From Bradymonas sediminis (lineage in GTDB: Bacteria; Myxococcota_A; Bradymonadia; Bradymonadales; Bradymonadaceae), in contig NZ_CP030032.1 in the NCBI RefSeq assembly GCF_003258315.1, positions 1,464,001 to 1,528,000 of the forward strand: 64,000 bases of DNA, given 5' to 3'. This document shows, in pieces, positions 1-64,000 of the stretch. The notes below the pieces were generated by a model. That model worked only from the letters and a program-made list of their open reading frames with translations, made no database searches and was not told the origin of the DNA. A program made the translations under genes and the position numbers. How positions within the stretch are numbered: the first letter of the stretch is position 1; each line of letters starts with the position of its first letter.

Positions 1-1
1 G

Positions 2-664
2 GCCTTCGACGGCGAGCGCGGCATCGAGCTTGCGCGCGAGCTTCGGCCCGATGTGATCACGCTGGACGTAATGATGCCGGGGCGCGACGGTTGGTCGGTG
101 CTCTCCGAGCTGAAGTCCGACGCCTCCCTCGATGAGATTCCGGTGGTGATGGTCACGATGCTCGACGATAAGAGCATCGGCTACGCGCTCGGGGCGGCCG
201 ATTATCTGGTTAAGCCCATCGAGCGCGAGCGGCTGGTGCGGGTATTGTCGCGCTTTGACCGCTCGCGCGGGGGCGTGGCGTTGGTGGTCGAGGATGAGAC
301 CGAGATCCGCGAGGTCATCAAGCGCCACCTGGAGCGCGCCGGCTGGACGGTGCAAACCGCCGCCAACGGGCGCCTTGCCCTGGACGCGCTCGAGGTCGAC
401 TGCCCCGACGTGGTGCTGCTCGACTTGATGATGCCCGAGATGGACGGCTTCGAGGTCGCCGAGATCATGCGCATGGAGCCGCGCTGGCAGAAGATTCCCA
501 TCGTGGTGGTCACGGCGATGGACCTCGACGAGGCCGACCGAAGCCAGCTAAACCGCTCGGTTGAGCGGATTATGGACAAGAATATAAGCTCGATCGAGAT
601 GGTTATTTCTGAAGTGCTCAATATCGCGGGGACGGCTCTCACGAAAGCACCGGGAGTCACCTGA
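2..664 (+). CDS. Response regulator with two receiver domains, 5' end outside window
   Basis: The reading frame is open from the first bases of the window, so the N-terminus is missing. Two CheY-like receiver domains are visible in tandem. In the first, the phosphoacceptor Asp lies in 'DVITLDVMMPG' and the conserved Lys in 'LVKPIE'. In the second, the acidic pocket is 'VVEDE', the Asp is in 'VVLLDLMMPEMDG' and the switch Thr in 'VVVTAMD'. The final Lys is in a variant context ('IMDKNI'). The protein ends about 15 residues after the second domain with no DNA-binding output. It is therefore probably the tail of a hybrid histidine kinase or a multi-receiver phosphorelay protein. The stop codon overlaps the proposed start of the photolyase gene, which suggests translational coupling. 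Confidence 0.85.
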   Translation, partial: AFDGERGIELARELRPDVITLDVMMPGRDGWSVLSELKSDASLDEIPVVMVTMLDDKSIGYALGAADYLVKPIERERLVRVLSRFDRSRGGVALVVEDETEIREVIKRHLERAGWTVQTAANGRLALDALEVDCPDVVLLDLMMPEMDGFEVAEIMRMEPRWQKIPIVVVTAMDLDEADRSQLNRSVERIMDKNISSIEMVISEVLNIAGTALTKAPGVT

Positions 665-2079
665 TTACGGAATCAACCGCCACGCACATCCATTGGTTTC
701 GCCAGGATTTACGCCTTGAGGATAACCCCTCGTTGGTGGCAGCGGCCCGCGCCGGGCGGGTCCTGCCGGTCTATATCCTCGACGATGAAAACGCCGGGAA
801 TTTTCGGATGGGCGGGGCGAGTCGCTGGTGGTTGCGGCGCTCGTTGAGCGCGCTCAATGCGTCATTGGGCGGCACGCTAAATTTCTACCGAGGCGACGCC
901 GGCGAGATTCTCGACGAGCTTTGCCAGCGCTTTGGCGTCCAAGAGGTGCATTGGACGCGTTGCTATGAGCCGTGGCGTATCGCGCGGGACACGGCGATAA
1001 AAAAGGCGCTCACCGCCGCCGGCATATCCGCGCGAAGCCACGCGGGGGCGCTGTTATTCGAGCCCTGGAGCATCTCCAAAAACTCCGGCGGATATTACCA
1101 GATCTTCTCGCCATTTTATAAAAAGCTGCGCGCCCAGGACGCCCCCGACGAGCCCGTCTCGAAGCCGGCGCTCGACGGCCTGCTCGTCGAGGACCCGCAG
1201 GCGCTGGCGTTGGATGCGCTCGAGTTGGCGCCCCGGGTTGCCTGGGATACGGGGCTATGTGCCCGTTGGGAGCCCGGCGAAGCGTCGGCGCTGGACCGCC
1301 TGGCCGCGATGGTCGACGCTCAATTCGAAGACTACGCGGAAGGGCGAGATTTCCCTGCCCGGGACAGCGTCTCGCGCCTGTCGCCGCATCTTCACTTCGG
1401 TGAGGTGTCGCCGCGCCAAATCTGGCAGGCCACCGAGCCCCTTGAGGCCGACCCGCAGGTCGAGGCTTTTCGTCGTCAATTATGCTGGCGAGAGTTTTCC
1501 TACTCCCTGCTTTTTCATGTGCCTGAGCTGCCGACTGAGAATTTTCGAAAGTCCTTTGACGCTTTTGCGTGGAAAAACGACCCGACCCAGCTGGCGCGCT
1601 GGCAGCAGGGCAGAACCGGGTTTCCGCTGGTGGACGCGGGGATGCGCGAGTTGTGGGAAACGGGCACCATGCACAATCGCGTGCGCATGATCGCGGCGTC
1701 CTTTTTGGTCAAGAATCTCCAGATCGACTGGCGCCTCGGCGCCGCCTGGTTCTGGGATTGCCTGGTCGACGCCGACCTGGCCAATAATAGCGCGAGCTGG
1801 CAGTGGGTGGCGGGCTCGGGGACCGACGCCGCGCCGTATTTTCGCATCTTTAATCCCACCAGCCAGGCGAAGAAGTACGACCCCGATGGTCGCTATATTC
1901 GTCGGTTTATCCCGGAGTTAAAATCGCTCCCGAATAAATACCTTTTTAACCCTTGCTCCGCGCCGGAGTCCGTGCTGGAAGCAGCAAATGTGAGGCTCGG
2001 CAAAACCTACCCACGCCCCATGGTCGACCTGAAGCAGTCGCGTCAGCAGGCCCTTGATGCCTACCAATTAACTCGCTGA
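664..2079 (+). CDS. phr: Deoxyribodipyrimidine photolyase (class I), probable non-AUG start
   Basis: Repairs UV-induced pyrimidine dimers using light and FAD. The N-terminal antenna domain (about residues 1-135) starts with the family hallmark 'IHWFRQDLRLEDNP'. The FAD-binding helical domain contains 'RLSPHLHFGEVSP', 'CWREFSY', 'TGFPLVDAGMRELWETG', 'MHNRVRMI' and 'WQWVAGSGTDAAPYFRIFNP', all typical of class I CPD photolyases. The first ATG/GTG/TTG-type start in the frame (733) would delete the hallmark motif. Between the upstream in-frame stop (610-612) and that point only CTG (661), ATT (664) and ACG (667) are reasonable starts. GGGAG at 652-656 sits 7 nt before ATT, which overlaps the TGA of the preceding gene. 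The enzyme call is secure; the exact start is inferred. About 471 aa, normal for the family. Confidence 0.93.
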   Translation: MTESTATHIHWFRQDLRLEDNPSLVAAARAGRVLPVYILDDENAGNFRMGGASRWWLRRSLSALNASLGGTLNFYRGDAGEILDELCQRFGVQEVHWTRCYEPWRIARDTAIKKALTAAGISARSHAGALLFEPWSISKNSGGYYQIFSPFYKKLRAQDAPDEPVSKPALDGLLVEDPQALALDALELAPRVAWDTGLCARWEPGEASALDRLAAMVDAQFEDYAEGRDFPARDSVSRLSPHLHFGEVSPRQIWQATEPLEADPQVEAFRRQLCWREFSYSLLFHVPELPTENFRKSFDAFAWKNDPTQLARWQQGRTGFPLVDAGMRELWETGTMHNRVRMIAASFLVKNLQIDWRLGAAWFWDCLVDADLANNSASWQWVAGSGTDAAPYFRIFNPTSQAKKYDPDGRYIRRFIPELKSLPNKYLFNPCSAPESVLEAANVRLGKTYPRPMVDLKQSRQQALDAYQLTR

Positions 2080-2190
2080 GATGGGGCGCGTGCTTGCCAA
2101 AGCGCGATCGCCGCATTCGGCCGCCCGCGCAGGCTCAAACGCAGATCGCGTCGCCTGAGCAATATTTGGCGAGAAAGCTGAAACCTTTCC
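2080..2190. other. Intergenic stretch after photolyase
   Basis: No convincing gene. A weak stem (GCTCA/TGAGC, around 2130-2160) could act as a terminator for the photolyase gene but lacks a T tract. A 142-codon open frame on the minus strand across this region has no family features and looks like chance. Confidence 0.4.
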
Positions 2191-2242
2191 TTGCAACACC
2201 GCCTTCGATATCGCATAATCAGTGTAGAAAGACTTTCTGCAC
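2191..2242 (+). promoter_or_regulatory. Predicted sigma-70 promoter with palindromic operator over the start site
   Basis: TTGCAA at 2191-2196 and CATAAT at 2214-2219 are separated by 17 bp, a good housekeeping promoter. Immediately downstream, 2222-2242 forms an inverted repeat: GTGTAGAAAG, one central A, then CTTTCTGCAC, with 9 of 10 positions complementary. It covers the expected transcription start, where a bound repressor would block initiation. The target is the alpha/beta hydrolase gene at 2406, leaving a leader of about 180 nt. The regulator is not identifiable from this window. Confidence 0.55.
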
Positions 2243-2405
2243 AATCTAATTTTCGCGCGACGCTGACTACTGGCGCGGCTCCGTTTCCGAGGACCGTTTG
2301 CGCGGGTTTTTGAGGATTAAAACGCCCGATTTTAGCGCATTTTTGCGCGAATTTAAGGCGCGGCAGCATTTGCGATTCGTAAGCCAACCTTAACTTGAGG
2401 ATTTG

Positions 2406-3173
2406 ATGCCGAAAATTACAACAGACGACGGAGTTGAGCTCGCCTATCGCGTCATTGGCGACGGTGAGCGCGATCTTGTGTTGGTGCATGGTTGGATGGT
2501 TTCTGGGGCGGTCTTTGATGGGCTGATCGAGGAGCTGAATTTGCCGGATTATCGCATCATCGTGCCAGACCTGCGGCTCGCCGGCGAATCTTCGGGGCAG
2601 GCCAGTGATTTCTCGTTAGCCCGCCAGGTTGAAGACGTGAAGGCGGTGGCGGACGCCGCGGGTGCCGATTCCTTTGCGCTCATTGGCCATAGCATGGGCG
2701 GGCAGGTCGCCCAGCTTTTCGCGGCGACTTATCCCGGGCGCGTCGACCGGCTGGTGGTGCTGAGTTCGGTGCCCGCCTCAGGCGCGGCGCTGGACGAGGA
2801 AACCTACGCGTTCTTTCATGCCTCGGGTGGCAATCGCGAGGCGCAGGCCGGCATCTTCGGCCAGGCGACCCTGGATCTTCCGGAAGGGGCGCTCGAGAAA
2901 TTATGCGAAGACGCGACTAAGGTTCCCGCGGAGATGATCCAGAAGGGTCTGCTCGCCTGGACGAAGGGGGGCTTCGAAGACAAGCTCGCCCAGATCGACA
3001 CGCCGACATTGGTGGTCACCAGCGACGATCCGTTCCTGCCAGCCGACTTTTTGAAGGCGGCGATCGCCGACAAGATTGCGGGCGCGCAGATGGCGCATAT
3101 CGGCGGGGCTGGGCACTACCTTCAGATCGAGCGCTGCGCTCAGACCGCGCGCGTCATCGAGGATTTTATCTAA
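2406..3173 (+). CDS. Alpha/beta-fold hydrolase, cytoplasmic
   Basis: Serine hydrolase of unknown substrate, 255 aa. The oxyanion region is 'LVHGWMVSG', the nucleophile elbow 'GHSMGG', the acid 'SDDPFLP' and the catalytic His 'GGAGHYLQIE', so a complete Ser-Asp-His triad is visible. There is no signal peptide. ATG at 2406 is chosen over the TTG just before it because TTGAGGA lies 5-10 nt upstream. The next gene encodes a paralogue with the same 'HGW(M/S)VSG', 'PVPASG' and 'FHAS' signatures but with a lipoprotein signal. This points to a duplication with split localisation. Best general relatives are the enol-lactonase/haloperoxidase-like esterases; no specific reaction can be assigned. Confidence 0.85.
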   Translation: MPKITTDDGVELAYRVIGDGERDLVLVHGWMVSGAVFDGLIEELNLPDYRIIVPDLRLAGESSGQASDFSLARQVEDVKAVADAAGADSFALIGHSMGGQVAQLFAATYPGRVDRLVVLSSVPASGAALDEETYAFFHASGGNREAQAGIFGQATLDLPEGALEKLCEDATKVPAEMIQKGLLAWTKGGFEDKLAQIDTPTLVVTSDDPFLPADFLKAAIADKIAGAQMAHIGGAGHYLQIERCAQTARVIEDFI

Positions 3174-3314
3174 GTTACGTCTCCTGAGCGCCGCAGCAGA
3201 GTGAGCGCTTGGGGGAGATTCACGGCTCTTATATCCCGGAGTTTTATGGCCCCATAATCAAGCTGCATCGTAGCGATCGTAGACTCAACAATCATGTTTG
3301 AAAGGAAAGCTGTA

Positions 3315-4304
3315 ATGAAAAATAATGCCGTAGTGATGGGAATGTTGCTCGCGATTGGATTGGCCGGGTTGAGCGGCTGCGATGAGGCAATGGGGCCTGA
3401 TGAGGCAATGGGTGCCGAGCAAGAGAGCGCCGCGGTGCAGACCGCCGAGCAGGAACTTTTCGGTCATGGCTGTCATGACCCGGACCCGAGCGATAACCTG
3501 CATTTTGCGCGCACAACCGACCAGAAGTGCATCGGGTATCGCTCGTATGGCACCGGTTATCAGACCTTGATTCTGGTCCATGGTTGGAGCGTGTCGGGCG
3601 ACGTCTACGATAATTTCCTCACGGAGTTGGACACCTCGAAATACCGCGTTTTGGTCCCGGATCTGCGCGGCACCGGCGCATCGGATCGACCGGCCACGGG
3701 ATACACGCTCGACAATTACCAGCGTGATGTCTTGGCGGTTGCCAATCACGCGTTTGCGCTGCGCTTCGTGCTGGTCGGCCATAGCATGGGCGGTGCGATT
3801 GCCCAGAAGATCGCCTCGGAGCGGCCTGGACGCGTCCGCGGCCTGGTCTTGATGTCGCCGGTGCCCGCCTCGGGATTCCCGCTGCCGCCGGACGCCTACG
3901 GTCTCTTCCACGCATCGGCGAACGACCCGGCCTTGCAGGAAATCGTGTTCAATATTTCGTCGGTGGCCTTGAGCCCGGCCGACATGGCTCACTTGCTCGC
4001 CTCGGCCGCCTCGGTGGAGCCTGTGGCCAGCCAGGAGTCGCTCGACGCCTGGACCCAGGCCGACTTCGCCGACCAGTTGCACCGCGTGCGTATGCCGACC
4101 CTGGTCATGGTCTCCGACGACCCCTTCTTAACCGCGCCGATCCTTCAGGACCTGGTGGTCGACCCGATCGGCTGCAACGCTGAGTTGGAGTATTTCCCGG
4201 GCTCGGGTCACTACCTGCAGGTTGAAGACGCGCCGCAGACCGCCAGCATCTTCGAGGCCTTTGTTGATGACCTTGGCTGGGGTCGTTGGAATTGGTGTCG
4301 ATAA
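3315..4304 (+). CDS. Alpha/beta-fold hydrolase lipoprotein, paralogue of the upstream gene
   Basis: About 329 aa. The N-terminus 'MKNNAVVMGM...GLSGC' is a lipoprotein signal peptide with the acylated Cys in LSGC. It is followed by a short repeated linker (two 'DEAMG' units) and a hydrolase domain. The triad elements are 'LVHGWSVSG', 'GHSMGG', 'SDDPFL' and 'GSGHYLQVE'. ATG at 3315 is preferred over 3294 because AAGGAA sits at the right distance and the signal peptide starts there. Two Cys pairs near the start of the mature domain and one at the C-terminus could form disulphides. It is probably periplasmic or surface-exposed and acts on the same class of substrate as the cytoplasmic paralogue. 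Confidence 0.82.
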   Translation: MKNNAVVMGMLLAIGLAGLSGCDEAMGPDEAMGAEQESAAVQTAEQELFGHGCHDPDPSDNLHFARTTDQKCIGYRSYGTGYQTLILVHGWSVSGDVYDNFLTELDTSKYRVLVPDLRGTGASDRPATGYTLDNYQRDVLAVANHAFALRFVLVGHSMGGAIAQKIASERPGRVRGLVLMSPVPASGFPLPPDAYGLFHASANDPALQEIVFNISSVALSPADMAHLLASAASVEPVASQESLDAWTQADFADQLHRVRMPTLVMVSDDPFLTAPILQDLVVDPIGCNAELEYFPGSGHYLQVEDAPQTASIFEAFVDDLGWGRWNWCR

Positions 4305-4308
4305 AAAA

Positions 4309-4398
4309 ATAGTATAGACTCGGCGCGTGTCCTCGTAGGATCGCGCCGAATCTACTATGATCATCCGGCCGGGCTTCGAGTTTTCGAGGAGCCCGGCC
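4309..4398. other. Two consecutive long hairpins in an otherwise empty intergenic region
   Basis: The first hairpin (4309-4358) has a core of CGGCGCG (4321-4327) pairing with CGCGCCG (4342-4348), an inner TCCT/AGGA, and an outer ATAGT.../...ACTAT arm with small bulges. The second (4367-4398) pairs GGCCGGGCT with AGCCCGGCC and has an inner TCGA/TCGA. Neither is followed by a T tract on the plus strand, so a simple terminator is not obvious. The rest of the 326-bp gap (4399-4630) holds no gene I can support, only a weaker GC stem (CGCCGCC/GGCGGCG) near 4528-4556. Could be a terminator pair, a small RNA or a structured leader for the chemoreceptor gene. Confidence 0.5.
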
Positions 4399-4630
4399 GT
4401 GTCTGTGCTGGCCGGGTATAATTTTATCGAACGTAGCTTTCGCATCGAAAGCACCCTGCGTGACTTATCTGAGGGGCCCTCGTATATCGAATGTGCGATG
4501 GGCACAAAAGATGAGCGAACACAAACCGCCGCCGAAGGTTGTGATGGGCGGCGTTGTTTGGGTTTGGATGCATGGGAGCTTTGAGTGAATCCCTCATGCG
4601 GGTTCATTTCGTATAAAAGAGAAGTAGATT

Positions 4631-6115
4631 ATGAATAATGCAAACAAGATCGCAGCAGCGGTGCTCGTTTTAGGTCTATTATCCGTCGGTATGCAGGTGC
4701 TCGATGGGCAATATATTCAGGCCGGGCTGATTTTCTTGGTTATGATCGGCGTGATCGTGGTGGTCCATCGCATGCTCGCTCCTTATCTGGAGGTCTGCGA
4801 GTCGGTGGAGCGCCTGGCGGCCGGCGACCTTTCGCAGCCCCGATTGACCGTCGCCTGGACCGGCGAGGCCGGGCGCCTTGCGACCGCGTTTAATCAACTG
4901 CTCACCCAGCTTCGCATGCTCAGCGAGGAGGCGACCGAATTGGCCAACGGGTTCATCGGCGTCCAATCCCTCCAAGATAAAGTGCTTGAGACCGGCCAAT
5001 TATCGGCGGTCGACCTTCCCACCAGCTCCAGTCAGGGCGACCTCAACCGCAGCTTCGCCCAATTGACCAACCAGCTGCGCCGCCTCACCGTCAAGGCCCA
5101 TATCATCGCCAACGACCAGCTCAATAACCCGGCGCTCGACGAGGAATTGCCCGGCGAGTTGGGGGACGCGTTCGGGTTGATGATTCGCAACCTGCGCAAC
5201 CTCACCAGCCGGGCCAATGAGATCGCCCGGGGCGACCTGACCAGCTCGGTCGAGGGCGACGGCGACCTGACAAATGCGTTTAATTCGATGGTCACCGGGT
5301 TGCGTCAATTGGTCGAAGAGATCATGCGCAGCGCCTTGCAGGTCGCATCTTCGACCGAGGAGATGCTTCAGGTGATGCGCCAACACGAGGCGTCGGCACA
5401 TGAGCAAGCCGACCGAATTGGGCGCGCCCAGCGCACCGTGGAGGAGTTGCTTATCTCGGCCGACTCGATCGCGGTCAGCGCCCACGACGTCTTCCAGGCG
5501 GCCGAGGATACCCGCGACCAGAACCAGCATATTGGGCTTCGCATCGGGGAGTTGAATCAATTCAGCGCGCGTATCTCCGAGATTCTAAAGCTTATCAAGA
5601 GCATCGCCGACCGCTCCGACCTGCTCGCCCTCAACGCGAGCCTGGAGGGCGCGCGCACTGGCGAAGCGGGCAAGGGATTCTCACTTGTCGCCAACGAAAT
5701 GCGCCGGCTGGCCGAGAATACCAAAGAGTCGGTCGGCAGCATTAAGTTGCTGGTCGATGATATTCAGGGCTCGACCCGCGCCACCGCTACGGCCTGTCAC
5801 GAGGGCCTAACCCGCTCAGAGGACACGACCGAAGCCGCGCTTAATATTAAGGTGGTCACGCGCGAGCAGCGCGAGAATACTGATCTGGTCAACCAGGCGA
5901 TGGAGGACCTGGCCGGCCTGGTCAATCACAGCGTGTCGGGAATCCGCCAGGTCAGCGTGGCAGCGTCCGAATTGGCGGCGCTTTCGGAGTCCCTGCGCGA
6001 GCTGGTCGACCGCTTCGATGTTGGTGACCACGCCCAGAGCCAGATGATGAGCCCGGTTGACCTGCGCCCGCCATCGCAATTGCGCCGTACCATCCCCTCG
6101 ATGCACTCCAGATAG
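4631..6115 (+). CDS. Methyl-accepting chemotaxis-like protein without a periplasmic sensor domain
   Basis: Signal transducer of 494 aa that should control a CheA-type kinase. Two hydrophobic helices lie close together at about residues 7-24 and 31-48, leaving only a seven-residue loop, so there is no periplasmic ligand domain. HAMP-like segments follow ('RLAAGDLSQP', then further 'ARGDLTSS' units, suggesting a poly-HAMP array). The signalling hairpin tip is 'DRSDLLALNASLEGARTGEAGKGFSLVANEMRRLAE' in essence (about residues 325-365), a divergent form of the canonical tip. The next genes are a CheY-like regulator and a receiver-kinase fusion, so this may be a dedicated signalling cassette rather than a flagellar chemotaxis system. 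RBS GAGAAG upstream. Confidence 0.85.
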   Translation: MNNANKIAAAVLVLGLLSVGMQVLDGQYIQAGLIFLVMIGVIVVVHRMLAPYLEVCESVERLAAGDLSQPRLTVAWTGEAGRLATAFNQLLTQLRMLSEEATELANGFIGVQSLQDKVLETGQLSAVDLPTSSSQGDLNRSFAQLTNQLRRLTVKAHIIANDQLNNPALDEELPGELGDAFGLMIRNLRNLTSRANEIARGDLTSSVEGDGDLTNAFNSMVTGLRQLVEEIMRSALQVASSTEEMLQVMRQHEASAHEQADRIGRAQRTVEELLISADSIAVSAHDVFQAAEDTRDQNQHIGLRIGELNQFSARISEILKLIKSIADRSDLLALNASLEGARTGEAGKGFSLVANEMRRLAENTKESVGSIKLLVDDIQGSTRATATACHEGLTRSEDTTEAALNIKVVTREQRENTDLVNQAMEDLAGLVNHSVSGIRQVSVAASELAALSESLRELVDRFDVGDHAQSQMMSPVDLRPPSQLRRTIPSMHSR

Positions 6116-6238
6116 ATCCGTTTTTCTCCTTCGAGTTTTGCCGCCTCGGCCCGATACTTCGCAAGCCTTCGTTTGCAAACCCGGGGTTTTGCTGTAGGAA
6201 ACCTTCGCTACTTTTGTACTTTCACGGAACGAGTTGTC

Positions 6239-6604
6239 ATGAATAAGATTCTGCTGGTTGAAGATAATGAGATGAACCGGGATATGCTCGCGCGCCGTCT
6301 GCAACGACGCGGCTACGAGGTCCTCGTGGCGCTCGATGGTCAGCAGGCGGTCGATATGAGCCGCAGCGAGTCCTTCGATATTATCTTGATGGATTTGAGT
6401 CTTCCGGTGATGGACGGCTGGGAAGCCACCCGCCAGATCAAGGCGCATGGGCCGACCAGCGAAATTCCGATCATCGCGTTGACCGCGCACGCCCTGGAGA
6501 CCGACCGCACGCGCGCGTTGGAGACGGGTTGTGACGCCTTTGAGACTAAGCCGGTTGATATCGGGAGCCTGCTCTCGACGATCAAAGGCCTGCTGGGTCA
6601 ATAA
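6239..6604 (+). CDS. Single-domain CheY-like response regulator
   Basis: A stand-alone receiver domain of 121 aa. The acidic pair is in 'LLVEDNEMNRD', the phosphoacceptor Asp in 'IILMDLSLPVMDG', the switch Thr in 'IALTAHA' and the conserved Lys in 'ETKPVD'. ATG at 6239 begins at the usual receiver N-terminus; a longer frame from 6173 would add an implausible leader. It lies 123 bp after the methyl-accepting protein and probably receives phosphate from a kinase coupled to it. There is no output domain, so it acts by protein interaction or as a phosphate sink. The next gene is convergent. Confidence 0.9.
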   Translation: MNKILLVEDNEMNRDMLARRLQRRGYEVLVALDGQQAVDMSRSESFDIILMDLSLPVMDGWEATRQIKAHGPTSEIPIIALTAHALETDRTRALETGCDAFETKPVDIGSLLSTIKGLLGQ

Positions 6605-6632
6605 CGCCCCGCATCGAAGGTCTGCTGAAAAA

Positions 6633-6650
6633 GGGCAGCGTCTGCTGCCC
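6633..6650. terminator. Hairpin between convergent genes
   Basis: GGGCAGC (6633-6639) pairs with GCTGCCC (6644-6650) around a four-base loop. It is followed by TCGTCTT on the plus strand and preceded by AAAAA-rich sequence that becomes a T-run on the minus strand side. It sits between the CheY-like gene and the convergent kinase fusion and could serve both. Confidence 0.6.
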
Positions 6651-6692
6651 TCGTCTTACCCCCCATATCAAAATTTCGTTAAATGCTGGTGC

Positions 6693-8132
6693 TCAGGAAT
6701 TTGCTGAGCGCTCAAGCAGCGGCATAATCGCGTCGGCGTATTCGATGAATTCGGAGAGGCTGTCGAAGCGATCTTCGGGATCTTTGGCGAGCATTTTTGC
6801 CAGGATTTCGTCGATGAGATCCAGGCGGGAGTCGGGGTTGCCTGGGCCGCCGAGACGCGGGATTGGCGCGCTCAGGTGCATCCGCAGGACCTCCACCGTA
6901 TTGCTCGCCAGATAGGGCGGCTCGCCCTTTACAAGGTGGTAGAGGGTCGCGCCCAGGGCGTAGATATCGGTGCGATGGTCGACCGACAGGTCGTCGCGGA
7001 TTTGCTCGGGCGCGCTATAGAGCGGCGTGCCCGCGTATTGCCCCTTCACGTGGGCGTAGTCCAGGATTTCGGCGATGCCGAAGTCCAGGATATGGGCAAA
7101 ATACCCGCGCACCGGCAACTTCTCGACCATGATATTTTCGGGTTTGACGTCGCAGTGCACCACGCCCAATTGGTGCGCCTCGTGCAGGCCCTGGGCGACC
7201 TGACGGGTGATGTCGAGCGCCTTGATGGCGGCGAGCTTTCCGATACGCCCCAGGATCTTCTCCAGGCTGTGGCCGTGAACATAGTCCAGGATCAGGGCGA
7301 AGGCATCCGGCGGGACTTCGACCACGTCGTTTATCTTGACGACGTGCGGGTTGGACAGCTTCGAGATGACCTCCACCTCGCGGCGCGTGCGCTCGCGAAT
7401 ATCCTGGGCGATGACCCCTTCGGCCAGATTGTTCAGGTGGACGACCTTGGCTGCGTATTCGCGGTTGAGGTCCAGGTCACGCGCCTTATACACGCTGGCC
7501 GCGGAGCCCTTATTGATAAACCGGCTCAGAAAATAGCGCCCGCCGATGATGGAGCCGAGCAGGGGGAACTCGCTATTGGCGACCTCGTCCCAGCCCGAAA
7601 CGGGGCGCTCGACCCGGCATCCCGTGCAGCTTAAGTCGTCCTGAAGCAGGCTCGACTTGCAGTGAGCGCAGTAGAAGCGGTGGGAGCGCTGCCGGGTGGT
7701 CTCGGAGCCGGATAGCCGGGAGAACCCGCCGGTGCGCGAGATGCGCGCGCGCTGCTGGATGTTGAGGTGGGTCTCCAGGCGGGCCAGCAGCACGTCAAAC
7801 TCCATGCCCTTAATCACATAATCATTGGCGCCCAACTTCAGGGTTTGCACGACCGTCGCGCTGTCGCTCTTGGCGGTCTGCATGATCACGGGCAGGTCGG
7901 TGAGGGCCTGCTTGCTGCGGATCTCAGTGAGCACCTCGACCCCGCTCATGCGCGGCATCACGATATCGAGCAGAATCAGGTCATAGTGATTCTCGGCGAT
8001 CATCTCCAGAGCGTGGGCCCCGTCGATCGCGACCGACACCTCGAAGCCTTTGGCTTCGAGGCGCTGGGAGAGTACCTCTCGGTTCATCTCGCTGTCGTCG
8101 ACGACGAGGATATGGCCTTTTGAGTCGCTCAT
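6693..8132 (-). CDS. Receiver-zinc ribbon-Ser/Thr protein kinase fusion
   Basis: A 479-aa cytoplasmic signalling protein. Residues about 5-125 are a receiver domain ('LVVDDSEMN', phospho-Asp in 'LILLDIVMPRMSG', Lys in 'YVIKG'). Residues about 152-172 carry two CxxC pairs ('CAHC', 'CTGC'), a zinc ribbon. Residues about 195-470 are a Hanks-type kinase with 'AAKVV' Lys, catalytic loop 'HCDVKPENIMV', 'LDFGIAE' and 'GTPLYSAPEQ'. The loop has HCD in place of HRD, and the glycine-rich loop is degenerate ('NKGSAASVYKA'). The Asp, Lys and Asn needed for catalysis are kept, so activity is likely. Phosphorelay input could thus gate Ser/Thr phosphorylation. No transmembrane segment. Convergent with the CheY-like gene. 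Confidence 0.88.
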   Translation of the reverse strand: MSDSKGHILVVDDSEMNREVLSQRLEAKGFEVSVAIDGAHALEMIAENHYDLILLDIVMPRMSGVEVLTEIRSKQALTDLPVIMQTAKSDSATVVQTLKLGANDYVIKGMEFDVLLARLETHLNIQQRARISRTGGFSRLSGSETTRQRSHRFYCAHCKSSLLQDDLSCTGCRVERPVSGWDEVANSEFPLLGSIIGGRYFLSRFINKGSAASVYKARDLDLNREYAAKVVHLNNLAEGVIAQDIRERTRREVEVISKLSNPHVVKINDVVEVPPDAFALILDYVHGHSLEKILGRIGKLAAIKALDITRQVAQGLHEAHQLGVVHCDVKPENIMVEKLPVRGYFAHILDFGIAEILDYAHVKGQYAGTPLYSAPEQIRDDLSVDHRTDIYALGATLYHLVKGEPPYLASNTVEVLRMHLSAPIPRLGGPGNPDSRLDLIDEILAKMLAKDPEDRFDSLSEFIEYADAIMPLLERSANS

Positions 8133-8463
8133 GGCTTCAAGTCTTTGGGGTCCTGCGCGTGGGGATGAAAGGGTGAAACTTGTTCCGAGATATCATCGTC
8201 GGTACTTTAGCATAGCCGCATCTAATAAGAGAACCCGAGGAACTCAAGGGTGCGCGTGAGTCAAATTCTCTCAATGCCCGGTGATTCGCTCGAAAATATG
8301 CGCCTTTGGCAGCGCGCTTTTGAGGTGTTAAAAGCCTAACGGGAATGATTCTTGCTTATGATTTGCTTAGTGCAGGAACCTCGCTGGAGCCGCATTTCAT
8401 TAGACTTTCCCTCGGTCGCACCGCGACGATTCGCTGCATTTTCCAAATACTTTGAGAGTATGA
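8133..8463. other. Divergent intergenic region, no gene seen
   Basis: Upstream region shared by the minus-strand kinase fusion and the plus-strand protease gene. It becomes A/T-richer toward the protease gene. No reading frame with family features or a convincing ribosome-binding site was found; promoters for both genes should lie here but none stands out clearly. Confidence 0.4.
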
Positions 8464-8483
8464 ACGAGCGATTCGACGCTCGT
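8464..8483 (+). other. Hairpin just upstream of the protease RBS
   Basis: ACGAGCG pairs perfectly with CGCTCGT around a six-base loop and is followed by ATATAAATTTTT, then AGGAG (8496-8500) and ATG at 8510. It looks like an intrinsic terminator placed in the leader, or a 5'-stabilising hairpin. A role in expression control is inferred only. Confidence 0.45.
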
Positions 8484-8509
8484 ATATAAATTTTTAGGAG
8501 TAAACCTCG

Positions 8510-9910
8510 ATGCGCAAACCTAGTTCTTCCTGGATATACGCACCCCTTCTTGTTGGATTGCTTGGGGTCGGTATTGGCTGCGGTGACGCTGACCTGGATA
8601 GCCCAATCGTTGACGAAGAGCCCATGCCGCTGGCCCGCGCGCAGCAGGGCATTAAAGGGGGGCAATTTCATACCGAAAAAGGCCCCTCGCTGGGTTTCGC
8701 GATCAACACCGGCCGGGGGGTGTCGATCTGCAGCGGGACGTTGATTGCGCCGAACCTCATCCTGACGGCGCGCCACTGCGTGGCCGAGGTCTCCAGCGAA
8801 TATGTCATCTGCGGGGAGTCCGGGTTCGGGGCGACCTATCGGCCGAGTAATCTGTATATATCGACCAGCCCCAAATTATTCGACGGCGATGCCCAATTTG
8901 TCTACGCTGAGAAGGTCTATGTGCCCTTCGACGGCGACGACATGTGCGGCTATGACATCGCTCTTATCCAACTGCGAGAGAATATGCCGGCCGAAAGGGC
9001 GACGCCGGCCGAGCCGCGCCTCGATATTCCGGTGGCCCGCGGCGAGGTCTATACCGCGATTGGCTACGGCCACTCGGGGGTGGGCATCAATGACTCGGGC
9101 ATCCGGCGGGTATTGGAGGGCTCCGAGGTGAAGTGCGATGGCGCCGAATGCGTCGGCTTTACCTCCTCGGTCACCGAGACGGAGTGGTACGGTGACCGCG
9201 GCACCTGCCAGGGAGACTCCGGCGGTGGCGCATTTGATAGTGAAGGGCGGGTGCTTGGCGCGCTTTCGCGCGGCGCTCAAGGCTGCGCCTCGTCGGTCTA
9301 TTCCGGGGTAACGGGCTGGGCTGACTGGATTCGCGTGCGCGCGGTGCATGCCGCGAAAGCGGGCGAATATGACGCGCCGGAGTGGGCCGACTCGGACGGC
9401 GACGGCGTCCATAACGGCATCGATAATTGCCCGGACGTCGCGAACCCCGAACAACTCGACAGTGACGAGGACGGCGTGGGCGATGCGTGCGACGACGACC
9501 TCGACGGCGACGGTGTTTCCAACGAGGAGGATAATTGTCCTTTCGTGTCGAACCCTGACCAGCTAGACACCCTTGGGAAGGGCGTGGGCGACGCCTGCGA
9601 TGACGACGGCGACGGTATCGCCAATTCGGTCGATAATTGCCCGGCGGTCGCAAACCCGGACCAAAAAGACACCGATGGCGACGGCTTCGGCGACGCCTGC
9701 GACAGCGATATTGACGAGGATGGCGTCCCCAACGGCGAGGATAATTGTCCCTATATCGCCAACCCCGAACAAGATAATGTTTGTGAAGACGAGAGCTTTT
9801 GGGGGTGCTCGGCGACCGCGGACGCGCCGCCGCTGACCTGGCTCTTCCACGGGCTCGGGCTGATGGCCTGGCTCGGCTTTGGGCGGCTCAAGCGCCGTCG
9901 CGAAGATTGA
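8510..9910 (+). CDS. Secreted trypsin-like serine protease with TSP3 repeats and MYXO-CTERM-like tail
   Basis: 466 aa. The signal peptide ends at 'GIGC', consistent with lipidation. The protease domain (about residues 45-280) has 'TARHC' (His), '[10 protein letters not shown]' (Asp) and 'CQGDSGGG' (Ser), a full chymotrypsin triad. A calcium-binding stalk of thrombospondin type-3 repeats follows (about 293-425: repeated 'DSDGDGV', 'DNCP', 'GDACDD'). The C-terminus has a Cys ('WGCSA'), a hydrophobic helix and an Arg/Lys cluster ('LKRRRED'). This is the layout of MYXO-CTERM sorting signals. It is followed by a near-identical paralogue, so the pair arose by tandem duplication. RBS AGGAG. Confidence 0.9.
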
Positions 9911-9923
9911 TTCGCGATGACCC

Positions 9924-9964
9924 GGCGCCCGGCGGTTTGTTCGGGCGACGGCGCCAGGCTTTTA
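9924..9964 (+). terminator. Probable terminator between the two proteases
   Basis: GGCGCC (9924-9929) pairs with GGCGCC (9950-9955), with an additional inner CGCCCG/CGGGCG option, and is followed by AGGCTTTT. This would separate the two protease transcripts, although read-through is possible. Confidence 0.5.
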
Positions 9965-10033
9965 GTGCGAGTCGTTTTTTGCGATTCTAAAGCAGCGATA
10001 GATGAAGTGTTTTTCTTTGAGGAGCTTAAACAG

Positions 10034-11461
10034 ATGCAAAGTATTCATAAGTCCTGGTTCTATGGGACGCTGATGGTCGGATTGCTCGGAGCAGGTTTTG
10101 GTTGCGGTGACGCTGAGCTTTCCCAGCCGGATGGCGTGCAAACGCTCGCCCGCGCCCAGCAGGAGATTCAGGGCGGCGAATACCATACCGCCAAGGGCGC
10201 TTCGGTGGGCTTTGGGATTCAGACCTCCCGTGGGATGTCGATTTGCAGTGGCACCCTTATCGCGCCGAACCTGGTGCTCACCGCGCGCCATTGCGTCGCC
10301 CAGGTCAGCGGCGCCTATGTGATCTGCGGGCAGTCTGAGTTTGGCCCTGTTTACGGGCCCGAGAAGCTCTTCATTTCGACGAGCCCCAACCTGACCACGC
10401 AACAGGCCGGTTTCCGAGCTGCGGAGAAGATCTTCGTGCCTGAGGACGGTGCGGATATGTGTGGCTATGATATCGCGCTGGTGCAGCTCAAACAGAATAT
10501 CAGCGCGGCCGACGCCACCCCGGCCGAACCTCGCCTGGACATCCCGGTAGAGCGTCAGGAGGGGTATACCGCGATTGGATACGGGCATATTGGCGATGGC
10601 TCGGGCTCCGGCGTACGGCGAAGCCTCGACGCACGTAAAGCGCTTTGCAGCGGCGCGGATTGTAACTTGTACCGCTACGGCGCTGCCACGAGTAGCGAAT
10701 GGATCGGCGATGATGGCGTCTGTCAGGGGGACTCCGGCGGCGGCGCGTTTGACAGCCAGGGGCGCGTGCTGGGCGCGCTCTCGCGCGGCGGTGAGGGGTG
10801 CAGCGACTCGGTCTATTCCGGCGTCACCGAGTGGTCCGCCTGGATTCGCGGGCACGCGATGGAGGCAGCGGCGGCCGGCGGATATGACGTGCCGGAATGG
10901 GTCGACTCCGACGGTGATGGCTTCCATAACGACGAGGATAATTGCCCCGACGTGGCCAACCCCGACCAGCTCGACGGCGACGAAGATGGCATCGGCGACG
11001 CTTGCGATGATGACTTCGACAACGATGGCATTCTAAACGAAGTCGACAATTGCCCCGACGTGGCAAACCCGGATCAGAGCGATATCGACGGGGACGGCGT
11101 CGGCGATGCCTGCGACGACGACATCGACGGCGATGAGATTCTCAACGCCGAAGACAATTGCCCCGCGGTGGCGAATCCAGACCAAAAAGACACCGATGGC
11201 GATGGCGTCGGCGATGCGTGCGACGACGATATTGACGGCGACGGGGTTCCCAACGCCGAGGATAATTGCCCGGCGGTCTCCAACGCTGACCAGGCCGACG
11301 AGGATGGCAACGGCATCGGCAACGCCTGCGACGACGGCTATGACGCCGGCGGTTGCTCGGTGAGTGGCGGCGCGTCGCCCGTCTCCGGGCTCTTCCACGG
11401 CTTCGGCCTTCTGGCGTTGCTCGGCCTGGGGCGCATCAAGCGCCGCGCGAATAAGGGCTGA
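10034..11461 (+). CDS. Second secreted trypsin-like protease with TSP3 repeats, tandem paralogue
   Basis: 475 aa. ATG at 10034 follows GAGGAG at 10018-10023 and begins the signal peptide '[11 protein letters not shown]...GFGC'; a longer frame from 9917 has no support. Catalytic residues are in 'TARHC', '[10 protein letters not shown]' and 'CQGDSGGG'. Five or so type-3 repeats with '[11 protein letters not shown]' units (about residues 300-440) likely bind calcium. The tail 'GGCSVSGG...[19 protein letters not shown]' matches the first protease and the MYXO-CTERM pattern. The repeat number differs slightly from the upstream copy, as expected from unequal exchange within DGD-rich DNA. The substrate is unknown; roles in predation or nutrient digestion are plausible but inferred. 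Confidence 0.9.
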
Positions 11462-11483
11462 TGGATTTTTGCTGATATAATAG

Positions 11484-11518
11484 AGCCCCGCGTCTTCTCG
11501 AAGGCGCGGGGCTTTTTT
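11484..11518. terminator. Strong intrinsic terminator, likely bidirectional
   Basis: AGCCCCGCG (11484-11492) pairs with CGCGGGGCT (11505-11513) and is followed by six T residues (11513-11518). It ends the protease transcript and lies just before the 3' end of the convergent RND gene. Confidence 0.9.
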
Positions 11519-11530
11519 GTGTTGGAGCGC

Positions 11531-14500
11531 CTAGCTTCGCAGGCGAGTCAGTCTCTGGGCGAGGCCGTCAAAGAGGCTATAGAGCACCGGAATGACGATG
11601 ATCGTGAGCACCGTCGAGGTCGCGAAACCGCCGATCACCGCGATGGCCAGCGGGGAGAATCGCTCCGCCCCCAGGGACCACTCCGCTGCCAGCGGGAACA
11701 TCCCGACGATGGTCGAGAAGGCGGTCATCATAATCGGGCGAAAGCGCAGGGCGACCGCGTTACGGATCGCTGCATTAAGCTCGAGATCGCGAGCGCGCTC
11801 CTGCTCTATAAATGAGAGCAATAGAATCGCGCTATTGATGACGGTGCCGACGATGAGGATCAGCCCGATCATCACCGGCATCGACATCGGCTTGCCCGCC
11901 AAGAAGAGGGCCGCGGCGATCCCTGCCAGGCTCAGCGGCACCGACATAAGCACCGTGAAGGGGTGCAAAAATGAGCGAAATTGCGCCACCAGCAGTAGAT
12001 AAACCCCCATCAGTCCAATCGCCAGGGCAAGTCCAATCTCCGACTTTGCCTCGCCGAGGTCGTCTTTCTCGCCGCTGAGCGCCACGCGATAGCCGCTGGG
12101 CACCGGCATGTCGGCCAGCGCGTGCTCGACGTCGGCCAGCACGAAGGAGAGGGCGCGTCCCTCCACAAAGGCGCTGACCTCAAGGTCTGGCGTCAGGTGT
12201 TGTCGGGTGACAAGCCCTTGGCCGATGACGTCGCGCACGGTCGCGATTTCGGCCAGCGGCACCGGGTTCGGCGAGGAAGGGCTAAAGAGCGGGAATCGCA
12301 GCAGATCCTCGGGGGTGCGACGGTCATCTGGTCGATAGGATACTTTCACCGGTATCGGCGTGCCGGGCGCGCCATAATAGTCGCCGGCCGGCACGCCGTT
12401 GCTGCCCGCGAGCAGGGTTTGCCCAACCATCATCGGCGAGATGCCCAATTCGAGGGCCTTTAATTCGTCGACCTCGATGCGCCCCTGGCGTTGGTCGAGG
12501 CGCCAATTTCGCATCGGTGAGACCACGGAGTCGACCCCGGAGATGCGCTTCAGGACGCGCTCTCCGTAGAGGTCCAATACCAGCGGGTCTTCGCCGCTGA
12601 TGCGCACGATGATGGGCGCCGATGTGGTCGCCTTGGCGGTGTTCCCGAGCTCGCGCACCGTCGCGGCGCGTATTCCTGGGATGCGCGCCAGGCCCTCGCG
12701 CACCCGCGCCTCAATCTGCCAGACACTCTCGTCGCGCTGGTTTCGATCGCTGAGCGTCACGGTGATAAAGCCCTGCGTCGGCCCTTGCACGCCGAAGGAG
12801 GAGAACGAGCGCATCCCCTGCTCAAAGCCCACCTGGGATTGAATGAGCTTCACCTCCCGCTCGGCGGCGAGCAGCTTCTCGACTTCCATGACGACTCGCT
12901 CGGTTTGGCGCAACGAGGAACCGGTGGACGTCTCAAGCGAGACGAAGAAGCTGCCGCTGTCCATCTGCGGCAGGACGCTCATACCCAGTGAGCGAATCCC
13001 CAGGACGCCGCCGCCCACCATCCCAAGGGCGAGCACGATTATGGCGGGGCGAAAGCGCAGGCTGACCTTTAGGATGAACAGATAGAAAAGCTTCAACTTC
13101 TCCATCAGGAACGCAAAAGGCGTCGAGACGATATAGGCGACGCGGTCGATGCGCCCGCCGCTTCCGGCATAGATCGAGAAGAGCGGCACCAGGATCAGCG
13201 CGACCGCGATCGACGAAATAAAGGTCAGCAAAAGGGTGAGCGCGAGCGGGCCGAAGGTCTTGCCGACGAAGCCCGATAAGAAGAGCAGGGGCACCAGCAC
13301 CGCGATATTGGTGGTCGTGCCGCCGAGCACCGCCCCGCGGATCTCGTCGGCGCCCGCGATGGCGGCCTCGCGCGGGCTAAGCCCCTCGTCCTCGCGGCGG
13401 CGCGTGATATTTTCGAGCACCACGACCGAGTTGTCGATGACGATGCCGACCGCCAGGATGATCGCCGACAGGGTGACCAGGTTGAGCTCGATGCCCAGGA
13501 CCTTCATCAGCGCGAAGGTCATGCCGAAGGCCAGGGGCATCGTGAGCGCGACCAGGAGCGAGGTGCGCCACTGGCGCAAAAAGAAGAACATCAAGATGGC
13601 GGTGAAGATGATCGCCTGCCAGATATTTCCGATGAGGTTGTCGACCGAGGTCTGGGCAAAGCTTGCGCTCTCTTCACCTTCGATAAACTCAACCCCTTCA
13701 TAAAACCCCTCCAACTGCGCGATGCTCGCCTGCGCGCGCCGGACGACGTCCACGGTATTTGCCTCGGTGGTCTTAAAGACCTGCATGGCGATGACCTGTC
13801 TGCCGTTGAGCCGGAAGCGCGAGTCGTCTTCGGCGGCGGCGTTTCGGATGGTGGCCAGGTCGCCGAGCAAAATATGCGAGCCGCCGGGCGTGGCGATGGG
13901 GATGCGCGCCAGGTCCGCGATGGAGTCGGCGCGGGTGTCGACCCGAAAGATCGTCTGGGTCGACTCGCTGCGAATCATGCCGGCCGGGCTCATCGCGTTT
14001 GAGGCGCGAAGGCTCTCGACCACCCGCGCCAGCGGGACGCGCGCGGCTTCGAGTTTTCGGCGATCGAGCTCAACTTCGACGGTCGGCTTGCTCCCGCCGA
14101 AGACATCGACTGCCGCGACGCCGGGGACGCGCTGCAGGCGCGCCGCGATGGTGTCTTCGGCGAGCTTTCGGGCGCGCGTGAGGTCATCGGCGGCCACGCC
14201 AAAGGTGATGATGGGGCGGTCGGCGGTCGAGAATTTGAGGACCTGCGGCTCGCGAATCCCCGGGGGGAGGTCGCCGCGAATACGCGCGATGGCGTTCTGG
14301 GTGTCGACCGCGGCGAGGTCCGGGTCCCGGTCATAGACGAACTCGACCGACACCATCGAGAGGTTGTCCTGAGACGAGGATTTAACCTTCACGACACCCT
14401 CAAGCGCCGCAAATTCTTCTTCGAGTCGGCGGCTAAGGTCCTCTGCGATATCTTCGGCCGCAGCGCCCGGGTAGGCGGTGATCACATTGACCAGGGGAGG

Positions 14501-14617
14501 GGCGGTATCGGGGAAGAGTTGGACGGGAAGCTGTTTATAGGCGATGAGCCCAAAGATGGCGACGGCGAGGGTAAGTGCCCAGATTGTATGGTGATTTTTG
14601 ATGATCCATCGAGTCAT
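11531..14617 (-). CDS. RND efflux transporter (AcrB/HAE family)
   Basis: 1028-aa inner-membrane pump that uses proton flux to export substrates through an adaptor and an outer-membrane channel. The N-terminal helix is followed by the docking/pore domains ('QLFPDTAPPLVNV...AYPGA'). The TM4 segment 'AVGIVIDNSVVVLENITR' contains the proton-relay Asp (about residue 395). A second TM block with 'RFRPIMMTAFSTIVGM' lies near the C-terminus. Length is normal. It is the last gene of tetR-adaptor-pump; its start overlaps the adaptor stop by 4 bp (ATGA), so translation is coupled. No TolC-like channel gene is in the window. The substrate cannot be told from sequence; drug, detergent or lipid export are all possible. 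Confidence 0.93.
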   Translation of the reverse strand: MTRWIIKNHHTIWALTLAVAIFGLIAYKQLPVQLFPDTAPPLVNVITAYPGAAAEDIAEDLSRRLEEEFAALEGVVKVKSSSQDNLSMVSVEFVYDRDPDLAAVDTQNAIARIRGDLPPGIREPQVLKFSTADRPIITFGVAADDLTRARKLAEDTIAARLQRVPGVAAVDVFGGSKPTVEVELDRRKLEAARVPLARVVESLRASNAMSPAGMIRSESTQTIFRVDTRADSIADLARIPIATPGGSHILLGDLATIRNAAAEDDSRFRLNGRQVIAMQVFKTTEANTVDVVRRAQASIAQLEGFYEGVEFIEGEESASFAQTSVDNLIGNIWQAIIFTAILMFFFLRQWRTSLLVALTMPLAFGMTFALMKVLGIELNLVTLSAIILAVGIVIDNSVVVLENITRRREDEGLSPREAAIAGADEIRGAVLGGTTTNIAVLVPLLFLSGFVGKTFGPLALTLLLTFISSIAVALILVPLFSIYAGSGGRIDRVAYIVSTPFAFLMEKLKLFYLFILKVSLRFRPAIIVLALGMVGGGVLGIRSLGMSVLPQMDSGSFFVSLETSTGSSLRQTERVVMEVEKLLAAEREVKLIQSQVGFEQGMRSFSSFGVQGPTQGFITVTLSDRNQRDESVWQIEARVREGLARIPGIRAATVRELGNTAKATTSAPIIVRISGEDPLVLDLYGERVLKRISGVDSVVSPMRNWRLDQRQGRIEVDELKALELGISPMMVGQTLLAGSNGVPAGDYYGAPGTPIPVKVSYRPDDRRTPEDLLRFPLFSPSSPNPVPLAEIATVRDVIGQGLVTRQHLTPDLEVSAFVEGRALSFVLADVEHALADMPVPSGYRVALSGEKDDLGEAKSEIGLALAIGLMGVYLLLVAQFRSFLHPFTVLMSVPLSLAGIAAALFLAGKPMSMPVMIGLILIVGTVINSAILLLSFIEQERARDLELNAAIRNAVALRFRPIMMTAFSTIVGMFPLAAEWSLGAERFSPLAIAVIGGFATSTVLTIIVIPVLYSLFDGLAQRLTRLRS

Positions 14618-15807
14618 GGCAGCACCTCATCGCCGGCAACTGAGTCGAGCGACTGTGAGTCGACGGCGAAAACGCGCGCGCCGTCTTTAAGCATATCGAG
14701 GTTGCTCACGGCGACCTTGGCATCTGCGGCGATATCCGCGCTCACCTGGACCCAGCCGTCTTCTCGAATGCCCGGCTCGACGGCGACCTCGCGGGCGCTG
14801 CCGGCGTCGACGACGAAGACGGCGCTTTTTGCGCCGAATTCCCAGAGCGCGTTTTCGGGGATCGCCAGCGTGTTCATTTGCTCCTCGAGCACAAAATCGA
14901 CGCGGGCCGCCATGCCCGATTGAAGGCTGCTTGGAGCGTCTTCTGGCAGGTGAATGCGGACCTCGGTGGTGCGCCCAGGGCCCATCGCCAGGGGGGCGAC
15001 CGCGCTGACGGATAGGTCCAGGAGTTTGGGGCCAAATTGCACGCGCACCGGCGTGCCCGGCTGGATCTTCAGGGCGCGGTCGGTTTGTGCCACCGGGACC
15101 CGAATCTCGGTTGCGTCGCCGCCAAAGAGCAATAGCGGCATGCCCGGCATGATATTTTGCCCCGGCTCGGCCAATCGCTGCAGGACTCGCCCGCTCATCG
15201 GCGCGTTCTCGCGGGTCTTCTGGTTGCCGACGCGCGCCTCACGTGCGCTCGCGCGCGCAGCATCGAGCGCGGCGGTCGCGGTGTCGCAGGCGCTGCGGCT
15301 CATATCGACCTTGCTCTTTGGGATGGCGTCGTCGTCGCCAAGGCTTTGGTCGCGCTCATAGGTGGTACAGCGCAAGTCGCGCTCGGCGCCCACGCGGCGC
15401 ACTTCGGCGTCGACGCGCGCGATTTTTGCGCTCATTTCGTCGGCAGCGACGATCGCGACGGGTTTCCCCTGGGCGACCTTACTTCCCTCGTCGGCGAGCC
15501 ACTGCAGTGTGCCGGGAATCCTCGCGAGGATCTTTACCTCGCGTTGGGCGTGCACGGTGCCGATATAGCTGAGCGCATGGCGAAGGTCGCGGCGCAACAC
15601 AGGGGCGACGCGAATCGCGAGCGGTGGCGTTTGGGCGGTCGGCTGCGGCGCGGCGTCTTCGGTGCTGCACCCCAGATGTGGAAGGGCGAGAAGGGCGCCG
15701 AGCAAGAGAATCCGGCTGATCGCGGCGCGCAAGCTGACTTGTAAGCAAGTGTTTGCTTGCAAGGTCTTTGGTCGCGAGCGTTGACTTAATTGCATGCGCA
15801 TTCGCAT
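14614..15807 (-). CDS. RND periplasmic adaptor lipoprotein (membrane fusion protein)
   Basis: About 397 aa from ATG 15807, which has AAAGGGG about 8 nt upstream, only 5 bp after the tetR stop. The lipoprotein signal 'ISRILLLGALLALPHLGC' starts unusually late (about residue 30), leaving a long N-region. A shorter start at a TTG near residue 29 would give a more typical signal peptide but has a poor RBS. The body shows 'GTVHAQREVKILARIPGTLQWLADEGSKVAQGKPV' in essence (barrel-sandwich half), a helical hairpin rich in Ala/Arg, then the second lipoyl half and beta-barrel. It links the pump to an outer-membrane channel. A TetR-type operator palindrome lies inside codons about 17-22. Confidence 0.88.
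   Translation of the reverse strand: MRMRMQLSQRSRPKTLQANTCLQVSLRAAISRILLLGALLALPHLGCSTEDAAPQPTAQTPPLAIRVAPVLRRDLRHALSYIGTVHAQREVKILARIPGTLQWLADEGSKVAQGKPVAIVAADEMSAKIARVDAEVRRVGAERDLRCTTYERDQSLGDDDAIPKSKVDMSRSACDTATAALDAARASAREARVGNQKTRENAPMSGRVLQRLAEPGQNIMPGMPLLLFGGDATEIRVPVAQTDRALKIQPGTPVRVQFGPKLLDLSVSAVAPLAMGPGRTTEVRIHLPEDAPSSLQSGMAARVDFVLEEQMNTLAIPENALWEFGAKSAVFVVDAGSAREVAVEPGIREDGWVQVSADIAADAKVAVSNLDMLKDGARVFAVDSQSLDSVAGDEVLP
15743..15758. promoter_or_regulatory. TetR-type operator copy 1, inside the adaptor gene start
   Basis: AAGCAAGTGTTTGCTT is palindromic, and TTG/CAA flanks extend the symmetry. It matches the 16-bp palindrome upstream of tetR at 13 of 16 positions. It lies within the 5' coding part of the adaptor gene, unless that gene actually starts at the downstream TTG, in which case it would be in the leader. 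Confidence 0.65.
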
Positions 15808-15812
15808 TCGAT

Positions 15813-16400
15813 TTACCCCTTTAATAATTGCAGAAGCGTCTTCCAGGTTCGGTTCGCGACGTCTTTGACCGGCGCGTCGAGGGCCTCGTCTTTGGCCGCC
15901 AAGAGAATGCTCAAGACCATACCGTTGATCAAAATGACGCCACTCTCGACGTCAGTGTCAGCCGGCAAGTCGCCGTGATCGACCGCCTCCTGGAGGCTGG
16001 AGCGCAGAAACTCGCGCCCGCGATTGCGCAGGCTTGAGATGCGTCGCTGGCCCATATCGCCGGCTGCGTGGGCGATCTGGTCGGAGAGCAGCAGCGATAG
16101 AAGCGCCGGGTTCGACGCGACGGTCGCCACCCGGCTGGTCAAGAACGCCTCGATGCGCTCGAGCGGTTCGCCCCTGGGCAAAAAGGCGGTGGCCACGAGC
16201 ATCTCTTCGATGCGGTCGATGACTAGGGCCAGAATCTCGCGCTTGTTTTTGAAGTGGCGAAAGATCGTGCCGTCCTTGATGCCGACCTCTTCGGCGATCT
16301 GGGCGGTCGTGAATTTTCGCAACCCCTTCTCGCCGATGATCTTGATGGCCGCGTTGGCGATCTCATGGCGTCTTTCTTCGCTGCTTTTTCGTTTCGTCAT
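15813..16400 (-). CDS. TetR family repressor of the efflux operon
   Basis: 195 aa. Residues about 10-57 form the N-terminal helix-turn-helix: 'RRHEIANAAIKIIGEKGLRKFTTAQIAEE' and 'DGTIFRHFKNKREIL' in essence, typical of TetR ('TIFRHFKNK'). The C-terminal part is a helical ligand-binding/dimer domain. ATG 16400 is chosen because the fold starts there; the frame runs open for another 105 codons upstream without a plausible domain. It heads the operon with the adaptor and pump genes. Two matching palindromes, one 17 bp upstream of its start and one at the start of the adaptor gene, fit autoregulation plus control of efflux. The ligand is unknown. Confidence 0.9.
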   Translation of the reverse strand: MTKRKSSEERRHEIANAAIKIIGEKGLRKFTTAQIAEEVGIKDGTIFRHFKNKREILALVIDRIEEMLVATAFLPRGEPLERIEAFLTSRVATVASNPALLSLLLSDQIAHAAGDMGQRRISSLRNRGREFLRSSLQEAVDHGDLPADTDVESGVILINGMVLSILLAAKDEALDAPVKDVANRTWKTLLQLLKG

Positions 16401-16416
16401 CAGGATGCCTTCCGCT

Positions 16417-16432
16417 AAGCGAGTGAGTGCTT
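16417..16432. promoter_or_regulatory. TetR-type operator copy 2, upstream of tetR
   Basis: AAGCGAGTGAGTGCTT (plus strand) is an imperfect palindrome with AAGC/GCTT ends, matching the copy at 15743-15758 at 13 of 16 positions. It lies 17 bp upstream of the tetR ATG and is followed by GCTTGTTTAGTATGAC, where a minus-strand promoter could sit. It suits autorepression. Confidence 0.7.
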
Positions 16433-16623
16433 GCTTGTTTAGTATGACGCGTGGACGCGTGCTGTCAAATAGGCTGGCGGCGCAGGAGCGCGCGGATTGA
16501 CACTCGATACAACGGCGCGTTAGATCGGCCGGCCTCGCAGCTTCTCTGCGCGACGGCAGACCATCTGCAATCAGCGCGTCCTCCAAATCGATGGGGCGGC
16601 GCACCCCGAAACTCGAGAATAAT

Positions 16624-17755
16624 ATGAGCAACGAATTGAGATCGAAATGCGACGAGTTGGACGCTCGTTTAGCAGAACTCCGGAGGTATCTTTGACTTGC
16701 CTCAAAAGCAGGCACGTCTGGAGGAATTAGACGCCATCAGCCAGGACCCGTCGTTCTGGGATGACTCGGACCGCGCGCAGGAGTTAATGCGCGAGCGCGG
16801 CGATATTGACTCATTGCTGGGGTCGATGAAGGCCCAGCAAGCCAATATCGACGACGCGCGCGTCTTTATCGAGATGTCCGATGAGCTGGGCGGTGACCCC
16901 GAGGCCCTCGAAGAGGCCGGGGCAAAACTGAACCAGACCGAAGAGGCTGTGTTGACCCTGGAGACGCGCCGGATGCTCGGCGGTGAGCTCGACGGCAATA
17001 ACGCGATCTTCTCGATCAACGCCGGCGCTGGCGGCACCGAGAGCCAGGATTGGGCCTCCATTCTGATGCGTATGTATATGCGCTATATGGAGAAAAAGGG
17101 GTTCTCGGTGCAGATCGTCGACGAGCAATCAGGCGACGAGGCCGGCATCAAGCACGTCGACTTCGTGGTCTCCGGCGAGTTCGCCTATGGGTATCTGAAG
17201 GCCGAGGCCGGCGTGCATCGTCTGGTGCGCATCAGCCCCTACGACAGCGCGAGTCGGCGCCACACCAGCTTCGCAGCGGTGTCGGTGGCTCCCGAGATTG
17301 ACGACGATATCGAGGTCGACCTTAAAGAGTCGGATCTTCGCATCGACACCTACCGCGCATCGGGCGCCGGTGGACAGCACGTTAACCGTACCGATTCGGC
17401 CGTGCGTATGACCCATATTCCCACCGGCGTGGTGGTTCAGTGCCAGAACGAGCGTTCGCAGCACAAAAACCGCGCGACCGCCATGAAGATGATGCGCGCT
17501 CGCCTCTACGAGCTCGAGCTGCGCGAGCGCGAAGCCGCCGCCGCCGCGCAGCATTCTGTGCAGCAGGATGTCGCCTTCGGCAGCCAGATTCGCAACTATG
17601 TTCTGCACCCCTATAAGCAGGTCAAAGACCTGCGTACCGGGCTCACGGTCGGCAACGCCGAGGGCGTGTTGGACGGGGATCTTGACCCGTTCGTCGAGGC
17701 GTATCTGCTCATGCAGGGCGGAATGGACGATAACGACGAAGCCGACAGCAACTAG
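16624..17755 (+). CDS. prfB: Peptide chain release factor 2, expressed by programmed +1 frameshift
   Basis: Terminates translation at UGA/UAA. The gene starts at ATG 16624 and reads 23 codons to CTT TGA (16690-16695). It then continues in the +1 frame (GAC at 16694) to the stop at 17755, giving about 376 aa, the usual RF2 length. The catalytic motif is 'GAGGQHVNRTDSAVR' with GGQ. The stop-codon recognition region is 'ISPYDSASRRHTSF', with SPY instead of the common SPF tripeptide. An annotation beginning at 16697 would lose the first 24 residues. It is divergent from tetR and is followed 16 bp later by the LolC/E-like gene, possibly in one transcript. Confidence 0.96.
16681..16696 (+). promoter_or_regulatory. 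RF2 autoregulatory frameshift site
   Basis: CGGAGGTATCTTTGAC combines an internal Shine-Dalgarno-like GGAGG three bases before the slippery CTT codon and an in-frame TGA followed by C. This is the conserved RF2 recoding element: low RF2 slows termination at TGA and permits +1 slippage, so RF2 controls its own synthesis. Confidence 0.97.
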
Positions 17756-17771
17756 GCCGGGATGACTCATC

Positions 17772-19349
17772 ATGCGCTATGAACATTTCATCGGCCTTCG
17801 CTATTTGATGGCCAAAAAACGCACCCAGGTCGTGTCGATCATTACGTTGATCTCGATCTGCGGTGTGACGCTGGGCGTGACGGCGATGATCGTCGTGCTC
17901 AGCGTGATGGGTGGCTTCAAAAAAGATCTTAAAGATAAGATCTTGGGCACCAAAGCGCATGCGGTCGTCACGCCCGCCGAGGGCGTCGACCTGCTCGACC
18001 CGGACGCAATTGCCGAGAGAATCCGCGCCATCGATGGTGTGACCGGGGCCGAGCCTTTTGTGCAATCCGACGTGATGGTCTCAAGCTCCACCAACCTCAG
18101 CGGGGTTGTGTTGCGCGGGATTCATCCCAAAAATATCGACGCGGTCAGCGACCTGCGCGCCGATATGGTTGAAGGAGAGCTTGAATATCTGCTGGACCCC
18201 AAGCCGCTTCTCGATTCGCTGGCCACGGAGCGAGACAAGCGCATCGACGAGATTCTCAAGCGCGTCAACGGCGGGCGAGATGAGCTCAACGACGCGAAAA
18301 AAGCGCTGGAACAGGAACGCAAGGGCGTCGACCCGGTCGAGAACCTCATCGATGAGCTCGAGGAGGAGGGCGGCTTGGACGCAGACGACGCCGAGATGGC
18401 CGGCGAGGATATCATGCCGCCCATCTTTGGTGATGCCCCCGAAGATCCGTTCTCGGACTCGGAGGGTTCCGAGGATTCGATGATGCCGTCGATCTTTGGC
18501 GACCCCGCCGAGGAAGCGGGCGACAGCGGCTCCGGGCGCACGGACGCCTCGGGCTACGGCGAAATCCCAGGGCTTTTGATCGGCCCCGAATTGGCCAAGA
18601 GCCTGCAGGCGGAGCTCGGCACCGAGCTCAACGTCGTCACGCCCGACGGCGGCATTGGCCCCACCGGCTCGATGCCGCGCAGCCGCCCGTTCCGCGTGGT
18701 CGGCATCTTCAAGACCGGCATGTACGAATACGACTCGAACTCGGCCTATACCGCGTTCGGCGACGCCCAGGCCTTTCTAAACCGCGCCGGCGCCTCGGGC
18801 ATCGAGGTCAAGACCATCGACTCCGAGAAGGCCGTGGCGATCGCCGACGTGATTCAGGCGCGCCTGGGGCCGACGGTCGAAGTCCTGGATTGGAAGGAGA
18901 TGAACTCCAGCCTCTTCTTTGCCCTGGAGCTCGAGAAGATCGGCATGTTTGTGGCGCTGCTTTTCATCATCCTGGTCGCCAGCTTCAGCATCGTCGCGAT
19001 GCTCATCATGATCGTCATCGAGAAGGGCCGCGACATCGCGATTCTGAAATCAATGGGCGTCCCCGACAGCGGAATCCGCCGGATTTTCATCGTCCAGGGG
19101 CTGGTCATCGGCGCAGTCGGTACCGGCGTGGGGCTGCTCATCGGGCTGGCCATCTGCTGGTATTTGAAAGTCTACGGCGTGCCGCTGAACTCGGAAGTCT
19201 ATTATATCTCCAAATTACCGGTCGAGATTAACCCGACCGAAATTCTGGCGGTGGTCCTGGCCACGCTTGGCATCAGCGGCGCCGCCACCATCTATCCGGC
19301 TTATCTGGCCTCTAAACTCAAACCGGTCGACGGATTACGTTATGACTGA
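17772..19349 (+). CDS. LolC/LolE-like lipoprotein-releasing permease with acidic insert
   Basis: 525-aa inner-membrane subunit of an ABC transporter that releases lipoproteins for transfer to the outer membrane. 'MRYEHFIGLRYLMAKKRTQVVSII' in essence and the first TM helix (about residues 22-48) are typical of LolC/E. The FtsX-type three-helix block is at the C-terminus ('ALLFIILVASFSIVAMLIM', 'ILKSMGV'). Usual length is about 400-415. The extra comes from an insert at about residues 125-255 that is charged and Asp/Glu-rich ('DADDAEMAGED', 'EDPFSDSEGSED') with two copies of 'MPxIFGD'. It overlaps lolD by 8 bp. A single LolC/E-type gene suggests a homodimeric transporter. Confidence 0.88.
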   Translation: MRYEHFIGLRYLMAKKRTQVVSIITLISICGVTLGVTAMIVVLSVMGGFKKDLKDKILGTKAHAVVTPAEGVDLLDPDAIAERIRAIDGVTGAEPFVQSDVMVSSSTNLSGVVLRGIHPKNIDAVSDLRADMVEGELEYLLDPKPLLDSLATERDKRIDEILKRVNGGRDELNDAKKALEQERKGVDPVENLIDELEEEGGLDADDAEMAGEDIMPPIFGDAPEDPFSDSEGSEDSMMPSIFGDPAEEAGDSGSGRTDASGYGEIPGLLIGPELAKSLQAELGTELNVVTPDGGIGPTGSMPRSRPFRVVGIFKTGMYEYDSNSAYTAFGDAQAFLNRAGASGIEVKTIDSEKAVAIADVIQARLGPTVEVLDWKEMNSSLFFALELEKIGMFVALLFIILVASFSIVAMLIMIVIEKGRDIAILKSMGVPDSGIRRIFIVQGLVIGAVGTGVGLLIGLAICWYLKVYGVPLNSEVYYISKLPVEINPTEILAVVLATLGISGAATIYPAYLASKLKPVDGLRYD

Positions 19350-20121
19350 CGGCACTGACACACTTCTGCAAGCCGCGCCCCAGGGCGAACCGCTTATCGA
19401 GATGCGCCAGTTGAGCAAGCGCTATTCGCTGCGCGGCAAGACGCTCACGGTGCTCGAGAAGATGGACTTTAACGTCTTCGGCGGCGACCGCATCGCGATC
19501 ATGGGGGCCAGCGGGGCGGGTAAAAGTACGCTATTGCAGGTGATTGGTACCCTCGACGAGCCCACCTCCGGCGAGATTGTCTTCGACGGCCAGCAGCTCT
19601 TCTCGAAGACGTCGCGTCAGCTGGCGGCGTTTCGAAACCACGAGGTCGGCTTCGTCTTCCAATTCCATCACCTCCTGCCGGAGTTCACGGCGCTGGAGAA
19701 TGTGATGCTCCCGGGGATGATCGCGCGCCAGAATCGAGAGAAGGTGCGCGCGCGCGCCGAGGAGCTCCTGGCGCAGGTCGGGCTGGCCGAGCGCATGCAG
19801 CACCAGCCCGGCGAGTTGTCGGGCGGGGAGCAGCAGCGCGTGGCGATCGCGCGCGCGCTCTTCATGAAACCGCGGCTGCTGTTGGCCGACGAGCCGACGG
19901 GAAACCTTGACCTGAAGACCGGGGCTGGGATACACGCAGTGCTGCGGGAGCTTAATGAGGAGACTGGGGTCACCGTGATCATCGCGACCCACGACCCTCG
20001 GCTCGCCCAAGAGATGCCGATTCAGCTCAAGCTTGAAAAGGGTCGCTTGTGGGCCATTGAGCCCGGCGACGACCGGGTCCGTGGACGCCTGGCGGATGAA
20101 TTGATTGATACTGCGCCCTGA
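19342..20121 (+). CDS. lolD: Lipoprotein-releasing ABC transporter ATPase LolD
   Basis: 259 aa from ATG 19342. Walker A 'GASGAGKST', Q-loop 'FQFHHLLPEFTALENVMLP', signature 'LSGGEQQRVAIARAL', Walker B 'LLLADEPTGNLD' and switch His 'IIATHD' are all present. This is the FtsE/LolD/MacB subgroup. The start codon overlaps the end of the permease gene, so the two subunits are translationally coupled. The C-terminus runs some 25 residues beyond the ATPase core. Next is bamA. Confidence 0.93.
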   Translation: MTDGTDTLLQAAPQGEPLIEMRQLSKRYSLRGKTLTVLEKMDFNVFGGDRIAIMGASGAGKSTLLQVIGTLDEPTSGEIVFDGQQLFSKTSRQLAAFRNHEVGFVFQFHHLLPEFTALENVMLPGMIARQNREKVRARAEELLAQVGLAERMQHQPGELSGGEQQRVAIARALFMKPRLLLADEPTGNLDLKTGAGIHAVLRELNEETGVTVIIATHDPRLAQEMPIQLKLEKGRLWAIEPGDDRVRGRLADELIDTAP

Positions 20122-20244
20122 ATCCGTGTTTAATATCGGATTTTTATGGCCATGAGCGCTGTTGAAATAGGCGCTGATAAATTATCGAATCGTATATGCT
20201 GAATGGATGATATAATTGTGCGTGCCGCGCACATAAGGAAACAC

Positions 20245-22845
20245 GTGAGTGTCGCTTTTCGCGCACGCCTCAGGGCGCATCTACATCAAGGCTGTCGCCA
20301 ACCTCTGCGCAGCAAGCGCCTTGGGGATTTGTCCCTGAGGAGCTCGCTGGTTTTGGGCATTTTTATGCTCATCGCCATGGGGTTCTCTTCTTCGGTCTCC
20401 GCTCAATCGCTCCCCGGAGGGGTGGGCGAGCCCACGGACCCACGCGCCAAGGGCATCAACGCACGCGAGCAGGCGAAGCTTGAGAGCTATCGCCCGGTTG
20501 GTGACGCGACGGTGCCCAAGGGCAAGGCCGGGCGCGAGGGCCAGACCATCGACGTCATCCAGGTCGTGGGCAACGTTCGGGTTGAGTCCGAGTCGGTGCT
20601 CCATAAGGCGACCAGCGCCGTCGGCCAGCCGCTGGATCTTGGGCGCATCTCCAAAGATATCCAATCCATCCACGGATTGGGGTATTTTAACGACGTGCAG
20701 GTCGACGCGACCACCACCGACGACGGCCAGCTTGTCGTCTCCTATATCGTCTCCGAGAAGCCGGCGATCGCCGAGATTCGCTACGAGGGCAACGAGGAGC
20801 TCGACCTCGAGGATATCGGCGAGGTCGTCGACCTTAAGCGCTTCGCCATCCTCGACATCGCGAAGGTCAAGAATAACGCCGAGAAGATCCGCGAGCTCTA
20901 TGCCTCCAAGGGCTATTATCTGGCGGAAGTCGACTATAAGCTCAGCCACAAAGAGGGGCGCGAAGACCTGTCGATCGTGACCTTCGAGATCAATGAATTT
21001 GCCAAGGTTGAGGTCAAGAAAGTGACCTTCCTGGGCAATGAGAATCTGGGCGACGACGAATTGAGCGCGATTATGGCCACGCGAGAGGGATCGTTTTTGT
21101 CCTTCTTAAGCGAAATGGGCACCTTCAAGGAAAAGGAGTTCGAGGCCGACCTTCAGCGCATCACCGCCTTTTATTACAACCACGGTTTCGTCGAGGTCAG
21201 CGTTAATATGCCCTCGATTCGCCTGTCTCGCGACAAGCGCTACCTCTATATCACCATCCGCATCGATGAGGGCGACCAGTATTCGGTGGGGAATGTGGAC
21301 GTGGAGGGCGACCTGCTCAGCGAGCGCGACGAGCTGATGGACCTGGTCTCGTTGGAGACCGACGCGGTCTTTAATTACGGCCAGATGCGCCAGGATATCG
21401 AGAGCCTGAGCAATCTGTACCGCAACGCCGGCTACGCCTACGTCAATATCACGCCGCTGACGCGCATGGATTCGACGAACCATACCGTCGACTTGAGCTA
21501 CGATATCAAGCAGGGCGCGCAGGTCTATTTCGGGCGTATCGAGATCGTCGGCAACCAGAAGACCCGCGATTATGTCATTCGTCGTGAGTTGCGGATCGAG
21601 GAGGGCGAGCTCTATTCGGCCGCCAAGATGCGCGCCAGTGAAGCGCGGGTCGGGCGCCTGGGGTATTTCGACAAGGTCGAGATTACCACCCAGCCCGGCG
21701 AGCGCCCGGACCTGATTAACGCGCGCATCGAGGTCAACGAGACCCGCACCGGCACCTTCCAGGTCGGCGCCGGTTTCTCGAGCACCGAGAGCTTTATCGC
21801 CAACGCCCAGATCTCCCAGGCGAACCTTCTGGGGCGCGGTCAAAACCTGTCGCTCCAATTCCAACTCTCGAGCATCCGCACGCTCTTTAATATCAAATTC
21901 ACCGAGCCCTGGCTGCTCGGAACGCGGTGGAATTCCTCGGTTAACCTCTATAATTTTGAGTACGCATTCCAGGACTTTATCCGCACCTCGACCGGTGGCG
22001 ACCTGACCTTTGGGTATCCGCTCTCGGAGGTCTTTGACCTGAACCTCGACGGTGATCTGGTCGCGTCGCTGACCTATAAATTGGAGAATGTCGACATTCA
22101 GCCTGGCGGGCGTAATGGCTCGCGCGGTGGCGCGGAGTCGAGCACGCTCTTCCAGGGCGGCTTTACCAGCAGCGTGCGCGGCGGACTCTTTTACGACAAC
22201 CGCGATAACGTGCGCTTTCCGACCTCCGGGCAATTTCATTCCGGCAAGGTGGAATTTGCGGACCGCCTGGTCACGTTAAGTCAAAACGAATACCTGAAGT
22301 TCGACTTCGAGACGCGTTGGTATTTCCCGATCGTGTGGGACTTTGTCTTAAGGCTTCAGGGTGAGTTGGGCTACGTGATGAACCCGGACCCCAAGGGAAC
22401 GGTCCCGCTCTTTGAGCGTTATTTCGTCGGCGGACCGAGCACCGTGCGCGGTTTTGAGCGCTATACGCTCGGGCCGATTCGGGAGGTCGCCTCGAATTCG
22501 AGCGACCCCGGTTCCTCTTTGGACGAGTTCCGTGTCGGCGGCAATAAGAGCCTGGTGTTTACGGCTGAGGTCGAGTTCCCGATCTTCACGGCCGCCGGCA
22601 TCAAAGGTGTTGTCTTCGCAGATATGGGCAACTCCTTTGATAATGACCAGAAATTTTCCCTGGTCCCGGACCTGCTCGCCGACCCGATTAACGACTATGA
22701 GGACGCGCTTCGCACGTCGGCTGGCTTCGGGATTCGATGGTTGAGCCCGATCGCTCCACTTCGTTTTGAATGGGGCTTCCCTTTGTCGCGTCTACGTGGA
22801 GAGCAGCCGATGGTCTTCGAGTTTAGTATCGCCAACGCGTTCTAA
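20245..22845 (+). CDS. bamA: Outer membrane assembly factor BamA (Omp85)
   Basis: About 866 aa. Inserts beta-barrel proteins into the outer membrane. GTG 20245 is preferred because AAGGA lies 7 nt before it; an ATG at 20203 has no clear RBS. The signal peptide is late ('SLVLGIFMLIAMGFSSSVSAQS'), with a long basic N-region. Five POTRA domains follow (about residues 85-440: 'VIQVVGNVRVES', 'EIRYEGNEEL', 'VTFLGNENL', 'VDVEGDLL', 'IEIVGNQKTRDYVIRREL'). The C-terminal barrel includes 'FSSTES', the 'VRGF' lid motif ('GPSTVRGFERY') and a terminal Phe. It sits in the order lolC/E-lolD-bamA-skp, a known outer-membrane gene arrangement. Confidence 0.93.
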   Translation: MSVAFRARLRAHLHQGCRQPLRSKRLGDLSLRSSLVLGIFMLIAMGFSSSVSAQSLPGGVGEPTDPRAKGINAREQAKLESYRPVGDATVPKGKAGREGQTIDVIQVVGNVRVESESVLHKATSAVGQPLDLGRISKDIQSIHGLGYFNDVQVDATTTDDGQLVVSYIVSEKPAIAEIRYEGNEELDLEDIGEVVDLKRFAILDIAKVKNNAEKIRELYASKGYYLAEVDYKLSHKEGREDLSIVTFEINEFAKVEVKKVTFLGNENLGDDELSAIMATREGSFLSFLSEMGTFKEKEFEADLQRITAFYYNHGFVEVSVNMPSIRLSRDKRYLYITIRIDEGDQYSVGNVDVEGDLLSERDELMDLVSLETDAVFNYGQMRQDIESLSNLYRNAGYAYVNITPLTRMDSTNHTVDLSYDIKQGAQVYFGRIEIVGNQKTRDYVIRRELRIEEGELYSAAKMRASEARVGRLGYFDKVEITTQPGERPDLINARIEVNETRTGTFQVGAGFSSTESFIANAQISQANLLGRGQNLSLQFQLSSIRTLFNIKFTEPWLLGTRWNSSVNLYNFEYAFQDFIRTSTGGDLTFGYPLSEVFDLNLDGDLVASLTYKLENVDIQPGGRNGSRGGAESSTLFQGGFTSSVRGGLFYDNRDNVRFPTSGQFHSGKVEFADRLVTLSQNEYLKFDFETRWYFPIVWDFVLRLQGELGYVMNPDPKGTVPLFERYFVGGPSTVRGFERYTLGPIREVASNSSDPGSSLDEFRVGGNKSLVFTAEVEFPIFTAAGIKGVVFADMGNSFDNDQKFSLVPDLLADPINDYEDALRTSAGFGIRWLSPIAPLRFEWGFPLSRLRGEQPMVFEFSIANAF

Positions 22846-22924
22846 TCGAAGCATCGAAGGCAGAGTTGCCGCGGCCGAAGACGCTCATCGCAATCAATCT
22901 TTTTTCTGACTTATTGGAGCAAAT

Positions 22925-23479
22925 ATGTTCGCTCAATCTAAAAGCAATCGCTCGTATCTTCACTATCTCCTCCAAATGGCGCTCGGCCTGGTGCTGGTGC
23001 TCGGCGTGACCGCCATGAGCGCGCCGGCCTTCGCCGCTGGACCTAAGATCGGCTATGTTGACCTGCAGCGCGCGCTCTCCGAGGTCGCCGAGGGAAAGGC
23101 CGCCAAGAAGCGGCTGAAGAAGGACTTTGACGCCAAACAAAAGAAGCTGACCGACAAGCAGAATAGCGTCAAAAAGCTCAAGGACTCGCTTGAGGCCGGC
23201 GCCGCCATGATGACCGACGACGCCAAGCGTCAGAAGGCCATGGAGCTGCAGCAGAAGATGGCCGAGTTGCAGCAGCTCTATATGGAGATGCAGCGCGACC
23301 TGGCGCAAAAAGAGGGCGAAGCGACGCAGAAGATCTTCAAAAAGATGGAGAAAGTTCTGCGTGGCATCGCCACCGAAAAGGGCTATGATCTCATCCTTGA
23401 GAAGAGCGAGTCCTCGGTGCTCTACGCCAAAGACTCGATGGACCTGACCAACGAATTAATCAAACGGTACGATAAATAA
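22925..23479 (+). CDS. skp: Periplasmic chaperone OmpH/Skp
   Basis: 184 aa. Holds unfolded outer-membrane proteins on the way to BamA. The signal peptide runs to 'APAFAAG', followed by 'KIGYVDLQRALSEVAEGKAAKKRL', the conserved Skp N-terminus. A long charged coiled-coil region (about residues 60-145) and a C-terminal strand ('YDLILEKSESSVLYA') complete the fold. It lies 79 bp after bamA. The stop codon abuts the GTG start of the next gene, so the three are probably cotranscribed. Confidence 0.93.
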   Translation: MFAQSKSNRSYLHYLLQMALGLVLVLGVTAMSAPAFAAGPKIGYVDLQRALSEVAEGKAAKKRLKKDFDAKQKKLTDKQNSVKKLKDSLEAGAAMMTDDAKRQKAMELQQKMAELQQLYMEMQRDLAQKEGEATQKIFKKMEKVLRGIATEKGYDLILEKSESSVLYAKDSMDLTNELIKRYDK

Positions 23480-25396
23480 GTGAGTATTTCAGCGCGTTAT
23501 TTTGGCCCGATTCTGCTGGTGTTACTGGCGACCTCCTCATGTGATTGCGAATCGCGTATTCGCTCCATGATTGGCGATAAGGGCAATCGCGTTGAAGAGG
23601 CAAAGAAGGCCGAGCAGCGTCGTGCGCCGAGCGAATCCTCGGCGCCGCGCGAGCAAGAGCCGAACGACTTCCCCGCCCAGGCGACCTTGCTCGAATTGGG
23701 CGGGGATTTGCGTCCCGTGAAGGGGACCTTGAGCAGCCCCACCGACCATGATTGGTTCGCGCTCACCTCACGCAATGGGGAGTCCTGGCAGGTCGAGCTC
23801 ACCGTCACACCGACCACGCCCACCCTGGACCTGATGGTCCTCGTCGAAGTCCCGGGCGCGCCCGGCGCGCCCACTGAATATCATATCACCGGGGCCGGCG
23901 AGCCCGAGGTCATCCCGATCCTCGCCGTCTCGGAGCAGCCGCAGCGCATTCTGATCCAGAGTGCTCCCGATGGGACCAGCGGCGACTACGAAATCTCCTT
24001 TAAAAAGCGACTCGCCGGCGGCGCCATTGAGGCCGAGCCGAATGACGAGGTCGACGCGGCCACCGCGTTCGAAGCCCCCGGGTTGATCGAGGGTTTTTAT
24101 GACCGCCCCAATGACCGCGATATCTTCTATGTCGCCCCGAGCCGCCTCGACGGGTCGCTGGTGAGCCTGCAAGTCACGCCCATCGATGGCATCGTGCAGA
24201 CCCTCCAGCTCTTTACGAGCCGGGATTTGCAGACGCCGTATCTGTCGATGCAAATCCCGCCGGATCGCTCCGCCGGCATCCCAAATTTGCGCGTGCCCCA
24301 GGGCGCGCTGGGCCTGTGGGTCGTGATGACGGCCGGCGAGAAATTCAACCGCCAGAAGAGCTACCAGCTTCAATTGCTGGCGCACCCGCCGGTCGATAAG
24401 GCGCTCGAAGAAGAACCGAATGATGCGGCGGCCTCGGCGCAGCAGATCAAGGTCGGAACGGCGCTGTCGGGGTATTTCCATACGCCCGAAGACGTCGATT
24501 ATTTTCGCGTCTACGTCGGCACTATCCCGAGCGCCGACGCCCCCGCGGTCGAAGAGAAGCCGGCGGAGGAGCCCACGCCCGAAGTTGGCGAGGGTGAGAC
24601 CGGTGAGCCGGGCGCAGAAGAGGACGAGGAGGTTGGTGAAACTGCGCAGCCCGTCGACCCTCTGGCGGCCGTCGCTGACAAAGACCCGATTAGGCATCTG
24701 TTGCGCGTGACCGCCAAGCCTACGCGCGAAGACGCGCGCATTGGTCTTGCGGTGCAGGGCTCCAGCGACGTGCTCACCTCCCAGCCCGGCGCCGAGGCGA
24801 TTCTGTGCAACCGAGTCGTCGAGGAGGGCGGATACCTCGAGTTGTCGCTTCGCCCCGTAGAATACCCCGAAGCAGGCCTTCAGCAGGACTTTGACTACGA
24901 ACTTGTGACCGAGGACCTCGCCAAAATCGAGGGCATCGAAGTCGAGCCGAATGACGCGACCGGGCAGGCCGATAAGTTATTGGAAGGCCAAAAGCGCGTC
25001 GGCTTCGTCGCGAGCGCTCAGGATGTCGATGTCTATGCGTTCGCGGTGCCGTTCCCTGCGCCGACGCCCGAGCCCGAGGCGAGTGACTCCGAAGAGGGCC
25101 AGGCGCCCGAACTCGACCTATTCGGCAACCCGCGGGGCGCAAAGCCTTCGGCCCCGGCGGCGCCCGCGTTTGAGACCCGCAAGGTCTCGCTTCGACTCGC
25201 GCCCAATCCCGCAAACCTTGCGTTTAAATTGCGCGACGACGAGGGCGGCCTGGTCGCCCAGGTCAACCGCGCCGGCGCCGGCGGCGAAGAGCGCCTGACA
25301 ATGGATCTTCCGTCAGGCCTCTATTTCGTCCACGTCAGTGGCACCCACACCAATAGTTGCGAACCCTACGAACTTACCTTCGATTTGCTCCCCTGA
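23480..25396 (+). CDS. Lipoprotein with four PPC-like 'EPND' beta-sandwich repeats
   Basis: 638 aa. GTG directly follows the skp stop (no gap), and the signal peptide 'FGPILLVLLATSSC' ends at a lipobox Cys. Four repeats start with EPND: 'EQEPNDFPAQA' (about 53), 'EAEPNDEVDAATA' (about 185), 'EEPNDAAASA' (about 312) and 'VEPNDATGQA' (about 490). Each is followed about 30 residues later by a G...D.D.(F/Y) element, as in bacterial pre-peptidase C-terminal domains. An acidic linker (about 350-395) separates repeats three and four. No enzyme domain is visible, so a surface scaffold or envelope-assembly role is inferred from its neighbours. Its 3' end overlaps the convergent next gene by 31 bp. Confidence 0.8.
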   Translation: MSISARYFGPILLVLLATSSCDCESRIRSMIGDKGNRVEEAKKAEQRRAPSESSAPREQEPNDFPAQATLLELGGDLRPVKGTLSSPTDHDWFALTSRNGESWQVELTVTPTTPTLDLMVLVEVPGAPGAPTEYHITGAGEPEVIPILAVSEQPQRILIQSAPDGTSGDYEISFKKRLAGGAIEAEPNDEVDAATAFEAPGLIEGFYDRPNDRDIFYVAPSRLDGSLVSLQVTPIDGIVQTLQLFTSRDLQTPYLSMQIPPDRSAGIPNLRVPQGALGLWVVMTAGEKFNRQKSYQLQLLAHPPVDKALEEEPNDAAASAQQIKVGTALSGYFHTPEDVDYFRVYVGTIPSADAPAVEEKPAEEPTPEVGEGETGEPGAEEDEEVGETAQPVDPLAAVADKDPIRHLLRVTAKPTREDARIGLAVQGSSDVLTSQPGAEAILCNRVVEEGGYLELSLRPVEYPEAGLQQDFDYELVTEDLAKIEGIEVEPNDATGQADKLLEGQKRVGFVASAQDVDVYAFAVPFPAPTPEPEASDSEEGQAPELDLFGNPRGAKPSAPAAPAFETRKVSLRLAPNPANLAFKLRDDEGGLVAQVNRAGAGGEERLTMDLPSGLYFVHVSGTHTNSCEPYELTFDLLP

Positions 25397-26682
25397 ATCC
25401 GCTGAATCATCACGCTCATGGCGATGAAGAATTGCCCCGGAGCGACGATGAAGAGGAAGTAGGGGAGGGCCGCGAAGAAGGCCATCATCATGGCGAAGAA
25501 GACGATAAAGTCGTTCTTCGTCAGGTATTTGAAGTTGCTCATCGCCCGCGTCAACGCGGTCGATTCGCTCTCTGACTTCGTCTCAAAACTCCACTCAAAG
25601 GCGAGCAGATCGCCGCGCTTGTTGGCGATGAGCCAGGTATAATAGGCGACCATCGAGACGAGCTTTCCGGCCACCGAGATGCCGCCGAGCCATAGCCAGG
25701 TCTCGGGCCCGAGGCTGTCGATGGGGAACTCGGCCGTGCGCCAGGCGCCGATGCCCAGGCCGCCGTAAAACAACACATCCTTAAAGTCGTCGCTCAGCGT
25801 GTCGAGCCACTCGCCGAGCAGGCTGAACTCGTATTTTATCCGCGCCAATTCGCCGTCCACGCCGTCCACCACCGAGTTGGTTTGGTAGGCGATGCCGGCG
25901 AGCACAAACCAGGTATAGCCGCCCATCGCGGCGCACACGGCCGCGATGATGCCCAGGCTAAAGGTCACGACCGAGATATGATTGGGGTGGATGCCTGTGT
26001 GCGCGATGCGCCGGCTGATGGCCAGGCTTATCGAGCGGTTGAGCAGGCGAGAGATGATGCCGTCGATATCCTTTCGGCAACTATTCCACAGGCGGTCCTC
26101 TGCGGCTTTTGCGCTGGGCAAATCGCTCACCGCGGCCTGCCATTTCTGGCTGGCCCGCACATCGACGGAGCCGGCGCGCGTGACGTCTGAGAGGGCCTCA
26201 AAGCCCGTCTCCCGCGCGCGTGTGAGCCATTGGGACACCAAAGGCGCGGGGATCTCGAGCAGGTGCGCCGGGTCGCCGTCGAGGGTCGAGAGGATGGGCC
26301 GCAGCTGTGCGCTCTGATCGGCGGCGTCGAGCTCTTTGGTGTGGATGAGTCCGCGGTCGTAGACCGTCGTGGAGCGGAGCACCAGAAGCGAGGCATCGCC
26401 CCTGGCGAGCGCGGCGTCGCGCGCGGCCGCCTGTAGCAGAAGATCGCTCAGGGCCGATGACTCGGTCTCGAAAACCGCGACCTCGATATCGAAATCAATG
26501 GCATTTGCGAGGGTTTCAATGGCCACGCGCCGGGCGGGAGAGGCCGCGATGATGGCGCGCTCGCAGCCGCTGACCTTGGCCAGGCGCACCGCGCGCTCAA
26601 GAAGCGACAAACCCGCCACGAGCAGACCCGGGTGGGCCGTGTCTGTGTGGCGGGTTGAATCAATAAGGGCAATCCAGCTCAT
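25366..26682 (-). CDS. CDP-alcohol phosphatidyltransferase with N-terminal nucleotidyltransferase-like domain
   Basis: 438 aa. The C-terminal half (about residues 205-430) is an integral-membrane CDP-alcohol phosphotransferase. Its motif is complete: 'DGVDGELAR', then eight residues, then 'GEWLDTLSDD', i.e. DxxDGxxARx8GxxxDxxxD. The N-terminal half (about 1-190) resembles a sugar-nucleotide transferase fold but lacks the usual glycine-rich 'LAAGxGxR' signature. The architecture recalls the fused inositol-1-phosphate cytidylyltransferase/di-myo-inositol-phosphate-phosphate synthase proteins, but the degenerate first domain makes that uncertain. It probably makes a phospholipid or phosphodiester compatible solute from a CDP-alcohol. 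Minus strand, convergent with the PPC lipoprotein. Confidence 0.82.
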   Translation of the reverse strand: MSWIALIDSTRHTDTAHPGLLVAGLSLLERAVRLAKVSGCERAIIAASPARRVAIETLANAIDFDIEVAVFETESSALSDLLLQAAARDAALARGDASLLVLRSTTVYDRGLIHTKELDAADQSAQLRPILSTLDGDPAHLLEIPAPLVSQWLTRARETGFEALSDVTRAGSVDVRASQKWQAAVSDLPSAKAAEDRLWNSCRKDIDGIISRLLNRSISLAISRRIAHTGIHPNHISVVTFSLGIIAAVCAAMGGYTWFVLAGIAYQTNSVVDGVDGELARIKYEFSLLGEWLDTLSDDFKDVLFYGGLGIGAWRTAEFPIDSLGPETWLWLGGISVAGKLVSMVAYYTWLIANKRGDLLAFEWSFETKSESESTALTRAMSNFKYLTKNDFIVFFAMMMAFFAALPYFLFIVAPGQFFIAMSVMIQRIQGSKSKVSS

Positions 26683-26805
26683 GGGTTTTGTACCGATTGG
26701 GAAATCTGGTTCGCAAAAGCGATCAACCCATGTTTTTGCTGCATGCGCGCAGGATGCGCAAGAGGCGTTTGTCTTGCGGCACCTGCGAGCCGCCCATCAT
26801 CCTGG

Positions 26806-27264
26806 TTAGCTCGACGCCTGAGCGTAGAGCCATTGCAGTGATTTTTTATCGTTGGAGTCGACGGCCAAGAACTCGACGCCGTATTGGCGCCGGCTCTGCC
26901 CGGTGACCTGGCGGCGGATCACGCCGGCGACTTCAACGCGAATCGGGTCTTCCTGGCCAAGCACCGTGATGTTGAGCTCCACGAAGGTGCCCGACTCAAG
27001 GGTGGTCTCGGTCTGAAGGAGGCAGCCGCCGGGGCTGATATTGAGCACTCGGCCGAAGATCTCGCGCGGCCCGTCGGCCACGCTTACCGCTGCGATGGCC
27101 TGCAGGGGCGCGCGGCGAATGCGGGTATGCGGGCCGGCTTCGAACATCGGGGCGCCCGGGCCGCTGCTGATCGACATCGAGGGGCGGGCTTTTGCGCGGC
27201 TGTCTGTATTCGAAAAAATATGCTGCATTTGGGACTCCATGTCATCAATATTTAGGGCCGTCAT
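26806..27264 (-). CDS. PilZ domain protein (c-di-GMP effector)
   Basis: 152 aa from ATG 27264; a longer frame to 27444 has an unconvincing N-terminus. The PilZ domain covers about residues 40-150. 'RIRRAPLQ' gives the RxxR-type arginines and 'NISPGGCLLQT' the (D/N)xSxxG segment that bind cyclic di-GMP. The rest is a beta-barrel ('GTFVELNITV', 'RRQVTGQSRRQYGVEF'). There is no partner domain, so it would act by binding another protein. It lies between the CDP-alcohol transferase and the FAD oxidoreductase with no obvious functional link. Confidence 0.82.
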   Translation of the reverse strand: MTALNIDDMESQMQHIFSNTDSRAKARPSMSISSGPGAPMFEAGPHTRIRRAPLQAIAAVSVADGPREIFGRVLNISPGGCLLQTETTLESGTFVELNITVLGQEDPIRVEVAGVIRRQVTGQSRRQYGVEFLAVDSNDKKSLQWLYAQASS

Positions 27265-27477
27265 GGCACCGTGCTTCACGTATATCCACCGAACACCAGC
27301 GAGTGTAGCGATGGATCGCGAAGGCGCAAATTTTTTGTTGTTTGGCGGATGCTTCGTCGGCACAAAGTGGTGGCGAAAAATAATTCTCTTCCCTCGATCG
27401 TTCCGGGGGTGAGTGCTAGAATTGTGACCACGAACACGCGTCACAGAACATTTTAGTGCTCTAACAAAGGGAAGTAG

Positions 27478-29112
27478 ATGAGCCAGTCAGTAGCGATTTT
27501 TGGAGGGGGTGTCGCTGGGTTAACCGCGGCCCATGAGTTGATCGAGCGCGGCTATCGCGTCAGCGTCTATGAGCGCCGCGATATCTATGGCGGCAAAGCG
27601 CGAAGTATGGGGATCGGTGAGCCGGGGGTGGACGGGCGCCACCCGCTGCCCGGAGAGCATGGTTTTCGCTTCTTCCCCAGCTTTTATCGCCATCTTCAGG
27701 ACACGATGAAGCGCATTCCTTTCGGGGATAACCCGAAGGGCGTTTACGATAATTTGGTCGCCACCAAGCAGGTGCTCATCGCGCGGGCGGGGGCCGCTGA
27801 GATTCAACTTCCGGCGAATCTTCCCGACTCGATGGGCGATTGGATCAACGTCTTTCGAGTGATGTTTGGCGATATGCTGGGCATTCCCCGGCACGAGATC
27901 CTCTTCTTTATCGACCGGATGCTCCAAATTCTATGCGCCTGTGAGGAGCGCCGGCTCGATGAGTACGAGCAGATCCCCTGGTGGGACTTTATCGAGGCAG
28001 ACACGAAGTCGACCGAGTACCAAAACCTATTGGGCCGCGGGCTTACGCGCTCGCTGGTCGCCATGCAGGCCGAGAAGAGCAGCACCCGCACCGTCGGCGT
28101 GATTTACCTGCAACTGGTCTTCGGCGTGGCCGCGCCCTGGTTGGACGCCGACCGCCTGCTCGACGGGCCGACCAACGACGTGTGGATCGACCCGTGGGTG
28201 CAGTATTTGACGCAGTTAGGGGTTAATTTTTGCCCCGAGACCACCATCGAGGCGTTTGATTGCGACGGCGAGGAGATCACCGGCGTGCGGGCGAATGGAC
28301 CCAACGGAACCTTTGAGGTGTCGGCCGACTATTATATCGCGGCCCTGCCGGTTGAGGCGATGATCGACCTGGTGACGCCCATCATGAAAGAGGGCGCGCC
28401 CTCGTTGGCCAACCTTGACCTGCTGGAGACCAGTTGGATGAACGGGATCCAATACTTCTTGGACCGCGACGTCCCCCTGGCCCACGGGCACGGGATTTTC
28501 ATTCACTCGGAGTGGGCGCTCACGACCGTGTCGCAGGGACAGTTCTGGAAGGATGTCGACCTGTCGAGGTACGGCGACGGTCGTGTCGACGGCATCTTGT
28601 CGGTGTGTATCTCGGATTGGGACACGCCCGGGTTATTGTACGGCAAGCCTGCGTCGCAATGCTCCCCCCAGGAGATCAAAGATGAGGTCTGGGCGCAGCT
28701 CGAAGTCCATATCAACGACAGCGCCCGGCCGATTCTTCACGAAGCCAATATCCTGGACTGGCACCTCGACCCGGCGATTAGCTACCCCGACCCGGGCTCC
28801 CCGGACGCGGCGGTCAACGCCGAGCCCTTGCTGATCAATACGGTGGGGTCCTGGGAGCATCGCCCCGAGGCGGTTACGGGGTTGGATAATTTCTTCGTCG
28901 CCTCGGATTATGTGCGCACCAACACCGACCTGGCGACGATGGAAGGCGCCAATGAGTCGGCGCGTCGGGCGGTCAACGGGATCTTGGAGCGCGGCAATAG
29001 TCGGGAGCGGCGCTGTAAAATCTGGACGCTCGACGAGCCGCCGATTTTCGCGCCCATGCGTGTCTACGACCGCCTGCGCTACGAGATGGGGCTCGGGCAG
29101 GCGGGGCGCTGA
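27478..29112 (+). CDS. FAD-dependent oxidoreductase, phytoene desaturase/amine oxidase superfamily
   Basis: 544 aa. The N-terminal dinucleotide fold 'VAIFGGGVAGLTAAHELIERGYRVSVYERR' in essence is the FAD-binding beta-alpha-beta unit. It is followed by 'GGKARSMG' and 'GEHGFRFFPSFYRHL', a signature seen in carotenoid desaturase-like proteins. The C-terminal part has 'NTDLATMEGANESARRAVNGIL', the usual second FAD contact. RBS AAGGGAAG. The neighbours (TerB-like gene, SDR) do not form a carotenoid cluster, so the substrate is open. A membrane lipid, isoprenoid or squalene-derived substrate is possible. Confidence 0.8.
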   Translation: MSQSVAIFGGGVAGLTAAHELIERGYRVSVYERRDIYGGKARSMGIGEPGVDGRHPLPGEHGFRFFPSFYRHLQDTMKRIPFGDNPKGVYDNLVATKQVLIARAGAAEIQLPANLPDSMGDWINVFRVMFGDMLGIPRHEILFFIDRMLQILCACEERRLDEYEQIPWWDFIEADTKSTEYQNLLGRGLTRSLVAMQAEKSSTRTVGVIYLQLVFGVAAPWLDADRLLDGPTNDVWIDPWVQYLTQLGVNFCPETTIEAFDCDGEEITGVRANGPNGTFEVSADYYIAALPVEAMIDLVTPIMKEGAPSLANLDLLETSWMNGIQYFLDRDVPLAHGHGIFIHSEWALTTVSQGQFWKDVDLSRYGDGRVDGILSVCISDWDTPGLLYGKPASQCSPQEIKDEVWAQLEVHINDSARPILHEANILDWHLDPAISYPDPGSPDAAVNAEPLLINTVGSWEHRPEAVTGLDNFFVASDYVRTNTDLATMEGANESARRAVNGILERGNSRERRCKIWTLDEPPIFAPMRVYDRLRYEMGLGQAGR

Positions 29113-29116
29113 GCGC

Positions 29117-29545
29117 TCAGACGTCCATCTTCTGCTCGCCCTGTAGGCCGAGCAGGAGATGGCCCTCGGCGTGCCATTGATTCCCGCGGCGCACCCAATC
29201 GTCGATGGCCTCGACATCGGTCGCGGGAATCTGCATCACGGCGGCGATTTCCTGAATCGTCGCCGCCTCTTCGGTGAAATAGATGTGGTCGCTATGGGCC
29301 AGGTTGATCAACTCCACCAGCACGATGCGGCGCGCCGATTCCCGGGTGAAGGGCGCGCAGAGCTTCTGGAGGCTCTGCGCGTCGACCTTCTCAAAGACAC
29401 CGTCCGCCGACACGTTTAAGTCGTGGGCGAGGTCGAGCACGAATTGGCGCTCGGCCGGCGAAATATCGTCATCGCTGACCGCCAGATATCCCACCAATTT
29501 GAGCAGCGCCTCTTTCTCGTCCAAGCTCAGATGAAAATTAAACAT
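29117..29545 (-). CDS. TerB-like protein
   Basis: 142 aa, all-helical and acidic. 'LLKLVGYLAVSDDDISPAERQFVLDLA' in essence is the characteristic TerB/DjlA N-terminal repeat (an acidic, metal-binding helix pair), with a second similar segment ('LINLAHSDHIYFTEEAATIQEIA'). Members are linked to tellurite resistance and membrane-associated stress complexes, but small TerB proteins usually lack a known role. RBS AGGGAGAG on the minus strand. It ends four bases from the convergent oxidoreductase stop. Confidence 0.75.
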   Translation of the reverse strand: MFNFHLSLDEKEALLKLVGYLAVSDDDISPAERQFVLDLAHDLNVSADGVFEKVDAQSLQKLCAPFTRESARRIVLVELINLAHSDHIYFTEEAATIQEIAAVMQIPATDVEAIDDWVRRGNQWHAEGHLLLGLQGEQKMDV

Positions 29546-29607
29546 GCTTCGCTCTCCCTAAAAAAAGATTTGGCAGACTGAGCGCGACCGACCCCGGACG
29601 CGCTCGA

Positions 29608-30318
29608 TTACATCTTGCCCGAGACCGGGATCAGCGCGCCGTTGATGGGGGCGCCGGTCGGTTGAGTGAGGCCAAAGATGATGTCGGCGAGTTGGTCGCG
29701 GGTGACCCATTTGTCGAAGTCCGAGTCGGGCATCGCGTCGCGGTTCGCCGGGGTGTCGATGACCGTGGGGAGCAGGGCGTTGATGGTCACGTCGAGGGCC
29801 TTAACTTCGTCGGCGACCGATTTCGTCAGCGCGTTGAGCGCCGCCTTGGTCGCCGCGTAGGGTCCCTCGCCCTGTTGGGGGTTCAGGGTTGATTTTGAAC
29901 TCATTAAGACGATTCGCCCGAGGTTTTGGGCCTTCATCTTCGGCAGAATCTCGCGCAGGAGCAGCAAGGAGGAGCGCAGGTTTGCGTCGAGCAAAAAGTC
30001 GATATCGTCGTCGCTGACCTCGCCCATGAGCGCCCAGCGAAATCCGCCCGCGCAATGCACCAAAGCGTCGATGGCGCCGATATTCTTCTCGATGGCGTCC
30101 ACCCCGTCACGCACGGCCGCCGGTTCGCGCAGGTCGAGGCCAATCCAATGCAGATTCTTATCGTCGGCGTCCGCGTGAATCTCGGTGCTCTCGGCCGGCA
30201 CGGCCTGGGGAAGGTCGGCGGCGATGACCGTTAAGCCCGCCTCTGAAAACCGCGCGCAAACCCGACTTCCCAGCGCGCCCGCCGCGCCCGTGACCAATAC
30301 TCGTTGAATCGCTGCCAT
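29608..30318 (-). CDS. Short-chain dehydrogenase/reductase
   Basis: 236-aa NAD(P)-dependent oxidoreductase. Cofactor motif 'TGAAGALG' (residues about 10-17), 'HCAGG' after beta-4, and the active-site Tyr-Lys in 'YAATKAA', with Ser in 'VLMSSKS'. Length is on the short side of classical SDRs. The closest architecture I recall is dihydropteridine-reductase-like or general SDR; the substrate cannot be assigned. RBS AGGAG precedes ATG. Same orientation as the TerB-like gene, 62 bp upstream of it. Confidence 0.88.
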   Translation of the reverse strand: MAAIQRVLVTGAAGALGSRVCARFSEAGLTVIAADLPQAVPAESTEIHADADDKNLHWIGLDLREPAAVRDGVDAIEKNIGAIDALVHCAGGFRWALMGEVSDDDIDFLLDANLRSSLLLLREILPKMKAQNLGRIVLMSSKSTLNPQQGEGPYAATKAALNALTKSVADEVKALDVTINALLPTVIDTPANRDAMPDSDFDKWVTRDQLADIIFGLTQPTGAPINGALIPVSGKM

Positions 30319-30656
30319 CGCAAAACTCCTCTAGTTAGGACCAATCGAAAACCCTGGAGCGGGTGAAGAGAAAAAGATCGTCAACGTACTTTTCTCCCCG
30401 GTGCAGAACAATATAATTTCATTAGCATGCGGGCCCAGCGCGCGGCAATTGGGCGTGCGGGCCCCCGTCCAGCGCGCTCGTTGATCTCGACGGTGGGATT
30501 TTTGGGGTTTTTAAGTTGCGTCGGGGCAGTCGATTCTTCAACGATGGTTGTTCCTGCGCCGGGAAACACGTATGAATAGAGGGCATTTCGCAGCCATGAA
30601 TCGAGCTGTGAGGCTGATATTTTGCATCATCTATGAAGCGATTTTAGGAGCGAATG
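30319..30656. other. Divergent intergenic region, no gene seen
   Basis: Upstream of the minus-strand SDR and the plus-strand phosphatase gene. It contains two direct copies of GCGGGCCC about 20 bp apart (around 30430-30470) and an A/T-rich patch near 30410. A 62-codon minus-strand frame here has no supporting features. Confidence 0.4.
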
Positions 30657-32264
30657 ATGGAGGTCCAATTCTGGGCGACAACCGACACCGGGCTGGCGCG
30701 CGATCATAACGAGGATAATTTCCTCGTCGATCGCGACCTGAGCCTCTTCGTGGTCTGCGACGGCATGGGCGGCCACGCCGCCGGTGAGGTCGCCAGCGCC
30801 ATGAGTATCCAGGTGATCTCGGAGATAATCGCCGAGAACCGCGATATTCTCGACGCCTACGAGCGCGAACCCTCGCGCACGCTCGCCCAGGATGCGGTCT
30901 TAGACCTGATGGACACCGCGATCACAGAGGCCTGCCGGCGAATCTTCGAGGCGGCCGAGGCTGACCCCGACCGCCACGGCATGGGCACGACTTGCTGCGC
31001 GCTTTTGCTGCTCGCCGGGCGAGGGTTCGTGGGGCATGTGGGCGACTCGCGCATCTATCATATTCGCGATGGTGACGTGGATCTGGTCACCATGGACCAC
31101 TCGTTCCTCAACGAAATGATTCGCCAGGGGCGCGCAAAAGAGGGGGATTCGATCCCGAATCAAAACGCCGTGACCCGCGCCGTGGGCGTGCGCCCAAGCG
31201 TCGAGGTCGACACCTTCGATATCGAGGTTGAGCAAGATGATCTCTTCATCATCTGCAGCGATGGGCTCAGCGGTTATTTTGAGAGTGACGAGCAAATCCT
31301 TGGCTTGATCGACCCAGACGACCTGGAGGGCAGCACGTACCGCTGCATCGAGCACGCGCTGCGCGGGGGCGGTCGCGACAATATCACGACGATTCTCGCG
31401 CGCGTCGACCGTTTGCGGTCGCCGCGTCGCACCGTCATGGATAGCGAGACGCTGCGCGCGCTTAAGGCCTGTGATTATTTCGCCCACGCGACGCCCTCGG
31501 AGTTCAGCCAACTCTGCGATATCGCCGAGCGCCATCACTTTGAGGCCGGCGAAGATATCATTGAGCCCAATCGACCCGCCGAATTCCTATGCCTGGTGAT
31601 CAACGGGTCGGTCGGCATCACTGGCGACAAGCCCAGCGCGACCGTGCTCGATGCCGGCGATACCTTCGGTGAAGTGAGCCTATTTGGGGAGTCTAAGAGC
31701 AACGAGGGCTATACGGCGCTGGCGCCCACGCGACTTGTTGTCTTCCAGCGCGACGCGCTTTTTGGACTGCTTCGCGCGCGCCCCTCGCTGGCCGCCAAGG
31801 TGCTCTTTGGCCTCGCCGCCAATATGGCGGAGCAATTGCGTCGGGTGCCCGCCGAGTTGCGCTTTGAGCCCCAGCTCTGGGACGAGGTCAGCATCCACAG
31901 CGACCATACGCCCGCTCCCGGCTTTATGGTGATTAATGATAATCTGGACGTCGAGACTCGGTCGATGCCGGGGCTGAGCCCGGCGCAGGCGCCGGCGCCC
32001 GCGTCGAAGTCAACGCCACCGCCGCGGGTGCAATCGCCGCCCAAGGGCTCGACCATGCCGCCGCTGCCGCCGAGCGCCGCAAAAGCAGGCGCGGCTGCGC
32101 CCAAGAAGAGTAAGCTCAACGCCCAGAAGCGACCGCTGCCGCCGCGCCCGACGCTGCCGCCGGAGCTCGAGGATGATATTGAGACCCAGCAAAACGTGGA
32201 CCTCGACGAGCTGCGAAAGACCACACAATTTGACCGCTTTGACGCGAAATTTGATAAATTATAA
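30657..32264 (+). CDS. PP2C-type protein phosphatase fused to a cyclic nucleotide-binding domain
   Basis: 535 aa from ATG 30657, six bases after TTAGGAG. Residues about 5-250 are a PP2C/Stp-type phosphatase: 'DTGLARDHNEDNF', 'VVCDGMGGHAAGEVAS', 'GHVGDSRIY', 'CSDGLSGYF' and 'GGRDNITTIL', with the metal-binding Asp residues present. Residues about 265-385 are a cNMP-binding jelly roll ('RHHFEAGEDIIEPNRPAEFLCLVINGSVGI' and 'AGDTFGEVSLFGE' in essence). The usual cyclic-nucleotide Arg is not obvious. A Pro/Lys-rich disordered tail follows. It probably reverses Hanks-kinase phosphorylation under ligand or docking control; several such kinases are expected in this lineage, one in this window. Confidence 0.88.
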   Translation: MEVQFWATTDTGLARDHNEDNFLVDRDLSLFVVCDGMGGHAAGEVASAMSIQVISEIIAENRDILDAYEREPSRTLAQDAVLDLMDTAITEACRRIFEAAEADPDRHGMGTTCCALLLLAGRGFVGHVGDSRIYHIRDGDVDLVTMDHSFLNEMIRQGRAKEGDSIPNQNAVTRAVGVRPSVEVDTFDIEVEQDDLFIICSDGLSGYFESDEQILGLIDPDDLEGSTYRCIEHALRGGGRDNITTILARVDRLRSPRRTVMDSETLRALKACDYFAHATPSEFSQLCDIAERHHFEAGEDIIEPNRPAEFLCLVINGSVGITGDKPSATVLDAGDTFGEVSLFGESKSNEGYTALAPTRLVVFQRDALFGLLRARPSLAAKVLFGLAANMAEQLRRVPAELRFEPQLWDEVSIHSDHTPAPGFMVINDNLDVETRSMPGLSPAQAPAPASKSTPPPRVQSPPKGSTMPPLPPSAAKAGAAAPKKSKLNAQKRPLPPRPTLPPELEDDIETQQNVDLDELRKTTQFDRFDAKFDKL

Positions 32265-32271
32265 GGCTAAT

Positions 32272-33018
32272 ATGTTTTGCTTAAACGCATCAATCGCGAT
32301 GCCCGAAGTGACAAAAAGACGACGCGGAGCGTTTATTCTGGTGCTCTGCACGCTGATGGCGATGCAATTATGGGCGTGTGACAAAAAGGGCGTTGATGCC
32401 GCCGGGGCCAAGGCCGGCGCCGCTGCGCCGTCGGGCCCGGCGCCCGAGAGCAAGCTCACCTCCAGCAGCAAACTGCTGTTCAGCGATGACTTCGAGTCGG
32501 GCAAGCTCTCGCCTCGCTGGTCGCGCGGAAAAGGCGAAGGCGGCGTTGGGAAGTGGATGCTCAAAGACGGCGGGGTGGTCGGCGTGGACCTGCGAAACGA
32601 CCCGCTGTGGCTCGACCAAGAATTGCCCGACAAGGTGCGCATTGAGTTTGACATCGAGGCGCTCTCCTCGGTCGGCGACCTCAAGGTCGAGGTCTTCGGC
32701 GACGGGGTGAACCACCAATCCGGCTATGTGCTGATCTTCGGCGGTTGGACCAATACCCTCGACGTCATCGCGCGCCTCGACGAGCACGGCAAAGACCGTA
32801 AGGCGCGAAATACCAGGGGCGTGATGGCCGGGCATACCTACCGCATGGCCATCGAGCGCACTGACTCGACGCTGCATTGGTTCGTGGATGATAAATTATT
32901 CATGAGCTACGAGGATAAGGAGCCGCTGATGGGCGAGGGGCATCGTCACTTCGCTTTTAGCGTGTGGTCGGCGCCGGTGCGCTACGATAACGTCAAGGTC
33001 TATGATTTGAGCCAATAA
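32272..33018 (+). CDS. Lipoprotein with concanavalin-like (jelly-roll) domain
   Basis: About 248 aa. ATG 32272 has AAGG upstream; the signal peptide has a basic N-region 'KRRRGAF' and a lipobox 'LWAC' (about residue 37). After an Ala/Gly linker, residues about 62-246 form a single beta-sandwich: 'FSDDFESGKLSPRW', 'WLDQELPDKVRIEFDIEA', 'LHWFVDDKLFMSYED', 'VRYDNVKVYDL'. This is the pattern of ConA-like lectin/glucanase and family-16-type domains. No catalytic Glu pair is apparent, so glycan or ligand binding is more likely than hydrolysis. It starts 7 bp after the phosphatase gene, probably in one operon. Confidence 0.72.
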   Translation: MFCLNASIAMPEVTKRRRGAFILVLCTLMAMQLWACDKKGVDAAGAKAGAAAPSGPAPESKLTSSSKLLFSDDFESGKLSPRWSRGKGEGGVGKWMLKDGGVVGVDLRNDPLWLDQELPDKVRIEFDIEALSSVGDLKVEVFGDGVNHQSGYVLIFGGWTNTLDVIARLDEHGKDRKARNTRGVMAGHTYRMAIERTDSTLHWFVDDKLFMSYEDKEPLMGEGHRHFAFSVWSAPVRYDNVKVYDLSQ

Positions 33019-33045
33019 GCTCCTTGAGGTTTGATGGGCGACCCG

Positions 33046-33075
33046 TTGCTCGACGCGCGTTGGGTCTGCTATATT
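33046..33075 (+). promoter_or_regulatory. Predicted sigma-70 promoter
   Basis: TTGCTC (33046-33051) and TATATT (33070-33075) are separated by 18 bp, 45 bp upstream of the next gene start at 33121. Confidence 0.5.
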
Positions 33076-33120
33076 TTGTCTGCCTAAATCCGATAAAACC
33101 GCTGCTACCCAAGAGAATCG

Positions 33121-34464
33121 ATGGATTCCCGACTTGCTTTACAAATAGCCCTTGGTGTTCTGGTCTCGCTGATCATTCTGGTCGCTGGACTCATCATCTA
33201 TGAGGTCACCTACGAAGCTGAGGCGCAGGTGGTCGAGACCGTGATGATTCCGGCCGATGATAATAAGGTTCAGCCCAACCCCTGGGCGTCCGAGGCCAAC
33301 CGCGAAGCCGCCATCAAATTGGTGAAGCGAAAAGTCGTCAAACTCGAGGAGGTCAAAGACTCCAAGAAGGGGGCTGCTAAAGACGGCGAAGAAGAAGTCG
33401 CGCCGACGCGGGTCGAGCAGCTGATGGCAGATAAGGACTTTATCGAGAAAAAGCTCAAGCTTAAGAATGTTGAGCCGGTCGGTTGGACCGCGCAGTGGTG
33501 GGGCGACACCAAATACGGCCCCCAATATTATCTGGTGAAATACGAGTTCAAGGACGCCTATATCGGCGTGGGCCCGACCTGGTTGGTGGACCTGAAGACC
33601 CAAAAGGTCGTGGCGAAAAATGTGCTCGCCAATGTCGCGCTCGACCCCGGCAAGGGCGTCGAATCCGGCTATTATGATAAGGCGGCGCAGGTCGTCTCGG
33701 CGATCACCAACCACCGCTTCGACTCCGGGGTCAACCTGGGCGGCGCGCTGCTCTTGTACTTTGCCGAGAACGTGAGCAAGAGCGAAGAGGATACGATCCT
33801 CGGCTGGACCATCACGCATGACCGCGGCAACCAATTCGACGCGTATTTCCAGTGGATGGAAAATGGGGAGTCGACCTACGCGCAATTCGCCTTTGATTAC
33901 GACCGAAAGGCGCTGCGGGCGGTCAACCTTCAGGCGGCTGATATCATGCGCGCCGGCGAGGCGGTGACCCATACCAAGGCGGTCGATATCATGCCCAATA
34001 GCTACGACGCCGATAAGCGCGCGTGGATCGGGCCGGCCAAAAAAGCCTCGACGCAGCCGCGCACCCGCGCCCGCTTCAAGGCGCTGGCGAGCGTGCTCAA
34101 TGAGAGCGAATTAGTTGAGTCTTTTCAGTGGCTTCTGACCGGTCAGGGCACCAAGCCCGAAGACCTGGAGCGATGCAAGGAGACCCATAATTGCCGCTTT
34201 ATGCCGCAACAAAAAGACAAAGACACCTACCGCATCATCTATATCTTTAACGTCGACCGGGACAAGAGCTTCGACCCCAAGAATATCGATCCCGAGTGGG
34301 TCTGCGAGTATAGCCTCAACGTCGATGAAGCGGCCAAAAAGGCCAAGGGCTGGGCGAGTAAAAGCCAATGCGTGGCCTGGGATGTCAACGTGAAGACCGA
34401 CACCATCACGCCCATCGGCCAGACCAGCACGCTCGCCTATCGCGCGATTCACCCGCGGATCTAA
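33121..34464 (+). CDS. Membrane-anchored protein of unknown function
   Basis: 447 aa. One N-terminal TM helix (about residues 7-28, 'ALGVLVSLIILVAGLIIYEV'), then a charged, probably periplasmic region with Lys/Glu-rich linker (about 60-95). A mixed alpha/beta domain with 'WWGDTKYGPQYYLVKYEFKD' in essence and a C-terminal domain with three Cys ('ERCKETHNCRF', 'EWVCEY') follow. I do not recognise the family. The sequence is soluble-looking beyond the anchor and reads as a single intact gene with its own promoter and a downstream terminator, so it is a monocistronic unit. Confidence 0.75.
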   Translation: MDSRLALQIALGVLVSLIILVAGLIIYEVTYEAEAQVVETVMIPADDNKVQPNPWASEANREAAIKLVKRKVVKLEEVKDSKKGAAKDGEEEVAPTRVEQLMADKDFIEKKLKLKNVEPVGWTAQWWGDTKYGPQYYLVKYEFKDAYIGVGPTWLVDLKTQKVVAKNVLANVALDPGKGVESGYYDKAAQVVSAITNHRFDSGVNLGGALLLYFAENVSKSEEDTILGWTITHDRGNQFDAYFQWMENGESTYAQFAFDYDRKALRAVNLQAADIMRAGEAVTHTKAVDIMPNSYDADKRAWIGPAKKASTQPRTRARFKALASVLNESELVESFQWLLTGQGTKPEDLERCKETHNCRFMPQQKDKDTYRIIYIFNVDRDKSFDPKNIDPEWVCEYSLNVDEAAKKAKGWASKSQCVAWDVNVKTDTITPIGQTSTLAYRAIHPRI

Positions 34465-34496
34465 GCGCCTCGTCGCGCCTGCTACTGACCTCCTTT

Positions 34497-34528
34497 GGAT
34501 GAGCCGCTGACGTGATGGCGGCTCATCC
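34497..34528 (+). terminator. Intrinsic terminator hairpin
   Basis: GGATGAGCCGC (34497-34507) pairs perfectly with GCGGCTCATCC (34518-34528); CATTTCT follows. It ends the membrane-anchored gene at 34464. Confidence 0.75.
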
Positions 34529-34561
34529 CATTTCTACCGACTCTCTATTTTGAAACCCGTT

Positions 34562-35149
34562 ATGAACCGTGAAGAACTCGTGAAGCTCGCCGGCGAGAAG
34601 CTGGCCAGCTCGATTTTCCGTGACGCCCCGACTGAGGTCGCCGGCCTTGAGACCCGCGCGTTTGGCGAGATGACCAGCGAGGACGTGCGGGTATTCTTCT
34701 ACGAGGACGTGCTCGATGAGTTGATCTTCGCGGCCACCTACCGGGATGAGCCGTCGTTTGCGCTTTTGCTCGGCGCGTTCGCGGTCGATAAGACGGGACC
34801 CTTTATGGAGGTCACCGGCTTCTCGAGTTTCCAGCAGCTCGCGGAGCTCGACGCGCTCTACCGGGAGTTAAAGCCCGAGATGGATGAGCTCATTGGGGAC
34901 TTCAACGCGGCTCGTCAGCCGCTTGAGCATGTGGTGGGGTTATTCGTGGGCGCGCCGGGCTCCGAGGGGAAGTTGCTGCCCGAGATCGCGCGCGTTCACC
35001 TGAGCCTCTTTAATGTCCCCTATCAGGTCGCCGCGGTTATTGACCCCGAAAACGGGTGTCTCGGTCTGCACGCGCGACCGCCCTCGTCGGCGTTTTTCAA
35101 TTTACCATTTTGGACCGTCCGTCATCGGGAAGACTCCGAGCCGGAGTGA
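34562..35149 (+). CDS. MPN/JAB1-like protein with a lost JAMM metal site
   Basis: 195 aa from ATG 34562. The core 'VVGLFVGAPG' ... 'LSLFNVPYQVAAVIDPENGCLGL' (about residues 123-170) follows the JAB/MPN fold, where active enzymes have 'VGWYHTHPG' ... 'H..FF..PYQVALVVDP'. The zinc-binding His-x-His is replaced by Val-Gly-Ala, and the downstream Ser and Asp are not conserved. If the fold assignment is right, the protein is a catalytically dead MPN, perhaps a scaffold. No ubiquitin-like or E1/E2-like partner is seen nearby. The RBS is weak. The fold is inferred from local pattern only. Confidence 0.6.
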   Translation: MNREELVKLAGEKLASSIFRDAPTEVAGLETRAFGEMTSEDVRVFFYEDVLDELIFAATYRDEPSFALLLGAFAVDKTGPFMEVTGFSSFQQLAELDALYRELKPEMDELIGDFNAARQPLEHVVGLFVGAPGSEGKLLPEIARVHLSLFNVPYQVAAVIDPENGCLGLHARPPSSAFFNLPFWTVRHREDSEPE

Positions 35150-35286
35150 GCCGTAGCGACGCCCCGTTGAGCGTTTGCGTCCCGCGCGTTGCCTTGCAGA
35201 CAAAGCGCGGTTGACGAACGTGCGAGAATGTTGTGTCAATGGGGTGGCTAGTATTGATTCCACTTTTTTTGATCGAGGAGCTATAA

Positions 35287-36603
<1,317 letters not shown>

Positions 36604-36637
36604 ACTATCGTCTGAGGTCTGAGGCCCTGCATAACAC

Positions 36638-36672
36638 AAATGCCCGCACAACCTTTGGTTGTGCGGGCATTT
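36638..36672. terminator. Enolase terminator, long perfect stem
   Basis: AAATGCCCGCACAACC (36638-36653) pairs with its exact complement at 36657-36672 around TTT. GGCTTTTG follows on the plus strand. Confidence 0.8.
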
Positions 36673-36715
36673 GGCTTTTGCGCGTGGGCCTCGGCTGGGG
36701 TGGCCTCGCCCAATC

Positions 36716-36744
36716 GCCCCTCATAACCTGCGGATATGAGGGGC
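36716..36744 (+). terminator. Second hairpin after enolase
   Basis: GCCCCTCATA (36716-36725) pairs with TATGAGGGGC (36735-36744), followed by TTTCGTGTTTT. It works as a back-up terminator facing the convergent propeller gene. Confidence 0.7.
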
Positions 36745-36753
36745 TTTCGTGTT

Positions 36754-38040
36754 TTAATCCGTGAACGAGAGGAAGATTCCGCGCCACTTCTCTACAGATA
36801 CCGGGTAGTCATCCCACCGAGTTGACACCAGTTTGGGGTTTGTTCCGTCCGTTTTGCGTATCCACAGCTGGTTATTCTCGCGGGTGTACGCGATATTCGA
36901 GCCGTCGGAGGACAGCGCAATACCAAAGCCTGTTTGAGCCGTGTAGCCGGTGACATCAATCTCGCGGAGATCGCTCGGAGTTTCGCGCGAACTCACCACG
37001 ACCTTTTGCCCGCTAACGTCGTGGGTTCCAAAATTGTAGGCGAATGCAAGCGTTGAGCCGTCGGCGCTGATCGCGCCGGCGCTATTGCCGAGTTGTTTAC
37101 GCGTAAAGTCGGTGGCGTCTGCGCCCACAATATCGATGTGCGTGATGTCGCCGGTGTCGGTATTGAGCAGGGTCCAATTCCACCGTACGCCCGTGAGGCT
37201 GTCCGGGTAGTCGGTCTCGGCGAGGAAGAGCACCCATTTAAGATCGGCCGAAACGGAGATCTGGTTTTCTATGTAGAGGCCACGTAAGTCGGGCGTGAAT
37301 CCCTCGCCTTGAGCGCGCACCCGCGTGACGCTCGCGTTTTCCTTGACATCGGCCATATAGAAGTCCAAGAGCCGCGTGTCTCGCGAGGAGAGAAAGAGTA
37401 CCCGTGTTCCATCCGCTGAGATAAACGGCGCGATATCATCTGGCCCAAACGATGCCTCATCATTAGTGGTGACATCGATGAGTTCGTCCGACTCAATATC
37501 CCAGACCTGAATCGACCACGGCATGATAGTGAGGCTCTCAGTGCCCGGGCGTGATTCGTAGGCTGCGTCGGTCTGGCTAAGCGCAATGCGCCGGCCGTCG
37601 GCGCTAATGCTTGGGGATTTTTTAATGCGTGAAAACCCGTTGGTGCCTATCTTGGACGGATATCTCTTTTCGGCGCCGGTTTCGATGTCTTGGACGATGA
37701 CCGTCGTGGGGCCTGTGAACGAAGTATATTGCTCAAGGAGCAGGGTGTAGACCAGAGTCTTGCGGTTTTGAGACAGGCGGGCCTCGCCCGACAACTCGTT
37801 ATAGGCGTTAACCCCCACATGCGCCCGCGCCTCCATATTTGCTAGGTCCCACACGGTCGTTCCGACGTCCTCGTGCATGCGTGACCAGGTCAAATAGCCC
37901 GAATAGGCGGAGGTATCGCGCTCGATTTCTTCTGCACTGCGGCTGTCCTCGCTCGAGGAGTCGTCCGTGTAGCCATTGGTCAGCGGAGACAGTGCGAAGA
38001 CAGCCGCCACCACAAAAGAGCTCCATGCAAATTTATTCAT
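36754..38040 (-). CDS. Secreted beta-propeller (TolB/WD40-like) protein
   Basis: 428 aa with an N-terminal signal peptide ('FAWSSFVVAAVFALSPLTNG') and an acidic linker. The rest has at least five repeats with 'SADG' turns ('SISADGRRIALS', 'FISADGTRVLFLSS', 'SVSADLKWVLFL', 'AISADGSTLAFAYN', 'ALSSDGSNIAYTR'), the pattern of TolB/PD40 propeller blades. No catalytic domain is seen. Unlike the related genes at 48277 and 59465 it has no lipobox Cys. It has its own promoter with a near-consensus -10. A role in surface or periplasmic binding is inferred. Confidence 0.75.
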   Translation of the reverse strand: MNKFAWSSFVVAAVFALSPLTNGYTDDSSSEDSRSAEEIERDTSAYSGYLTWSRMHEDVGTTVWDLANMEARAHVGVNAYNELSGEARLSQNRKTLVYTLLLEQYTSFTGPTTVIVQDIETGAEKRYPSKIGTNGFSRIKKSPSISADGRRIALSQTDAAYESRPGTESLTIMPWSIQVWDIESDELIDVTTNDEASFGPDDIAPFISADGTRVLFLSSRDTRLLDFYMADVKENASVTRVRAQGEGFTPDLRGLYIENQISVSADLKWVLFLAETDYPDSLTGVRWNWTLLNTDTGDITHIDIVGADATDFTRKQLGNSAGAISADGSTLAFAYNFGTHDVSGQKVVVSSRETPSDLREIDVTGYTAQTGFGIALSSDGSNIAYTRENNQLWIRKTDGTNPKLVSTRWDDYPVSVEKWRGIFLSFTD

Positions 38041-38085
38041 GCGTAACCTCTTTGTAAAGATATAAAATTAAACAATTGAGGCGCC

Positions 38086-38115
38086 ATTATACGGGGAAAG
38101 TTTTTTTTTCTGCAA
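38086..38115 (-). promoter_or_regulatory. Strong sigma-70 promoter of the propeller gene
   Basis: On the minus strand TTGCAG (38115-38110) and a perfect TATAAT (38091-38086) are 18 bp apart; the spacer contains a run of nine A residues. The leader to ATG at 38040 is about 40 nt. The remaining sequence to 38283 contains no gene. Confidence 0.75.
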
Positions 38116-38283
38116 CGTTGAGTCATCGAGACGAGAAAACTGCTTCGAAGATCAAGGTAAGGGGCGAAATCTCGTGGGGGGGATTGGGTACATTTTATCT
38201 ATTCGACGTCGAGCCAACGAAGGGGAAATTTTAAGACTCATCATCTATCGGCGGCGTCTAAATTGGCGGCGTTATTTAGCATA

Positions 38284-38317
38284 TGAGCCCATCCCGACAG
38301 CGGTCAGGATGGGCTCA
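38284..38317 (-). terminator. Terminator of the lipid-biosynthesis operon
   Basis: TGAGCCCATCC (38284-38294) pairs with GGATGGGCTCA (38307-38317); an inner GAC/GTC extends it. It lies 34 bp after the stop of the last operon gene at 38351. Confidence 0.75.
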
Positions 38318-38350
38318 AATGCGTCATAGGCGACCAAAAATCGCGGGGGA

Positions 38351-39469
38351 TTAGTCTTCGCGGGGGCTGTGCTGCGCGGCGAGTTTGCGGGCAAACTCGA
38401 CGGTCTCCCGCGGCACGAACTCGGCGGGCGGGGCGGGGCGCTTGGCGCTCTTTTGGCCGGACGCGTCCTTGTCGACGCCGTTGGCGCGGATCCAGCGCAC
38501 CGTGTCGCGCAGGGTCTCATTGCCCGGGCGCGGTTTGAACCCCAACTCATCTTTGGCCCGGCTTGAGTCGATATACCAAAAATACTGCGCCATCTCGACG
38601 CTGGCTGGGTCGACCTCGGGGGTCTTTCCGATAGCGCGGAGCGCCTGGTCGAAGAAGCGCGCCCCCATGGTCGCGGCCTTGCCGGGCAGCGGGATTTTGG
38701 GGGCCGAGACGCCCGAGATGTCCTCGAGGCGTTTGAAGAAATCACCCAGCGACAGGTTGGCGGCGCCGAGCAAATAGGTCTGGCCAGGCGTGCCGCGTTC
38801 CATCGCCGAGATAAACGCGTCGGCGGTGTCGCGCACGTCGACAAAAGAGATGCCCCCGGGCATGGTCGCCGGGATCTTCTTTTGCAAAAACTGCACGACA
38901 TCGCCGGTCGAGCTCTGCGTATGGTCGCCGGGGCCCAACAGCAGGGTGGGGCGCATCAAGACGATCGGCAGGTCGTGGTGCTTGATAAAATGTGCGCACA
39001 CCCGCTCGGCGTAGATTTTCGACAGATAATACGGCCAGTCGCCCACCAGCCGCTCGGCCATCGGGGAGTCGTCGGTGGCCATAAAGTCGGCGGTTTTACC
39101 CACGCCGACCGTGCCGCTGCTCGAGGCGTAGACGATCTTCTCGAGCGCGGGCCCGCCGGCCTTTAGCTGGTCGGAGAGGGCGCGAAATAGCCGGCGCGTG
39201 CCTTCGACGTGAATATCGTACATCTCGTGGGCGCGGGTGCGGTCGCGCTCGACCTTGCCGGCCAGGTGGTACACCTGGGTGACGCCGTCGATGGCGCGCG
39301 CGATATCGTCGAGGTTTTTGAGGCTCCCCTCAATAACCTCGACGCCCATCTCGGCAAGCTCAGGGTTAAAGGAGCGTGTCAGAACGCGAACGTCTTCGCC
39401 GCGCTCGATAAGCTTATCGACGAGGTGTCGGCCCAAGAAGCCGGTGCCGCCGGTGACTAAAGTGGTCAT
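38351..39469 (-). CDS. NAD-dependent epimerase/dehydratase, 3-beta-HSD-like
   Basis: 372-aa extended SDR. Cofactor motif 'VTGGTGFLGRHLVDKL' at the very N-terminus, Thr/Ser and 'YASSSGTVGVGK', active-site 'YYLSKIYAE' (Tyr-x-x-x-Lys), and a C-terminal sugar/steroid-binding part with 'GFKPRPGNETLRDTVRWI' in essence. This subgroup includes 3-beta-hydroxysteroid dehydrogenase/isomerase-like enzymes and ketone reductases. It is the last gene of the four-gene operon, 27 bp after the multidomain protein. It could reduce or oxidise an intermediate released by that protein; the substrate is inferred only. Confidence 0.88.
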   Translation of the reverse strand: MTTLVTGGTGFLGRHLVDKLIERGEDVRVLTRSFNPELAEMGVEVIEGSLKNLDDIARAIDGVTQVYHLAGKVERDRTRAHEMYDIHVEGTRRLFRALSDQLKAGGPALEKIVYASSSGTVGVGKTADFMATDDSPMAERLVGDWPYYLSKIYAERVCAHFIKHHDLPIVLMRPTLLLGPGDHTQSSTGDVVQFLQKKIPATMPGGISFVDVRDTADAFISAMERGTPGQTYLLGAANLSLGDFFKRLEDISGVSAPKIPLPGKAATMGARFFDQALRAIGKTPEVDPASVEMAQYFWYIDSSRAKDELGFKPRPGNETLRDTVRWIRANGVDKDASGQKSAKRPAPPAEFVPRETVEFARKLAAQHSPRED

Positions 39470-39496
39470 GATTTTATCTTTATATAAGAGCGCAAA

Positions 39497-42400
39497 TTAG
39501 AGGGCGAAGGCCGCCTGGAATTGAGCCAGCAATTGCGGCGCGTTGGTCTTCACCTTGCCCGACATAAACTCGTCCATCGACGGGATATAGCTCTCGGTGA
39601 CGATCTTCTTGAAGATGTCCGGCGAGGTCTTCATCACGCAGTCGGCCTTGCCGCCGGCGGGTTTGCCCTGGCCGATATGGCAGCGCTCGGCGTCCACGAC
39701 GATATTCCATTTCAGCTTATCGGCGTTGCCCAGGCTGAAATAGAAGCTGACCTCTTCGGTGAGGCGATTGGGCGCGAATTTCTCGCTCAGCTCACTAAAG
39801 AGCGGGGCCAGGTCCTCGCTGTCTTCGCCGCGGCGGGTATTGGCCGCGTCGCGCATCTTGGCGACCGCGTCATGGGCCTTCTTGCTGATATATTCGTAGC
39901 GCTCCAGGTTCGACATGTCGGCGGTTTCTTTGCGCAACTGGTGCGCCGAAATCGGCTGGCCGATATAGACCTTGAGCTTGCGGCTCGCCAGCGACGGCAA
40001 GGTGCTTCCCTTGGGGAGCGCGCGGTGCGTGCCGGCCAGATAGATCGGCAGGATGTCGACGCATTTGGTCGCCGCGAGGTAGCCCATGCCGCTGCGGAAG
40101 GGCTTGAGCTTGCCGTCCATCGAGCGGGTGCCCTCGGGGAAGATCAGCACCATCTCGCCCTGGGTCAGCGCCTCTTCGGCGTGGACCAGCGAGCCCTCCA
40201 GGCTGCCGGAGCGAGCCACCGGGATCAGGTTGGTGAAGTTGTTGAAATAGGTCTTTCGCACCGGGTTATCGAAGAAATAATCCTCGGCCGCCAGGGCCCG
40301 AATATCGCGGCCGAACTCACCCAGGGCGTATTTAATCAGGCCCATATCGAGGTGGCTGGAGTGGTTGGCGACCACGATGATATTGGGGTTATGCAGCGGC
40401 AAATTCGCGCGCCCGAAGACATCGACGTTGAAGAAGTCGTCGTAGGCCTTCTTCTGGCTGAGGTGCAGGACCTGTTTTCCGATGGTTGAGAGCGCCGGGG
40501 GCACCGGGAATTCCTCGACGGTCTTCGCGCTCTTCTTCGGCTCGCTGGCGTCCTCGTCGCTGGCCATTTTACCCGACGAGGCCAGCAGGTTTTGCAGGTC
40601 TCGGACGGTTTCAACCCCGGCCAGATTCTCCAGTGAGACCACGAAGTCGCGCTCACCAAGGATGCTCGCGAGCTCGGCGACCATCAGGCTGTCGAAGCCC
40701 AACTCGTCGGCGAAATGCGTGCCCTCGTAGATATCTTCGGCGTCGACGTCGGCCAGGTGCGCGATCTGGCTGTGCAGCCAGCTCCACTGCGAGGTCGCGT
40801 CGGTTGTGGCGCTATCCTCGGGCTGCGCGGCGACCGAATCTTTGAGCGTCTTCAGAATCTCAATGACGTCGCGACGCTTGATCTTGCGGGTCGCGGTGCG
40901 CGGCAATTCTTCGTCGGTGAAGCGGAGCACCGAGATGCGATTGGCCGCCGGCATGCGCGAGCCCTGGACTCGGATATGCTCGCGAATTCGGCCCTGAATG
41001 AGGCTGAGCTCATGGGCGTCGATCTCAAGCTCGACTTCGTTTCCGTCATCGTCGAGCTCGGTCGGGATATGCGGGCGTACCAGGCAGGCGACGCGCTCGC
41101 TCCCCTTGCTGTCGGGGAGTCCCACCACCGAGAGCTCCTCGATATCGTCACAGCCGCCGTAGAGCTCCTCGAGCTCGTCGGGGTAGACGTTTTTGCCCCC
41201 GGCGGTGACGATGACTTCCTTGGCGCGGCCGACGATGGTGAGGCGTCCACGCTCGTCGAGTTTGCCCAGGTCGCCGGTGTGCAGCCATCCGCCTTGCAGG
41301 GCTTGTTCGGTCTCTTCCTCGCGTCCCAGATACCCGCGCATGACGCTCTTTGCGCGCGCCACGACTTCGCCGATGCCGGCTTCGTTCTCATTGATGATCT
41401 TGACTTCGATGCCCTGAATCGGCTTGCCGACGCTGCCGGGGTTGAGCCCTTCGTGGGGGCCGTTGACCGTGAGCACCGGCGCGGCCTCGGTGAGGCCGTA
41501 GCCTTCGTAGAGGTTGAAGCCCATGCCGTGGAACGCCTCGAGGACATCGGAGGGCAGCGCCGCGCCGCCCGAGATCAGATAGCGAAGGCGTCCGCCGAAG
41601 GCCTTATGGACCGCGCCGAAGGCGGCGGTGCCGATATTGACGTTGAAGCGGTCGCGCAGCGTCTTGTTGATGTCGAGCAAAAAGTCGAGCGCCCAGGTGA
41701 CGGAGTCGGGGGCGTCGTCGATGCGCTGGCGCACGCGACGGTGCAGCAATTGCCACAGCGCCGGCACGCCGATAAGCGCGGTGACCGGCGTGGCGGCCAG
41801 CGCGGAGTTGATCTCCTCGCCGCTGAGCTCGTCGATATAGGTGATGGCCGCGCCGCGCGAGATGGGCAGCAAGAACCCGCAGGCGAATTCGAAGGTGTGG
41901 TGCAGCGGCAGAACGCTCAAGAAGCCGTCGCGCTCGTCGATGCTAAACGTGGAGTTGAGCCCCGAGAGCAGGTTCGTGAAGTTCTGGTGCGTCAGCATCA
42001 CGCCCTTGGGCGTGCCGGTGGTGCCCGAGGTGTAGATGAGGCTTGCCAGGGGCTGGCCCTCGGCTGCGGCGCGCGCGATCTCGCTATTCTGCGCGGTCAG
42101 CGCGTTCATCGGCTCGCCGCCGTCCGCGGCAAGCTCGAGCAGCGGGGCGCCGAAGAGTTCGTCGAAGCCGATAAAGCGGGTCGAGAAGTTCTGCGCGGCC
42201 AGCAGCTCTACGAGCTCTTCGGCCACGCGCTCGCGCACCGATTCGCTCAGGATAATGGCCTGGGCGCCGCAGGATTGCAGCAGGTTCGCCAATTGCTCGG
42301 GGGTCGAGTCGGCGTCCACCGGCACGGCGACGCCGCCGGCCTTGAGGATGCCGAAATAACTGATGCCCCACTGCGGGCGGTTCTCACTGGCGATGAGCAC

Positions 42401-44356
42401 CGGCGCGTGCTGGCCGATGCCACAATCTTTGAGATAGGCCGCGGCGCGCTCAGCGCCCAGCTTCAGGTCGCGGTAGGTATAGCGCTCGGTGATGCCGTCG
42501 CCGACATGGTGTTGCAGCGCGACCCGGCCGGCGAAATTCTCGGTGCTCGAGTCGAAGAGCTCCAGCAGGTCGTCGTAGGTATAATGCTTTGTCTTGCGCG
42601 GCTTAAATTTGTCTTCCAGCTCGGGGAACGAGTGCTTGGCGAGCCCCGGGATATGCACATCCATCCAATAGTGGCGCCAGTCGAGGTCTTCCACCGGCGA
42701 GCCGTAGCGACGCTGCTCGGAGGCCGGCAGGCCGGCGACCATCTTCGGGATGCTCTCGGTCTGGAAATGAAACGCGTTATCGTGGGTGAACGGGATCATC
42801 ATCTCGAAGACCATCTCGGTCAGGCCGGTCATGGTCTCGGCGGTCTTTAAGCCTTTGTCGACCGCCTTGATGGTCTGTCCCAGGCCGCCCAGGTGCTTGG
42901 TAGGGACCTTTTTGAGCAGGCCGCGAATCCCGCCGACCGCGCGCTTGATGCCCGGCGCGGAGCTGCGGTTAAACTGCTTGGTGCCCACCGGGACGCTGTC
43001 CATGGAGTTGAGCGCGAGCTTCTTCCAGGCCGGCATTTTCTTGGTGCCGTTGAGCTTTCGAAGCCCCAGGTTGGTCAGCTCAACGATGCGCTCAACCGAG
43101 GCCGGGTTCAGGTGGCCCGAGCCGGAGTGGTACACGTCGGCCTGGCGTTTGTGCAGCAGCGCGGCGCAGGCCGCGATCATCGAGCCAGCGCAGAAGTCCA
43201 CCGGGATCACGTCGAGGTTAATGCCGCGCTGAGTCGGCACATAGCGGTGCCCCTTCGACATCAAGAAGGCCAGCGGGGCGCTGGTGTTGACGCCTTCGTT
43301 CCAGCCCACGCTCGGGTATTCCAGGGCGCTCTCGATAATCGCGGGGCGGAAAATCGTCAGGTTATACTCGTCTTTGACGCTCGCCAAAACGCGCTCGCCC
43401 ATCGACTTGGTATAGGTATAGATATTGGGCCAGCCCCAGAAAGACGCGCGCTGGCGGCCTTCGTTCGACAGGCGCTTGGTCAGCCAGCGGTCGCGGATCT
43501 TTTCGACCTCTTTTTGGAGCTGAACCGGGTGGTTCGGGTCGATGTTTTTCTTGCGCAACACCTCGCGGGCCTGGTGGGCGAACTCGACCTGATGCTCCTG
43601 GTCGTTGGCCAATTGCTTGGCGTGCTCGATCATCGAGCGGCAGTCTTCGATCTCGCGGGCGTGGTCGTAGGGGACCTCCAACTCGTCATAATTCGGGTAG
43701 ACGGTCGGACCGGGCATGATCTCGGGGATTTTGCCGCTTCGATTGCCCGCCACAAAGCAGGTCGACACGTGCATATAGGAGGCTTTGCGCCCGCCGAGGT
43801 CCAGGAAGTTGAGCATATTGAATTGGCTCAACGTGTTGATGCGCAGCGCGCTCTCCAGGTTCGGGTTGAAGTTGGTCAACCCGGCCGAGTTCACGAACAC
43901 GTCGAGGTTCGCCGACAGCTCGCGCGCCACGGGCTCGCCAAGTCCCAGGAATTCCTCGGTAATATCGCCGGCCAGCGGGGTGCATTTCTCGCTCATGAAG
44001 TCGATATAGCCGTCTTCATAGATCTCGCGCAGCGGGTCCATCACCGAGTTGTTGACGACCTGCTGGAAGAAGCGCTCCTCGGCGCTCATGGTCTTGCGCG
44101 CGCGGATCAGCACATAGACCTGGTCGATATCCGGGTGGTAGCGCAAAAGCATCGACAGGAACGCCTTGCCCAGAAAGCCGGTGACGCCGCTGAGCAGGAT
44201 CTTTCGCCCCGAGAGCGTCTCGGAGACCGACCACTCGACGTCGGTCGGGGCCGTCGCGATGCTCGCGGCGGCTTGTCCGTTGAGGTCTTGTCCGTTGAGA
44301 ATCTGTCCGTTGGACATGGAGTGATTCACATGCTGGGTATCTTGCTCGTTTGACAT
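39497..44356 (-). CDS. Five-domain lipid megaenzyme: acyl reductase-AMP ligase-ACP-acyltransferase-SCP2 (ElbD-like)
   Basis: About 1619 aa; ATG 44356 with AGGAAG upstream. Domains: (1) fatty acyl-CoA/thioester reductase about 50-570 ('LLSGVTGFLGK', 'YTYTKSMGE'); (2) acyl-activating AMP ligase about 600-1170 ('YTSGTTGTPKG', 'GYGLTE', 'GWLHTGD'); (3) acyl carrier about 1190-1262 ('LGFDSLM', phosphopantetheine Ser); (4) PlsC acyltransferase about 1300-1475 ('NHSSHLD', 'FPEGTR'); (5) SCP2-like lipid-binding domain about 1525-1619. All active-site motifs are intact. The protein could activate a fatty acid, load it on the carrier, reduce it, and transfer another acyl group. The order resembles the multifunctional ElbD enzyme for ether lipids in myxobacteria, recalled from memory. 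The N-terminus has an 'NGQxLNGQ' repeat. Confidence 0.93.
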   Translation of the reverse strand: MSNEQDTQHVNHSMSNGQILNGQDLNGQAAASIATAPTDVEWSVSETLSGRKILLSGVTGFLGKAFLSMLLRYHPDIDQVYVLIRARKTMSAEERFFQQVVNNSVMDPLREIYEDGYIDFMSEKCTPLAGDITEEFLGLGEPVARELSANLDVFVNSAGLTNFNPNLESALRINTLSQFNMLNFLDLGGRKASYMHVSTCFVAGNRSGKIPEIMPGPTVYPNYDELEVPYDHAREIEDCRSMIEHAKQLANDQEHQVEFAHQAREVLRKKNIDPNHPVQLQKEVEKIRDRWLTKRLSNEGRQRASFWGWPNIYTYTKSMGERVLASVKDEYNLTIFRPAIIESALEYPSVGWNEGVNTSAPLAFLMSKGHRYVPTQRGINLDVIPVDFCAGSMIAACAALLHKRQADVYHSGSGHLNPASVERIVELTNLGLRKLNGTKKMPAWKKLALNSMDSVPVGTKQFNRSSAPGIKRAVGGIRGLLKKVPTKHLGGLGQTIKAVDKGLKTAETMTGLTEMVFEMMIPFTHDNAFHFQTESIPKMVAGLPASEQRRYGSPVEDLDWRHYWMDVHIPGLAKHSFPELEDKFKPRKTKHYTYDDLLELFDSSTENFAGRVALQHHVGDGITERYTYRDLKLGAERAAAYLKDCGIGQHAPVLIASENRPQWGISYFGILKAGGVAVPVDADSTPEQLANLLQSCGAQAIILSESVRERVAEELVELLAAQNFSTRFIGFDELFGAPLLELAADGGEPMNALTAQNSEIARAAAEGQPLASLIYTSGTTGTPKGVMLTHQNFTNLLSGLNSTFSIDERDGFLSVLPLHHTFEFACGFLLPISRGAAITYIDELSGEEINSALAATPVTALIGVPALWQLLHRRVRQRIDDAPDSVTWALDFLLDINKTLRDRFNVNIGTAAFGAVHKAFGGRLRYLISGGAALPSDVLEAFHGMGFNLYEGYGLTEAAPVLTVNGPHEGLNPGSVGKPIQGIEVKIINENEAGIGEVVARAKSVMRGYLGREEETEQALQGGWLHTGDLGKLDERGRLTIVGRAKEVIVTAGGKNVYPDELEELYGGCDDIEELSVVGLPDSKGSERVACLVRPHIPTELDDDGNEVELEIDAHELSLIQGRIREHIRVQGSRMPAANRISVLRFTDEELPRTATRKIKRRDVIEILKTLKDSVAAQPEDSATTDATSQWSWLHSQIAHLADVDAEDIYEGTHFADELGFDSLMVAELASILGERDFVVSLENLAGVETVRDLQNLLASSGKMASDEDASEPKKSAKTVEEFPVPPALSTIGKQVLHLSQKKAYDDFFNVDVFGRANLPLHNPNIIVVANHSSHLDMGLIKYALGEFGRDIRALAAEDYFFDNPVRKTYFNNFTNLIPVARSGSLEGSLVHAEEALTQGEMVLIFPEGTRSMDGKLKPFRSGMGYLAATKCVDILPIYLAGTHRALPKGSTLPSLASRKLKVYIGQPISAHQLRKETADMSNLERYEYISKKAHDAVAKMRDAANTRRGEDSEDLAPLFSELSEKFAPNRLTEEVSFYFSLGNADKLKWNIVVDAERCHIGQGKPAGGKADCVMKTSPDIFKKIVTESYIPSMDEFMSGKVKTNAPQLLAQFQAAFAL

Positions 44357-44395
44357 CACGTCTTCCTGGCGTTGAGCCGCTGGGCTCGGGTCTGT

Positions 44396-44417
44396 CCCGC
44401 GAGGCAATTCTCGCGGG
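44396..44417 (-). other. Intercistronic hairpin in the lipid operon
   Basis: CCCGCGAG (44396-44403) pairs with CTCGCGGG (44410-44417) between the LarA-like gene and the megaenzyme gene. No T tract follows, so it may protect mRNA or adjust the ratio of products rather than terminate. Confidence 0.45.
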
Positions 44418-44450
44418 TGCTTCTGGGGTGTCGCTAAAATTATCGACTGC

Positions 44451-46037
44451 TTATTTTACGTCGGCGATCACAAAGGGCGGGTGGTTAACCAGCGTGATAT
44501 CCATATCCCGGCCGTGCGTGTCGCGGGCCATCTCGAGCGCCTCGTCCATCGTCTCGGCGCGCTCCCAGCCCAGGCGCTCCGGCACATGCTCGTTCTCGGC
44601 GCCCACGACGATGACACGTCCCACGTGATTTTGGCCGTTCTCGCACCAATACCACATATAGAAGGGGTGCACGCCGTGGTAGGCGTTGCCGTTTCGGAAC
44701 ATCTCGATATAGCTGGGGTTATTGGCGAATTCCTTCTCGTATTTGTGCGCGAGCTTGTGCGAATCGCGGGTCTCGGGCAGGCAACGGTTGAAGAATTCGA
44801 TATAGCTGGGGTGATGGTCCGGGTCGAACTCGTCGTAGCAGGGATGGGTCACGATGAGCGTGCCGCCCTTTTTGACCAGCGGTTTTCCGCGGTACATATT
44901 GTGGAAATACCCCAGCGCCATGATGCGGACGAGCAGGGGGTTGAGGATCGAGTTGACGTTATACGGGCTCTCAAACGGGATGCCGTAGACGACGACGTCG
45001 GATTGCCCCTCGACCTCGACCAGGTGCTGCTGCCAGCACTTCTCCAGGGTCTTCTCGTGCACCGCTTCGGTCTCGCCGGCGAACACGCCGAGCAGGCCGT
45101 AGGGGGCGGGGACCTTGTGGAAGAGGGCGCGCTTGGCAGCGCGCGGCGCCTTGCTCAGCGCCCATTTGAAGGTGTTGAATTTCAGGTGGTCCGCGCTGGA
45201 CCAGTTGTCTTCGTTGCGCGCCAAAAAGTCGAGGTTCTCGTCGTACATCCGGTTATTGAGCGCCGTCTCGATATGGAAGACGTTCAGGTGCTCGTTGACC
45301 AGCATGCCCATGCGGGTGTTGCTGTCGTAGAGCGCCGAGTTCTCCGGGTCCATATAGGAGTCGGATTTGGCGATGGTCTCGGGGTTATGGTGATGCTGGA
45401 TCGACTGGTAGCCGGCCATGCCGGTGCCGATCGATTTATAGCCGCCGTTCATCGGCACGTAGTTCACGTTGACGTAGATGAGCAGGTCGCTCTCGGCCGC
45501 CGGGCGGTAGACCTGGACGTCCTCGCCCTGGGAGGTCTTTCCCAGGTGCACCATATTCTCGGTGTCCTCGGCGTCCATATTGTCCAGGCGGTCGGGGTAA
45601 TATTTGTTGAAGACCTTGGGGCCCACCGAGCGCTTGATCTCCTCGGGCGTCATGCGCCGGTGCAGCGCCAGCGCCATGAACATCTGGATGTCCTCGACGC
45701 CGTGGTCCTCCAGGATCTCGGTGACGATTTCGAGCACCTCCTGGCGGATATCCGGGGTCTTCATCGGCGGCAGCGGCACGCTGATGTCGTCGATGGCGAT
45801 GGCGACCTTCATGCCCGGCTTAAGCTGCGCGTACAGCGGCTTGGCGCCGCCCTCGGGGTGGTTGAGCGCGTAGCGAATCGCCGCCCCGCGGTTCTTGATC
45901 TCCTTCATCGGCGGGTTCGGGTATAGCGCGCGGGTGCCTGCCGGGAATTTATGGGTGATGAAGTCTTCGCCATAGTGAAGATAGCGGGGGGCGGAATCTT
46001 CGGTGAGATAGACGACGGTTTTGGGATTCTCAGCCAT
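44451..46037 (-). CDS. LarA/DUF2088-like protein
   Basis: About 528 aa from ATG 46037; a TTG-started longer frame is less likely. 'KPGMKVAIAIDDISVPLPPM' in essence and 'ALALHRRMTPEEIKRSVG' match the N-terminal domain of the nickel-pincer lactate racemase family (LarA: 'DxTRPxP', 'GxHRxxT'). Divergence is marked: the phospho-anchor 'DDTRP'-like segment reads 'DDISVPLP', and the histidine motif is 'LHRRM'. The C-terminal half has many aromatic and His residues ('QHHHNPE', 'HPCYDEFDPDHHPSYIEFF'), which could bind metal. No lar maturation genes are nearby, so racemase activity is doubtful. It is cotranscribed with the megaenzyme and probably acts in lipid metabolism. Confidence 0.72.
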   Translation of the reverse strand: MAENPKTVVYLTEDSAPRYLHYGEDFITHKFPAGTRALYPNPPMKEIKNRGAAIRYALNHPEGGAKPLYAQLKPGMKVAIAIDDISVPLPPMKTPDIRQEVLEIVTEILEDHGVEDIQMFMALALHRRMTPEEIKRSVGPKVFNKYYPDRLDNMDAEDTENMVHLGKTSQGEDVQVYRPAAESDLLIYVNVNYVPMNGGYKSIGTGMAGYQSIQHHHNPETIAKSDSYMDPENSALYDSNTRMGMLVNEHLNVFHIETALNNRMYDENLDFLARNEDNWSSADHLKFNTFKWALSKAPRAAKRALFHKVPAPYGLLGVFAGETEAVHEKTLEKCWQQHLVEVEGQSDVVVYGIPFESPYNVNSILNPLLVRIMALGYFHNMYRGKPLVKKGGTLIVTHPCYDEFDPDHHPSYIEFFNRCLPETRDSHKLAHKYEKEFANNPSYIEMFRNGNAYHGVHPFYMWYWCENGQNHVGRVIVVGAENEHVPERLGWERAETMDEALEMARDTHGRDMDITLVNHPPFVIADVK

Positions 46038-46166
46038 AATATCGAACTCGGATAATTCAGTGTTCCGACGGATGCGCGCGTGTATGGGCGCCTTCAATCG
46101 GGTGAAAAAGATGCGGAAAAGCCGACCTGAAACTCAGGTCGACTGAAATCGTATCGCAGATAAAAA

Positions 46167-46874
46167 CTATTTTAGATTTAAGATCGGCCAATCGTAGGCG
46201 CGCGCGTTGGTGCGCATGCGAAAGTCCGGGTTGACCGCGCAGGGGTGCCCGACGACCGAGAGCAGCGGGATGTCGGAGCCGCTGTCGGCATAGGCAAAGG
46301 AGCCGTCCAAATCCAGCCCGTGTTTCTCGCCGTATTGGCGCACCCACAGCGCCTTCGACGCGCCGGCGAGCACCGGCTTGAGCAGGCGCCCGGTCGCGAT
46401 GCCGTCCTTCATCTCGAGGCGGTTTGCCACGAAGTCATCCACGCCCAAAAAGTCCGCCAGCGGGGCGGTGATGACGTCAATCGCCCCGGTGATCAGCACC
46501 TGCCGGTGCCCCTGCTCCTTGGACTTGGCCACGAGCGAGCGCGCACCCTCAAAGATATTGGGGCGAATGACATTCTCAAAGATCTCTTCGCCCAGAACGA
46601 CGAGACGATCTTCGGAGAACCCGGCGTAATTCTTATAAAAATGCACGTTAAAGAGGCGTCGGTCGAATTTGTCGGCCAGCCAATACGCCGGCAAGCTCGC
46701 CAAAAGCCCCGCCGTCTTGCTCAACTTCTTGCTCATCATCGGCGAGTTCATCGCGTAATACGCGTAGGCGTGCACGACATTGGTCGAAATCAGCGTGCCG
46801 TCGACGTCGTAAAACGCGGCGGTCGGCCTCTTTGGCTTCTTATGTTTATGGGACTCTTCGGCTGCTGCACTCAT
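46167..46874 (-). CDS. HAD-IB family phosphatase
   Basis: 235 aa from ATG 46874 with GGAG upstream. The N-terminal motif 'AAFYDVDGTLI' gives the nucleophile and acid Asp (DxD), 'VLITGAIDV' is motif II (Thr), and 'YADSGSDIPLLSVVGHPCAVNPD' in essence is motif IV, as in SerB/CicA-type HAD-IB enzymes. Members often accompany PlsC acyltransferases and dephosphorylate lipid or polyol phosphates. It is the first gene of the operon, 129 bp before the LarA-like gene, with a likely promoter upstream. The hydrolysis of a phospholipid intermediate is inferred from context. Confidence 0.88.
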   Translation of the reverse strand: MSAAAEESHKHKKPKRPTAAFYDVDGTLISTNVVHAYAYYAMNSPMMSKKLSKTAGLLASLPAYWLADKFDRRLFNVHFYKNYAGFSEDRLVVLGEEIFENVIRPNIFEGARSLVAKSKEQGHRQVLITGAIDVITAPLADFLGVDDFVANRLEMKDGIATGRLLKPVLAGASKALWVRQYGEKHGLDLDGSFAYADSGSDIPLLSVVGHPCAVNPDFRMRTNARAYDWPILNLK

Positions 46875-46932
46875 GTTGGCGTCTCCGCGCAAATTATAGG
46901 ACCTACTCCACCACTTATTGGAGTGGAGCGCT

Positions 46933-46962
46933 GATCTAGTGGTCCAGCTAAATTACTGTCAA
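46933..46962 (-). promoter_or_regulatory. Predicted promoter of the lipid operon
   Basis: On the minus strand TTGACA (46962-46957, perfect -35) and TAGATC (46938-46933, weak -10) are 18 bp apart. A palindromic arm pair CTCCAC (46906-46911)/GTGGAG (46923-46928) lies between this promoter and the gene and could be an operator. A perfect TATAAT at 46898-46893 lacks a good -35. Confidence 0.5.
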
Positions 46963-47015
46963 GACGCGGTTTTTTGTGACTGGGGAGTCAGCGGGTGGCG
47001 GGGCGTGACGGATAG

Positions 47016-47084
47016 AGGAGCGCGGGCCTCCCGGCCCGCCTTGCGCGAAGGCCTTGCAGTGCGGGCGGGGACGCCCGCGCTCCT
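47016..47084. repeat. REP-like palindromic unit 1 (short form)
   Basis: Outer arms AGGAGCGCGGGC and GCCCGCGCTCCT are exact complements; inner GC-rich arms CCCGGCCCGCC/GCGGGCGGGG strengthen the hairpin. This copy lacks the central 'gcaaagatNctt' insert of the longer units. A spacer AGCTTAGCGCGACGGATTA follows. Confidence 0.85.
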
Positions 47085-47103
47085 AGCTTAGCGCGACGGA
47101 TTA

Positions 47104-47195
47104 AGGAGCGCGGGCCTCCCGGCCCGCCTTGCGCGAAGGCGCAAAGATACTTAGTGCGCCGGCCTTGCAGTGCGGGCGGGGACGCCCGCGCTCCT
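47104..47195. repeat. REP-like palindromic unit 2
   Basis: Full-length 92-bp unit with both outer arms and the central insert around 47140-47160. Separated from unit 1 by a 19-bp spacer and from unit 3 by an almost identical one. Confidence 0.85.
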
Positions 47196-47214
47196 TGCTT
47201 AGCGCGACGGATTA

Positions 47215-47306
47215 AGGAGCGCGGGCCTCCCGGCCCGCCTTGCGCGAAGGCGCAAAGATGCTTAGCGCGCCGGCCTTGCAGTGCGGGCGGGGACGTTTGT
47301 GCTCCT
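47215..47306. repeat. REP-like palindromic unit 3, decayed right arm
   Basis: Same 92-bp unit, but the right arm reads GGGGACGTTTGTGCTCCT instead of GGGGACGCCCGCGCTCCT. Last copy before the transposase gene. Confidence 0.8.
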
Positions 47307-47414
47307 TAAATTCTTATTTGCATCCTCGCCTAAATTGAGACGGGTCGCTAGGGTAATGCACCGCTATGCGCGCGGAGACGTGCGCACTTCACGAACTCGA
47401 CAGGGGAAACAGCT

Positions 47415-48059
47415 ATGGATGGCGACGTGTTTCGAGGGTGGTATAGCCGTGGGTATTTGCCGCATTTTGATAGTGACTCCGTGCCGCAAATGGTGACGTA
47501 TCGGCTGGCGGATTCGCTGCCTCATTCGGTGGTGCGGCGTCTTCTCAATGAGACAACGCAAGGCGACCCGGAGCGTCGGGAGCGCTATGAAGCGTTGCTT
47601 GACGGTGGGTACGGGGCGTGTGTGTTGCGACAGCCTGAGAACGCTCAAATCGTTATCGACGCTTGGGAATTCTATGACGGCTCGCGCTATCGACTCTTGG
47701 ATTGGTGCGTTATGCCCAATCACGTTCATATTACCTATGAGCGACCCACGGTTGGCTTATCAACCCTTGTCAAAGCGTGGAAGACCTATACGTCGAAGCA
47801 GATCAAAACGCGCTTGGGAACTCACGGGGATGGGGAGGCGTTGTGGCAGGCGGGCTTTTTTGACCGCTTTGCCCGCGATGCGCGGCATCTCTTTCATATG
47901 CAATGCTATATTTGGCTGAATCCAGTTCGGGCTGGCTTGGTCGATGACCCTTTCGAATGGCCATATTCGAGTATTCATAACCATGCGCGCTTTCGGCCGT
48001 CGATTATGCGTTGGTGGGAGCAGCAAAAAGAGCGGTTTTGGGATGGGGGCGGTTATTGA
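47415..48059 (+). CDS. REP-associated tyrosine transposase (RAYT, Y1 family)
   Basis: 214 aa. Domesticated relative of IS200/IS605 transposases thought to process and spread REP palindromes. The HUH metal motif is 'MPNHVHI' (about residue 104); the catalytic Tyr lies in 'CYIWLNPVRAGLV' (about residue 170). 'YRLADSLPHSVV' near the N-terminus also fits the family. RBS GGGGAA upstream of ATG 47415. Three REP-like units lie on its left and two on its right, the expected arrangement for a RAYT and its cognate repeats. The gene is intact, with no inverted-repeat IS ends of its own, so it is not a standard IS. Confidence 0.92.
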   Translation: MDGDVFRGWYSRGYLPHFDSDSVPQMVTYRLADSLPHSVVRRLLNETTQGDPERRERYEALLDGGYGACVLRQPENAQIVIDAWEFYDGSRYRLLDWCVMPNHVHITYERPTVGLSTLVKAWKTYTSKQIKTRLGTHGDGEALWQAGFFDRFARDARHLFHMQCYIWLNPVRAGLVDDPFEWPYSSIHNHARFRPSIMRWWEQQKERFWDGGGY

Positions 48060-48068
48060 GTAGGGTAA

Positions 48069-48160
48069 AGGAGCGCGGGCCTCCCGGCCCGCCTTGCGCG
48101 AAAGCGCAAAGATGCTTGGCGCGACGGCCTTGCAGTGCGGGCGGGGACGCCCGCGCTCCT
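48069..48160. repeat. REP-like palindromic unit 4
   Basis: Full 92-bp unit starting 10 bp after the transposase stop, with outer arms AGGAGCGCGGGC/GCCCGCGCTCCT intact and the same spacer (one base different) after it. Confidence 0.85.
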
Positions 48161-48179
48161 AGCTTAGCGCGACGAATTA

Positions 48180-48260
48180 AGGAGCGCGGGCCTCCCGGCC
48201 CGCCTTGCGCGATAGCGCAAACGCCGGCTTCGCAGTGCGGGCGGGGACGCCCGCGCTCCT
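48180..48260. repeat. REP-like palindromic unit 5
   Basis: 81-bp variant with a shortened centre ('gatagcgcaaacgccggctt'); outer arms intact. It ends 17 bp before the stop of the convergent lipoprotein gene and could also act as its transcription stop. Confidence 0.85.
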
Positions 48261-48276
48261 TGTTTCTTATTTGAGA

Positions 48277-50092
48277 CTACGGAAGCTCGGCCGAGTAGAC
48301 GGTCACCTCATCGTCAAAGAGGCGAGTGTCCGTTTCGCTTTCGGACTGGACCACGGTCCAGTAGACGCGCTCGCCGCGCACGTCGATGACCGGCTTGCGG
48401 CACGCCTCTCTGGGCATGGTCGCCAGTTCGATCGGCGGCGCCGACAGGTCCGCCGGCACGATGTTGAGCGTGATGGTGTCCGGGTCGGACGCGTCAGGGA
48501 TGTCCGCGAAGTATAGCCAGTGGCTGCCGGGGTCGTCAGAGTTCCCGCCGCCGATCGAGACCACCGAATTACAATACCCTTTGGCGCCGCGGGGCGAAAT
48601 ATACAAGCGCGCCACTTCCGCGAAGCGCAGCGTGCCGTGGGTAGCGACCGCCAGGCCTCCCGTAGGCGCTCCCGCTTCCTCCGCCTTGGTCTCCACGATC
48701 ATCGTTCGGTAGTCTCCTGGCAGTGGGTTGACCCCGAACGAATAGTCGGTGTCATCGACGCGATCGAAGAGCAGCGTCGCCTTCTGCTCCTCGTAGAGCC
48801 ACAATTCATCGCCCCGCGGGTGCAGCAAGCCGAAGGCTCCATCGAGCGACACCGCGCGGCTGTGAGCACCCCCGTAGTCGTCGACCGACACGAGCTCGTC
48901 GCCGGTGCTCAGATCGATGAGGGATTGGGTATCGCCCACCGAATCTCCCAGTACCGCCACGCCGCTGCTGAAAACCGCCAACGTGGTCCCGGTCAACTCC
49001 ACAGCCGTCGACGAGTCGTCCACTGGCTCGATGCGATAGGACTTGCGTCCATAAGAGTCCGACGACAACTGCGAGGTCATCCACTTGCCCCAAAATGAGA
49101 AATAGGCGCGGGTGCCATCGGACGCCTCGACGTAATCCGTTTGGTGGAACGTGCCATCCGCCTGGTTGTAGCTGATGATGTCCTCGGAGTCGTCGTTAAA
49201 GTGAAGCCATCCGTCGCGTTGAGTCACCGTATAGTTGATGAGACCTCGTTCCTGGTCTGGGCCGATGAGTTCGACGCTCTGGTCGGGCCCGTCGAGTATC
49301 AGGGTGCGGAGAAAAAATTCAGTACTGTTATCGATCAGCGTCTTTCCGCCGCGATAATCGTATCGACGGTGGGCATTCACACCGGAATCGCTGTGGACAA
49401 CGGAGCCCGTCAGCGGGTCGATGACGCGTAGGGTCGCGGCGGGCGTGGTGGGGGGATCGAACGGTTCCTCGCAGTATTTGTCGGGGTTGTAGGCGAGGGT
49501 GGCCGTTACCCCGTGTGTGCTCCACGACGGTCCAGTATTGAAATATCCGCCCAGGTGCACCGAGCGTTGACTCCAAACCGGGGCACCGTTTGGCTCAACG
49601 ACGGAGACGCTGCCGAACCATTCGGGCGCATACGTGTAGGGGAATTGAACGCCGTCGTTTTCCGGGCACACGTCGCGAAGGTCATGCATCAGCCAGGCAT
49701 AGCCGTGGGCGGGATGCACGTCCGCCAGCGCGGATTCATATGTGTTGACGACCGTTCCCTGGGCGTCGACCCACTCGGTCGTGCAGTCAATCGGCTTATC
49801 ACGCCCCTCGCATTGGGTGCCCTGGGCGAACACGAGATGCTCCCCGGTCGCAGCCTTTAGGTATCCCTTTCGGGTAAAGAGCTCCTTGGCTTGTATCTGC
49901 CGCCGCTCGTCGCGCCAGTCCAGCACCTCAAAGCCCTCTCGAGGCCGTTTGGTCACCGGAATCGACTGCGTCTCCCTGGCACGTCCCAGCGTCGGCGCAG
50001 GTCGACGGCGTTGATTGGTCATTGTCGGGGCCGCAGGCGAGCAGTGTGCAGAGCGCAGCCGGTACGAACAAATAAGAAAACCTGTTGGGCAT
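48277..50092 (-). pseudogene. Lipoprotein gene interrupted by a frameshift (or sequencing error)
   Basis: An ATG at 50092 starts a textbook lipoprotein signal, 'MPNRFSYLFVPAALCTLLAC', and continues 'GPDNDQSTPS...' to a TGA at 49930-49928 (54 residues). The downstream body (about 540 aa ending at 48277) lies in the +1 frame and by itself would start at an internal ATG (50022) with an implausible basic leader and no export signal. Skipping one base between about 50020 and 49930 joins them, giving a protein of about 600 aa. The body has 'YAWLMHDLRD', many Gly/Asp turns and Cys pairs, and looks like a beta-propeller similar in style to the genes at 36754 and 59465. The function is unknown. Confidence 0.7.
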
Positions 50093-50433
50093 CTGTTTCA
50101 TCTCTTAGCATCCATTCAAGATTATTACGGTGTGAGCAAAAGTAGACGTGCGTCTGCTGCGTCGAGGACGAGCTGGGCCGCGTTGCCACTTCCTGGCCGA
50201 TGCGCTGGCATCGCCTCGTCGTGTCGTCTGTCCAGCCGGCTCTCGAACTTCGTATCCATCACCGTCTATTTATCGTCACGTCGTATCAGCGAAAATTGAG
50301 TCCAAAATATGCCGCGAGACTAGCAATATATAAATCGCGGCTCAACTCAGGTCGCGCAGGGGGCTCAGGGCAGGAGGAGGAGGCCTGGTCAGGGCAATGA
50401 GTCGACGGCCCAGGTGGGCCGCGCGGGTCTCTA
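50093..50433. other. Intergenic stretch upstream of the broken lipoprotein gene
   Basis: Should contain the minus-strand promoter of that gene. No gene was found. A GGCCC/GGGCC hairpin lies near 50408-50420. Confidence 0.4.
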
Positions 50434-50605
50434 GAACGGTTGCGGTGGGGGGCGACCCCGGCTGCAGGCGCCGCCGGAACGGTTGCGGTGGGGGTTGACC
50501 CCGGCTGCAGGCGTCGCCGGAGCGGTTGCGGTGGGGGTTGACCCTGGCTGCAGGCGTCATAAAAACAATTGCGGTGGGGGTTGACCCTGGCTGCAGGCGT
50601 TGCGG
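50434..50605. repeat. Four tandem 43-bp repeats
   Basis: Units at 50434-50476, 50477-50519, 50520-50562 and 50563-50605. The core is GGTTGCGGTGGGGGTTGACC, then C(C/T)GGCTGCAGGCG. Each holds GGGGTTGACCCC-type dyad symmetry. Spacing is 43 bp, not a multiple of three, and both flanking genes end or start outside the array, so it is non-coding. A final partial inverted unit makes a long hairpin with unit 4 (next entry). Confidence 0.88.
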
Positions 50606-50623
50606 GAACAGACGCAGCCAGGG
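50585..50623. terminator. Hairpin closing the tandem array, possible terminator
   Basis: CCCTGGCTGC (50585-50594, in unit 4) pairs with GCAGCCAGGG (50614-50623). It lies 36 bp downstream of the stop of the minus-strand helical-repeat gene and may end its transcript. No T tract. Confidence 0.45.
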
Positions 50624-50659
50624 TGCAGATAGCCTCGGGAGCCCCATTAATCGCGGCCG

Positions 50660-53600
50660 TCAGCGTCTCTCGTCAAAAACGAAGATCTCACAGGCCGCCG
50701 CCCGCACGCCCACGTCGGCGTCGCGGCGCAATTTACAAAGCGCGGTGACGAGCTCTTCGGGCCAGCTAAGCCGGGGGCCGAGGACCGACAGCAGGCTGAC
50801 GCCCAAGAGGCGAAGGCCTGGGGACGCGGCCTCGCCTAGCTCAAGGCTGAGCGCGCGCAGGGCCGATTCGTTGGGGGCGACGCGCTCGCTTGTCAGGTGC
50901 AGGGCGAGCCGGCGGCTTAGCTCGGTGGGGGGAATCCAGGTGTCGCGCAGGTCGTCGACGAGGTGGCGCAGGTCGTCGTGGGCGAGTTGGGGGTGCGGCC
51001 ATCGGGTCGCGTTGAGGCGTAGCGCGATGCGCAGCGCCAACAGCGTGGGGTCCTGGGCCAGGTCGGTGTCGAGGCGCATCAGCAGGGGGCGAAGCCGCGC
51101 GGCCTCTTTTGCGTGGCCGGGGGTGAGTCGGCCGACCAGCGCCGCGAGGCGTTGGCGCGCGGGGAGGTCCCGGCCGTCGCGCGCCTCGGGCTGGTCGTCG
51201 ATGGGGCGCTCCAGCAGGGATTGTGCGGCGGCGATCACCGTGTCCTGCACGTCGCCGTGCTGCACCGCCGACCACAGGCTTTGCAGCGCCTGAGTCCAGT
51301 TGGTGGCGTCGAGGTCCGTGATATATGCGGCGCAGATGGTGGCGACTTTGGGCGGGTCCACCCGCGCCCATCGGCCCAGCGCCGCGCTCACGCCGGCGCG
51401 AACGAGCGGGTCGGCGTGCCCGCCAGCCCGGGCGACGAGGCCGAGGTAGCGCGCCGCGTCACTCGCCGAGAAACGATTCACGTCTTCGTTGAGGAGGCTC
51501 AACACGACATGGGGATTCTCATCGGCGGCCAGGCGCTCAAGGATTTGCCATGCTTGCTCGAGGTGAAGCAGGCCACGCGCGGCTCCGCCGCATGCGATCT
51601 TCACGTCCACGTGCAACGCATCGTGCCGGGCGTATTCGAAGAGCAACGCGATATTGTCGGGGCTTGGAAAGCGCGAGAGCAGTCGCATCGTCTCCTTCAG
51701 GACGGTGATCTTGAGGTGCTCGCGTCCGAGGATATCAGTGAGGACGCCGTGCAGGTCGGCCGGCGCCATATAATTCGCCGGGCGGGTCATCGAATAGATC
51801 GCGACCCGCGCGCGGCTGGACTGCAAATGCTCGCATAGCAAGGCGGCCGCGTGGGCGGGGCGGTCGAGGCGCGAGGCGCTGTGCAGCGCGGCCTCGGCGA
51901 TGATGATCTCCGCGGACTGAGTCCAGCCGACGAACTCTTCGAGACGAGAAATAGGCAGGGCGGCTCGAACCCGCATCAAGTGCGAGCGTGTCCAGGTCGT
52001 GGCGCCGGTGTCATTGATGACCGCGTCGATCAGGTCACGAAACGCGCGTTGCTGGCGGGGCAACCAGCGGAAGAACCCATCACGCGCAGGGAGCAGATAC
52101 ACGGTCTTTCCGGACATCAGCCGACCCAGGATGGGGCGTCGTTTGAGGTGCGGGTCGAGCAGATCCTGGCGGCGCCGATGGACGTGCGCGAATACCGCGT
52201 TGAGCCTGATATTACTGGAGTCGCGCGCGAGCAGCGCCACCACGCGGGCGTCGCGCGTCTGGGGCGAGGCGAGCCAGAGGTCGATGGCCGTGTGGGCGAT
52301 GGGGTCGGGTTTTGCGCGGGTGGCCCTTTTTAATAATGATTGGATGATCTCGGCGTCCCAGGCGCGTCGGCCCAGCGCGCGCGCGAAGAGAAAGAGCAGG
52401 GCGTAGTCCTCGCGCTGCGTCGCGTCCCTTAGGTGTGGCTCCAGGGCGTCGATGAGCGGCTTTTCGGCGCCGCGCGGCAGGCGGTGCTCCAGCTCGAGCC
52501 ACAGGTGCGTTGATTGTTTGGCGAGCGCCTTGATGAGGTTGAGGGCGACCGAAAAGAGTTGACTATTGGGGCGCGTGGCGTGGGCCTGAAGCAGCGAGAT
52601 CGACAGTTTTTCGATGCAGGCGCGTGTCTGCCAGGAGGTGTCGCGCGCGTCAAAGGCGTAGCCCAGCAATCGAAAAAGGTCGTCCGCCTGGGCATCCATG
52701 AAGGCGTTGGGCGGGCATTTTGGCAAGGCCTGATAGACGGCCAGGCGCACCGGGTCCTGGTCATTTTCGATCTTCTGGCAGAAGGCAATCGCAGGTCCGA
52801 TTCCGCGCCGATTAAGGCCGGCGCAGTGCGTCAGCGCGTGCAGCGCTGCCGCGCGCTCCTCGGCATCCGGAGAGCGCGCGGCTTCTTCCAGAAGCGGGCG
52901 CGCCTCGTCAAACGGCAGATAGGCCGAAAGCCTGCGCCCGCGCAGCCGATCGGCGCGGATATCTTCGCGCGCCAAAATACGTCGCGCCTCGGCGTGGCGC
53001 GTGGGGTGGGGGAGGACTTCGAGAAGCGCCTCGTTCCAGGGGGCGCGTGCTGCATCGGTCTCGGCGCGCGCATGGGCAAATAAATCGCCCCGCTCGGCTG
53101 GAGGTAGCGCGCCGAGCAGGGCGGCAAGGTGGGTCGGCGCGTGGGTGAGGATGCGGGCGAATGCGCGCCGGTGCTCCGGCGTCATCTCGCGGATATTGGC
53201 CAGCAATTCGCGCGGAATCCCCTGCTGCTGAAGCGCCGCATAATTCGCCGGGCTCGTGACGATTTCGAAGGTGAGTTGGGGCGCGCGTCGCGCCAGTCCG
53301 CCGAGGATTTTTCGGATGACACCGGGAAGCTGGTCGGTAGGGCCGAATTCGAGGGCGAGTCGAGCGATCTCCTGGGCGTGATCCAGATAGAGATGCTCCA
53401 CCGCGCCCCGGTAGCGGGTCCAGACAAAGCGCCGCTCCTGCGGGCTTGCCGCCTCAAGGCGTTGGCGAAATAATGCGAGAACGACGCCCGGGTGTCGCAC
53501 GGCCAATTGCCGCCAGTTCTGGACCGCATAACCGTATTGGGCCAGGGCGTCTTTCACCGTCTGCTGCCCACACGCGGAGAGCAAGCCAACAGCCGGGAAC

Positions 53601-54016
53601 GGGCCCTCTTCGGCGAGCACGCGCGCGAAGAGCGCCTCTGCCGCGGCGGATCGCCCGTGGCGAATTATATGCCGGCGCAGGCTGCGCCGAAGCGCCGGCA
53701 CGCTGCGTGTGTAGGCATCTAGCAGCGTATCTTTGTCTGCGCCTATCTTCGGCAGCGCCTTCGCCGCGGTCTCTTTTACGAGCACGGAGTCCGACGCGAG
53801 CGCCCGCATCAGCGGCTCCGCGCGCCCGGTTAACGCGGCGAGGTGAACCGCTAGATAAGCCTCAAAGGTCTCACCGGCCTCCAATTCTGAGATAAGCCGG
53901 TCGAGCTCAGGGCGCTGCCGAAATTGCTGGGCGAGTTGCCCGATGCGTCGCATGCGCCCGTCGTGGTGGAGGGCGTCGAATTCTTGCAAGAGGCTGGTGG
54001 CGGATGGGACGTTCAT
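50660..54016 (-). CDS. Large HEAT-like helical repeat protein
   Basis: About 1118 aa from ATG 54016 (GGAG 7 nt upstream); a longer frame to 54112 has no support. It is almost entirely alpha-helical with recurring Ala/Leu/Arg-rich helix pairs such as 'VKETAAKALPKIG', 'LVRAGVSAALGRWARVDP' and 'DADVGVRAAACEIFVFDERR', typical of HEAT/Armadillo-type solenoids. There is no signal peptide, membrane helix or enzymatic motif. It probably acts as a scaffold in the cytoplasm. Divergent from uridine kinase, with the tandem repeats downstream. The assignment to HEAT is by pattern only. Confidence 0.75.
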   Translation of the reverse strand: MNVPSATSLLQEFDALHHDGRMRRIGQLAQQFRQRPELDRLISELEAGETFEAYLAVHLAALTGRAEPLMRALASDSVLVKETAAKALPKIGADKDTLLDAYTRSVPALRRSLRRHIIRHGRSAAAEALFARVLAEEGPFPAVGLLSACGQQTVKDALAQYGYAVQNWRQLAVRHPGVVLALFRQRLEAASPQERRFVWTRYRGAVEHLYLDHAQEIARLALEFGPTDQLPGVIRKILGGLARRAPQLTFEIVTSPANYAALQQQGIPRELLANIREMTPEHRRAFARILTHAPTHLAALLGALPPAERGDLFAHARAETDAARAPWNEALLEVLPHPTRHAEARRILAREDIRADRLRGRRLSAYLPFDEARPLLEEAARSPDAEERAAALHALTHCAGLNRRGIGPAIAFCQKIENDQDPVRLAVYQALPKCPPNAFMDAQADDLFRLLGYAFDARDTSWQTRACIEKLSISLLQAHATRPNSQLFSVALNLIKALAKQSTHLWLELEHRLPRGAEKPLIDALEPHLRDATQREDYALLFLFARALGRRAWDAEIIQSLLKRATRAKPDPIAHTAIDLWLASPQTRDARVVALLARDSSNIRLNAVFAHVHRRRQDLLDPHLKRRPILGRLMSGKTVYLLPARDGFFRWLPRQQRAFRDLIDAVINDTGATTWTRSHLMRVRAALPISRLEEFVGWTQSAEIIIAEAALHSASRLDRPAHAAALLCEHLQSSRARVAIYSMTRPANYMAPADLHGVLTDILGREHLKITVLKETMRLLSRFPSPDNIALLFEYARHDALHVDVKIACGGAARGLLHLEQAWQILERLAADENPHVVLSLLNEDVNRFSASDAARYLGLVARAGGHADPLVRAGVSAALGRWARVDPPKVATICAAYITDLDATNWTQALQSLWSAVQHGDVQDTVIAAAQSLLERPIDDQPEARDGRDLPARQRLAALVGRLTPGHAKEAARLRPLLMRLDTDLAQDPTLLALRIALRLNATRWPHPQLAHDDLRHLVDDLRDTWIPPTELSRRLALHLTSERVAPNESALRALSLELGEAASPGLRLLGVSLLSVLGPRLSWPEELVTALCKLRRDADVGVRAAACEIFVFDERR

Positions 54017-54260
54017 GCGGGAGCTCCAAAAAAGAGGCGAATTAAGGACACCATATACTGCAGGTCGCGCTGAAAACAGCAGCGGGCTTAGGCTCAGGGG
54101 GCCGCGCCCCAATTCTTTGGGAGGTTATCGGCTTTATAGCGTCCCATTTGACGGATAGCGTTGACATAAACACGGAGTTCGGCGAAGTTCGCCCAAGGGT
54201 TGAGGAAATAAATTTTACCGCGTGCGCGAATGCGCGTTTTGTATCGCCAGGGAGTTCATC

Positions 54261-54902
54261 ATGACAGTCAATCTTAAGCCATCACTCGAACTTCCCATTA
54301 TCGTCGGTATCGCGGGCGGCACCGGGTCGGGGAAGACAACGCTGGCGCGCAAGGTCCAGGCCGGGCTGGGCAGCAAGAGCGTGTCGATTCAGCACGATTG
54401 GTATTATCACGACCAGAGCGACATCCCCTTCGAGGAGCGCGGCAAGGGTAATTTTGACCACCCCCACAGCCTCGACAACGAGCTGTTGGTGGAGCATCTG
54501 CAGGCGCTGAAAGCGGGTAAATCGATCGAGGCGCCCCAATACGATTTCACCCAGCACACGCGGTTTAAAGAGACCGTGGCGATCGACCCGCTGCCGGTGG
54601 TCATCGTCGAGGGGATCTTGATCTTCGCGCTGCCCGAGCTGCGCGAGGCGTTTGATATCAAGCTCTTTGTCGACACCGACGCCGATATCCGGGCGTTCCG
54701 CCGGATTCGCCGCGATATCCGTGAGCGTGGGCGCGATTTTGAGTCCATCCGGGAGCAATATTACGAGACGGTGCGCCCGATGCACCTGGAGTTCGTGGAG
54801 CCGTCGAAGCGCTGGGCGGATCTGATCATCCCGGAGGGTGGCAATAACTCGATCGCGCTCGACGTGATCATCGAGCGGTTGCGCCAATTTTTGGAAGTGT
54901 GA
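54261..54902 (+). CDS. udk: Uridine kinase
   Basis: 213 aa. Phosphorylates uridine and cytidine to the monophosphates in pyrimidine salvage. ATG 54261 has GGGAG 7 nt upstream. The P-loop is 'GIAGGTGSGKTTLA', the Asp/Tyr region is 'QHDWYYHDQSD' and 'NFDHPHSLDNELL', and the substrate/lid region is 'VVIVEGILIFALPELREAFDIKLFVDTDADIRAFRRIRRDI' in essence, all diagnostic. Length is normal. Single gene followed by a strong terminator. Confidence 0.95.
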   Translation: MTVNLKPSLELPIIVGIAGGTGSGKTTLARKVQAGLGSKSVSIQHDWYYHDQSDIPFEERGKGNFDHPHSLDNELLVEHLQALKAGKSIEAPQYDFTQHTRFKETVAIDPLPVVIVEGILIFALPELREAFDIKLFVDTDADIRAFRRIRRDIRERGRDFESIREQYYETVRPMHLEFVEPSKRWADLIIPEGGNNSIALDVIIERLRQFLEV

Positions 54903-54939
54903 TTTTAGCTCGCAGGCTTCTTAGCGAGCCGGCGGTTTC

Positions 54940-54987
54940 GAGAAAGGCCCGCAACTCTCACCGAGAGTTCCGGGCCTTTCTCTTTTT
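54940..54987. terminator. Strong intrinsic terminator between udk and pirin gene
   Basis: GAGAAAGGCCCG (54940-54951) pairs with CGGGCCTTTCTC (54971-54982) and AACTCTC with GAGAGTT inside; five T residues follow at 54983-54987. The A-rich left side allows function on the minus strand as well. Confidence 0.92.
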
Positions 54988-54993
54988 GCCTGC

Positions 54994-55956
54994 TCAGGGG
55001 TAATTGACCGCACCGGTGGCGCGTCTGGGTTTTCCGATATCTTCGGGCAGCGGGATAAAGTCCTCTTCATCGCCGGGCACCGTGTCGAAGATGCCGTTGG
55101 CCCATTCTTCTTTGGCCTGCTCGATGCGCTCGGGGCGAGATGAGACGAAGTTCCACCAGATATAGCGGGGGCCGTCCATCGGGGCGCCGCCGAAGAGCAT
55201 AAAGCGCGCGGCGGTGCGGGCGGTGACGGTGATATTATCGCCGGGGTGCAGGATGAGGAGTTGGCCCGGCTCATAGCTGTCGCCGCCGACTTCGATGGTG
55301 CCGGCGATCGTGTAGAGGGCGCGCTCGTCGTAGGTGGGCGCGATAGGCGCGCGGGCGCCGGCCTCGAGTTGGACATCGGCGTAGAGCGACTCAGAGGCCG
55401 TCTTGACCGGTGACTTTTTGCCGAAGGCCTCGCCGGCGATAATCCTGGCGTTGATGCCCTCGGCGTCGACGATCGGCAGGGTGTCGGCTTCGTGGTGCAA
55501 GAAGCCCGGGTCGCCTTCTTCTTCGGACTGAGGCAGGGCGAGCCAGGTCTGGATGCCGAAGAGGTTTTGCCCGGATTCGCGCAGCTCCTCGCGGGTGCGC
55601 TCGGAGTGGACGATGCCGCGGGCAGCGCGCATCCAGTTGACCGCGCCCGGCTTGATCGCCTGCTCGGTGCCCAGGCTGTCGCGGTGCAGGATCTCACCCT
55701 CAAAGAGGTAAGTCAGGGTCGACAGGTTGATATGCGGGTGCGGGCGCACATCGATGCCCTGATCGGTCAAGAATTCGGCGGGGCCCATCTGGTCAAAGAA
55801 GATAAAGGGGCCGACCATCTGACGCTTGCGCGAGGGCAACGCCCGGCGCACGACCATCTCGCCGAGGTCGACCGCGCGCGGCACGATGAGGGTTTCAATG
55901 GCTTCGGTCGAACCGCGGTCGCCAAGCTTGGGATCGGGACAGGGTTGCCAGCTCAT
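54994..55956 (-). CDS. Pirin family protein
   Basis: 320 aa, double cupin. The N-terminal metal-binding segment is 'VRPHPHINLSTLTYLFEGEI' in essence with 'WMRAARGIVHSE', the pirin signature (three His and a Glu). The C-terminal cupin contains 'LYTIAGTIEVGG' and 'PIWW-type RYIWWNFVSS'. Bacterial pirins can have quercetinase-type dioxygenase activity or act as redox regulators. RBS AGAGGA. Convergent with udk. Confidence 0.93.
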   Translation of the reverse strand: MSWQPCPDPKLGDRGSTEAIETLIVPRAVDLGEMVVRRALPSRKRQMVGPFIFFDQMGPAEFLTDQGIDVRPHPHINLSTLTYLFEGEILHRDSLGTEQAIKPGAVNWMRAARGIVHSERTREELRESGQNLFGIQTWLALPQSEEEGDPGFLHHEADTLPIVDAEGINARIIAGEAFGKKSPVKTASESLYADVQLEAGARAPIAPTYDERALYTIAGTIEVGGDSYEPGQLLILHPGDNITVTARTAARFMLFGGAPMDGPRYIWWNFVSSRPERIEQAKEEWANGIFDTVPGDEEDFIPLPEDIGKPRRATGAVNYP

Positions 55957-56146
55957 GGAGAGGTCCTCTTAAGTAAATTGGTATAAATATTGTCGAGTTT
56001 AATAGTACGTGCTGCGAGACATAAGTAAACTCGTCCCGTCATTATTTCTCAAAACCCCGAGGTTTGACCACGCCGGCCTGGGGCCTGTTTAAGCTTATGC
56101 CGGCCAAGTTCCCGGAATTAATTGTTTTTTGAATGTTCGGTGAGGG

Positions 56147-56449
56147 TCATTTGAGCCCAAGTTTTTCTTTGGCCTGCGCGGCGTCGATGCCGTGGGCGAT
56201 AATGGTCTTTCGCTTGCCCGAGTCGCCCGAAGCCAGCTCGATATCGGACTTTCGAAGGCCGAGTTTTTTGGATAAAAACGCGATGACCTCGTCATTGGCG
56301 GCCCCGTCGACCGGAGGCGCGGAGATCTGGATCTTGACGCGACCGCCGTGCAGCCCTGCGATTTTGGTGCGACTTGCGCGCGGGCGGGCGTAGAAAAAGA
56401 TGCGGCAGCCTTCGGGGCAATCTTCGATGGGGTTGTCTGGGGAGTGCAT
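56147..56449 (-). CDS. DUF167 (YggU-like) protein
   Basis: 100 aa. 'ARPRASRTKIAGLHGGRVKIQISAPPVDGAANDEVIAFLSKKLGL' in essence is the DUF167 signature (PxA(S/R)...I.....V.APPVdGkAN..l...la). The fold is small alpha/beta; the function is unknown in most bacteria. Divergent from the outer-membrane protein gene. Confidence 0.88.
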   Translation of the reverse strand: MHSPDNPIEDCPEGCRIFFYARPRASRTKIAGLHGGRVKIQISAPPVDGAANDEVIAFLSKKLGLRKSDIELASGDSGKRKTIIAHGIDAAQAKEKLGLK

Positions 56450-56663
56450 GGCTTGGCTCTCTTGGTGGAGGACGCGTTCGAATTATCGCGTCATCATTGC
56501 GCCGATGCGCGAGAATTTCCAGTGAAGTGCGGGGGCATCTCGCGCCGCGTGAACCGAGTGCGAGGAAATCAATTGCTTTTTCTCGAAACGCTTTCTGCTC
56601 TGCTTACATCTAAAGGGCTGTGTCGATAGCGTTGATAAAGACTATCTAATTTTGGGAGCTTAA

Positions 56664-57536
56664 ATGTTGAGATTACGTCGCGATTTTCTCGTCTTATTGT
56701 TGGCCGTGCCGCTCTTGCTGACATCTTCAATTGCGGCGGCGCAAACGCAAGAAGTTGCGGATACGGGGGCGCCGAGCAGTCGACTGTTGATCTCGGGAGA
56801 GCTTGGGTTTTTGAGCCCCATGGCCCACTCGGTCCAATTTAGCAAAGCGGGCACCGACTTCGACTATGTTGACGAGGGTGGCCAGGACAACCTCTACCAA
56901 TTTATGCGCTTGCAGGCCGAGTTTGATTTTAAGGGTCGTCATAAATTTATCTTTTTATACCAACCACTTGAGATCAACACCGAGGTCGTGCTGCGCCGGG
57001 ACGTGCGGGTCGATGACGTGACCTTTCCGGAGGGCACGCCGATGGAGTTGCGCTACGGGTTTCCGTTTTACCGCGTCGGCTATCTCTACGACTTCCTCGA
57101 GGGCTCGGAGCGCGAATTGGCGATTGGCGCGGCCTTGCAGCTTCGAAACGCGACCATTGATTTTAAGTCAGCCGACGGACAACTGTTTCGAAGCAATCGC
57201 AACGTAGGCCCGGTACCTTTGCTTAAGCTTCGCGCCCGTCTTCCGCTGGCAGAGAAGTTCTGGTGGAGCTTTGACGCGACCGGTTTTTATGCGCCGATCA
57301 AATATATTAATGGCGGCGATTCCGATGTGACCGGCGCAATCCTGGACGCGAGTCTTCGCGTGGGACGCCCGCTCACCGAGGAGATCAGTGGATTCGTGAA
57401 CCTGCGTTATCTGGCGGGCGGCGGAGAGGGAACGAGCAAGGACGACGACGATTTCGGCGACGGCTATGTATCCAATTGGCTGCATTTCGCGACCGTTTCG
57501 CTCGGGTTTACCTACGGCGCTGAGATCTTGGACTGA
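56664..57536 (+). CDS. Putative outer-membrane beta-barrel protein
   Basis: 290 aa with a signal peptide ending near 'SIAAAQTQ'. The mature part alternates hydrophobic and polar residues with many aromatic girdle residues ('RHKFIFLYQPLE', 'RVGYLYDFLEGSERELAIGAALQLR', 'WWSFDATGFYAP', 'NWLHFATVSLGFTYGAEIL'), consistent with about 10-12 strands. No POTRA, TonB box or catalytic motif. Length and style recall small porin-like proteins without a clear family. Monocistronic. Confidence 0.7.
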   Translation: MLRLRRDFLVLLLAVPLLLTSSIAAAQTQEVADTGAPSSRLLISGELGFLSPMAHSVQFSKAGTDFDYVDEGGQDNLYQFMRLQAEFDFKGRHKFIFLYQPLEINTEVVLRRDVRVDDVTFPEGTPMELRYGFPFYRVGYLYDFLEGSERELAIGAALQLRNATIDFKSADGQLFRSNRNVGPVPLLKLRARLPLAEKFWWSFDATGFYAPIKYINGGDSDVTGAILDASLRVGRPLTEEISGFVNLRYLAGGGEGTSKDDDDFGDGYVSNWLHFATVSLGFTYGAEILD

Positions 57537-57598
57537 AATGTGGATGGCTACTCAACGCTTGAATTAAGAGGTTCGGTTGCAAGACCGTCGTGTCGGTG

Positions 57599-57613
57599 CG
57601 AGGTCGGACCTCG
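57599..57613. promoter_or_regulatory. Perfect palindrome upstream of selO
   Basis: CGAGGTC-G-GACCTCG with a one-base centre lies 43 bp before the selO ATG. Probably an operator or a leader hairpin; no binding protein is known from this window. Confidence 0.4.
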
Positions 57614-57656
57614 AAAGTCGCCGTTCGGAACAACATCACTACTCGGTTGAAAAGCT

Positions 57657-59171
57657 ATGACCCTACGATTCGACAATACCTACGCCGCGCTCCCCGAGCG
57701 CTTCTATTCGCGCGTGAACCCGGAGCCGGTCGCCTCTCCCGAGGTGATTCGCGTCAACGATGCGTTGGCCGAGCAGCTCGGCTTCGACGTCGCGTGGCTT
57801 AAGTCCGACGAGGGCGCGGCCTTTGCCGTCGGCAATAAGCTCTTGGAGGGGGCGGATCCCATCGCGACCGTCTACGGCGGCCACCAATTTGGTAATTGGG
57901 CGGGGCAGCTCGGGGATGGGCGCGCGGTGCTGCTCGGCGAGCTGCTCGACCAAGATGGCGAGCGCTTTGACTTGCAGCTTAAAGGGTCGGGGAGAACGCC
58001 GTATTCGCGCGGCGGTGATGGGCGCGCGCCGCTCGGGCCGGTGCTGCGTGAATATGTCGTGAGTGAGGCGATGCAGGCGCTCGCAATCCCGACCTCGCGC
58101 GCCTTGATGGCGGCGACCACCGGCGAGTCGGTGCGGCGCCGAGGCGTCGAGCCGGGCGGGGTGATTGTGCGGGTCGCCCAAAGTCATATCCGCATCGGAA
58201 CCTTCCAATATTTTGCCTCCCAAGGTGACGGCGACGCGATTCGCACGCTCGCCGAATATGTGCTCGAGCGCCACTACCCAGACCTCGAGGTTCTTCACCG
58301 TGTGGACGGCGTGCTCGCCGAAGCCTCGCTGTTGGCCTTGTTGCGCGCCGTGGCCGAGCGCCAATCTGAGCTCGTGGCAAAATGGCAACTTGTTGGCTTT
58401 ATCCACGGGGTGATGAATACCGATAATATGCTGCTCTCGGGTGAGACTATCGACTATGGCCCCTGCGCGTTTATGAACGAGTATGACCCCGCCACGGTCT
58501 ATAGCTCCATCGACCGCCAGGGGCGCTACGCCTACGGAAATCAGCCGCGCATCGCACAGTGGAATGTCTCACGGTTGGCGCAGGCGCTGCTCGGGGCGAC
58601 CGAGGCGGGCGACGCGGCTTGGGACGCCGCGCAGGCGGTGATCGACGAGATGCCGGAGATGTTTCGGGTCGCCTATAGCCGAGGCATGGGCCGAAAGCTC
58701 GGGCTGGCGACCCTATGTGAGACGCAGAATGACGAAGACTGGGCGCTCATCGAAGATCTGCTCGAGCTGATGTTCGAGACGAACTCTGATTATACCCTGA
58801 CGTTCGTTCGCCTGACGGAATTGCTGGGCGAGGATGCGCCTGACGCCCGCGCCGAGGCCCTCGCGAAATTCGGCGGGCTTCCGAGTGAGTTTGATGCCTG
58901 GGTTGAGCGATGGCGCGCGCGGATGACCGAAGAAGATGGGACGGACGCCGAGCGACTCGCGTCGATGCGCGCCGAGAATCCGGTGTTTATTCCGCGCAAT
59001 CATCAGGTCGAGGCGGTGATTGAGGCGGCGGTGAGCCGCGGGGATTTCGCGCCCTTTCATCAGTTGGTCGAGGTGCTCGCCCGGCCGTTTGATTATGCCC
59101 CGTCGGATGAGGCGTTTGCGCGGCCGCCGAGGGATGAGGAGCGGGTTGAGGCGACTTTTTGTGGGACGTGA
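57657..59171 (+). CDS. selO: Protein adenylyltransferase SelO
   Basis: 504 aa. A pseudokinase-fold enzyme that AMPylates proteins. 'GGHQFGNWAGQLGDGRAVLLGE' in essence, 'LQLKGSGRTPYSRGGDGRAPLGPVLREY' in essence, 'RVAQSHIRIGTFQYFA', 'GVMNTDNMLLSGETIDYGPCAFMN' in essence and 'RMGRKLG-like GMGRKLGL' are diagnostic. The C-terminus is 'FCGT', with Cys at the third-last position, where eukaryotic SelO has selenocysteine. Substrates usually include metabolic and redox enzymes. Stand-alone gene. Confidence 0.95.
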   Translation: MTLRFDNTYAALPERFYSRVNPEPVASPEVIRVNDALAEQLGFDVAWLKSDEGAAFAVGNKLLEGADPIATVYGGHQFGNWAGQLGDGRAVLLGELLDQDGERFDLQLKGSGRTPYSRGGDGRAPLGPVLREYVVSEAMQALAIPTSRALMAATTGESVRRRGVEPGGVIVRVAQSHIRIGTFQYFASQGDGDAIRTLAEYVLERHYPDLEVLHRVDGVLAEASLLALLRAVAERQSELVAKWQLVGFIHGVMNTDNMLLSGETIDYGPCAFMNEYDPATVYSSIDRQGRYAYGNQPRIAQWNVSRLAQALLGATEAGDAAWDAAQAVIDEMPEMFRVAYSRGMGRKLGLATLCETQNDEDWALIEDLLELMFETNSDYTLTFVRLTELLGEDAPDARAEALAKFGGLPSEFDAWVERWRARMTEEDGTDAERLASMRAENPVFIPRNHQVEAVIEAAVSRGDFAPFHQLVEVLARPFDYAPSDEAFARPPRDEERVEATFCGT

Positions 59172-59464
59172 CTCCGCGTGCCCGCCGATGCCGCAAAGAT
59201 TCCGCTCTGGGATGGAACGGAGGCGTTGAGCTCTAAAGAGGCGAGGTCGTTCTTTCACCGCGGATTGGATCTCGTTGTGTTTCAGTTGGGCGTCGAGACG
59301 ATTGAGATAGGGCGTTTGAATAATCGTCCGTTGAGTCTGTCTAATATCGGCAAAGAGTCGGCTCAAACTGGTTAACTTTCTGTTTTCGGTCAGCGAAAAA
59401 ATGAGCAGGCTATATTTCGTGATATCCAATGACCGAATATTTTTTTGGTAGCGTGGAGTGTTAA

Positions 59465-60373
59465 ATGCGTCGAGCGGTTTTGATTACTTTAAGTCTATTG
59501 GTCTGTGCCAGCTTTGGGGTCGCCTGCGGAGATTCTGATGGCAGTGATGCACCTACAGAGGCAGTTGATGCGGGAGATAAGGAGGTCCGAGAAGAAGATG
59601 CTGGGCAATCGGATACCGCGCAAATAGATGGGCCAGCAATTCGCGAGATCAATGTCGAGGGAGGGGAAATCACCGGCAGTCGCTTCTCGCCCGACGGCTC
59701 GAAATTGCTCGGGATCTATCATTACGACGATGAACAATTAGGGGACTATGCAGTCGTTCTATTCAACACTGATGGGACCCTTATTGAGGTCTTGGCCGAG
59801 GACCCAGACGTCTTTGGGACGCCGGCCTGGGCCCCGGACGGCGAGAGTATTTTTTATGCCAATAATCACTTCGGGGTCAGCCAAATAAAGTTGGAAGACA
59901 GCGCACCCGTTGTTCTCTTTAGGAATTTTAGTGGCGATAATCTCGATGTGTCGCCCGATGCGAAGATGCTACTTGGGTCCGATGACGGGATCAGCATCGA
60001 GCCGATAGATGCGTCCGAGAACGCGGTCCAACTCAATGATAGCGGAGAGGCGGCGCGTTATTCGCCGGATGGAACTCAGATCGCCTATTATTCGGAGGAG
60101 CGAGTGATGGTGATGGACGCCGACGGCGGCAATAACCGTGAGGTGATCAGCGGTGATATGAGCTATTTGACCTCGGTGGATTGGCTTCCCGACGGTGAGC
60201 GACTCGTCGTTAGTTCAAGACGAGGCATTGAGATTGTTGAGATCGCGTCGAGTACCCGAGAGACCCTCATTGACGGCTTTGCCACGAAGGATATCGATAT
60301 CTCATCGGACGGACGGTGGATCGTGTACGGCGTCAACGGGCAGTCTGCTCTGGAGATGGTCGAGCTTCCTTAA
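59465..60373 (+). CDS. TolB/WD40-like propeller lipoprotein
   Basis: 302 aa. Signal peptide 'MRRAVLITLSLLVCASFGVAC' with the lipobox ending at VAC, then an acidic linker. Six or so blades marked by 'SPDG' turns ('RFSPDGSKLLG', 'AWAPDGESIFYAN', 'RYSPDGTQIAYYS', 'DWLPDGERLVVSS', 'DISSDGRWIVYG'). This is a compact TolB-like propeller without the TolB N-terminal domain. Its 3' end overlaps the convergent membrane protein gene by 41 bp. Related in style to the genes at 36754 and 48277. Confidence 0.82.
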   Translation: MRRAVLITLSLLVCASFGVACGDSDGSDAPTEAVDAGDKEVREEDAGQSDTAQIDGPAIREINVEGGEITGSRFSPDGSKLLGIYHYDDEQLGDYAVVLFNTDGTLIEVLAEDPDVFGTPAWAPDGESIFYANNHFGVSQIKLEDSAPVVLFRNFSGDNLDVSPDAKMLLGSDDGISIEPIDASENAVQLNDSGEAARYSPDGTQIAYYSEERVMVMDADGGNNREVISGDMSYLTSVDWLPDGERLVVSSRRGIEIVEIASSTRETLIDGFATKDIDISSDGRWIVYGVNGQSALEMVELP

Positions 60374-61595
60374 TTGCAGAAAGTCGATAGCTCTCCATCA
60401 GTATCCAAGTTCCCCCGAGCCACGGAGCCGTGCTCCCGAGCGCGACAAAATAGAAGGTCCAGGGGGTGTAGAGCGCGCGCGGCCATAGTCCCGTTGTGGG
60501 GAGCATCGTGGCGAGCAAGATGAGGATGGCGGCTGGCATCAGCCCGCGCGCTTTGATGGGCGTTGCTCGGGGATAAACTTCGAGCAGGCCCATCGTGACT
60601 ACGCCCAAGAGCAGGAGATGGACGAAGATAAGGCGCAGGCCGGTGGTATTGGCCCAGTTCAAGATAGGCGGGACCGCCGAGATAAGCATCGCGCCGGCCA
60701 CGAAGATGAGGGCGATGATGCTCGGGTTTCGCCAACGGATGCCGCCGCTTTCTCGGAGCGTATATAGGTGTAGGCTCAGCCCCACGCCAACGGCGAGCGC
60801 GCTGAGGTGGCCGCAGGCGCTGAGTATTGAGGGGATCTGGGCGGTCTGCGCGCTGATGAAGATGAGCGGGATGCCGGCGGCTAGCAGCGCGGTCCCGAGG
60901 TCGGCGGCGCGCCCCGGCTGGGTGTTTCGGCGCCGGTGAAATTCGCCCAGCATGCCCAGGGTGAGCCAGCCGAATGAGAAGGTGATGACGAAGAATTGAA
61001 TGGAGCCGTGGGTCAGGCGCGCGTCGGTGACCTTCATGCCGATGAACGCGCCGCGCGCCCAGGCGCCCAGGGTGCTCAGGCACAAGAACGCGTTCGCCCA
61101 ATCCCACAGCCGCCACACGCTGTCGCGCGCCAGGCCTTCTCGCGCGCGCCAATACGCCAGCGAGAAGGCGTACCAGACGAACATGCCCAGGGTGGAGAAG
61201 ATGATCGTGAGCGGCAATGAGATCGGCCCGATCTTGGTGCTGGTATACCCGGAGATCAGGAATGGGACGAAGGTGAGCACCCCGATCATGATGGCCGCGC
61301 GAATGATGCGTCGGAACGTTCTGGCGCGAAAATTTTTCGCGCCCCCCTGGGTCGACTTCAGCGCCAGGCGCTGGGCCATCAGGATCATCAGCGGCGGGGT
61401 GGCCCAGGAGAAGAGCATCAGGTGGGAGTGAGCGTTTCGCACGTAGCCGAGGTTTAGCCCGCTCAGGGGCTCGAAGCCGGCGGCTGCCAGACGAAAGGCC
61501 GTCCCGGTGATTCCTGCGACGACGAAGCAGGCCAGCGCGGCGGTCCACTCAAGGGAAAATTGGACGGAGTGCTCAGCGTGGGGCGTGTTTTTCAT
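60333..61595 (-). CDS. Polytopic membrane protein, possible heme-binding (NnrS/oxidase-I-like)
   Basis: 420 aa with about 12 hydrophobic helices. Several buried His residues stand in helices: 'RNAHSHLMLFSW', 'LTHGSIQFFVITFSFGW', 'ACGHLSALAVGVGLSLHLYTL', 'LIFVHLLLLGVV'. This layout recalls heme- and copper-binding membrane proteins such as NnrS and oxidase subunit I relatives. No heme-copper catalytic Tyr motif is evident. I am not certain of the family. Divergent from nadA. The last 14 codons overlap the convergent lipoprotein gene. Confidence 0.65.
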   Translation of the reverse strand: MKNTPHAEHSVQFSLEWTAALACFVVAGITGTAFRLAAAGFEPLSGLNLGYVRNAHSHLMLFSWATPPLMILMAQRLALKSTQGGAKNFRARTFRRIIRAAIMIGVLTFVPFLISGYTSTKIGPISLPLTIIFSTLGMFVWYAFSLAYWRAREGLARDSVWRLWDWANAFLCLSTLGAWARGAFIGMKVTDARLTHGSIQFFVITFSFGWLTLGMLGEFHRRRNTQPGRAADLGTALLAAGIPLIFISAQTAQIPSILSACGHLSALAVGVGLSLHLYTLRESGGIRWRNPSIIALIFVAGAMLISAVPPILNWANTTGLRLIFVHLLLLGVVTMGLLEVYPRATPIKARGLMPAAILILLATMLPTTGLWPRALYTPWTFYFVALGSTAPWLGGTWILMESYRLSAIKEARPSPEQTAR

Positions 61596-61770
61596 GGCGA
61601 ATCGTCACCCATCGGTACATCTAATTTGTCGGCGTTAATGCGAAATCTTCTCGCCGCGAATCCTGCGCGCGGCGCGATTTATTACGCAAGAATTACGCCA
61701 AGATAGAGATTTTACTAAAATATGACTTTAAGCATCCCATTTGTTTGAGACTCGTATATAGATCGGGCGA

Positions 61771-61784
61771 GCGGCTTAAGCCGC
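61771..61784. promoter_or_regulatory. Perfect 14-bp palindrome upstream of nadA
   Basis: GCGGCTTAAGCCGC lies 44 bp before the nadA start. GTGTTTTTG follows, so it may be an attenuator-type hairpin or an operator. Upstream (61681-61702) two direct ATTACGC(C)AAG repeats are present. Confidence 0.45.
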
Positions 61785-61827
61785 GACGTGTTTTTGTGCC
61801 CATTCATTGCTCGTGCGAGTTTCAATT

Positions 61828-62838
61828 ATGCTAGATATTTCAGTGGAAGAATCTCTCGAATATACGCCCGAGGTAGCGCGCGCTACCGAGCACCTTTATC
61901 CAAAGGTGAGTCATCTGGTGACCGAGGCCGAGTGGCAGCTCTATGCGCCGCTTATCGTGGCGATCAATCGGCTAAAGAAAGAGAAAAATGCGGCGATTCT
62001 GGCGCATAATTATCAGGCGCCCGAGCTATTCTGGTGCATCAGCGACGTGACCGGTGATTCGCTGCAGTTGGCGCGCGAGGCGGCGGAGTCGTCGGCGGAT
62101 GTGCTGGTGATGTGCGGGGTGCACTTTATGGCCGAGACCTCGAAGGTGCTTAACCCGGAGCAGGTGGTGCTGATTCCGGACCCGGAGGCCGGGTGTTCGC
62201 TGGCGGAGTCGATCACCGCGCAGGACGTGCGGGATTTGCGCAAAGCGCACCCCGGCGTGCCGGTGGTTACCTATGTGAACACGTCGGCGGCGGTCAAAGC
62301 GGAGTGCGACATTTGCTGCACCTCGTCGAACGCGGTGAAGGTGGTGGAGGCGCTGGGCGTGCCCCGGGTGATCTTTGTGCCGGACGGGCACCTGGGAAAA
62401 TACGTGGCCTCACAGACGGACGTCGAGATCATCGGGTGGGATGGTATGTGCATCGTCCACGATGAGTTTCGCCCCTCCGATATGGCCGCGCTGCGGGCGG
62501 CGCACCCGGGCATTGAGGTGTTGGTGCACCCGGAGTGCCGAAAAGAGGTGCAGGACGTCGCCGATAGCATCGGGTCGACCTCCCAATTGCACCGCTATAT
62601 CGCCGAGAATTCGCCGAAAAAGGTCGCGCTTATTACCGAGTGCACGATGGCCGGCAACCTGAGCGTCGCGTTCCCCGAGACGGAGTTTATTCAGCCGTGC
62701 AGCCTGTGCCCCTATATGAAGAAGATCACCCTGGAGAAGGTCTATCGTTCCCTAAAAACGTTGAGCCCGCAGGTTGACATCGACCCGGAGGTCGCCGCGC
62801 GCGCGCGGCGATCTTTGCAGGCAATGCTCGATATTTGA
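61828..62838 (+). CDS. nadA: Quinolinate synthase
   Basis: 336 aa. Condenses iminoaspartate with dihydroxyacetone phosphate to quinolinate, using a 4Fe-4S cluster. Three cluster Cys candidates are in 'VMCGVHFMAETSK', 'ECDICCTSSNA' and 'CSLCPYMKK'. 'AHNYQAPE', 'LIPDPEAGCSLAE', 'YVNTSAAVKAE' and 'HPECRKEV' are family hallmarks. ATG 61828 is chosen over TTG 61807. It forms an operon with nadB (38-bp gap). Confidence 0.97.
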   Translation: MLDISVEESLEYTPEVARATEHLYPKVSHLVTEAEWQLYAPLIVAINRLKKEKNAAILAHNYQAPELFWCISDVTGDSLQLAREAAESSADVLVMCGVHFMAETSKVLNPEQVVLIPDPEAGCSLAESITAQDVRDLRKAHPGVPVVTYVNTSAAVKAECDICCTSSNAVKVVEALGVPRVIFVPDGHLGKYVASQTDVEIIGWDGMCIVHDEFRPSDMAALRAAHPGIEVLVHPECRKEVQDVADSIGSTSQLHRYIAENSPKKVALITECTMAGNLSVAFPETEFIQPCSLCPYMKKITLEKVYRSLKTLSPQVDIDPEVAARARRSLQAMLDI

Positions 62839-62876
62839 CGCAGAAATTAAACCGCCGAATGCTCGGGAGCGCGGCC

Positions 62877-64000
62877 ATGAAATCCTCCAAAATGTCTTAT
62901 TGTGATCTTCTCATCATCGGCGGCGGGCTGGCGGGCATGCAGGTTGCGCTGCACGCCGCGGCGGGGCTTCAGGTGATGCTCGTCGACGGAGGTGTGGTCG
63001 GCGAGAGCGGCGCGAGCCCGCAGGCCAAGGGTGGGGTTGCGGTGGCGGTTGGCGATGGCGATGCGCCGCGTTTTCATGCCGCCGACACCGAGGTCGCCGG
63101 CGCAGGGTTTTGCGACGCGGGGATCGTGAAGTTGGTCTGCGACGCAGGCCCCGCGCGGCTGGCCGAGTTGCTCGACGTCGGCGTTCCCTTTGACCGGGCC
63201 GAGGGCGACCTGCTCATGTTGAACCACGAGGCAGCGCATCGCCACCGTCGGGTGGTGCGCGCGGGCGGAGACCGAAGTGGCCTTCTTATCTGTCAGACCC
63301 TCGCCGGGCGATTGCGCGCGGCGGCCCATATTGAGCTGCGCCAGGGGTGCAAGGTGGTCGCGCTGATCAATGAGGCGGATGAGGTCGTCGGGGCCTGGCT
63401 TGAGCATTCGAGCGGACGGCGCGAGGCGGTGCTCGCCAAGGCCACGGTGTTGGCTACGGGTGGGCTGGGACAACTCTACGCCCGAAGCTCGAATCCTGCG
63501 GAGGCGATGGGCAGCGGGCTAACCCTGGCGATTCGAGCCGGAGCGCAATTGGCGGATCTTGAGTTCGTGCAATTTCATCCCACCGGTTTGTGGGAAGGCG
63601 CGCAGGCCGCGGGGCGGCCGGTTGCGCTCTTGTCGGAGGCGATTCGTGGCGAGGGCGCGCTGCTCGTCAATGAGCGTGGGCATCGGTTTATGTGCGCTAT
63701 TCACCCGGACGCCGAGCTAGCCCCGCGCGACATTGTGTCGCGCGGAATCTGGGCGGAGCAGGCAAAAGGGGAGCGTGTTTATCTGGACGCCACGGCGCTC
63801 GGCGAGGCGTTCGCCCGCCGGTTTCCATCGGCCTTTGAGGATTGTCGGCGGGCGGGCTTTGACCCGGCGCGCCAGCGCCTGCCGATCACGCCCGTGGCGC
63901 ACTACCATATGGGCGGGGTGAAGGTGGACGCGGACGGGCGCACGTCGGTCAGCGGCTTGTGGGCCTGCGGCGAGGTTGCGTCGACGGGGCTCCACGGGGC
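62877..64000 (+). CDS. nadB: L-aspartate oxidase, 3' end outside window
   Basis: The frame is open from ATG 62877 (GGGAG 8 nt upstream) to the window edge, 374 codons. FAD fold 'LLIIGGGLAGMQVALHAA' in essence, 'SGASPQAKGGVAVA' (substrate loop), 'EFVQFHPTG', 'LLSEAIRGEGALLVNERGHRFM' in essence, 'PRDIVSR', 'HYHMGGVKVDADGRTS' and 'GLWACGEVASTGLHG' are diagnostic of NadB and distinguish it from fumarate reductase. It oxidises aspartate to iminoaspartate for NadA. Another ~130 residues are expected beyond the edge. Confidence 0.96.
   Translation, partial: MKSSKMSYCDLLIIGGGLAGMQVALHAAAGLQVMLVDGGVVGESGASPQAKGGVAVAVGDGDAPRFHAADTEVAGAGFCDAGIVKLVCDAGPARLAELLDVGVPFDRAEGDLLMLNHEAAHRHRRVVRAGGDRSGLLICQTLAGRLRAAAHIELRQGCKVVALINEADEVVGAWLEHSSGRREAVLAKATVLATGGLGQLYARSSNPAEAMGSGLTLAIRAGAQLADLEFVQFHPTGLWEGAQAAGRPVALLSEAIRGEGALLVNERGHRFMCAIHPDAELAPRDIVSRGIWAEQAKGERVYLDATALGEAFARRFPSAFEDCRRAGFDPARQRLPITPVAHYHMGGVKVDADGRTSVSGLWACGEVASTGLHG

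Follow-up and report, generated by a model that had tools for sequence, protein, structure and literature searches.

In the window analysed here, a stretch of 64,000 nucleotides from Bradymonas sediminis, four genes lie on the minus strand. They encode a HAD-IB phosphatase, a LarA-like protein, a multidomain protein of 1619 residues and an NAD-dependent SDR (Table 1). Their positions and common orientation are those of the original prediction, and the active-site motifs of the large protein, which it had called intact, were all recovered, as were DVDGT and ADSGSD of the phosphatase. The latter reaches 131.9 bits against TIGR01490 (cut-off 98.3); the SDR stays below the cut-off of each of the HpnA, SdmB and OleD models. 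The most probable start of the LarA-like gene is the ATG at 46037.

Table 1. Features of the elb-type locus; positions are those of the window.
Feature	Position	Strand	Evidence
ElbB-like HAD-IB phosphatase, 235 aa	46167..46874	-	Pfam HAD 8.7e-34; TIGR01490
Terminator-like hairpin, elbB/elbC gap	46123..46141	-	CGACCTGA-GTT-TCAGGTCG, then GCTTTT; read directly in the sequence
ElbC, LarA-like, 528 aa, LarAH14/15/16 family	44451..46037	-	NF052592 846.8 bits, cut-off 740
ElbD-like five-domain protein, 1619 aa	39497..44356	-	Homologues in 81/284 phylum genomes
ElbD domain 1, fatty acyl reductase NAD_binding_4, residues 55-392	43181..44194	-	Pfam 8.8e-50; GVTGFLG, YTYTK
ElbD domain 2, AMP-forming acyl ligase, residues 603-1158	40883..42550	-	AMP-binding 3.6e-77; YTSGTTGTPKG
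ElbD domain 3, carrier protein, residues 1193-1254	40595..40780	-	PP-binding 2e-7; GFDSL
ElbD domain 4, PlsC-type acyltransferase, residues 1312-1440	40037..40423	-	Pfam 4.3e-21; NHSSHLD, FPEGTRS
ElbD domain 5, SCP2-type lipid-binding, residues ~1510-1619	39500..39829	-	Weak Pfam SCP2; Foldseek matches
ElbE-like extended SDR, 372 aa	38351..39469	-	Pfam Epimerase 6.6e-35 + 3Beta_HSD

The resemblance to a myxobacterial ether-lipid locus, suspected from the outset, is borne out by the gene order, which is elbB-elbC-elbD-elbE of Myxococcus xanthus. There, the elb operon (Lorenzen et al. 2014, as related in PMC9131029) runs from elbA (SDR) via elbB (HAD), elbC (unknown) and elbD (FAR-ACS-ACP-AT) to elbE (SDR). 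Common to both organisms are the adjacent HAD, ElbC, ElbD and SDR genes, in this order and on one strand, and the succession of reductase, AMP ligase, ACP and acyltransferase within ElbD. In B. sediminis the elbA-type SDR is missing upstream of elbB, where a plus-strand gene for an IS200-like transposase is found at 47415 instead; elbA is not essential to membership, because it is reported as dispensable for ether lipids in M. xanthus. Also peculiar to B. sediminis is the hairpin between elbB and elbC, at which a consensus terminator scan made no call. It implies that the four genes may not share one transcript, and the predicted four-gene operon thus stands as to gene order, while the single transcript is in doubt. 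With these provisos, the locus is almost certainly of the elbBCDE type. The operon itself is of a known kind, a version of the myxobacterial ether-lipid operon.

All five domains claimed for the large protein were found by Pfam, although the AMP-binding_C match of the ligase is weak and SCP2 is a borderline case. With hmmscan the SCP2 match (E 0.0027, 18.5 bits) falls below the Pfam cut-off of 21.3; in the genome search it exceeds it with 23.5 bits, and 10 of 24 relatives show it at E<=0.01. The AlphaFold model (mean pLDDT 90.8) displays an SCP2 fold there, with Foldseek matches to 1ikt, 1c44, 8af2 and others; judged by the modelled fold, the domain is real. It is widespread in the phylum and absent from the ElbD of Myxococcus, which measures ~1474 residues in Myxococcus-type loci, and of Acidobacteria. 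The B. sediminis protein is therefore an extended variant with a C-terminal SCP2.

ElbC and ElbD travel together. Among 284 genomes of the phylum, ElbC occurs in 82, ElbD (E<=1e-140) in 81 and both in 79 (Fisher p 6e-64, shared ancestry ignored). Of 40 phylum loci, 39 have the phosphatase gene beside that of the LarA-like protein, the SDR gene follows elbD in most relatives, and the complete order HAD-LarA-ElbD-SDR on a single strand is seen in most phylum loci as well as in named contigs of Myxococcus, Pyxidicoccus, Corallococcus and Acidobacteria; Myxococcus dinghuensis has the elbA-type SDR upstream, too. Conservation of the neighbours, on which the prediction had staked itself together with the SCP2 and acyltransferase domains, is thus strong. 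In eight phylum loci without an adjoining elbD, the gene is found elsewhere in the same genome. Two Acidobacteria loci (L140 and L144) combine HAD and LarA-like genes with a stand-alone reductase and an SDR, and no other ElbD domain is seen in the stretch; another conserved gene comes next, which in L140 encodes a diacylglycerol kinase, pointing to a glycerolipid as the product of such a locus.

What does the operon make? By analogy with M. xanthus genetics, ether lipids are the likely product in B. sediminis. In M. xanthus, loss of elbD strongly reduces ether lipids; the excerpts of PMC9131029 clearly implicate elbD only and possibly elbE, put the effect of elbB down to polarity, and describe no elbC mutant. 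The presence of elbD is, however, no guarantee: Pontiella has a homologue, yet ether lipids were not detected (PMC11868695). Fatty alcohols or wax esters could be considered instead, since a reductase, an acyl ligase and an ACP could release an alcohol. A wax-ester operon is disfavoured because the acyltransferase is of the PlsC/glycerophosphate type by sequence and by fold, its structure model matching PlsC (5kym), and not a wax synthase. The nearly constant presence of the HAD-IB phosphatase, the diacylglycerol kinase in L140 and the loss of ether lipids in M. xanthus elbD mutants (PMC9131029) further lower the odds of such a product, which we regard as improbable.

The LarA-like protein had been singled out as the least understood part of the set, and it still is. 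As a possible new enzyme it has to be qualified: it belongs to a recognised NCBIfam family, LarAH14/15/16, named hydroxyacid isomerase, and its gene is the elbC of the operon. Papers on LarA (PMC7583248, PMC12611868) leave LarAH groups 14/15 without an assigned function. The closest solved fold is that of the single-histidine LarA proteins (LarA_Sp, 9q3k; LarA_Bw, 9q3j; PMC12611868), with a Z of 39.5 and an rmsd of 2.2 over 453 residues for 9q3k. ElbC shares with them one catalytic His, the cofactor Lys, the Ni-binding His and the ribose Asp, and neither has the second catalytic His. In ElbC, however, the His/Asn loop is ~4 residues shorter, so that the Asn itself is gone; the Lys/Arg that contacts the cofactor phosphate is replaced by Leu, Val or Met, an aromatic stretch, YMWYW, takes the place of SMISC, and the genes around it are lipid genes instead of sugar genes.

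Compared to the canonical LarA racemases, ElbC retains the fold, the cofactor lysine, the nickel histidine, the equivalent of His108 and the supply by LarBCE. D85, H127, K202 and H218 of ElbC, which correspond to D72 (ribose), H108 (catalytic), K184 (cofactor) and H200 (Ni-binding) of LarA, are invariant in 117 homologues. The second catalytic histidine of LarA, His174, has no counterpart: not one of the 117 has a His at 186-200. Arg75 of LarA binds both the cofactor phosphate and the substrate carboxylate; its position is held by Leu, Val or Met in 117/117. The position of Lys298 seems to fall at an invariant N367-P368, in a C-terminal region of weak sequence alignment. The family name and the LarA fold would suit a common nickel-dependent 2-hydroxy-acid racemase that just happens to sit in the operon. 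The loss of the second catalytic His and of the carboxylate-binding Arg implies that ElbC is not such an enzyme; Frankia LarAH14 proved inactive on seven 2-hydroxy acids (PMC7583248), and the near-perfect co-inheritance with ElbD likewise speaks against this reading, which is most improbable.

The same losses could be taken to mean that ElbC has abandoned the cofactor altogether and acts as a structural or lipid-binding subunit. Desguin et al. judged the related LarAH group 16 not to bind it and left this group out as devoid of cofactor residues (PMC7583248); the NCBIfam model lumps group 16 with ElbC, but the members examined here retain these residues. Invariance of all four residues of the cofactor and nickel site argues against such a loss, and so does the genome. 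The absence of Lar maturation genes, which the prediction had emphasised, holds for the 64-kb window and not for the genome, in which LarE and LarB are encoded side by side at 4.256 Mb and LarC at 4.440 Mb. Just one Lar_N protein, ElbC itself, turned up in the genome search, so that no other user of the nickel-pincer cofactor is in sight. Across the phylum, 78 of 82 ElbC-positive genomes have LarC, compared to 130 of 202 others (p 8e-9, phylogeny ignored). A cofactor-free subunit is accordingly quite unlikely, and ElbC likely uses the nickel-pincer cofactor.

The peroxisomal AGPS pathway (FAR1, GNPAT, AGPS and alkyl-DHAP reductase) offers an instructive comparison. For FAR1, GNPAT and the reductase the operon has candidate functional counterparts; it lacks AGPS, and the gene left unassigned is that of the LarA-like ElbC. 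PMC9131029 describes ether-bond formation in myxobacteria, which proceeds mainly without AGPS, as unknown. The idea of a self-contained pathway went too far: none of the operon's genes encodes an enzyme known to form ether bonds, several families carry elbD apart from elbBC, and LarBCE would have to be supplied if ElbC is nickel-loaded. Of course, an AGPS-family enzyme encoded elsewhere might form the ether bond, with the operon providing fatty alcohol, acylation, redox chemistry and the phosphatase, and ElbC pursuing an unrelated side job. B. sediminis indeed has an AGPS-family protein with a conserved HHHGVG motif and AGPS (2uuu, 2e-62) as best PDB match, its gene lying near one of the DAG-kinase family. 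Against mammalian AGPS, however, it scores just 163 bits, compared to 542 bits for a canonical myxococcotal AGPS, and it sits among genes for FAD-binding and Fe-S proteins (GlcE/GlcF-like). Canonical AGPS is nearly absent from ElbC genomes (1/82 versus 29/202 others, p 4e-4), and 35 of the 82 lack any match to the AGPS family at E<=1e-35. This anti-association is confined to the canonical subtype: since the family comprises several subtypes, AGPS-family proteins as a whole are not associated with ElbC (47/82 versus 123/202, p 0.6; phylogeny ignored in both comparisons). In M. xanthus, finally, the AGPS homologue, MXAN_1676, contributes little to ether lipids (PMC9131029). A separate AGPS is thus a rather unlikely source of the ether bond, if the most serious competitor.

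The explanation that we prefer, with a probability of roughly 0.7, is an elbBCDE ether-lipid operon in which a nickel-pincer ElbC acts in the pathway. The ligase of ElbD would activate a fatty acid and load it onto the carrier domain, the reductase would make the fatty alcohol, and the PlsC-type domain would acylate glycerol phosphate or dihydroxyacetone phosphate, while the SCP2 domain may hold or hand on the greasy intermediate. ElbE could perform a keto/hydroxy redox step on a glycerolipid and ElbB remove the phosphate. LarB, LarC and LarE would make the nickel-pincer nucleotide, with which ElbC would take a hydride from a carbinol of its substrate and return it. This substrate is somewhat more probably than otherwise a lipid or glycerolipid intermediate of the elb pathway. 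A bolder and decidedly speculative proposal has ElbC form the ether bond in place of the FAD enzyme AGPS, as an O-alkyl synthase with the nickel-pincer nucleotide. It would abstract the hydride from the carbinol at the glycerol C2 of an acyl-glycerol phosphate; the ketone that arises transiently would allow the C1 acyl group to be swapped for the fatty alcohol, and the hydride would then be returned.

A nickel-pincer step in ether-lipid synthesis would be new; a literature search, which covered few subscription papers, revealed nothing that ties elbC or ether lipids to lactate racemase, nickel-pincer or DUF2088. Two puzzles meet in this locus: the elb gene that had no explanation belongs to the nickel-pincer homologues that had none either, and it is inherited almost without exception together with the main ether-lipid enzyme. 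Should ElbC be an O-alkyl synthase, it would fill the ether-forming gap in the elb pathway; to our knowledge, no earlier nickel-pincer enzyme has acted in lipid synthesis, and all have been isomerases. Together, elbC and elbD may serve as a marker pair for the ether-lipid potential of genomes, which bears on the sources of the bacterial tetraethers that are used as climate proxies.

The four minus-strand genes of the proposed lipid operon were found at the predicted positions. Pfam searches and motif checks bore out a HAD-IB phosphatase, a Lar_N/LarA protein, an extended SDR and a 1619-residue protein with NAD_binding_4, AMP-binding, PP-binding, Acyltransferase and SCP2 domains. SCP2 was the sole doubtful domain, its hmmscan score lying under the Pfam cut-off; it is accepted on two grounds: matches in 10 of 24 relatives, and an AlphaFold model covering the final 340 residues (mean pLDDT 90.8), which resembles many SCP2 structures in addition to PlsC. 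A hairpin between the phosphatase and LarA-like genes makes it less than certain that all four share one transcript.

Features in the window and in further loci (L-numbers denote fetched loci)
Feature	Sequence	Position	Strand	Remark
Four-gene set	window	38351-46874	minus	
Start of LarA-like gene (elbC)	window	46037		ATG, most likely start
Small hairpin	window	46123-46141		with four T's
IS200-like (Y1) transposase-family gene	window	47415-48059	plus	divergent from operon
DUF1800 gene directly 3' of elbC	L061	9460-12196		accompanied by DUF1501 gene
DUF1800 gene directly 3' of elbC	L065	9616-11166		
elb-type set with stand-alone reductase	L140	9207-15206		Acidobacteria
elb-type set with stand-alone reductase	L144	3517-9685		Acidobacteria
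Group with divergent AGPS-family gene	L161	about 4,565,860-4,571,100		B. sediminis

The operon itself is already known, and the five-domain protein is a variant. The Myxococcus xanthus operon comprises elbA (SDR), elbB (HAD), elbC (unknown function), elbD (FAR-ACS-ACP-AT) and elbE (SDR) (PMC9131029); the window genes correspond to elbB to elbE in identical order. The elbA position of Myxococcus is occupied here by the transposase-family gene. Among 40 loci from phylum genomes the HAD gene adjoins the LarA-like gene in 39, and ElbD lies within the fetched stretch in 32, order and strand unchanged. The same gene order occurs on contigs of Myxococcus dinghuensis (L085) and Pyxidicoccus fallax (L119), both with an additional elbA-type SDR, of several Corallococcus and of many Acidobacteria, and the LarA-like gene is therefore elbC. 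In Myxococcus and Acidobacteria, ElbD ends near query residue 1470-1508 and lacks SCP2, whereas in most other Myxococcota families it reaches the query end; the SCP2 fusion is thus a lineage variant outside the core. In two acidobacterial loci (L140, L144) a stand-alone reductase domain takes the place of ElbD; a search of the fetched stretches found neither ligase nor carrier nor acyltransferase domains, which reduces the smallest conserved set to HAD, LarA, reductase and SDR. A further conserved gene follows the SDR in both; in L140 it is a diacylglycerol kinase.

ElbC and ElbD are almost always inherited together. In a survey of 284 phylum genomes, ElbC (a strong LarAH14/15/16 match) was present in 82, ElbD (E<=1e-140) in 81 and both in 79 (Fisher p 6e-64, uncorrected for shared ancestry). 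Most of the five exceptions are drafts that are 73-86 percent complete; in one, G069, an ElbD fragment breaks off at the contig end. The coupling covers many families and persists where linkage is lost: all eight phylum loci without an adjoining ElbD belong to genomes encoding it elsewhere. In one family with elbBC unlinked from elbD, a DUF1800 gene follows elbC (L061, L065).

The predicted absence of Lar maturation genes holds near the operon, not genome-wide. LarE and LarB are adjacent at 4.256 Mb and LarC lies at 4.440 Mb, too far from the operon to have been seen. ElbC was the single Lar_N protein found in the genome and thus is the only visible client of the nickel-pincer cofactor. Across the phylum survey, LarC accompanies ElbC in 78/82 genomes, as against 130/202 others (p 8e-9). 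Many of these 130 have no LarA match at all by the LarAH14/15/16 model.

Residues D85, H127, K202 and H218, invariant across 117 ElbC sequences, align with LarA Asp72, His108, Lys184 (the cofactor lysine) and His200 (the nickel ligand). In the same sequences the loop for the second catalytic histidine is about 4 residues shorter and never contains histidine, and Leu, Val or Met stands in place of Arg75. The nearest structure to the ElbC model (mean pLDDT 91.1) is 9q3k, a Streptococcus LarA of the single-histidine type (Z 39.5; 2.2 A over 453 residues). LarAH groups 14 and 15 lack the second catalytic histidine, Frankia LarAH14 showed no activity with any of seven hydroxy acids, and these proteins might catalyse another hydride-mediated reaction (PMC12611868, PMC7583248). 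Where sugar-associated single-histidine LarAs carry SMISC, ElbC shows an aromatic stretch that hardly varies (YMWYW region) and may fit a greasy substrate. We infer that, within the elb pathway, ElbC uses the nickel-pincer cofactor to transfer hydride on a lipid intermediate.

The established animal ether-lipid pathway uses FAR1, GNPAT/AGPAT, AGPS, which makes the ether bond, alkyl-DHAP reductase and a phosphatase; in M. xanthus, genetics showed elbD-dependent ether lipids to be largely independent of the AGPS homologue (both from PMC9131029). FAR1 and GNPAT/AGPAT map onto the reductase and acyltransferase domains of ElbD, alkyl-DHAP reductase onto ElbE and the phosphatase onto ElbB. AGPS lacks a counterpart in the operon, and elbC is the gene left over. 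Canonical AGPS, of which a myxococcotal example scores 542 bits against the mammalian enzyme, is nearly missing from ElbC genomes (1/82 vs 29/202 others, p 4e-4). Together with the M. xanthus genetics, this scarcity supports elb as an alternative ether-lipid route and makes ElbC a candidate ether former: it would make the bond by transiently removing hydride from the glycerol C2 carbinol. That ElbC makes the ether bond is nevertheless unlikely: B. sediminis encodes a divergent AGPS-family protein (L160), and the wider family shows no association with ElbC in the phylum genomes (p 0.6).

The phylum has at least three subtypes of AGPS (L172, L173, L174, L176, L164, L160), which diverge beyond the HHHGVG motif; the L164 protein lacks the motif. 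The divergent member in B. sediminis (577 aa, HHHGVG; stretch L161) is encoded near FAD-binding, Fe-S (GlcE/GlcF-like) and DAG-kinase-family genes, a group that may be a second glycerolipid redox operon unrelated to elb.

ElbC was not found described as a conserved, nearly always paired single-histidine LarA homologue with a cofactor pathway in the literature searched, to which the original Lorenzen 2014 did not belong. The apparently new element is the identification of ElbC as a LarA homologue that is almost always paired with ElbD, the cofactor pathway being present in the genome.

Follow-up and report, generated by a model that had tools for sequence, protein, structure and literature searches.

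A RAYT transposase gene flanked by GGAGC-footed inverted REP pairs in Bradymonas sediminis

Within a window of 64,000 nt from the genome of Bradymonas sediminis, to which all coordinates refer unless marked as genome positions, we directly inspected the sequence of a locus at 47016-48260 (Table 1). Five repeat units of 69, 92, 92, 92 and 81 bp were found, three to the left and two to the right of a stop-free reading frame for a RAYT protein. This inspection and an alignment of the units confirmed the original prediction of five units with 19-bp spacers around an intact transposase gene. The predicted unit lengths of 92, 81 and 69 bp stood as well, while each unit proved to be a pair of inverted REP hairpins rather than the single palindrome that had been described. 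Each REP consists of a foot, a 7-bp stem and a TCCC loop; nine of ten are intact, and all nine of these carry the foot GGAGC. The left REP reads GGAGC-GCGGGCC-TCCC-GGCCCGC and the right REP, on the minus strand, GGAGC-GCGGGCG-TCCC-CGCCCGC. They are one compensated base pair apart, the last stem pair being C:G on the left and G:C on the right. A 23-nt REP pattern (up to three mismatches) gave nine matches at the locus, all of them exact, against a mean of 0.05 and a maximum of 1 in 100 dinucleotide shuffles, and the array is thus not due to chance.

Table 1. Features of the RAYT locus, in coordinates of the 64,000-nt window.
Feature	Position	Strand	Remarks
REPIN unit 1	47016..47084		69 bp; units compared by alignment
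REP left type, foot GGAGC + hairpin	47017..47039	+	pattern match
REP right type	47061..47083	-	pattern match
Spacer, 19 bp	47085..47103		
REPIN unit 2	47104..47195		92 bp
REP left type	47105..47127	+	pattern match
REP right type	47172..47194	-	pattern match
Spacer, 19 bp	47196..47214		
REPIN unit 3	47215..47306		92 bp; right REP decayed
REP left type, inverted partner decayed	47216..47238	+	pattern match
Decayed REP, right arm of unit 3	47283-47305		four C-to-T changes vs consensus
Duplicated flank TTCTTATTTG, 10 bp	47311..47320	+	second copy 48264-48273, just outside right array
RAYT / TnpAREP-like HUH transposase, 214 aa	47415..48059	+	NHVH 102-105, WQ 144-145, Y165 in YIWLNP
REPIN unit 4	48069..48160		92 bp
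REP left type	48070..48092	+	pattern match
REP right type	48137..48159	-	pattern match
Spacer, 19 bp	48161..48179		
REPIN unit 5	48180..48260		81 bp
REP left type	48181..48203	+	pattern match
REP right type	48237..48259	-	pattern match

The outer arms AGGAGCGCGGGC / GCCCGCGCTCCT, predicted to be identical over 12 bp except for one decayed arm, were indeed identical in units 1, 2, 4 and 5. In unit 3, the right arm carried four changes, all C to T and within five bases. This decayed REP is the one nearest to the RAYT start, and its changes look like a cytosine deamination patch or like a hairpin lost from the 5' leader under selection. Read by alignment, the 69- and 81-bp units would be 92-bp units minus parts of a central insert, which in unit 1 may have been lost between GGC microhomologies. 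Such deletions account for both shorter units, and to this extent the predicted order of copying events is readable; the full order cannot be proven. The spacer core GCTTAGCGCGACGG was found at 47086, 47197, 47260, 48114 and 48162, with one-change versions inside units 3 and 4, and spacer and central insert may have a common origin. Both arrays are followed at nearly equal offset by the sequence TTCTTATTTG, the left copy preceding the RAYT gene and the right copy the flanking gene, as if array end and flank had been duplicated. Rfam had no match in 46800-48400, and a promoter scan of the locus found none.

The gene encodes an HUH tyrosine transposase of the RAYT type, in agreement with the original prediction. 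Its protein exceeded the cut-off of NCBIfam NF047646 REP_Tyr_transpos (82 vs 80 bits), matched Pfam Y1_Tnp and remained below the cut-off of the IS200 model (26.8 vs 55 bits). Across 15 aligned sequences, NH.H 102-105, W144, D150, R154, Y165, N169 and P170 showed no variation; the Y motif is Y---NP (YIWLNP), and the HuH-Y distance amounts to 60 residues. A profile search of solved chains returned E. coli TnpAREP (4er8) as best match, with W144/Q145/D150/R151/R154 aligned to W94/Q95/E100/H101/R104, a region discussed as the GTAG-contact region in the main text of PMC6006769. The E. coli TnpAREP-REP complex 4er8 was also the closest solved fold (E 1.9e-9) to an AlphaFold2 model of the protein (mean pLDDT 82.6, pTM 0.77).

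With its single-tyrosine HUH transposase (Y---NP) flanked by REP hairpins in inverted pairs (REPINs), the locus is a REPtron, an already known kind of pair. One might instead think of a classical IS200/IS605 insertion sequence that moves as gene plus ends, with the hairpins as ends, since the protein is of the HUH/Y1 type and weakly matches the IS200 model, and since a 10-bp direct repeat, TTCTTATTTG, is found after each array. We consider this very improbable. There was no near-identical second copy of the gene, the best in-genome paralogue being 63-64% identical with different REPs, and near-identical gene and end copies, by which such an element would be recognized, were likewise not found. 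Moreover, the Y motif differs from the Y---Q of IS200 (PMC6006769), the hairpins form multiple inverted pairs, and in sister genomes they far outnumber the gene.

The B. sediminis genome is a single 5.05-Mb contig in which the REP pattern (up to three mismatches) matched 11 times, nine of these at the RAYT locus. The two stray REPs, at genome positions 3704854 (one mismatch) and 4782862 (two compensated mismatches), both lie after a stop codon and ahead of the following start, as read from their flanks. The GGAGC REP is thus essentially confined to the neighbourhood of its RAYT. The genomic dispersal that had been expected was largely absent, and the genome came close to holding no other copies, an outcome named beforehand as speaking against the prediction. 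The REPs of a REPtron usually, though not by definition, occur in numerous extragenic copies in their host; this was seen in the sister genomes and not in this one. The mobility of this copy is therefore only putative. Nine Y1_Tnp matches were present in the genome, with further RAYTs of the same branch at genome positions 3846059 (63-64% identity) and 2524659 (35%). The former is the paralogue mentioned above (dN 0.29 and dS 1.62 over 212 codons, dS being near saturation), and it has its own REPs with GGACC or GGAGC and GCGGACGgctCGTCCGC-type hairpins in few dispersed copies. Elsewhere, a third REP-like family, GGACCGCGGGCGTCTCGCCCGC, occurs in four exact copies within 10 kb at genome positions 389715-400048 (L068-L071) with no Y1 transposase match nearby. 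At genome positions 709435-712731 (L007) another Y1 gene is flanked by repeat copies with 67-bp spacing and GGCGGGGCAAGCCCGCC hairpins, and its region holds a second repeat with CCGCCGGC hairpins.

We searched 57 genomes, B. sediminis included, for the RAYT protein; 26 had any match, and nine, all from the same family, matched at 1.4e-50 or better. This RAYT is patchily distributed, with nine of 21 family genomes encoding it. Summed over two patterns matched exactly, one with a 4-nt and one with a 3-nt loop, REP counts were 14 (B. sediminis), 84, 61, 48, 44, 163, 318, 3 and 7 in the nine RAYT genomes, and a chance-like 0, 0, 1, 0, 1, 5, 0, 1, 0, 4, 0 and 4 in the twelve without. The difference (3-318 vs 0-5) gave a Mann-Whitney p of 1.4e-4, a partly circular contrast that is favoured by patterns built from REPs of RAYT genomes. 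Read backwards, the patterns matched 0-2 times per genome and search. The genome with only three matches (G019) probably has REPs with other stems. That the repeats are cognate to the RAYT, as originally predicted, is most likely, and the same repeats were not found in transposase-less relatives (12/12 family genomes with only 0-5 chance-like matches). RAYT homologues had different REPs of their own alongside, each RAYT thus with its own REP family, and locus L099 of a Bradymonadaceae bacterium had its REP family in common with locus L027 (genome G015). Two-mismatch REP matches in sister genomes were often compensated, for example GCGGGC/GCCCGC changed to GCGGAC/GTCCGC in G008. The 40 fetched stretches held 48 REPs, of which 43 lay outside ORFs called by a simple script, compared with 25.6% of random positions.

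These data also bear on the idea of a tandem array or terminator cluster with another role, next to which the RAYT would lie by chance or use the repeats as insulators. Nearly all copies in the B. sediminis genome are indeed at the locus, and the last hairpin (48234-48257) is terminator-like, with four such sites against 2.1 expected and so not above chance. In RAYT homologues of other genera and phyla, however, the hairpins differ in sequence and keep the same architecture, and REP copy numbers follow RAYT presence, which leaves this idea hardly credible. The analysis establishes the gene, its hairpins with stem changes that compensate each other and the array beside it, and shows that RAYT and REPs occur together within the family. 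Very probably, then, we are dealing with a domesticated HUH tyrosine transposase of the IS200/IS605 type (RAYT, TnpAREP) with REPINs of its own REPs on either side, in a locally amplified locus that belongs to a branch with GGNN feet.

Compatible with this reading is a recent acquisition of the REPtron, in which gene and array arrived by joint transfer and had too little time for REP spread. The local confinement of the REPs, the patchy occurrence (9/21 family genomes) and an orphan gene to the right of the locus, present in 1/19 genomes, would all fit. The HAD gene to the left was present in 19/19; because the orphan gene has no homologue in the 18 others, no empty site could be demonstrated among these genomes. 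On the other side, a paralogue with its own REPs resides in the same genome, the RAYT groups with family sequences, and low copy number could equally reflect a weak or decaying RAYT. We therefore regard recent acquisition as possible but rather doubtful.

In REPtrons the protein binds the folded single-stranded REP, the tyrosine cuts beside the REP and the strand is transferred, and in at least one system foot bases help to select the cut site (PMC8266576). By homology, the RAYT described here would bind its REP as a folded single strand via foot and loop, and Y165 would nick beside the REP and so mobilize the REPIN; strand-specific binding and cleavage by this protein are putative. The REPINs have probably multiplied almost only beside the gene, each unit being duplicated in tandem together with its spacer. 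They would have hardly dispersed in this genome, while sister REPtrons of the family would have reached copy numbers in the tens or hundreds, mostly between genes.

Among described systems, judged by published features, the nearest is subclass 2.7 of REPtron class 2 (Quentin et al. 2018, PMC6006769). Shared features are the HUH motif NHVH, Y---NP, W followed by Q, D/R at E. coli positions 100/101, the HuH-Y distance of 60 residues, a gene flanked by inverted REP pairs and an own REP family per gene. D150/R151, HuH-Y distance and length match subclass 2.7, whereas the foot (GGAGC vs GT[AG]G) and the Y motif (YIWLNP vs YI[LR][NQ]NP) do not, and the REP is hardly dispersed in its own genome. The GTAG REP super-family (Di Nocera et al. 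2013, PMC3733652) likewise has a 7-bp stem, a short loop, head-to-head dimers and a mostly extragenic location (here in sister genomes), but its feet are GTAG, GYAG, GYRG, GTRG, GTMG and GTGG, while here foot bases 1-2 are GG and bases 3-4 variable. Fold and aligned foot-contact region are shared with E. coli TnpAREP/REP (4er8) and with the Stenotrophomonas and Marinomonas REPtrons (PMC8266576); the E. coli REP, however, has a bulged stem and a strict GTAG, where the REP described here has GGAGC and a 7-bp stem that is perfectly paired. Class 3 TnpAY1 (PMC6006769), found in Acidobacteria, Planctomycetes and Proteobacteria, resembles the locus in that a foot other than GTAG accompanies an HUH gene, but differs by a Y----Q type motif and a CnGA foot, as against Y---NP and GGNN. 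With GGAGC in 9/9 intact REPs, the locus lacks the 5' GT[AG]G foot of the GTAG super-family and canonical class 2 REPs. It is also distinct from CGTC REPs, which have a CGTC foot and no adjoining transposase (PMC3733652), and from TIRtrons, whose terminal inverted repeats contain GGGGWSAS (PMC3733652), the arms here starting with AGGAGCGCGGGC.

The feet reported in these main texts are GT[AG]G in subclasses 2.2, 2.4, 2.5, 2.7 and 2.8 and CnGA in class 3 (PMC6006769), GTAG and CGTC with GTAG changes at positions 2 and 3 (PMC3733652), and GTAG or GTGG (PMC2817692). GGAG, GGAC and GGTG did not occur as word starts in the main texts of PMC6006769 and PMC3733652, nor did GGAG in that of PMC2817692. 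Our literature search, which covered main texts, found neither the GGNN foot nor its switching, and no paper on REPs of Bradymonadia, consistent with the earlier impression that the lineage is little described. The RAYT-REP pair is thus of a known kind, and within this literature the GGNN foot and its switching are the new part.

To survey the foot, we took the best 80 of 258 RAYT relatives from named genomes, chosen by protein alone, and sought repeated hairpins by script within 1.5 kb of each. A repeated hairpin family was found beside 68 of the 80 and none beside 12. Its foot was GGNN in 62 loci (58 on the called side, four on the other side), GTAG in three, all Betaproteobacteria, and something else in three. 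Conservation alone sufficed to orient 46 loci, of which 40 had GG at foot positions 1-2 and three had GTAG. The consensus in relatives is GG, two variable bases and mostly C (GGNNC), with feet alternating among GGAG, GGAC, GGAA, GGTG and GGTC. By protein and foot sequence, the locus thus is placed in a cross-phylum RAYT branch with GGNN feet that differ from the canonical GT[AG]G.

The compared sequences indicate that the foot changes together with the RAYT, and the best evidence for this joint change is a contrast within Verrucomicrobiota among REPs with the common stem GCGAGTC/GACTCGC. GGAAC was carried by 11/11 listed copies in two genomes with a GGAAC-flanked RAYT (7/7 and 4/4) and by 1/139 in three genomes with a GGACC-flanked RAYT (0/32, 0/44 and 1/63), counts of listed copies that are non-independent within a genome and that leave out four of nine genomes searched and 22 of 54 copies of one GGAC genome. 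The copies listed from the latter three carried GGACC or GGAGC, one copy having another foot. Given the dependence among copies, Fisher and binomial values computed from them would exaggerate the certainty, and we do not rely on them. Feet also clustered on a quick tree of 86 rows, with 34 label changes against a shuffled mean of 53.7 (0/200 shuffles as low); this tree carried hand-curated foot labels, had 22 rows without a called foot and some loci under two ids (L026/L097, L047/L092), and was built after L116 (45 aa), L032 and L049 had been dropped. The same tree gave 21 foot changes among 64 labelled rows, pointing to frequent switching.

Residues 145 (E. coli Q95), 76 and 15 ranked high in mutual information with foot bases over 42 divergent rows. 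H15 was confined to feet with T as base 3 (12/12 labelled H15 rows), and three labelled rows with this base lacked H15. Independent-pair (phylogenetic) sign tests of protein-foot covariation fell short of significance, and the covariation of these residues is suggestive only. A guide rule at fixed positions was unsupported: for a dinucleotide from foot bases 3+4 (or 2+4) at 28 fixed positions, the smallest p was 0.03 uncorrected in 39 divergent loci (from 64 labelled, 56 with two or more usable copies), and no predicted cleavage dinucleotide was conserved. We tentatively propose, at slightly less than even chance, an undescribed cross-phylum REPtron branch with a GGNN guide whose last two bases shift with the RAYT, and thus natural reprogrammed guide/transposase pairs with predictable cleavage or insertion sites.

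In the literature examined, knowledge of how RAYTs choose and cut REPs comes from three tested systems, all with GTAG feet. The natural set of RAYTs found here, with GGAC or GGAA feet on one hairpin and GGAG or GGTG on others, offers a direct way to test the guide hypothesis by exchanging proteins and REPs. It also suggests that searches requiring GTAG have missed part of the REPs in Verrucomicrobiota, Acidobacteriota, Myxococcota and others. Two further arrangements were seen among the relatives. In G010, a RAYT-like gene (L049) with MGSHAH in place of PNHVH is located within an array of 15 hairpins with a 30-bp period, preceded by GGAGG. In L031 and L030, REP arrays abut the RAYT frame or overlap with it, so that in the flanking frame the repeats translate into peptide repeats of the 'GDAGVSPA' type.
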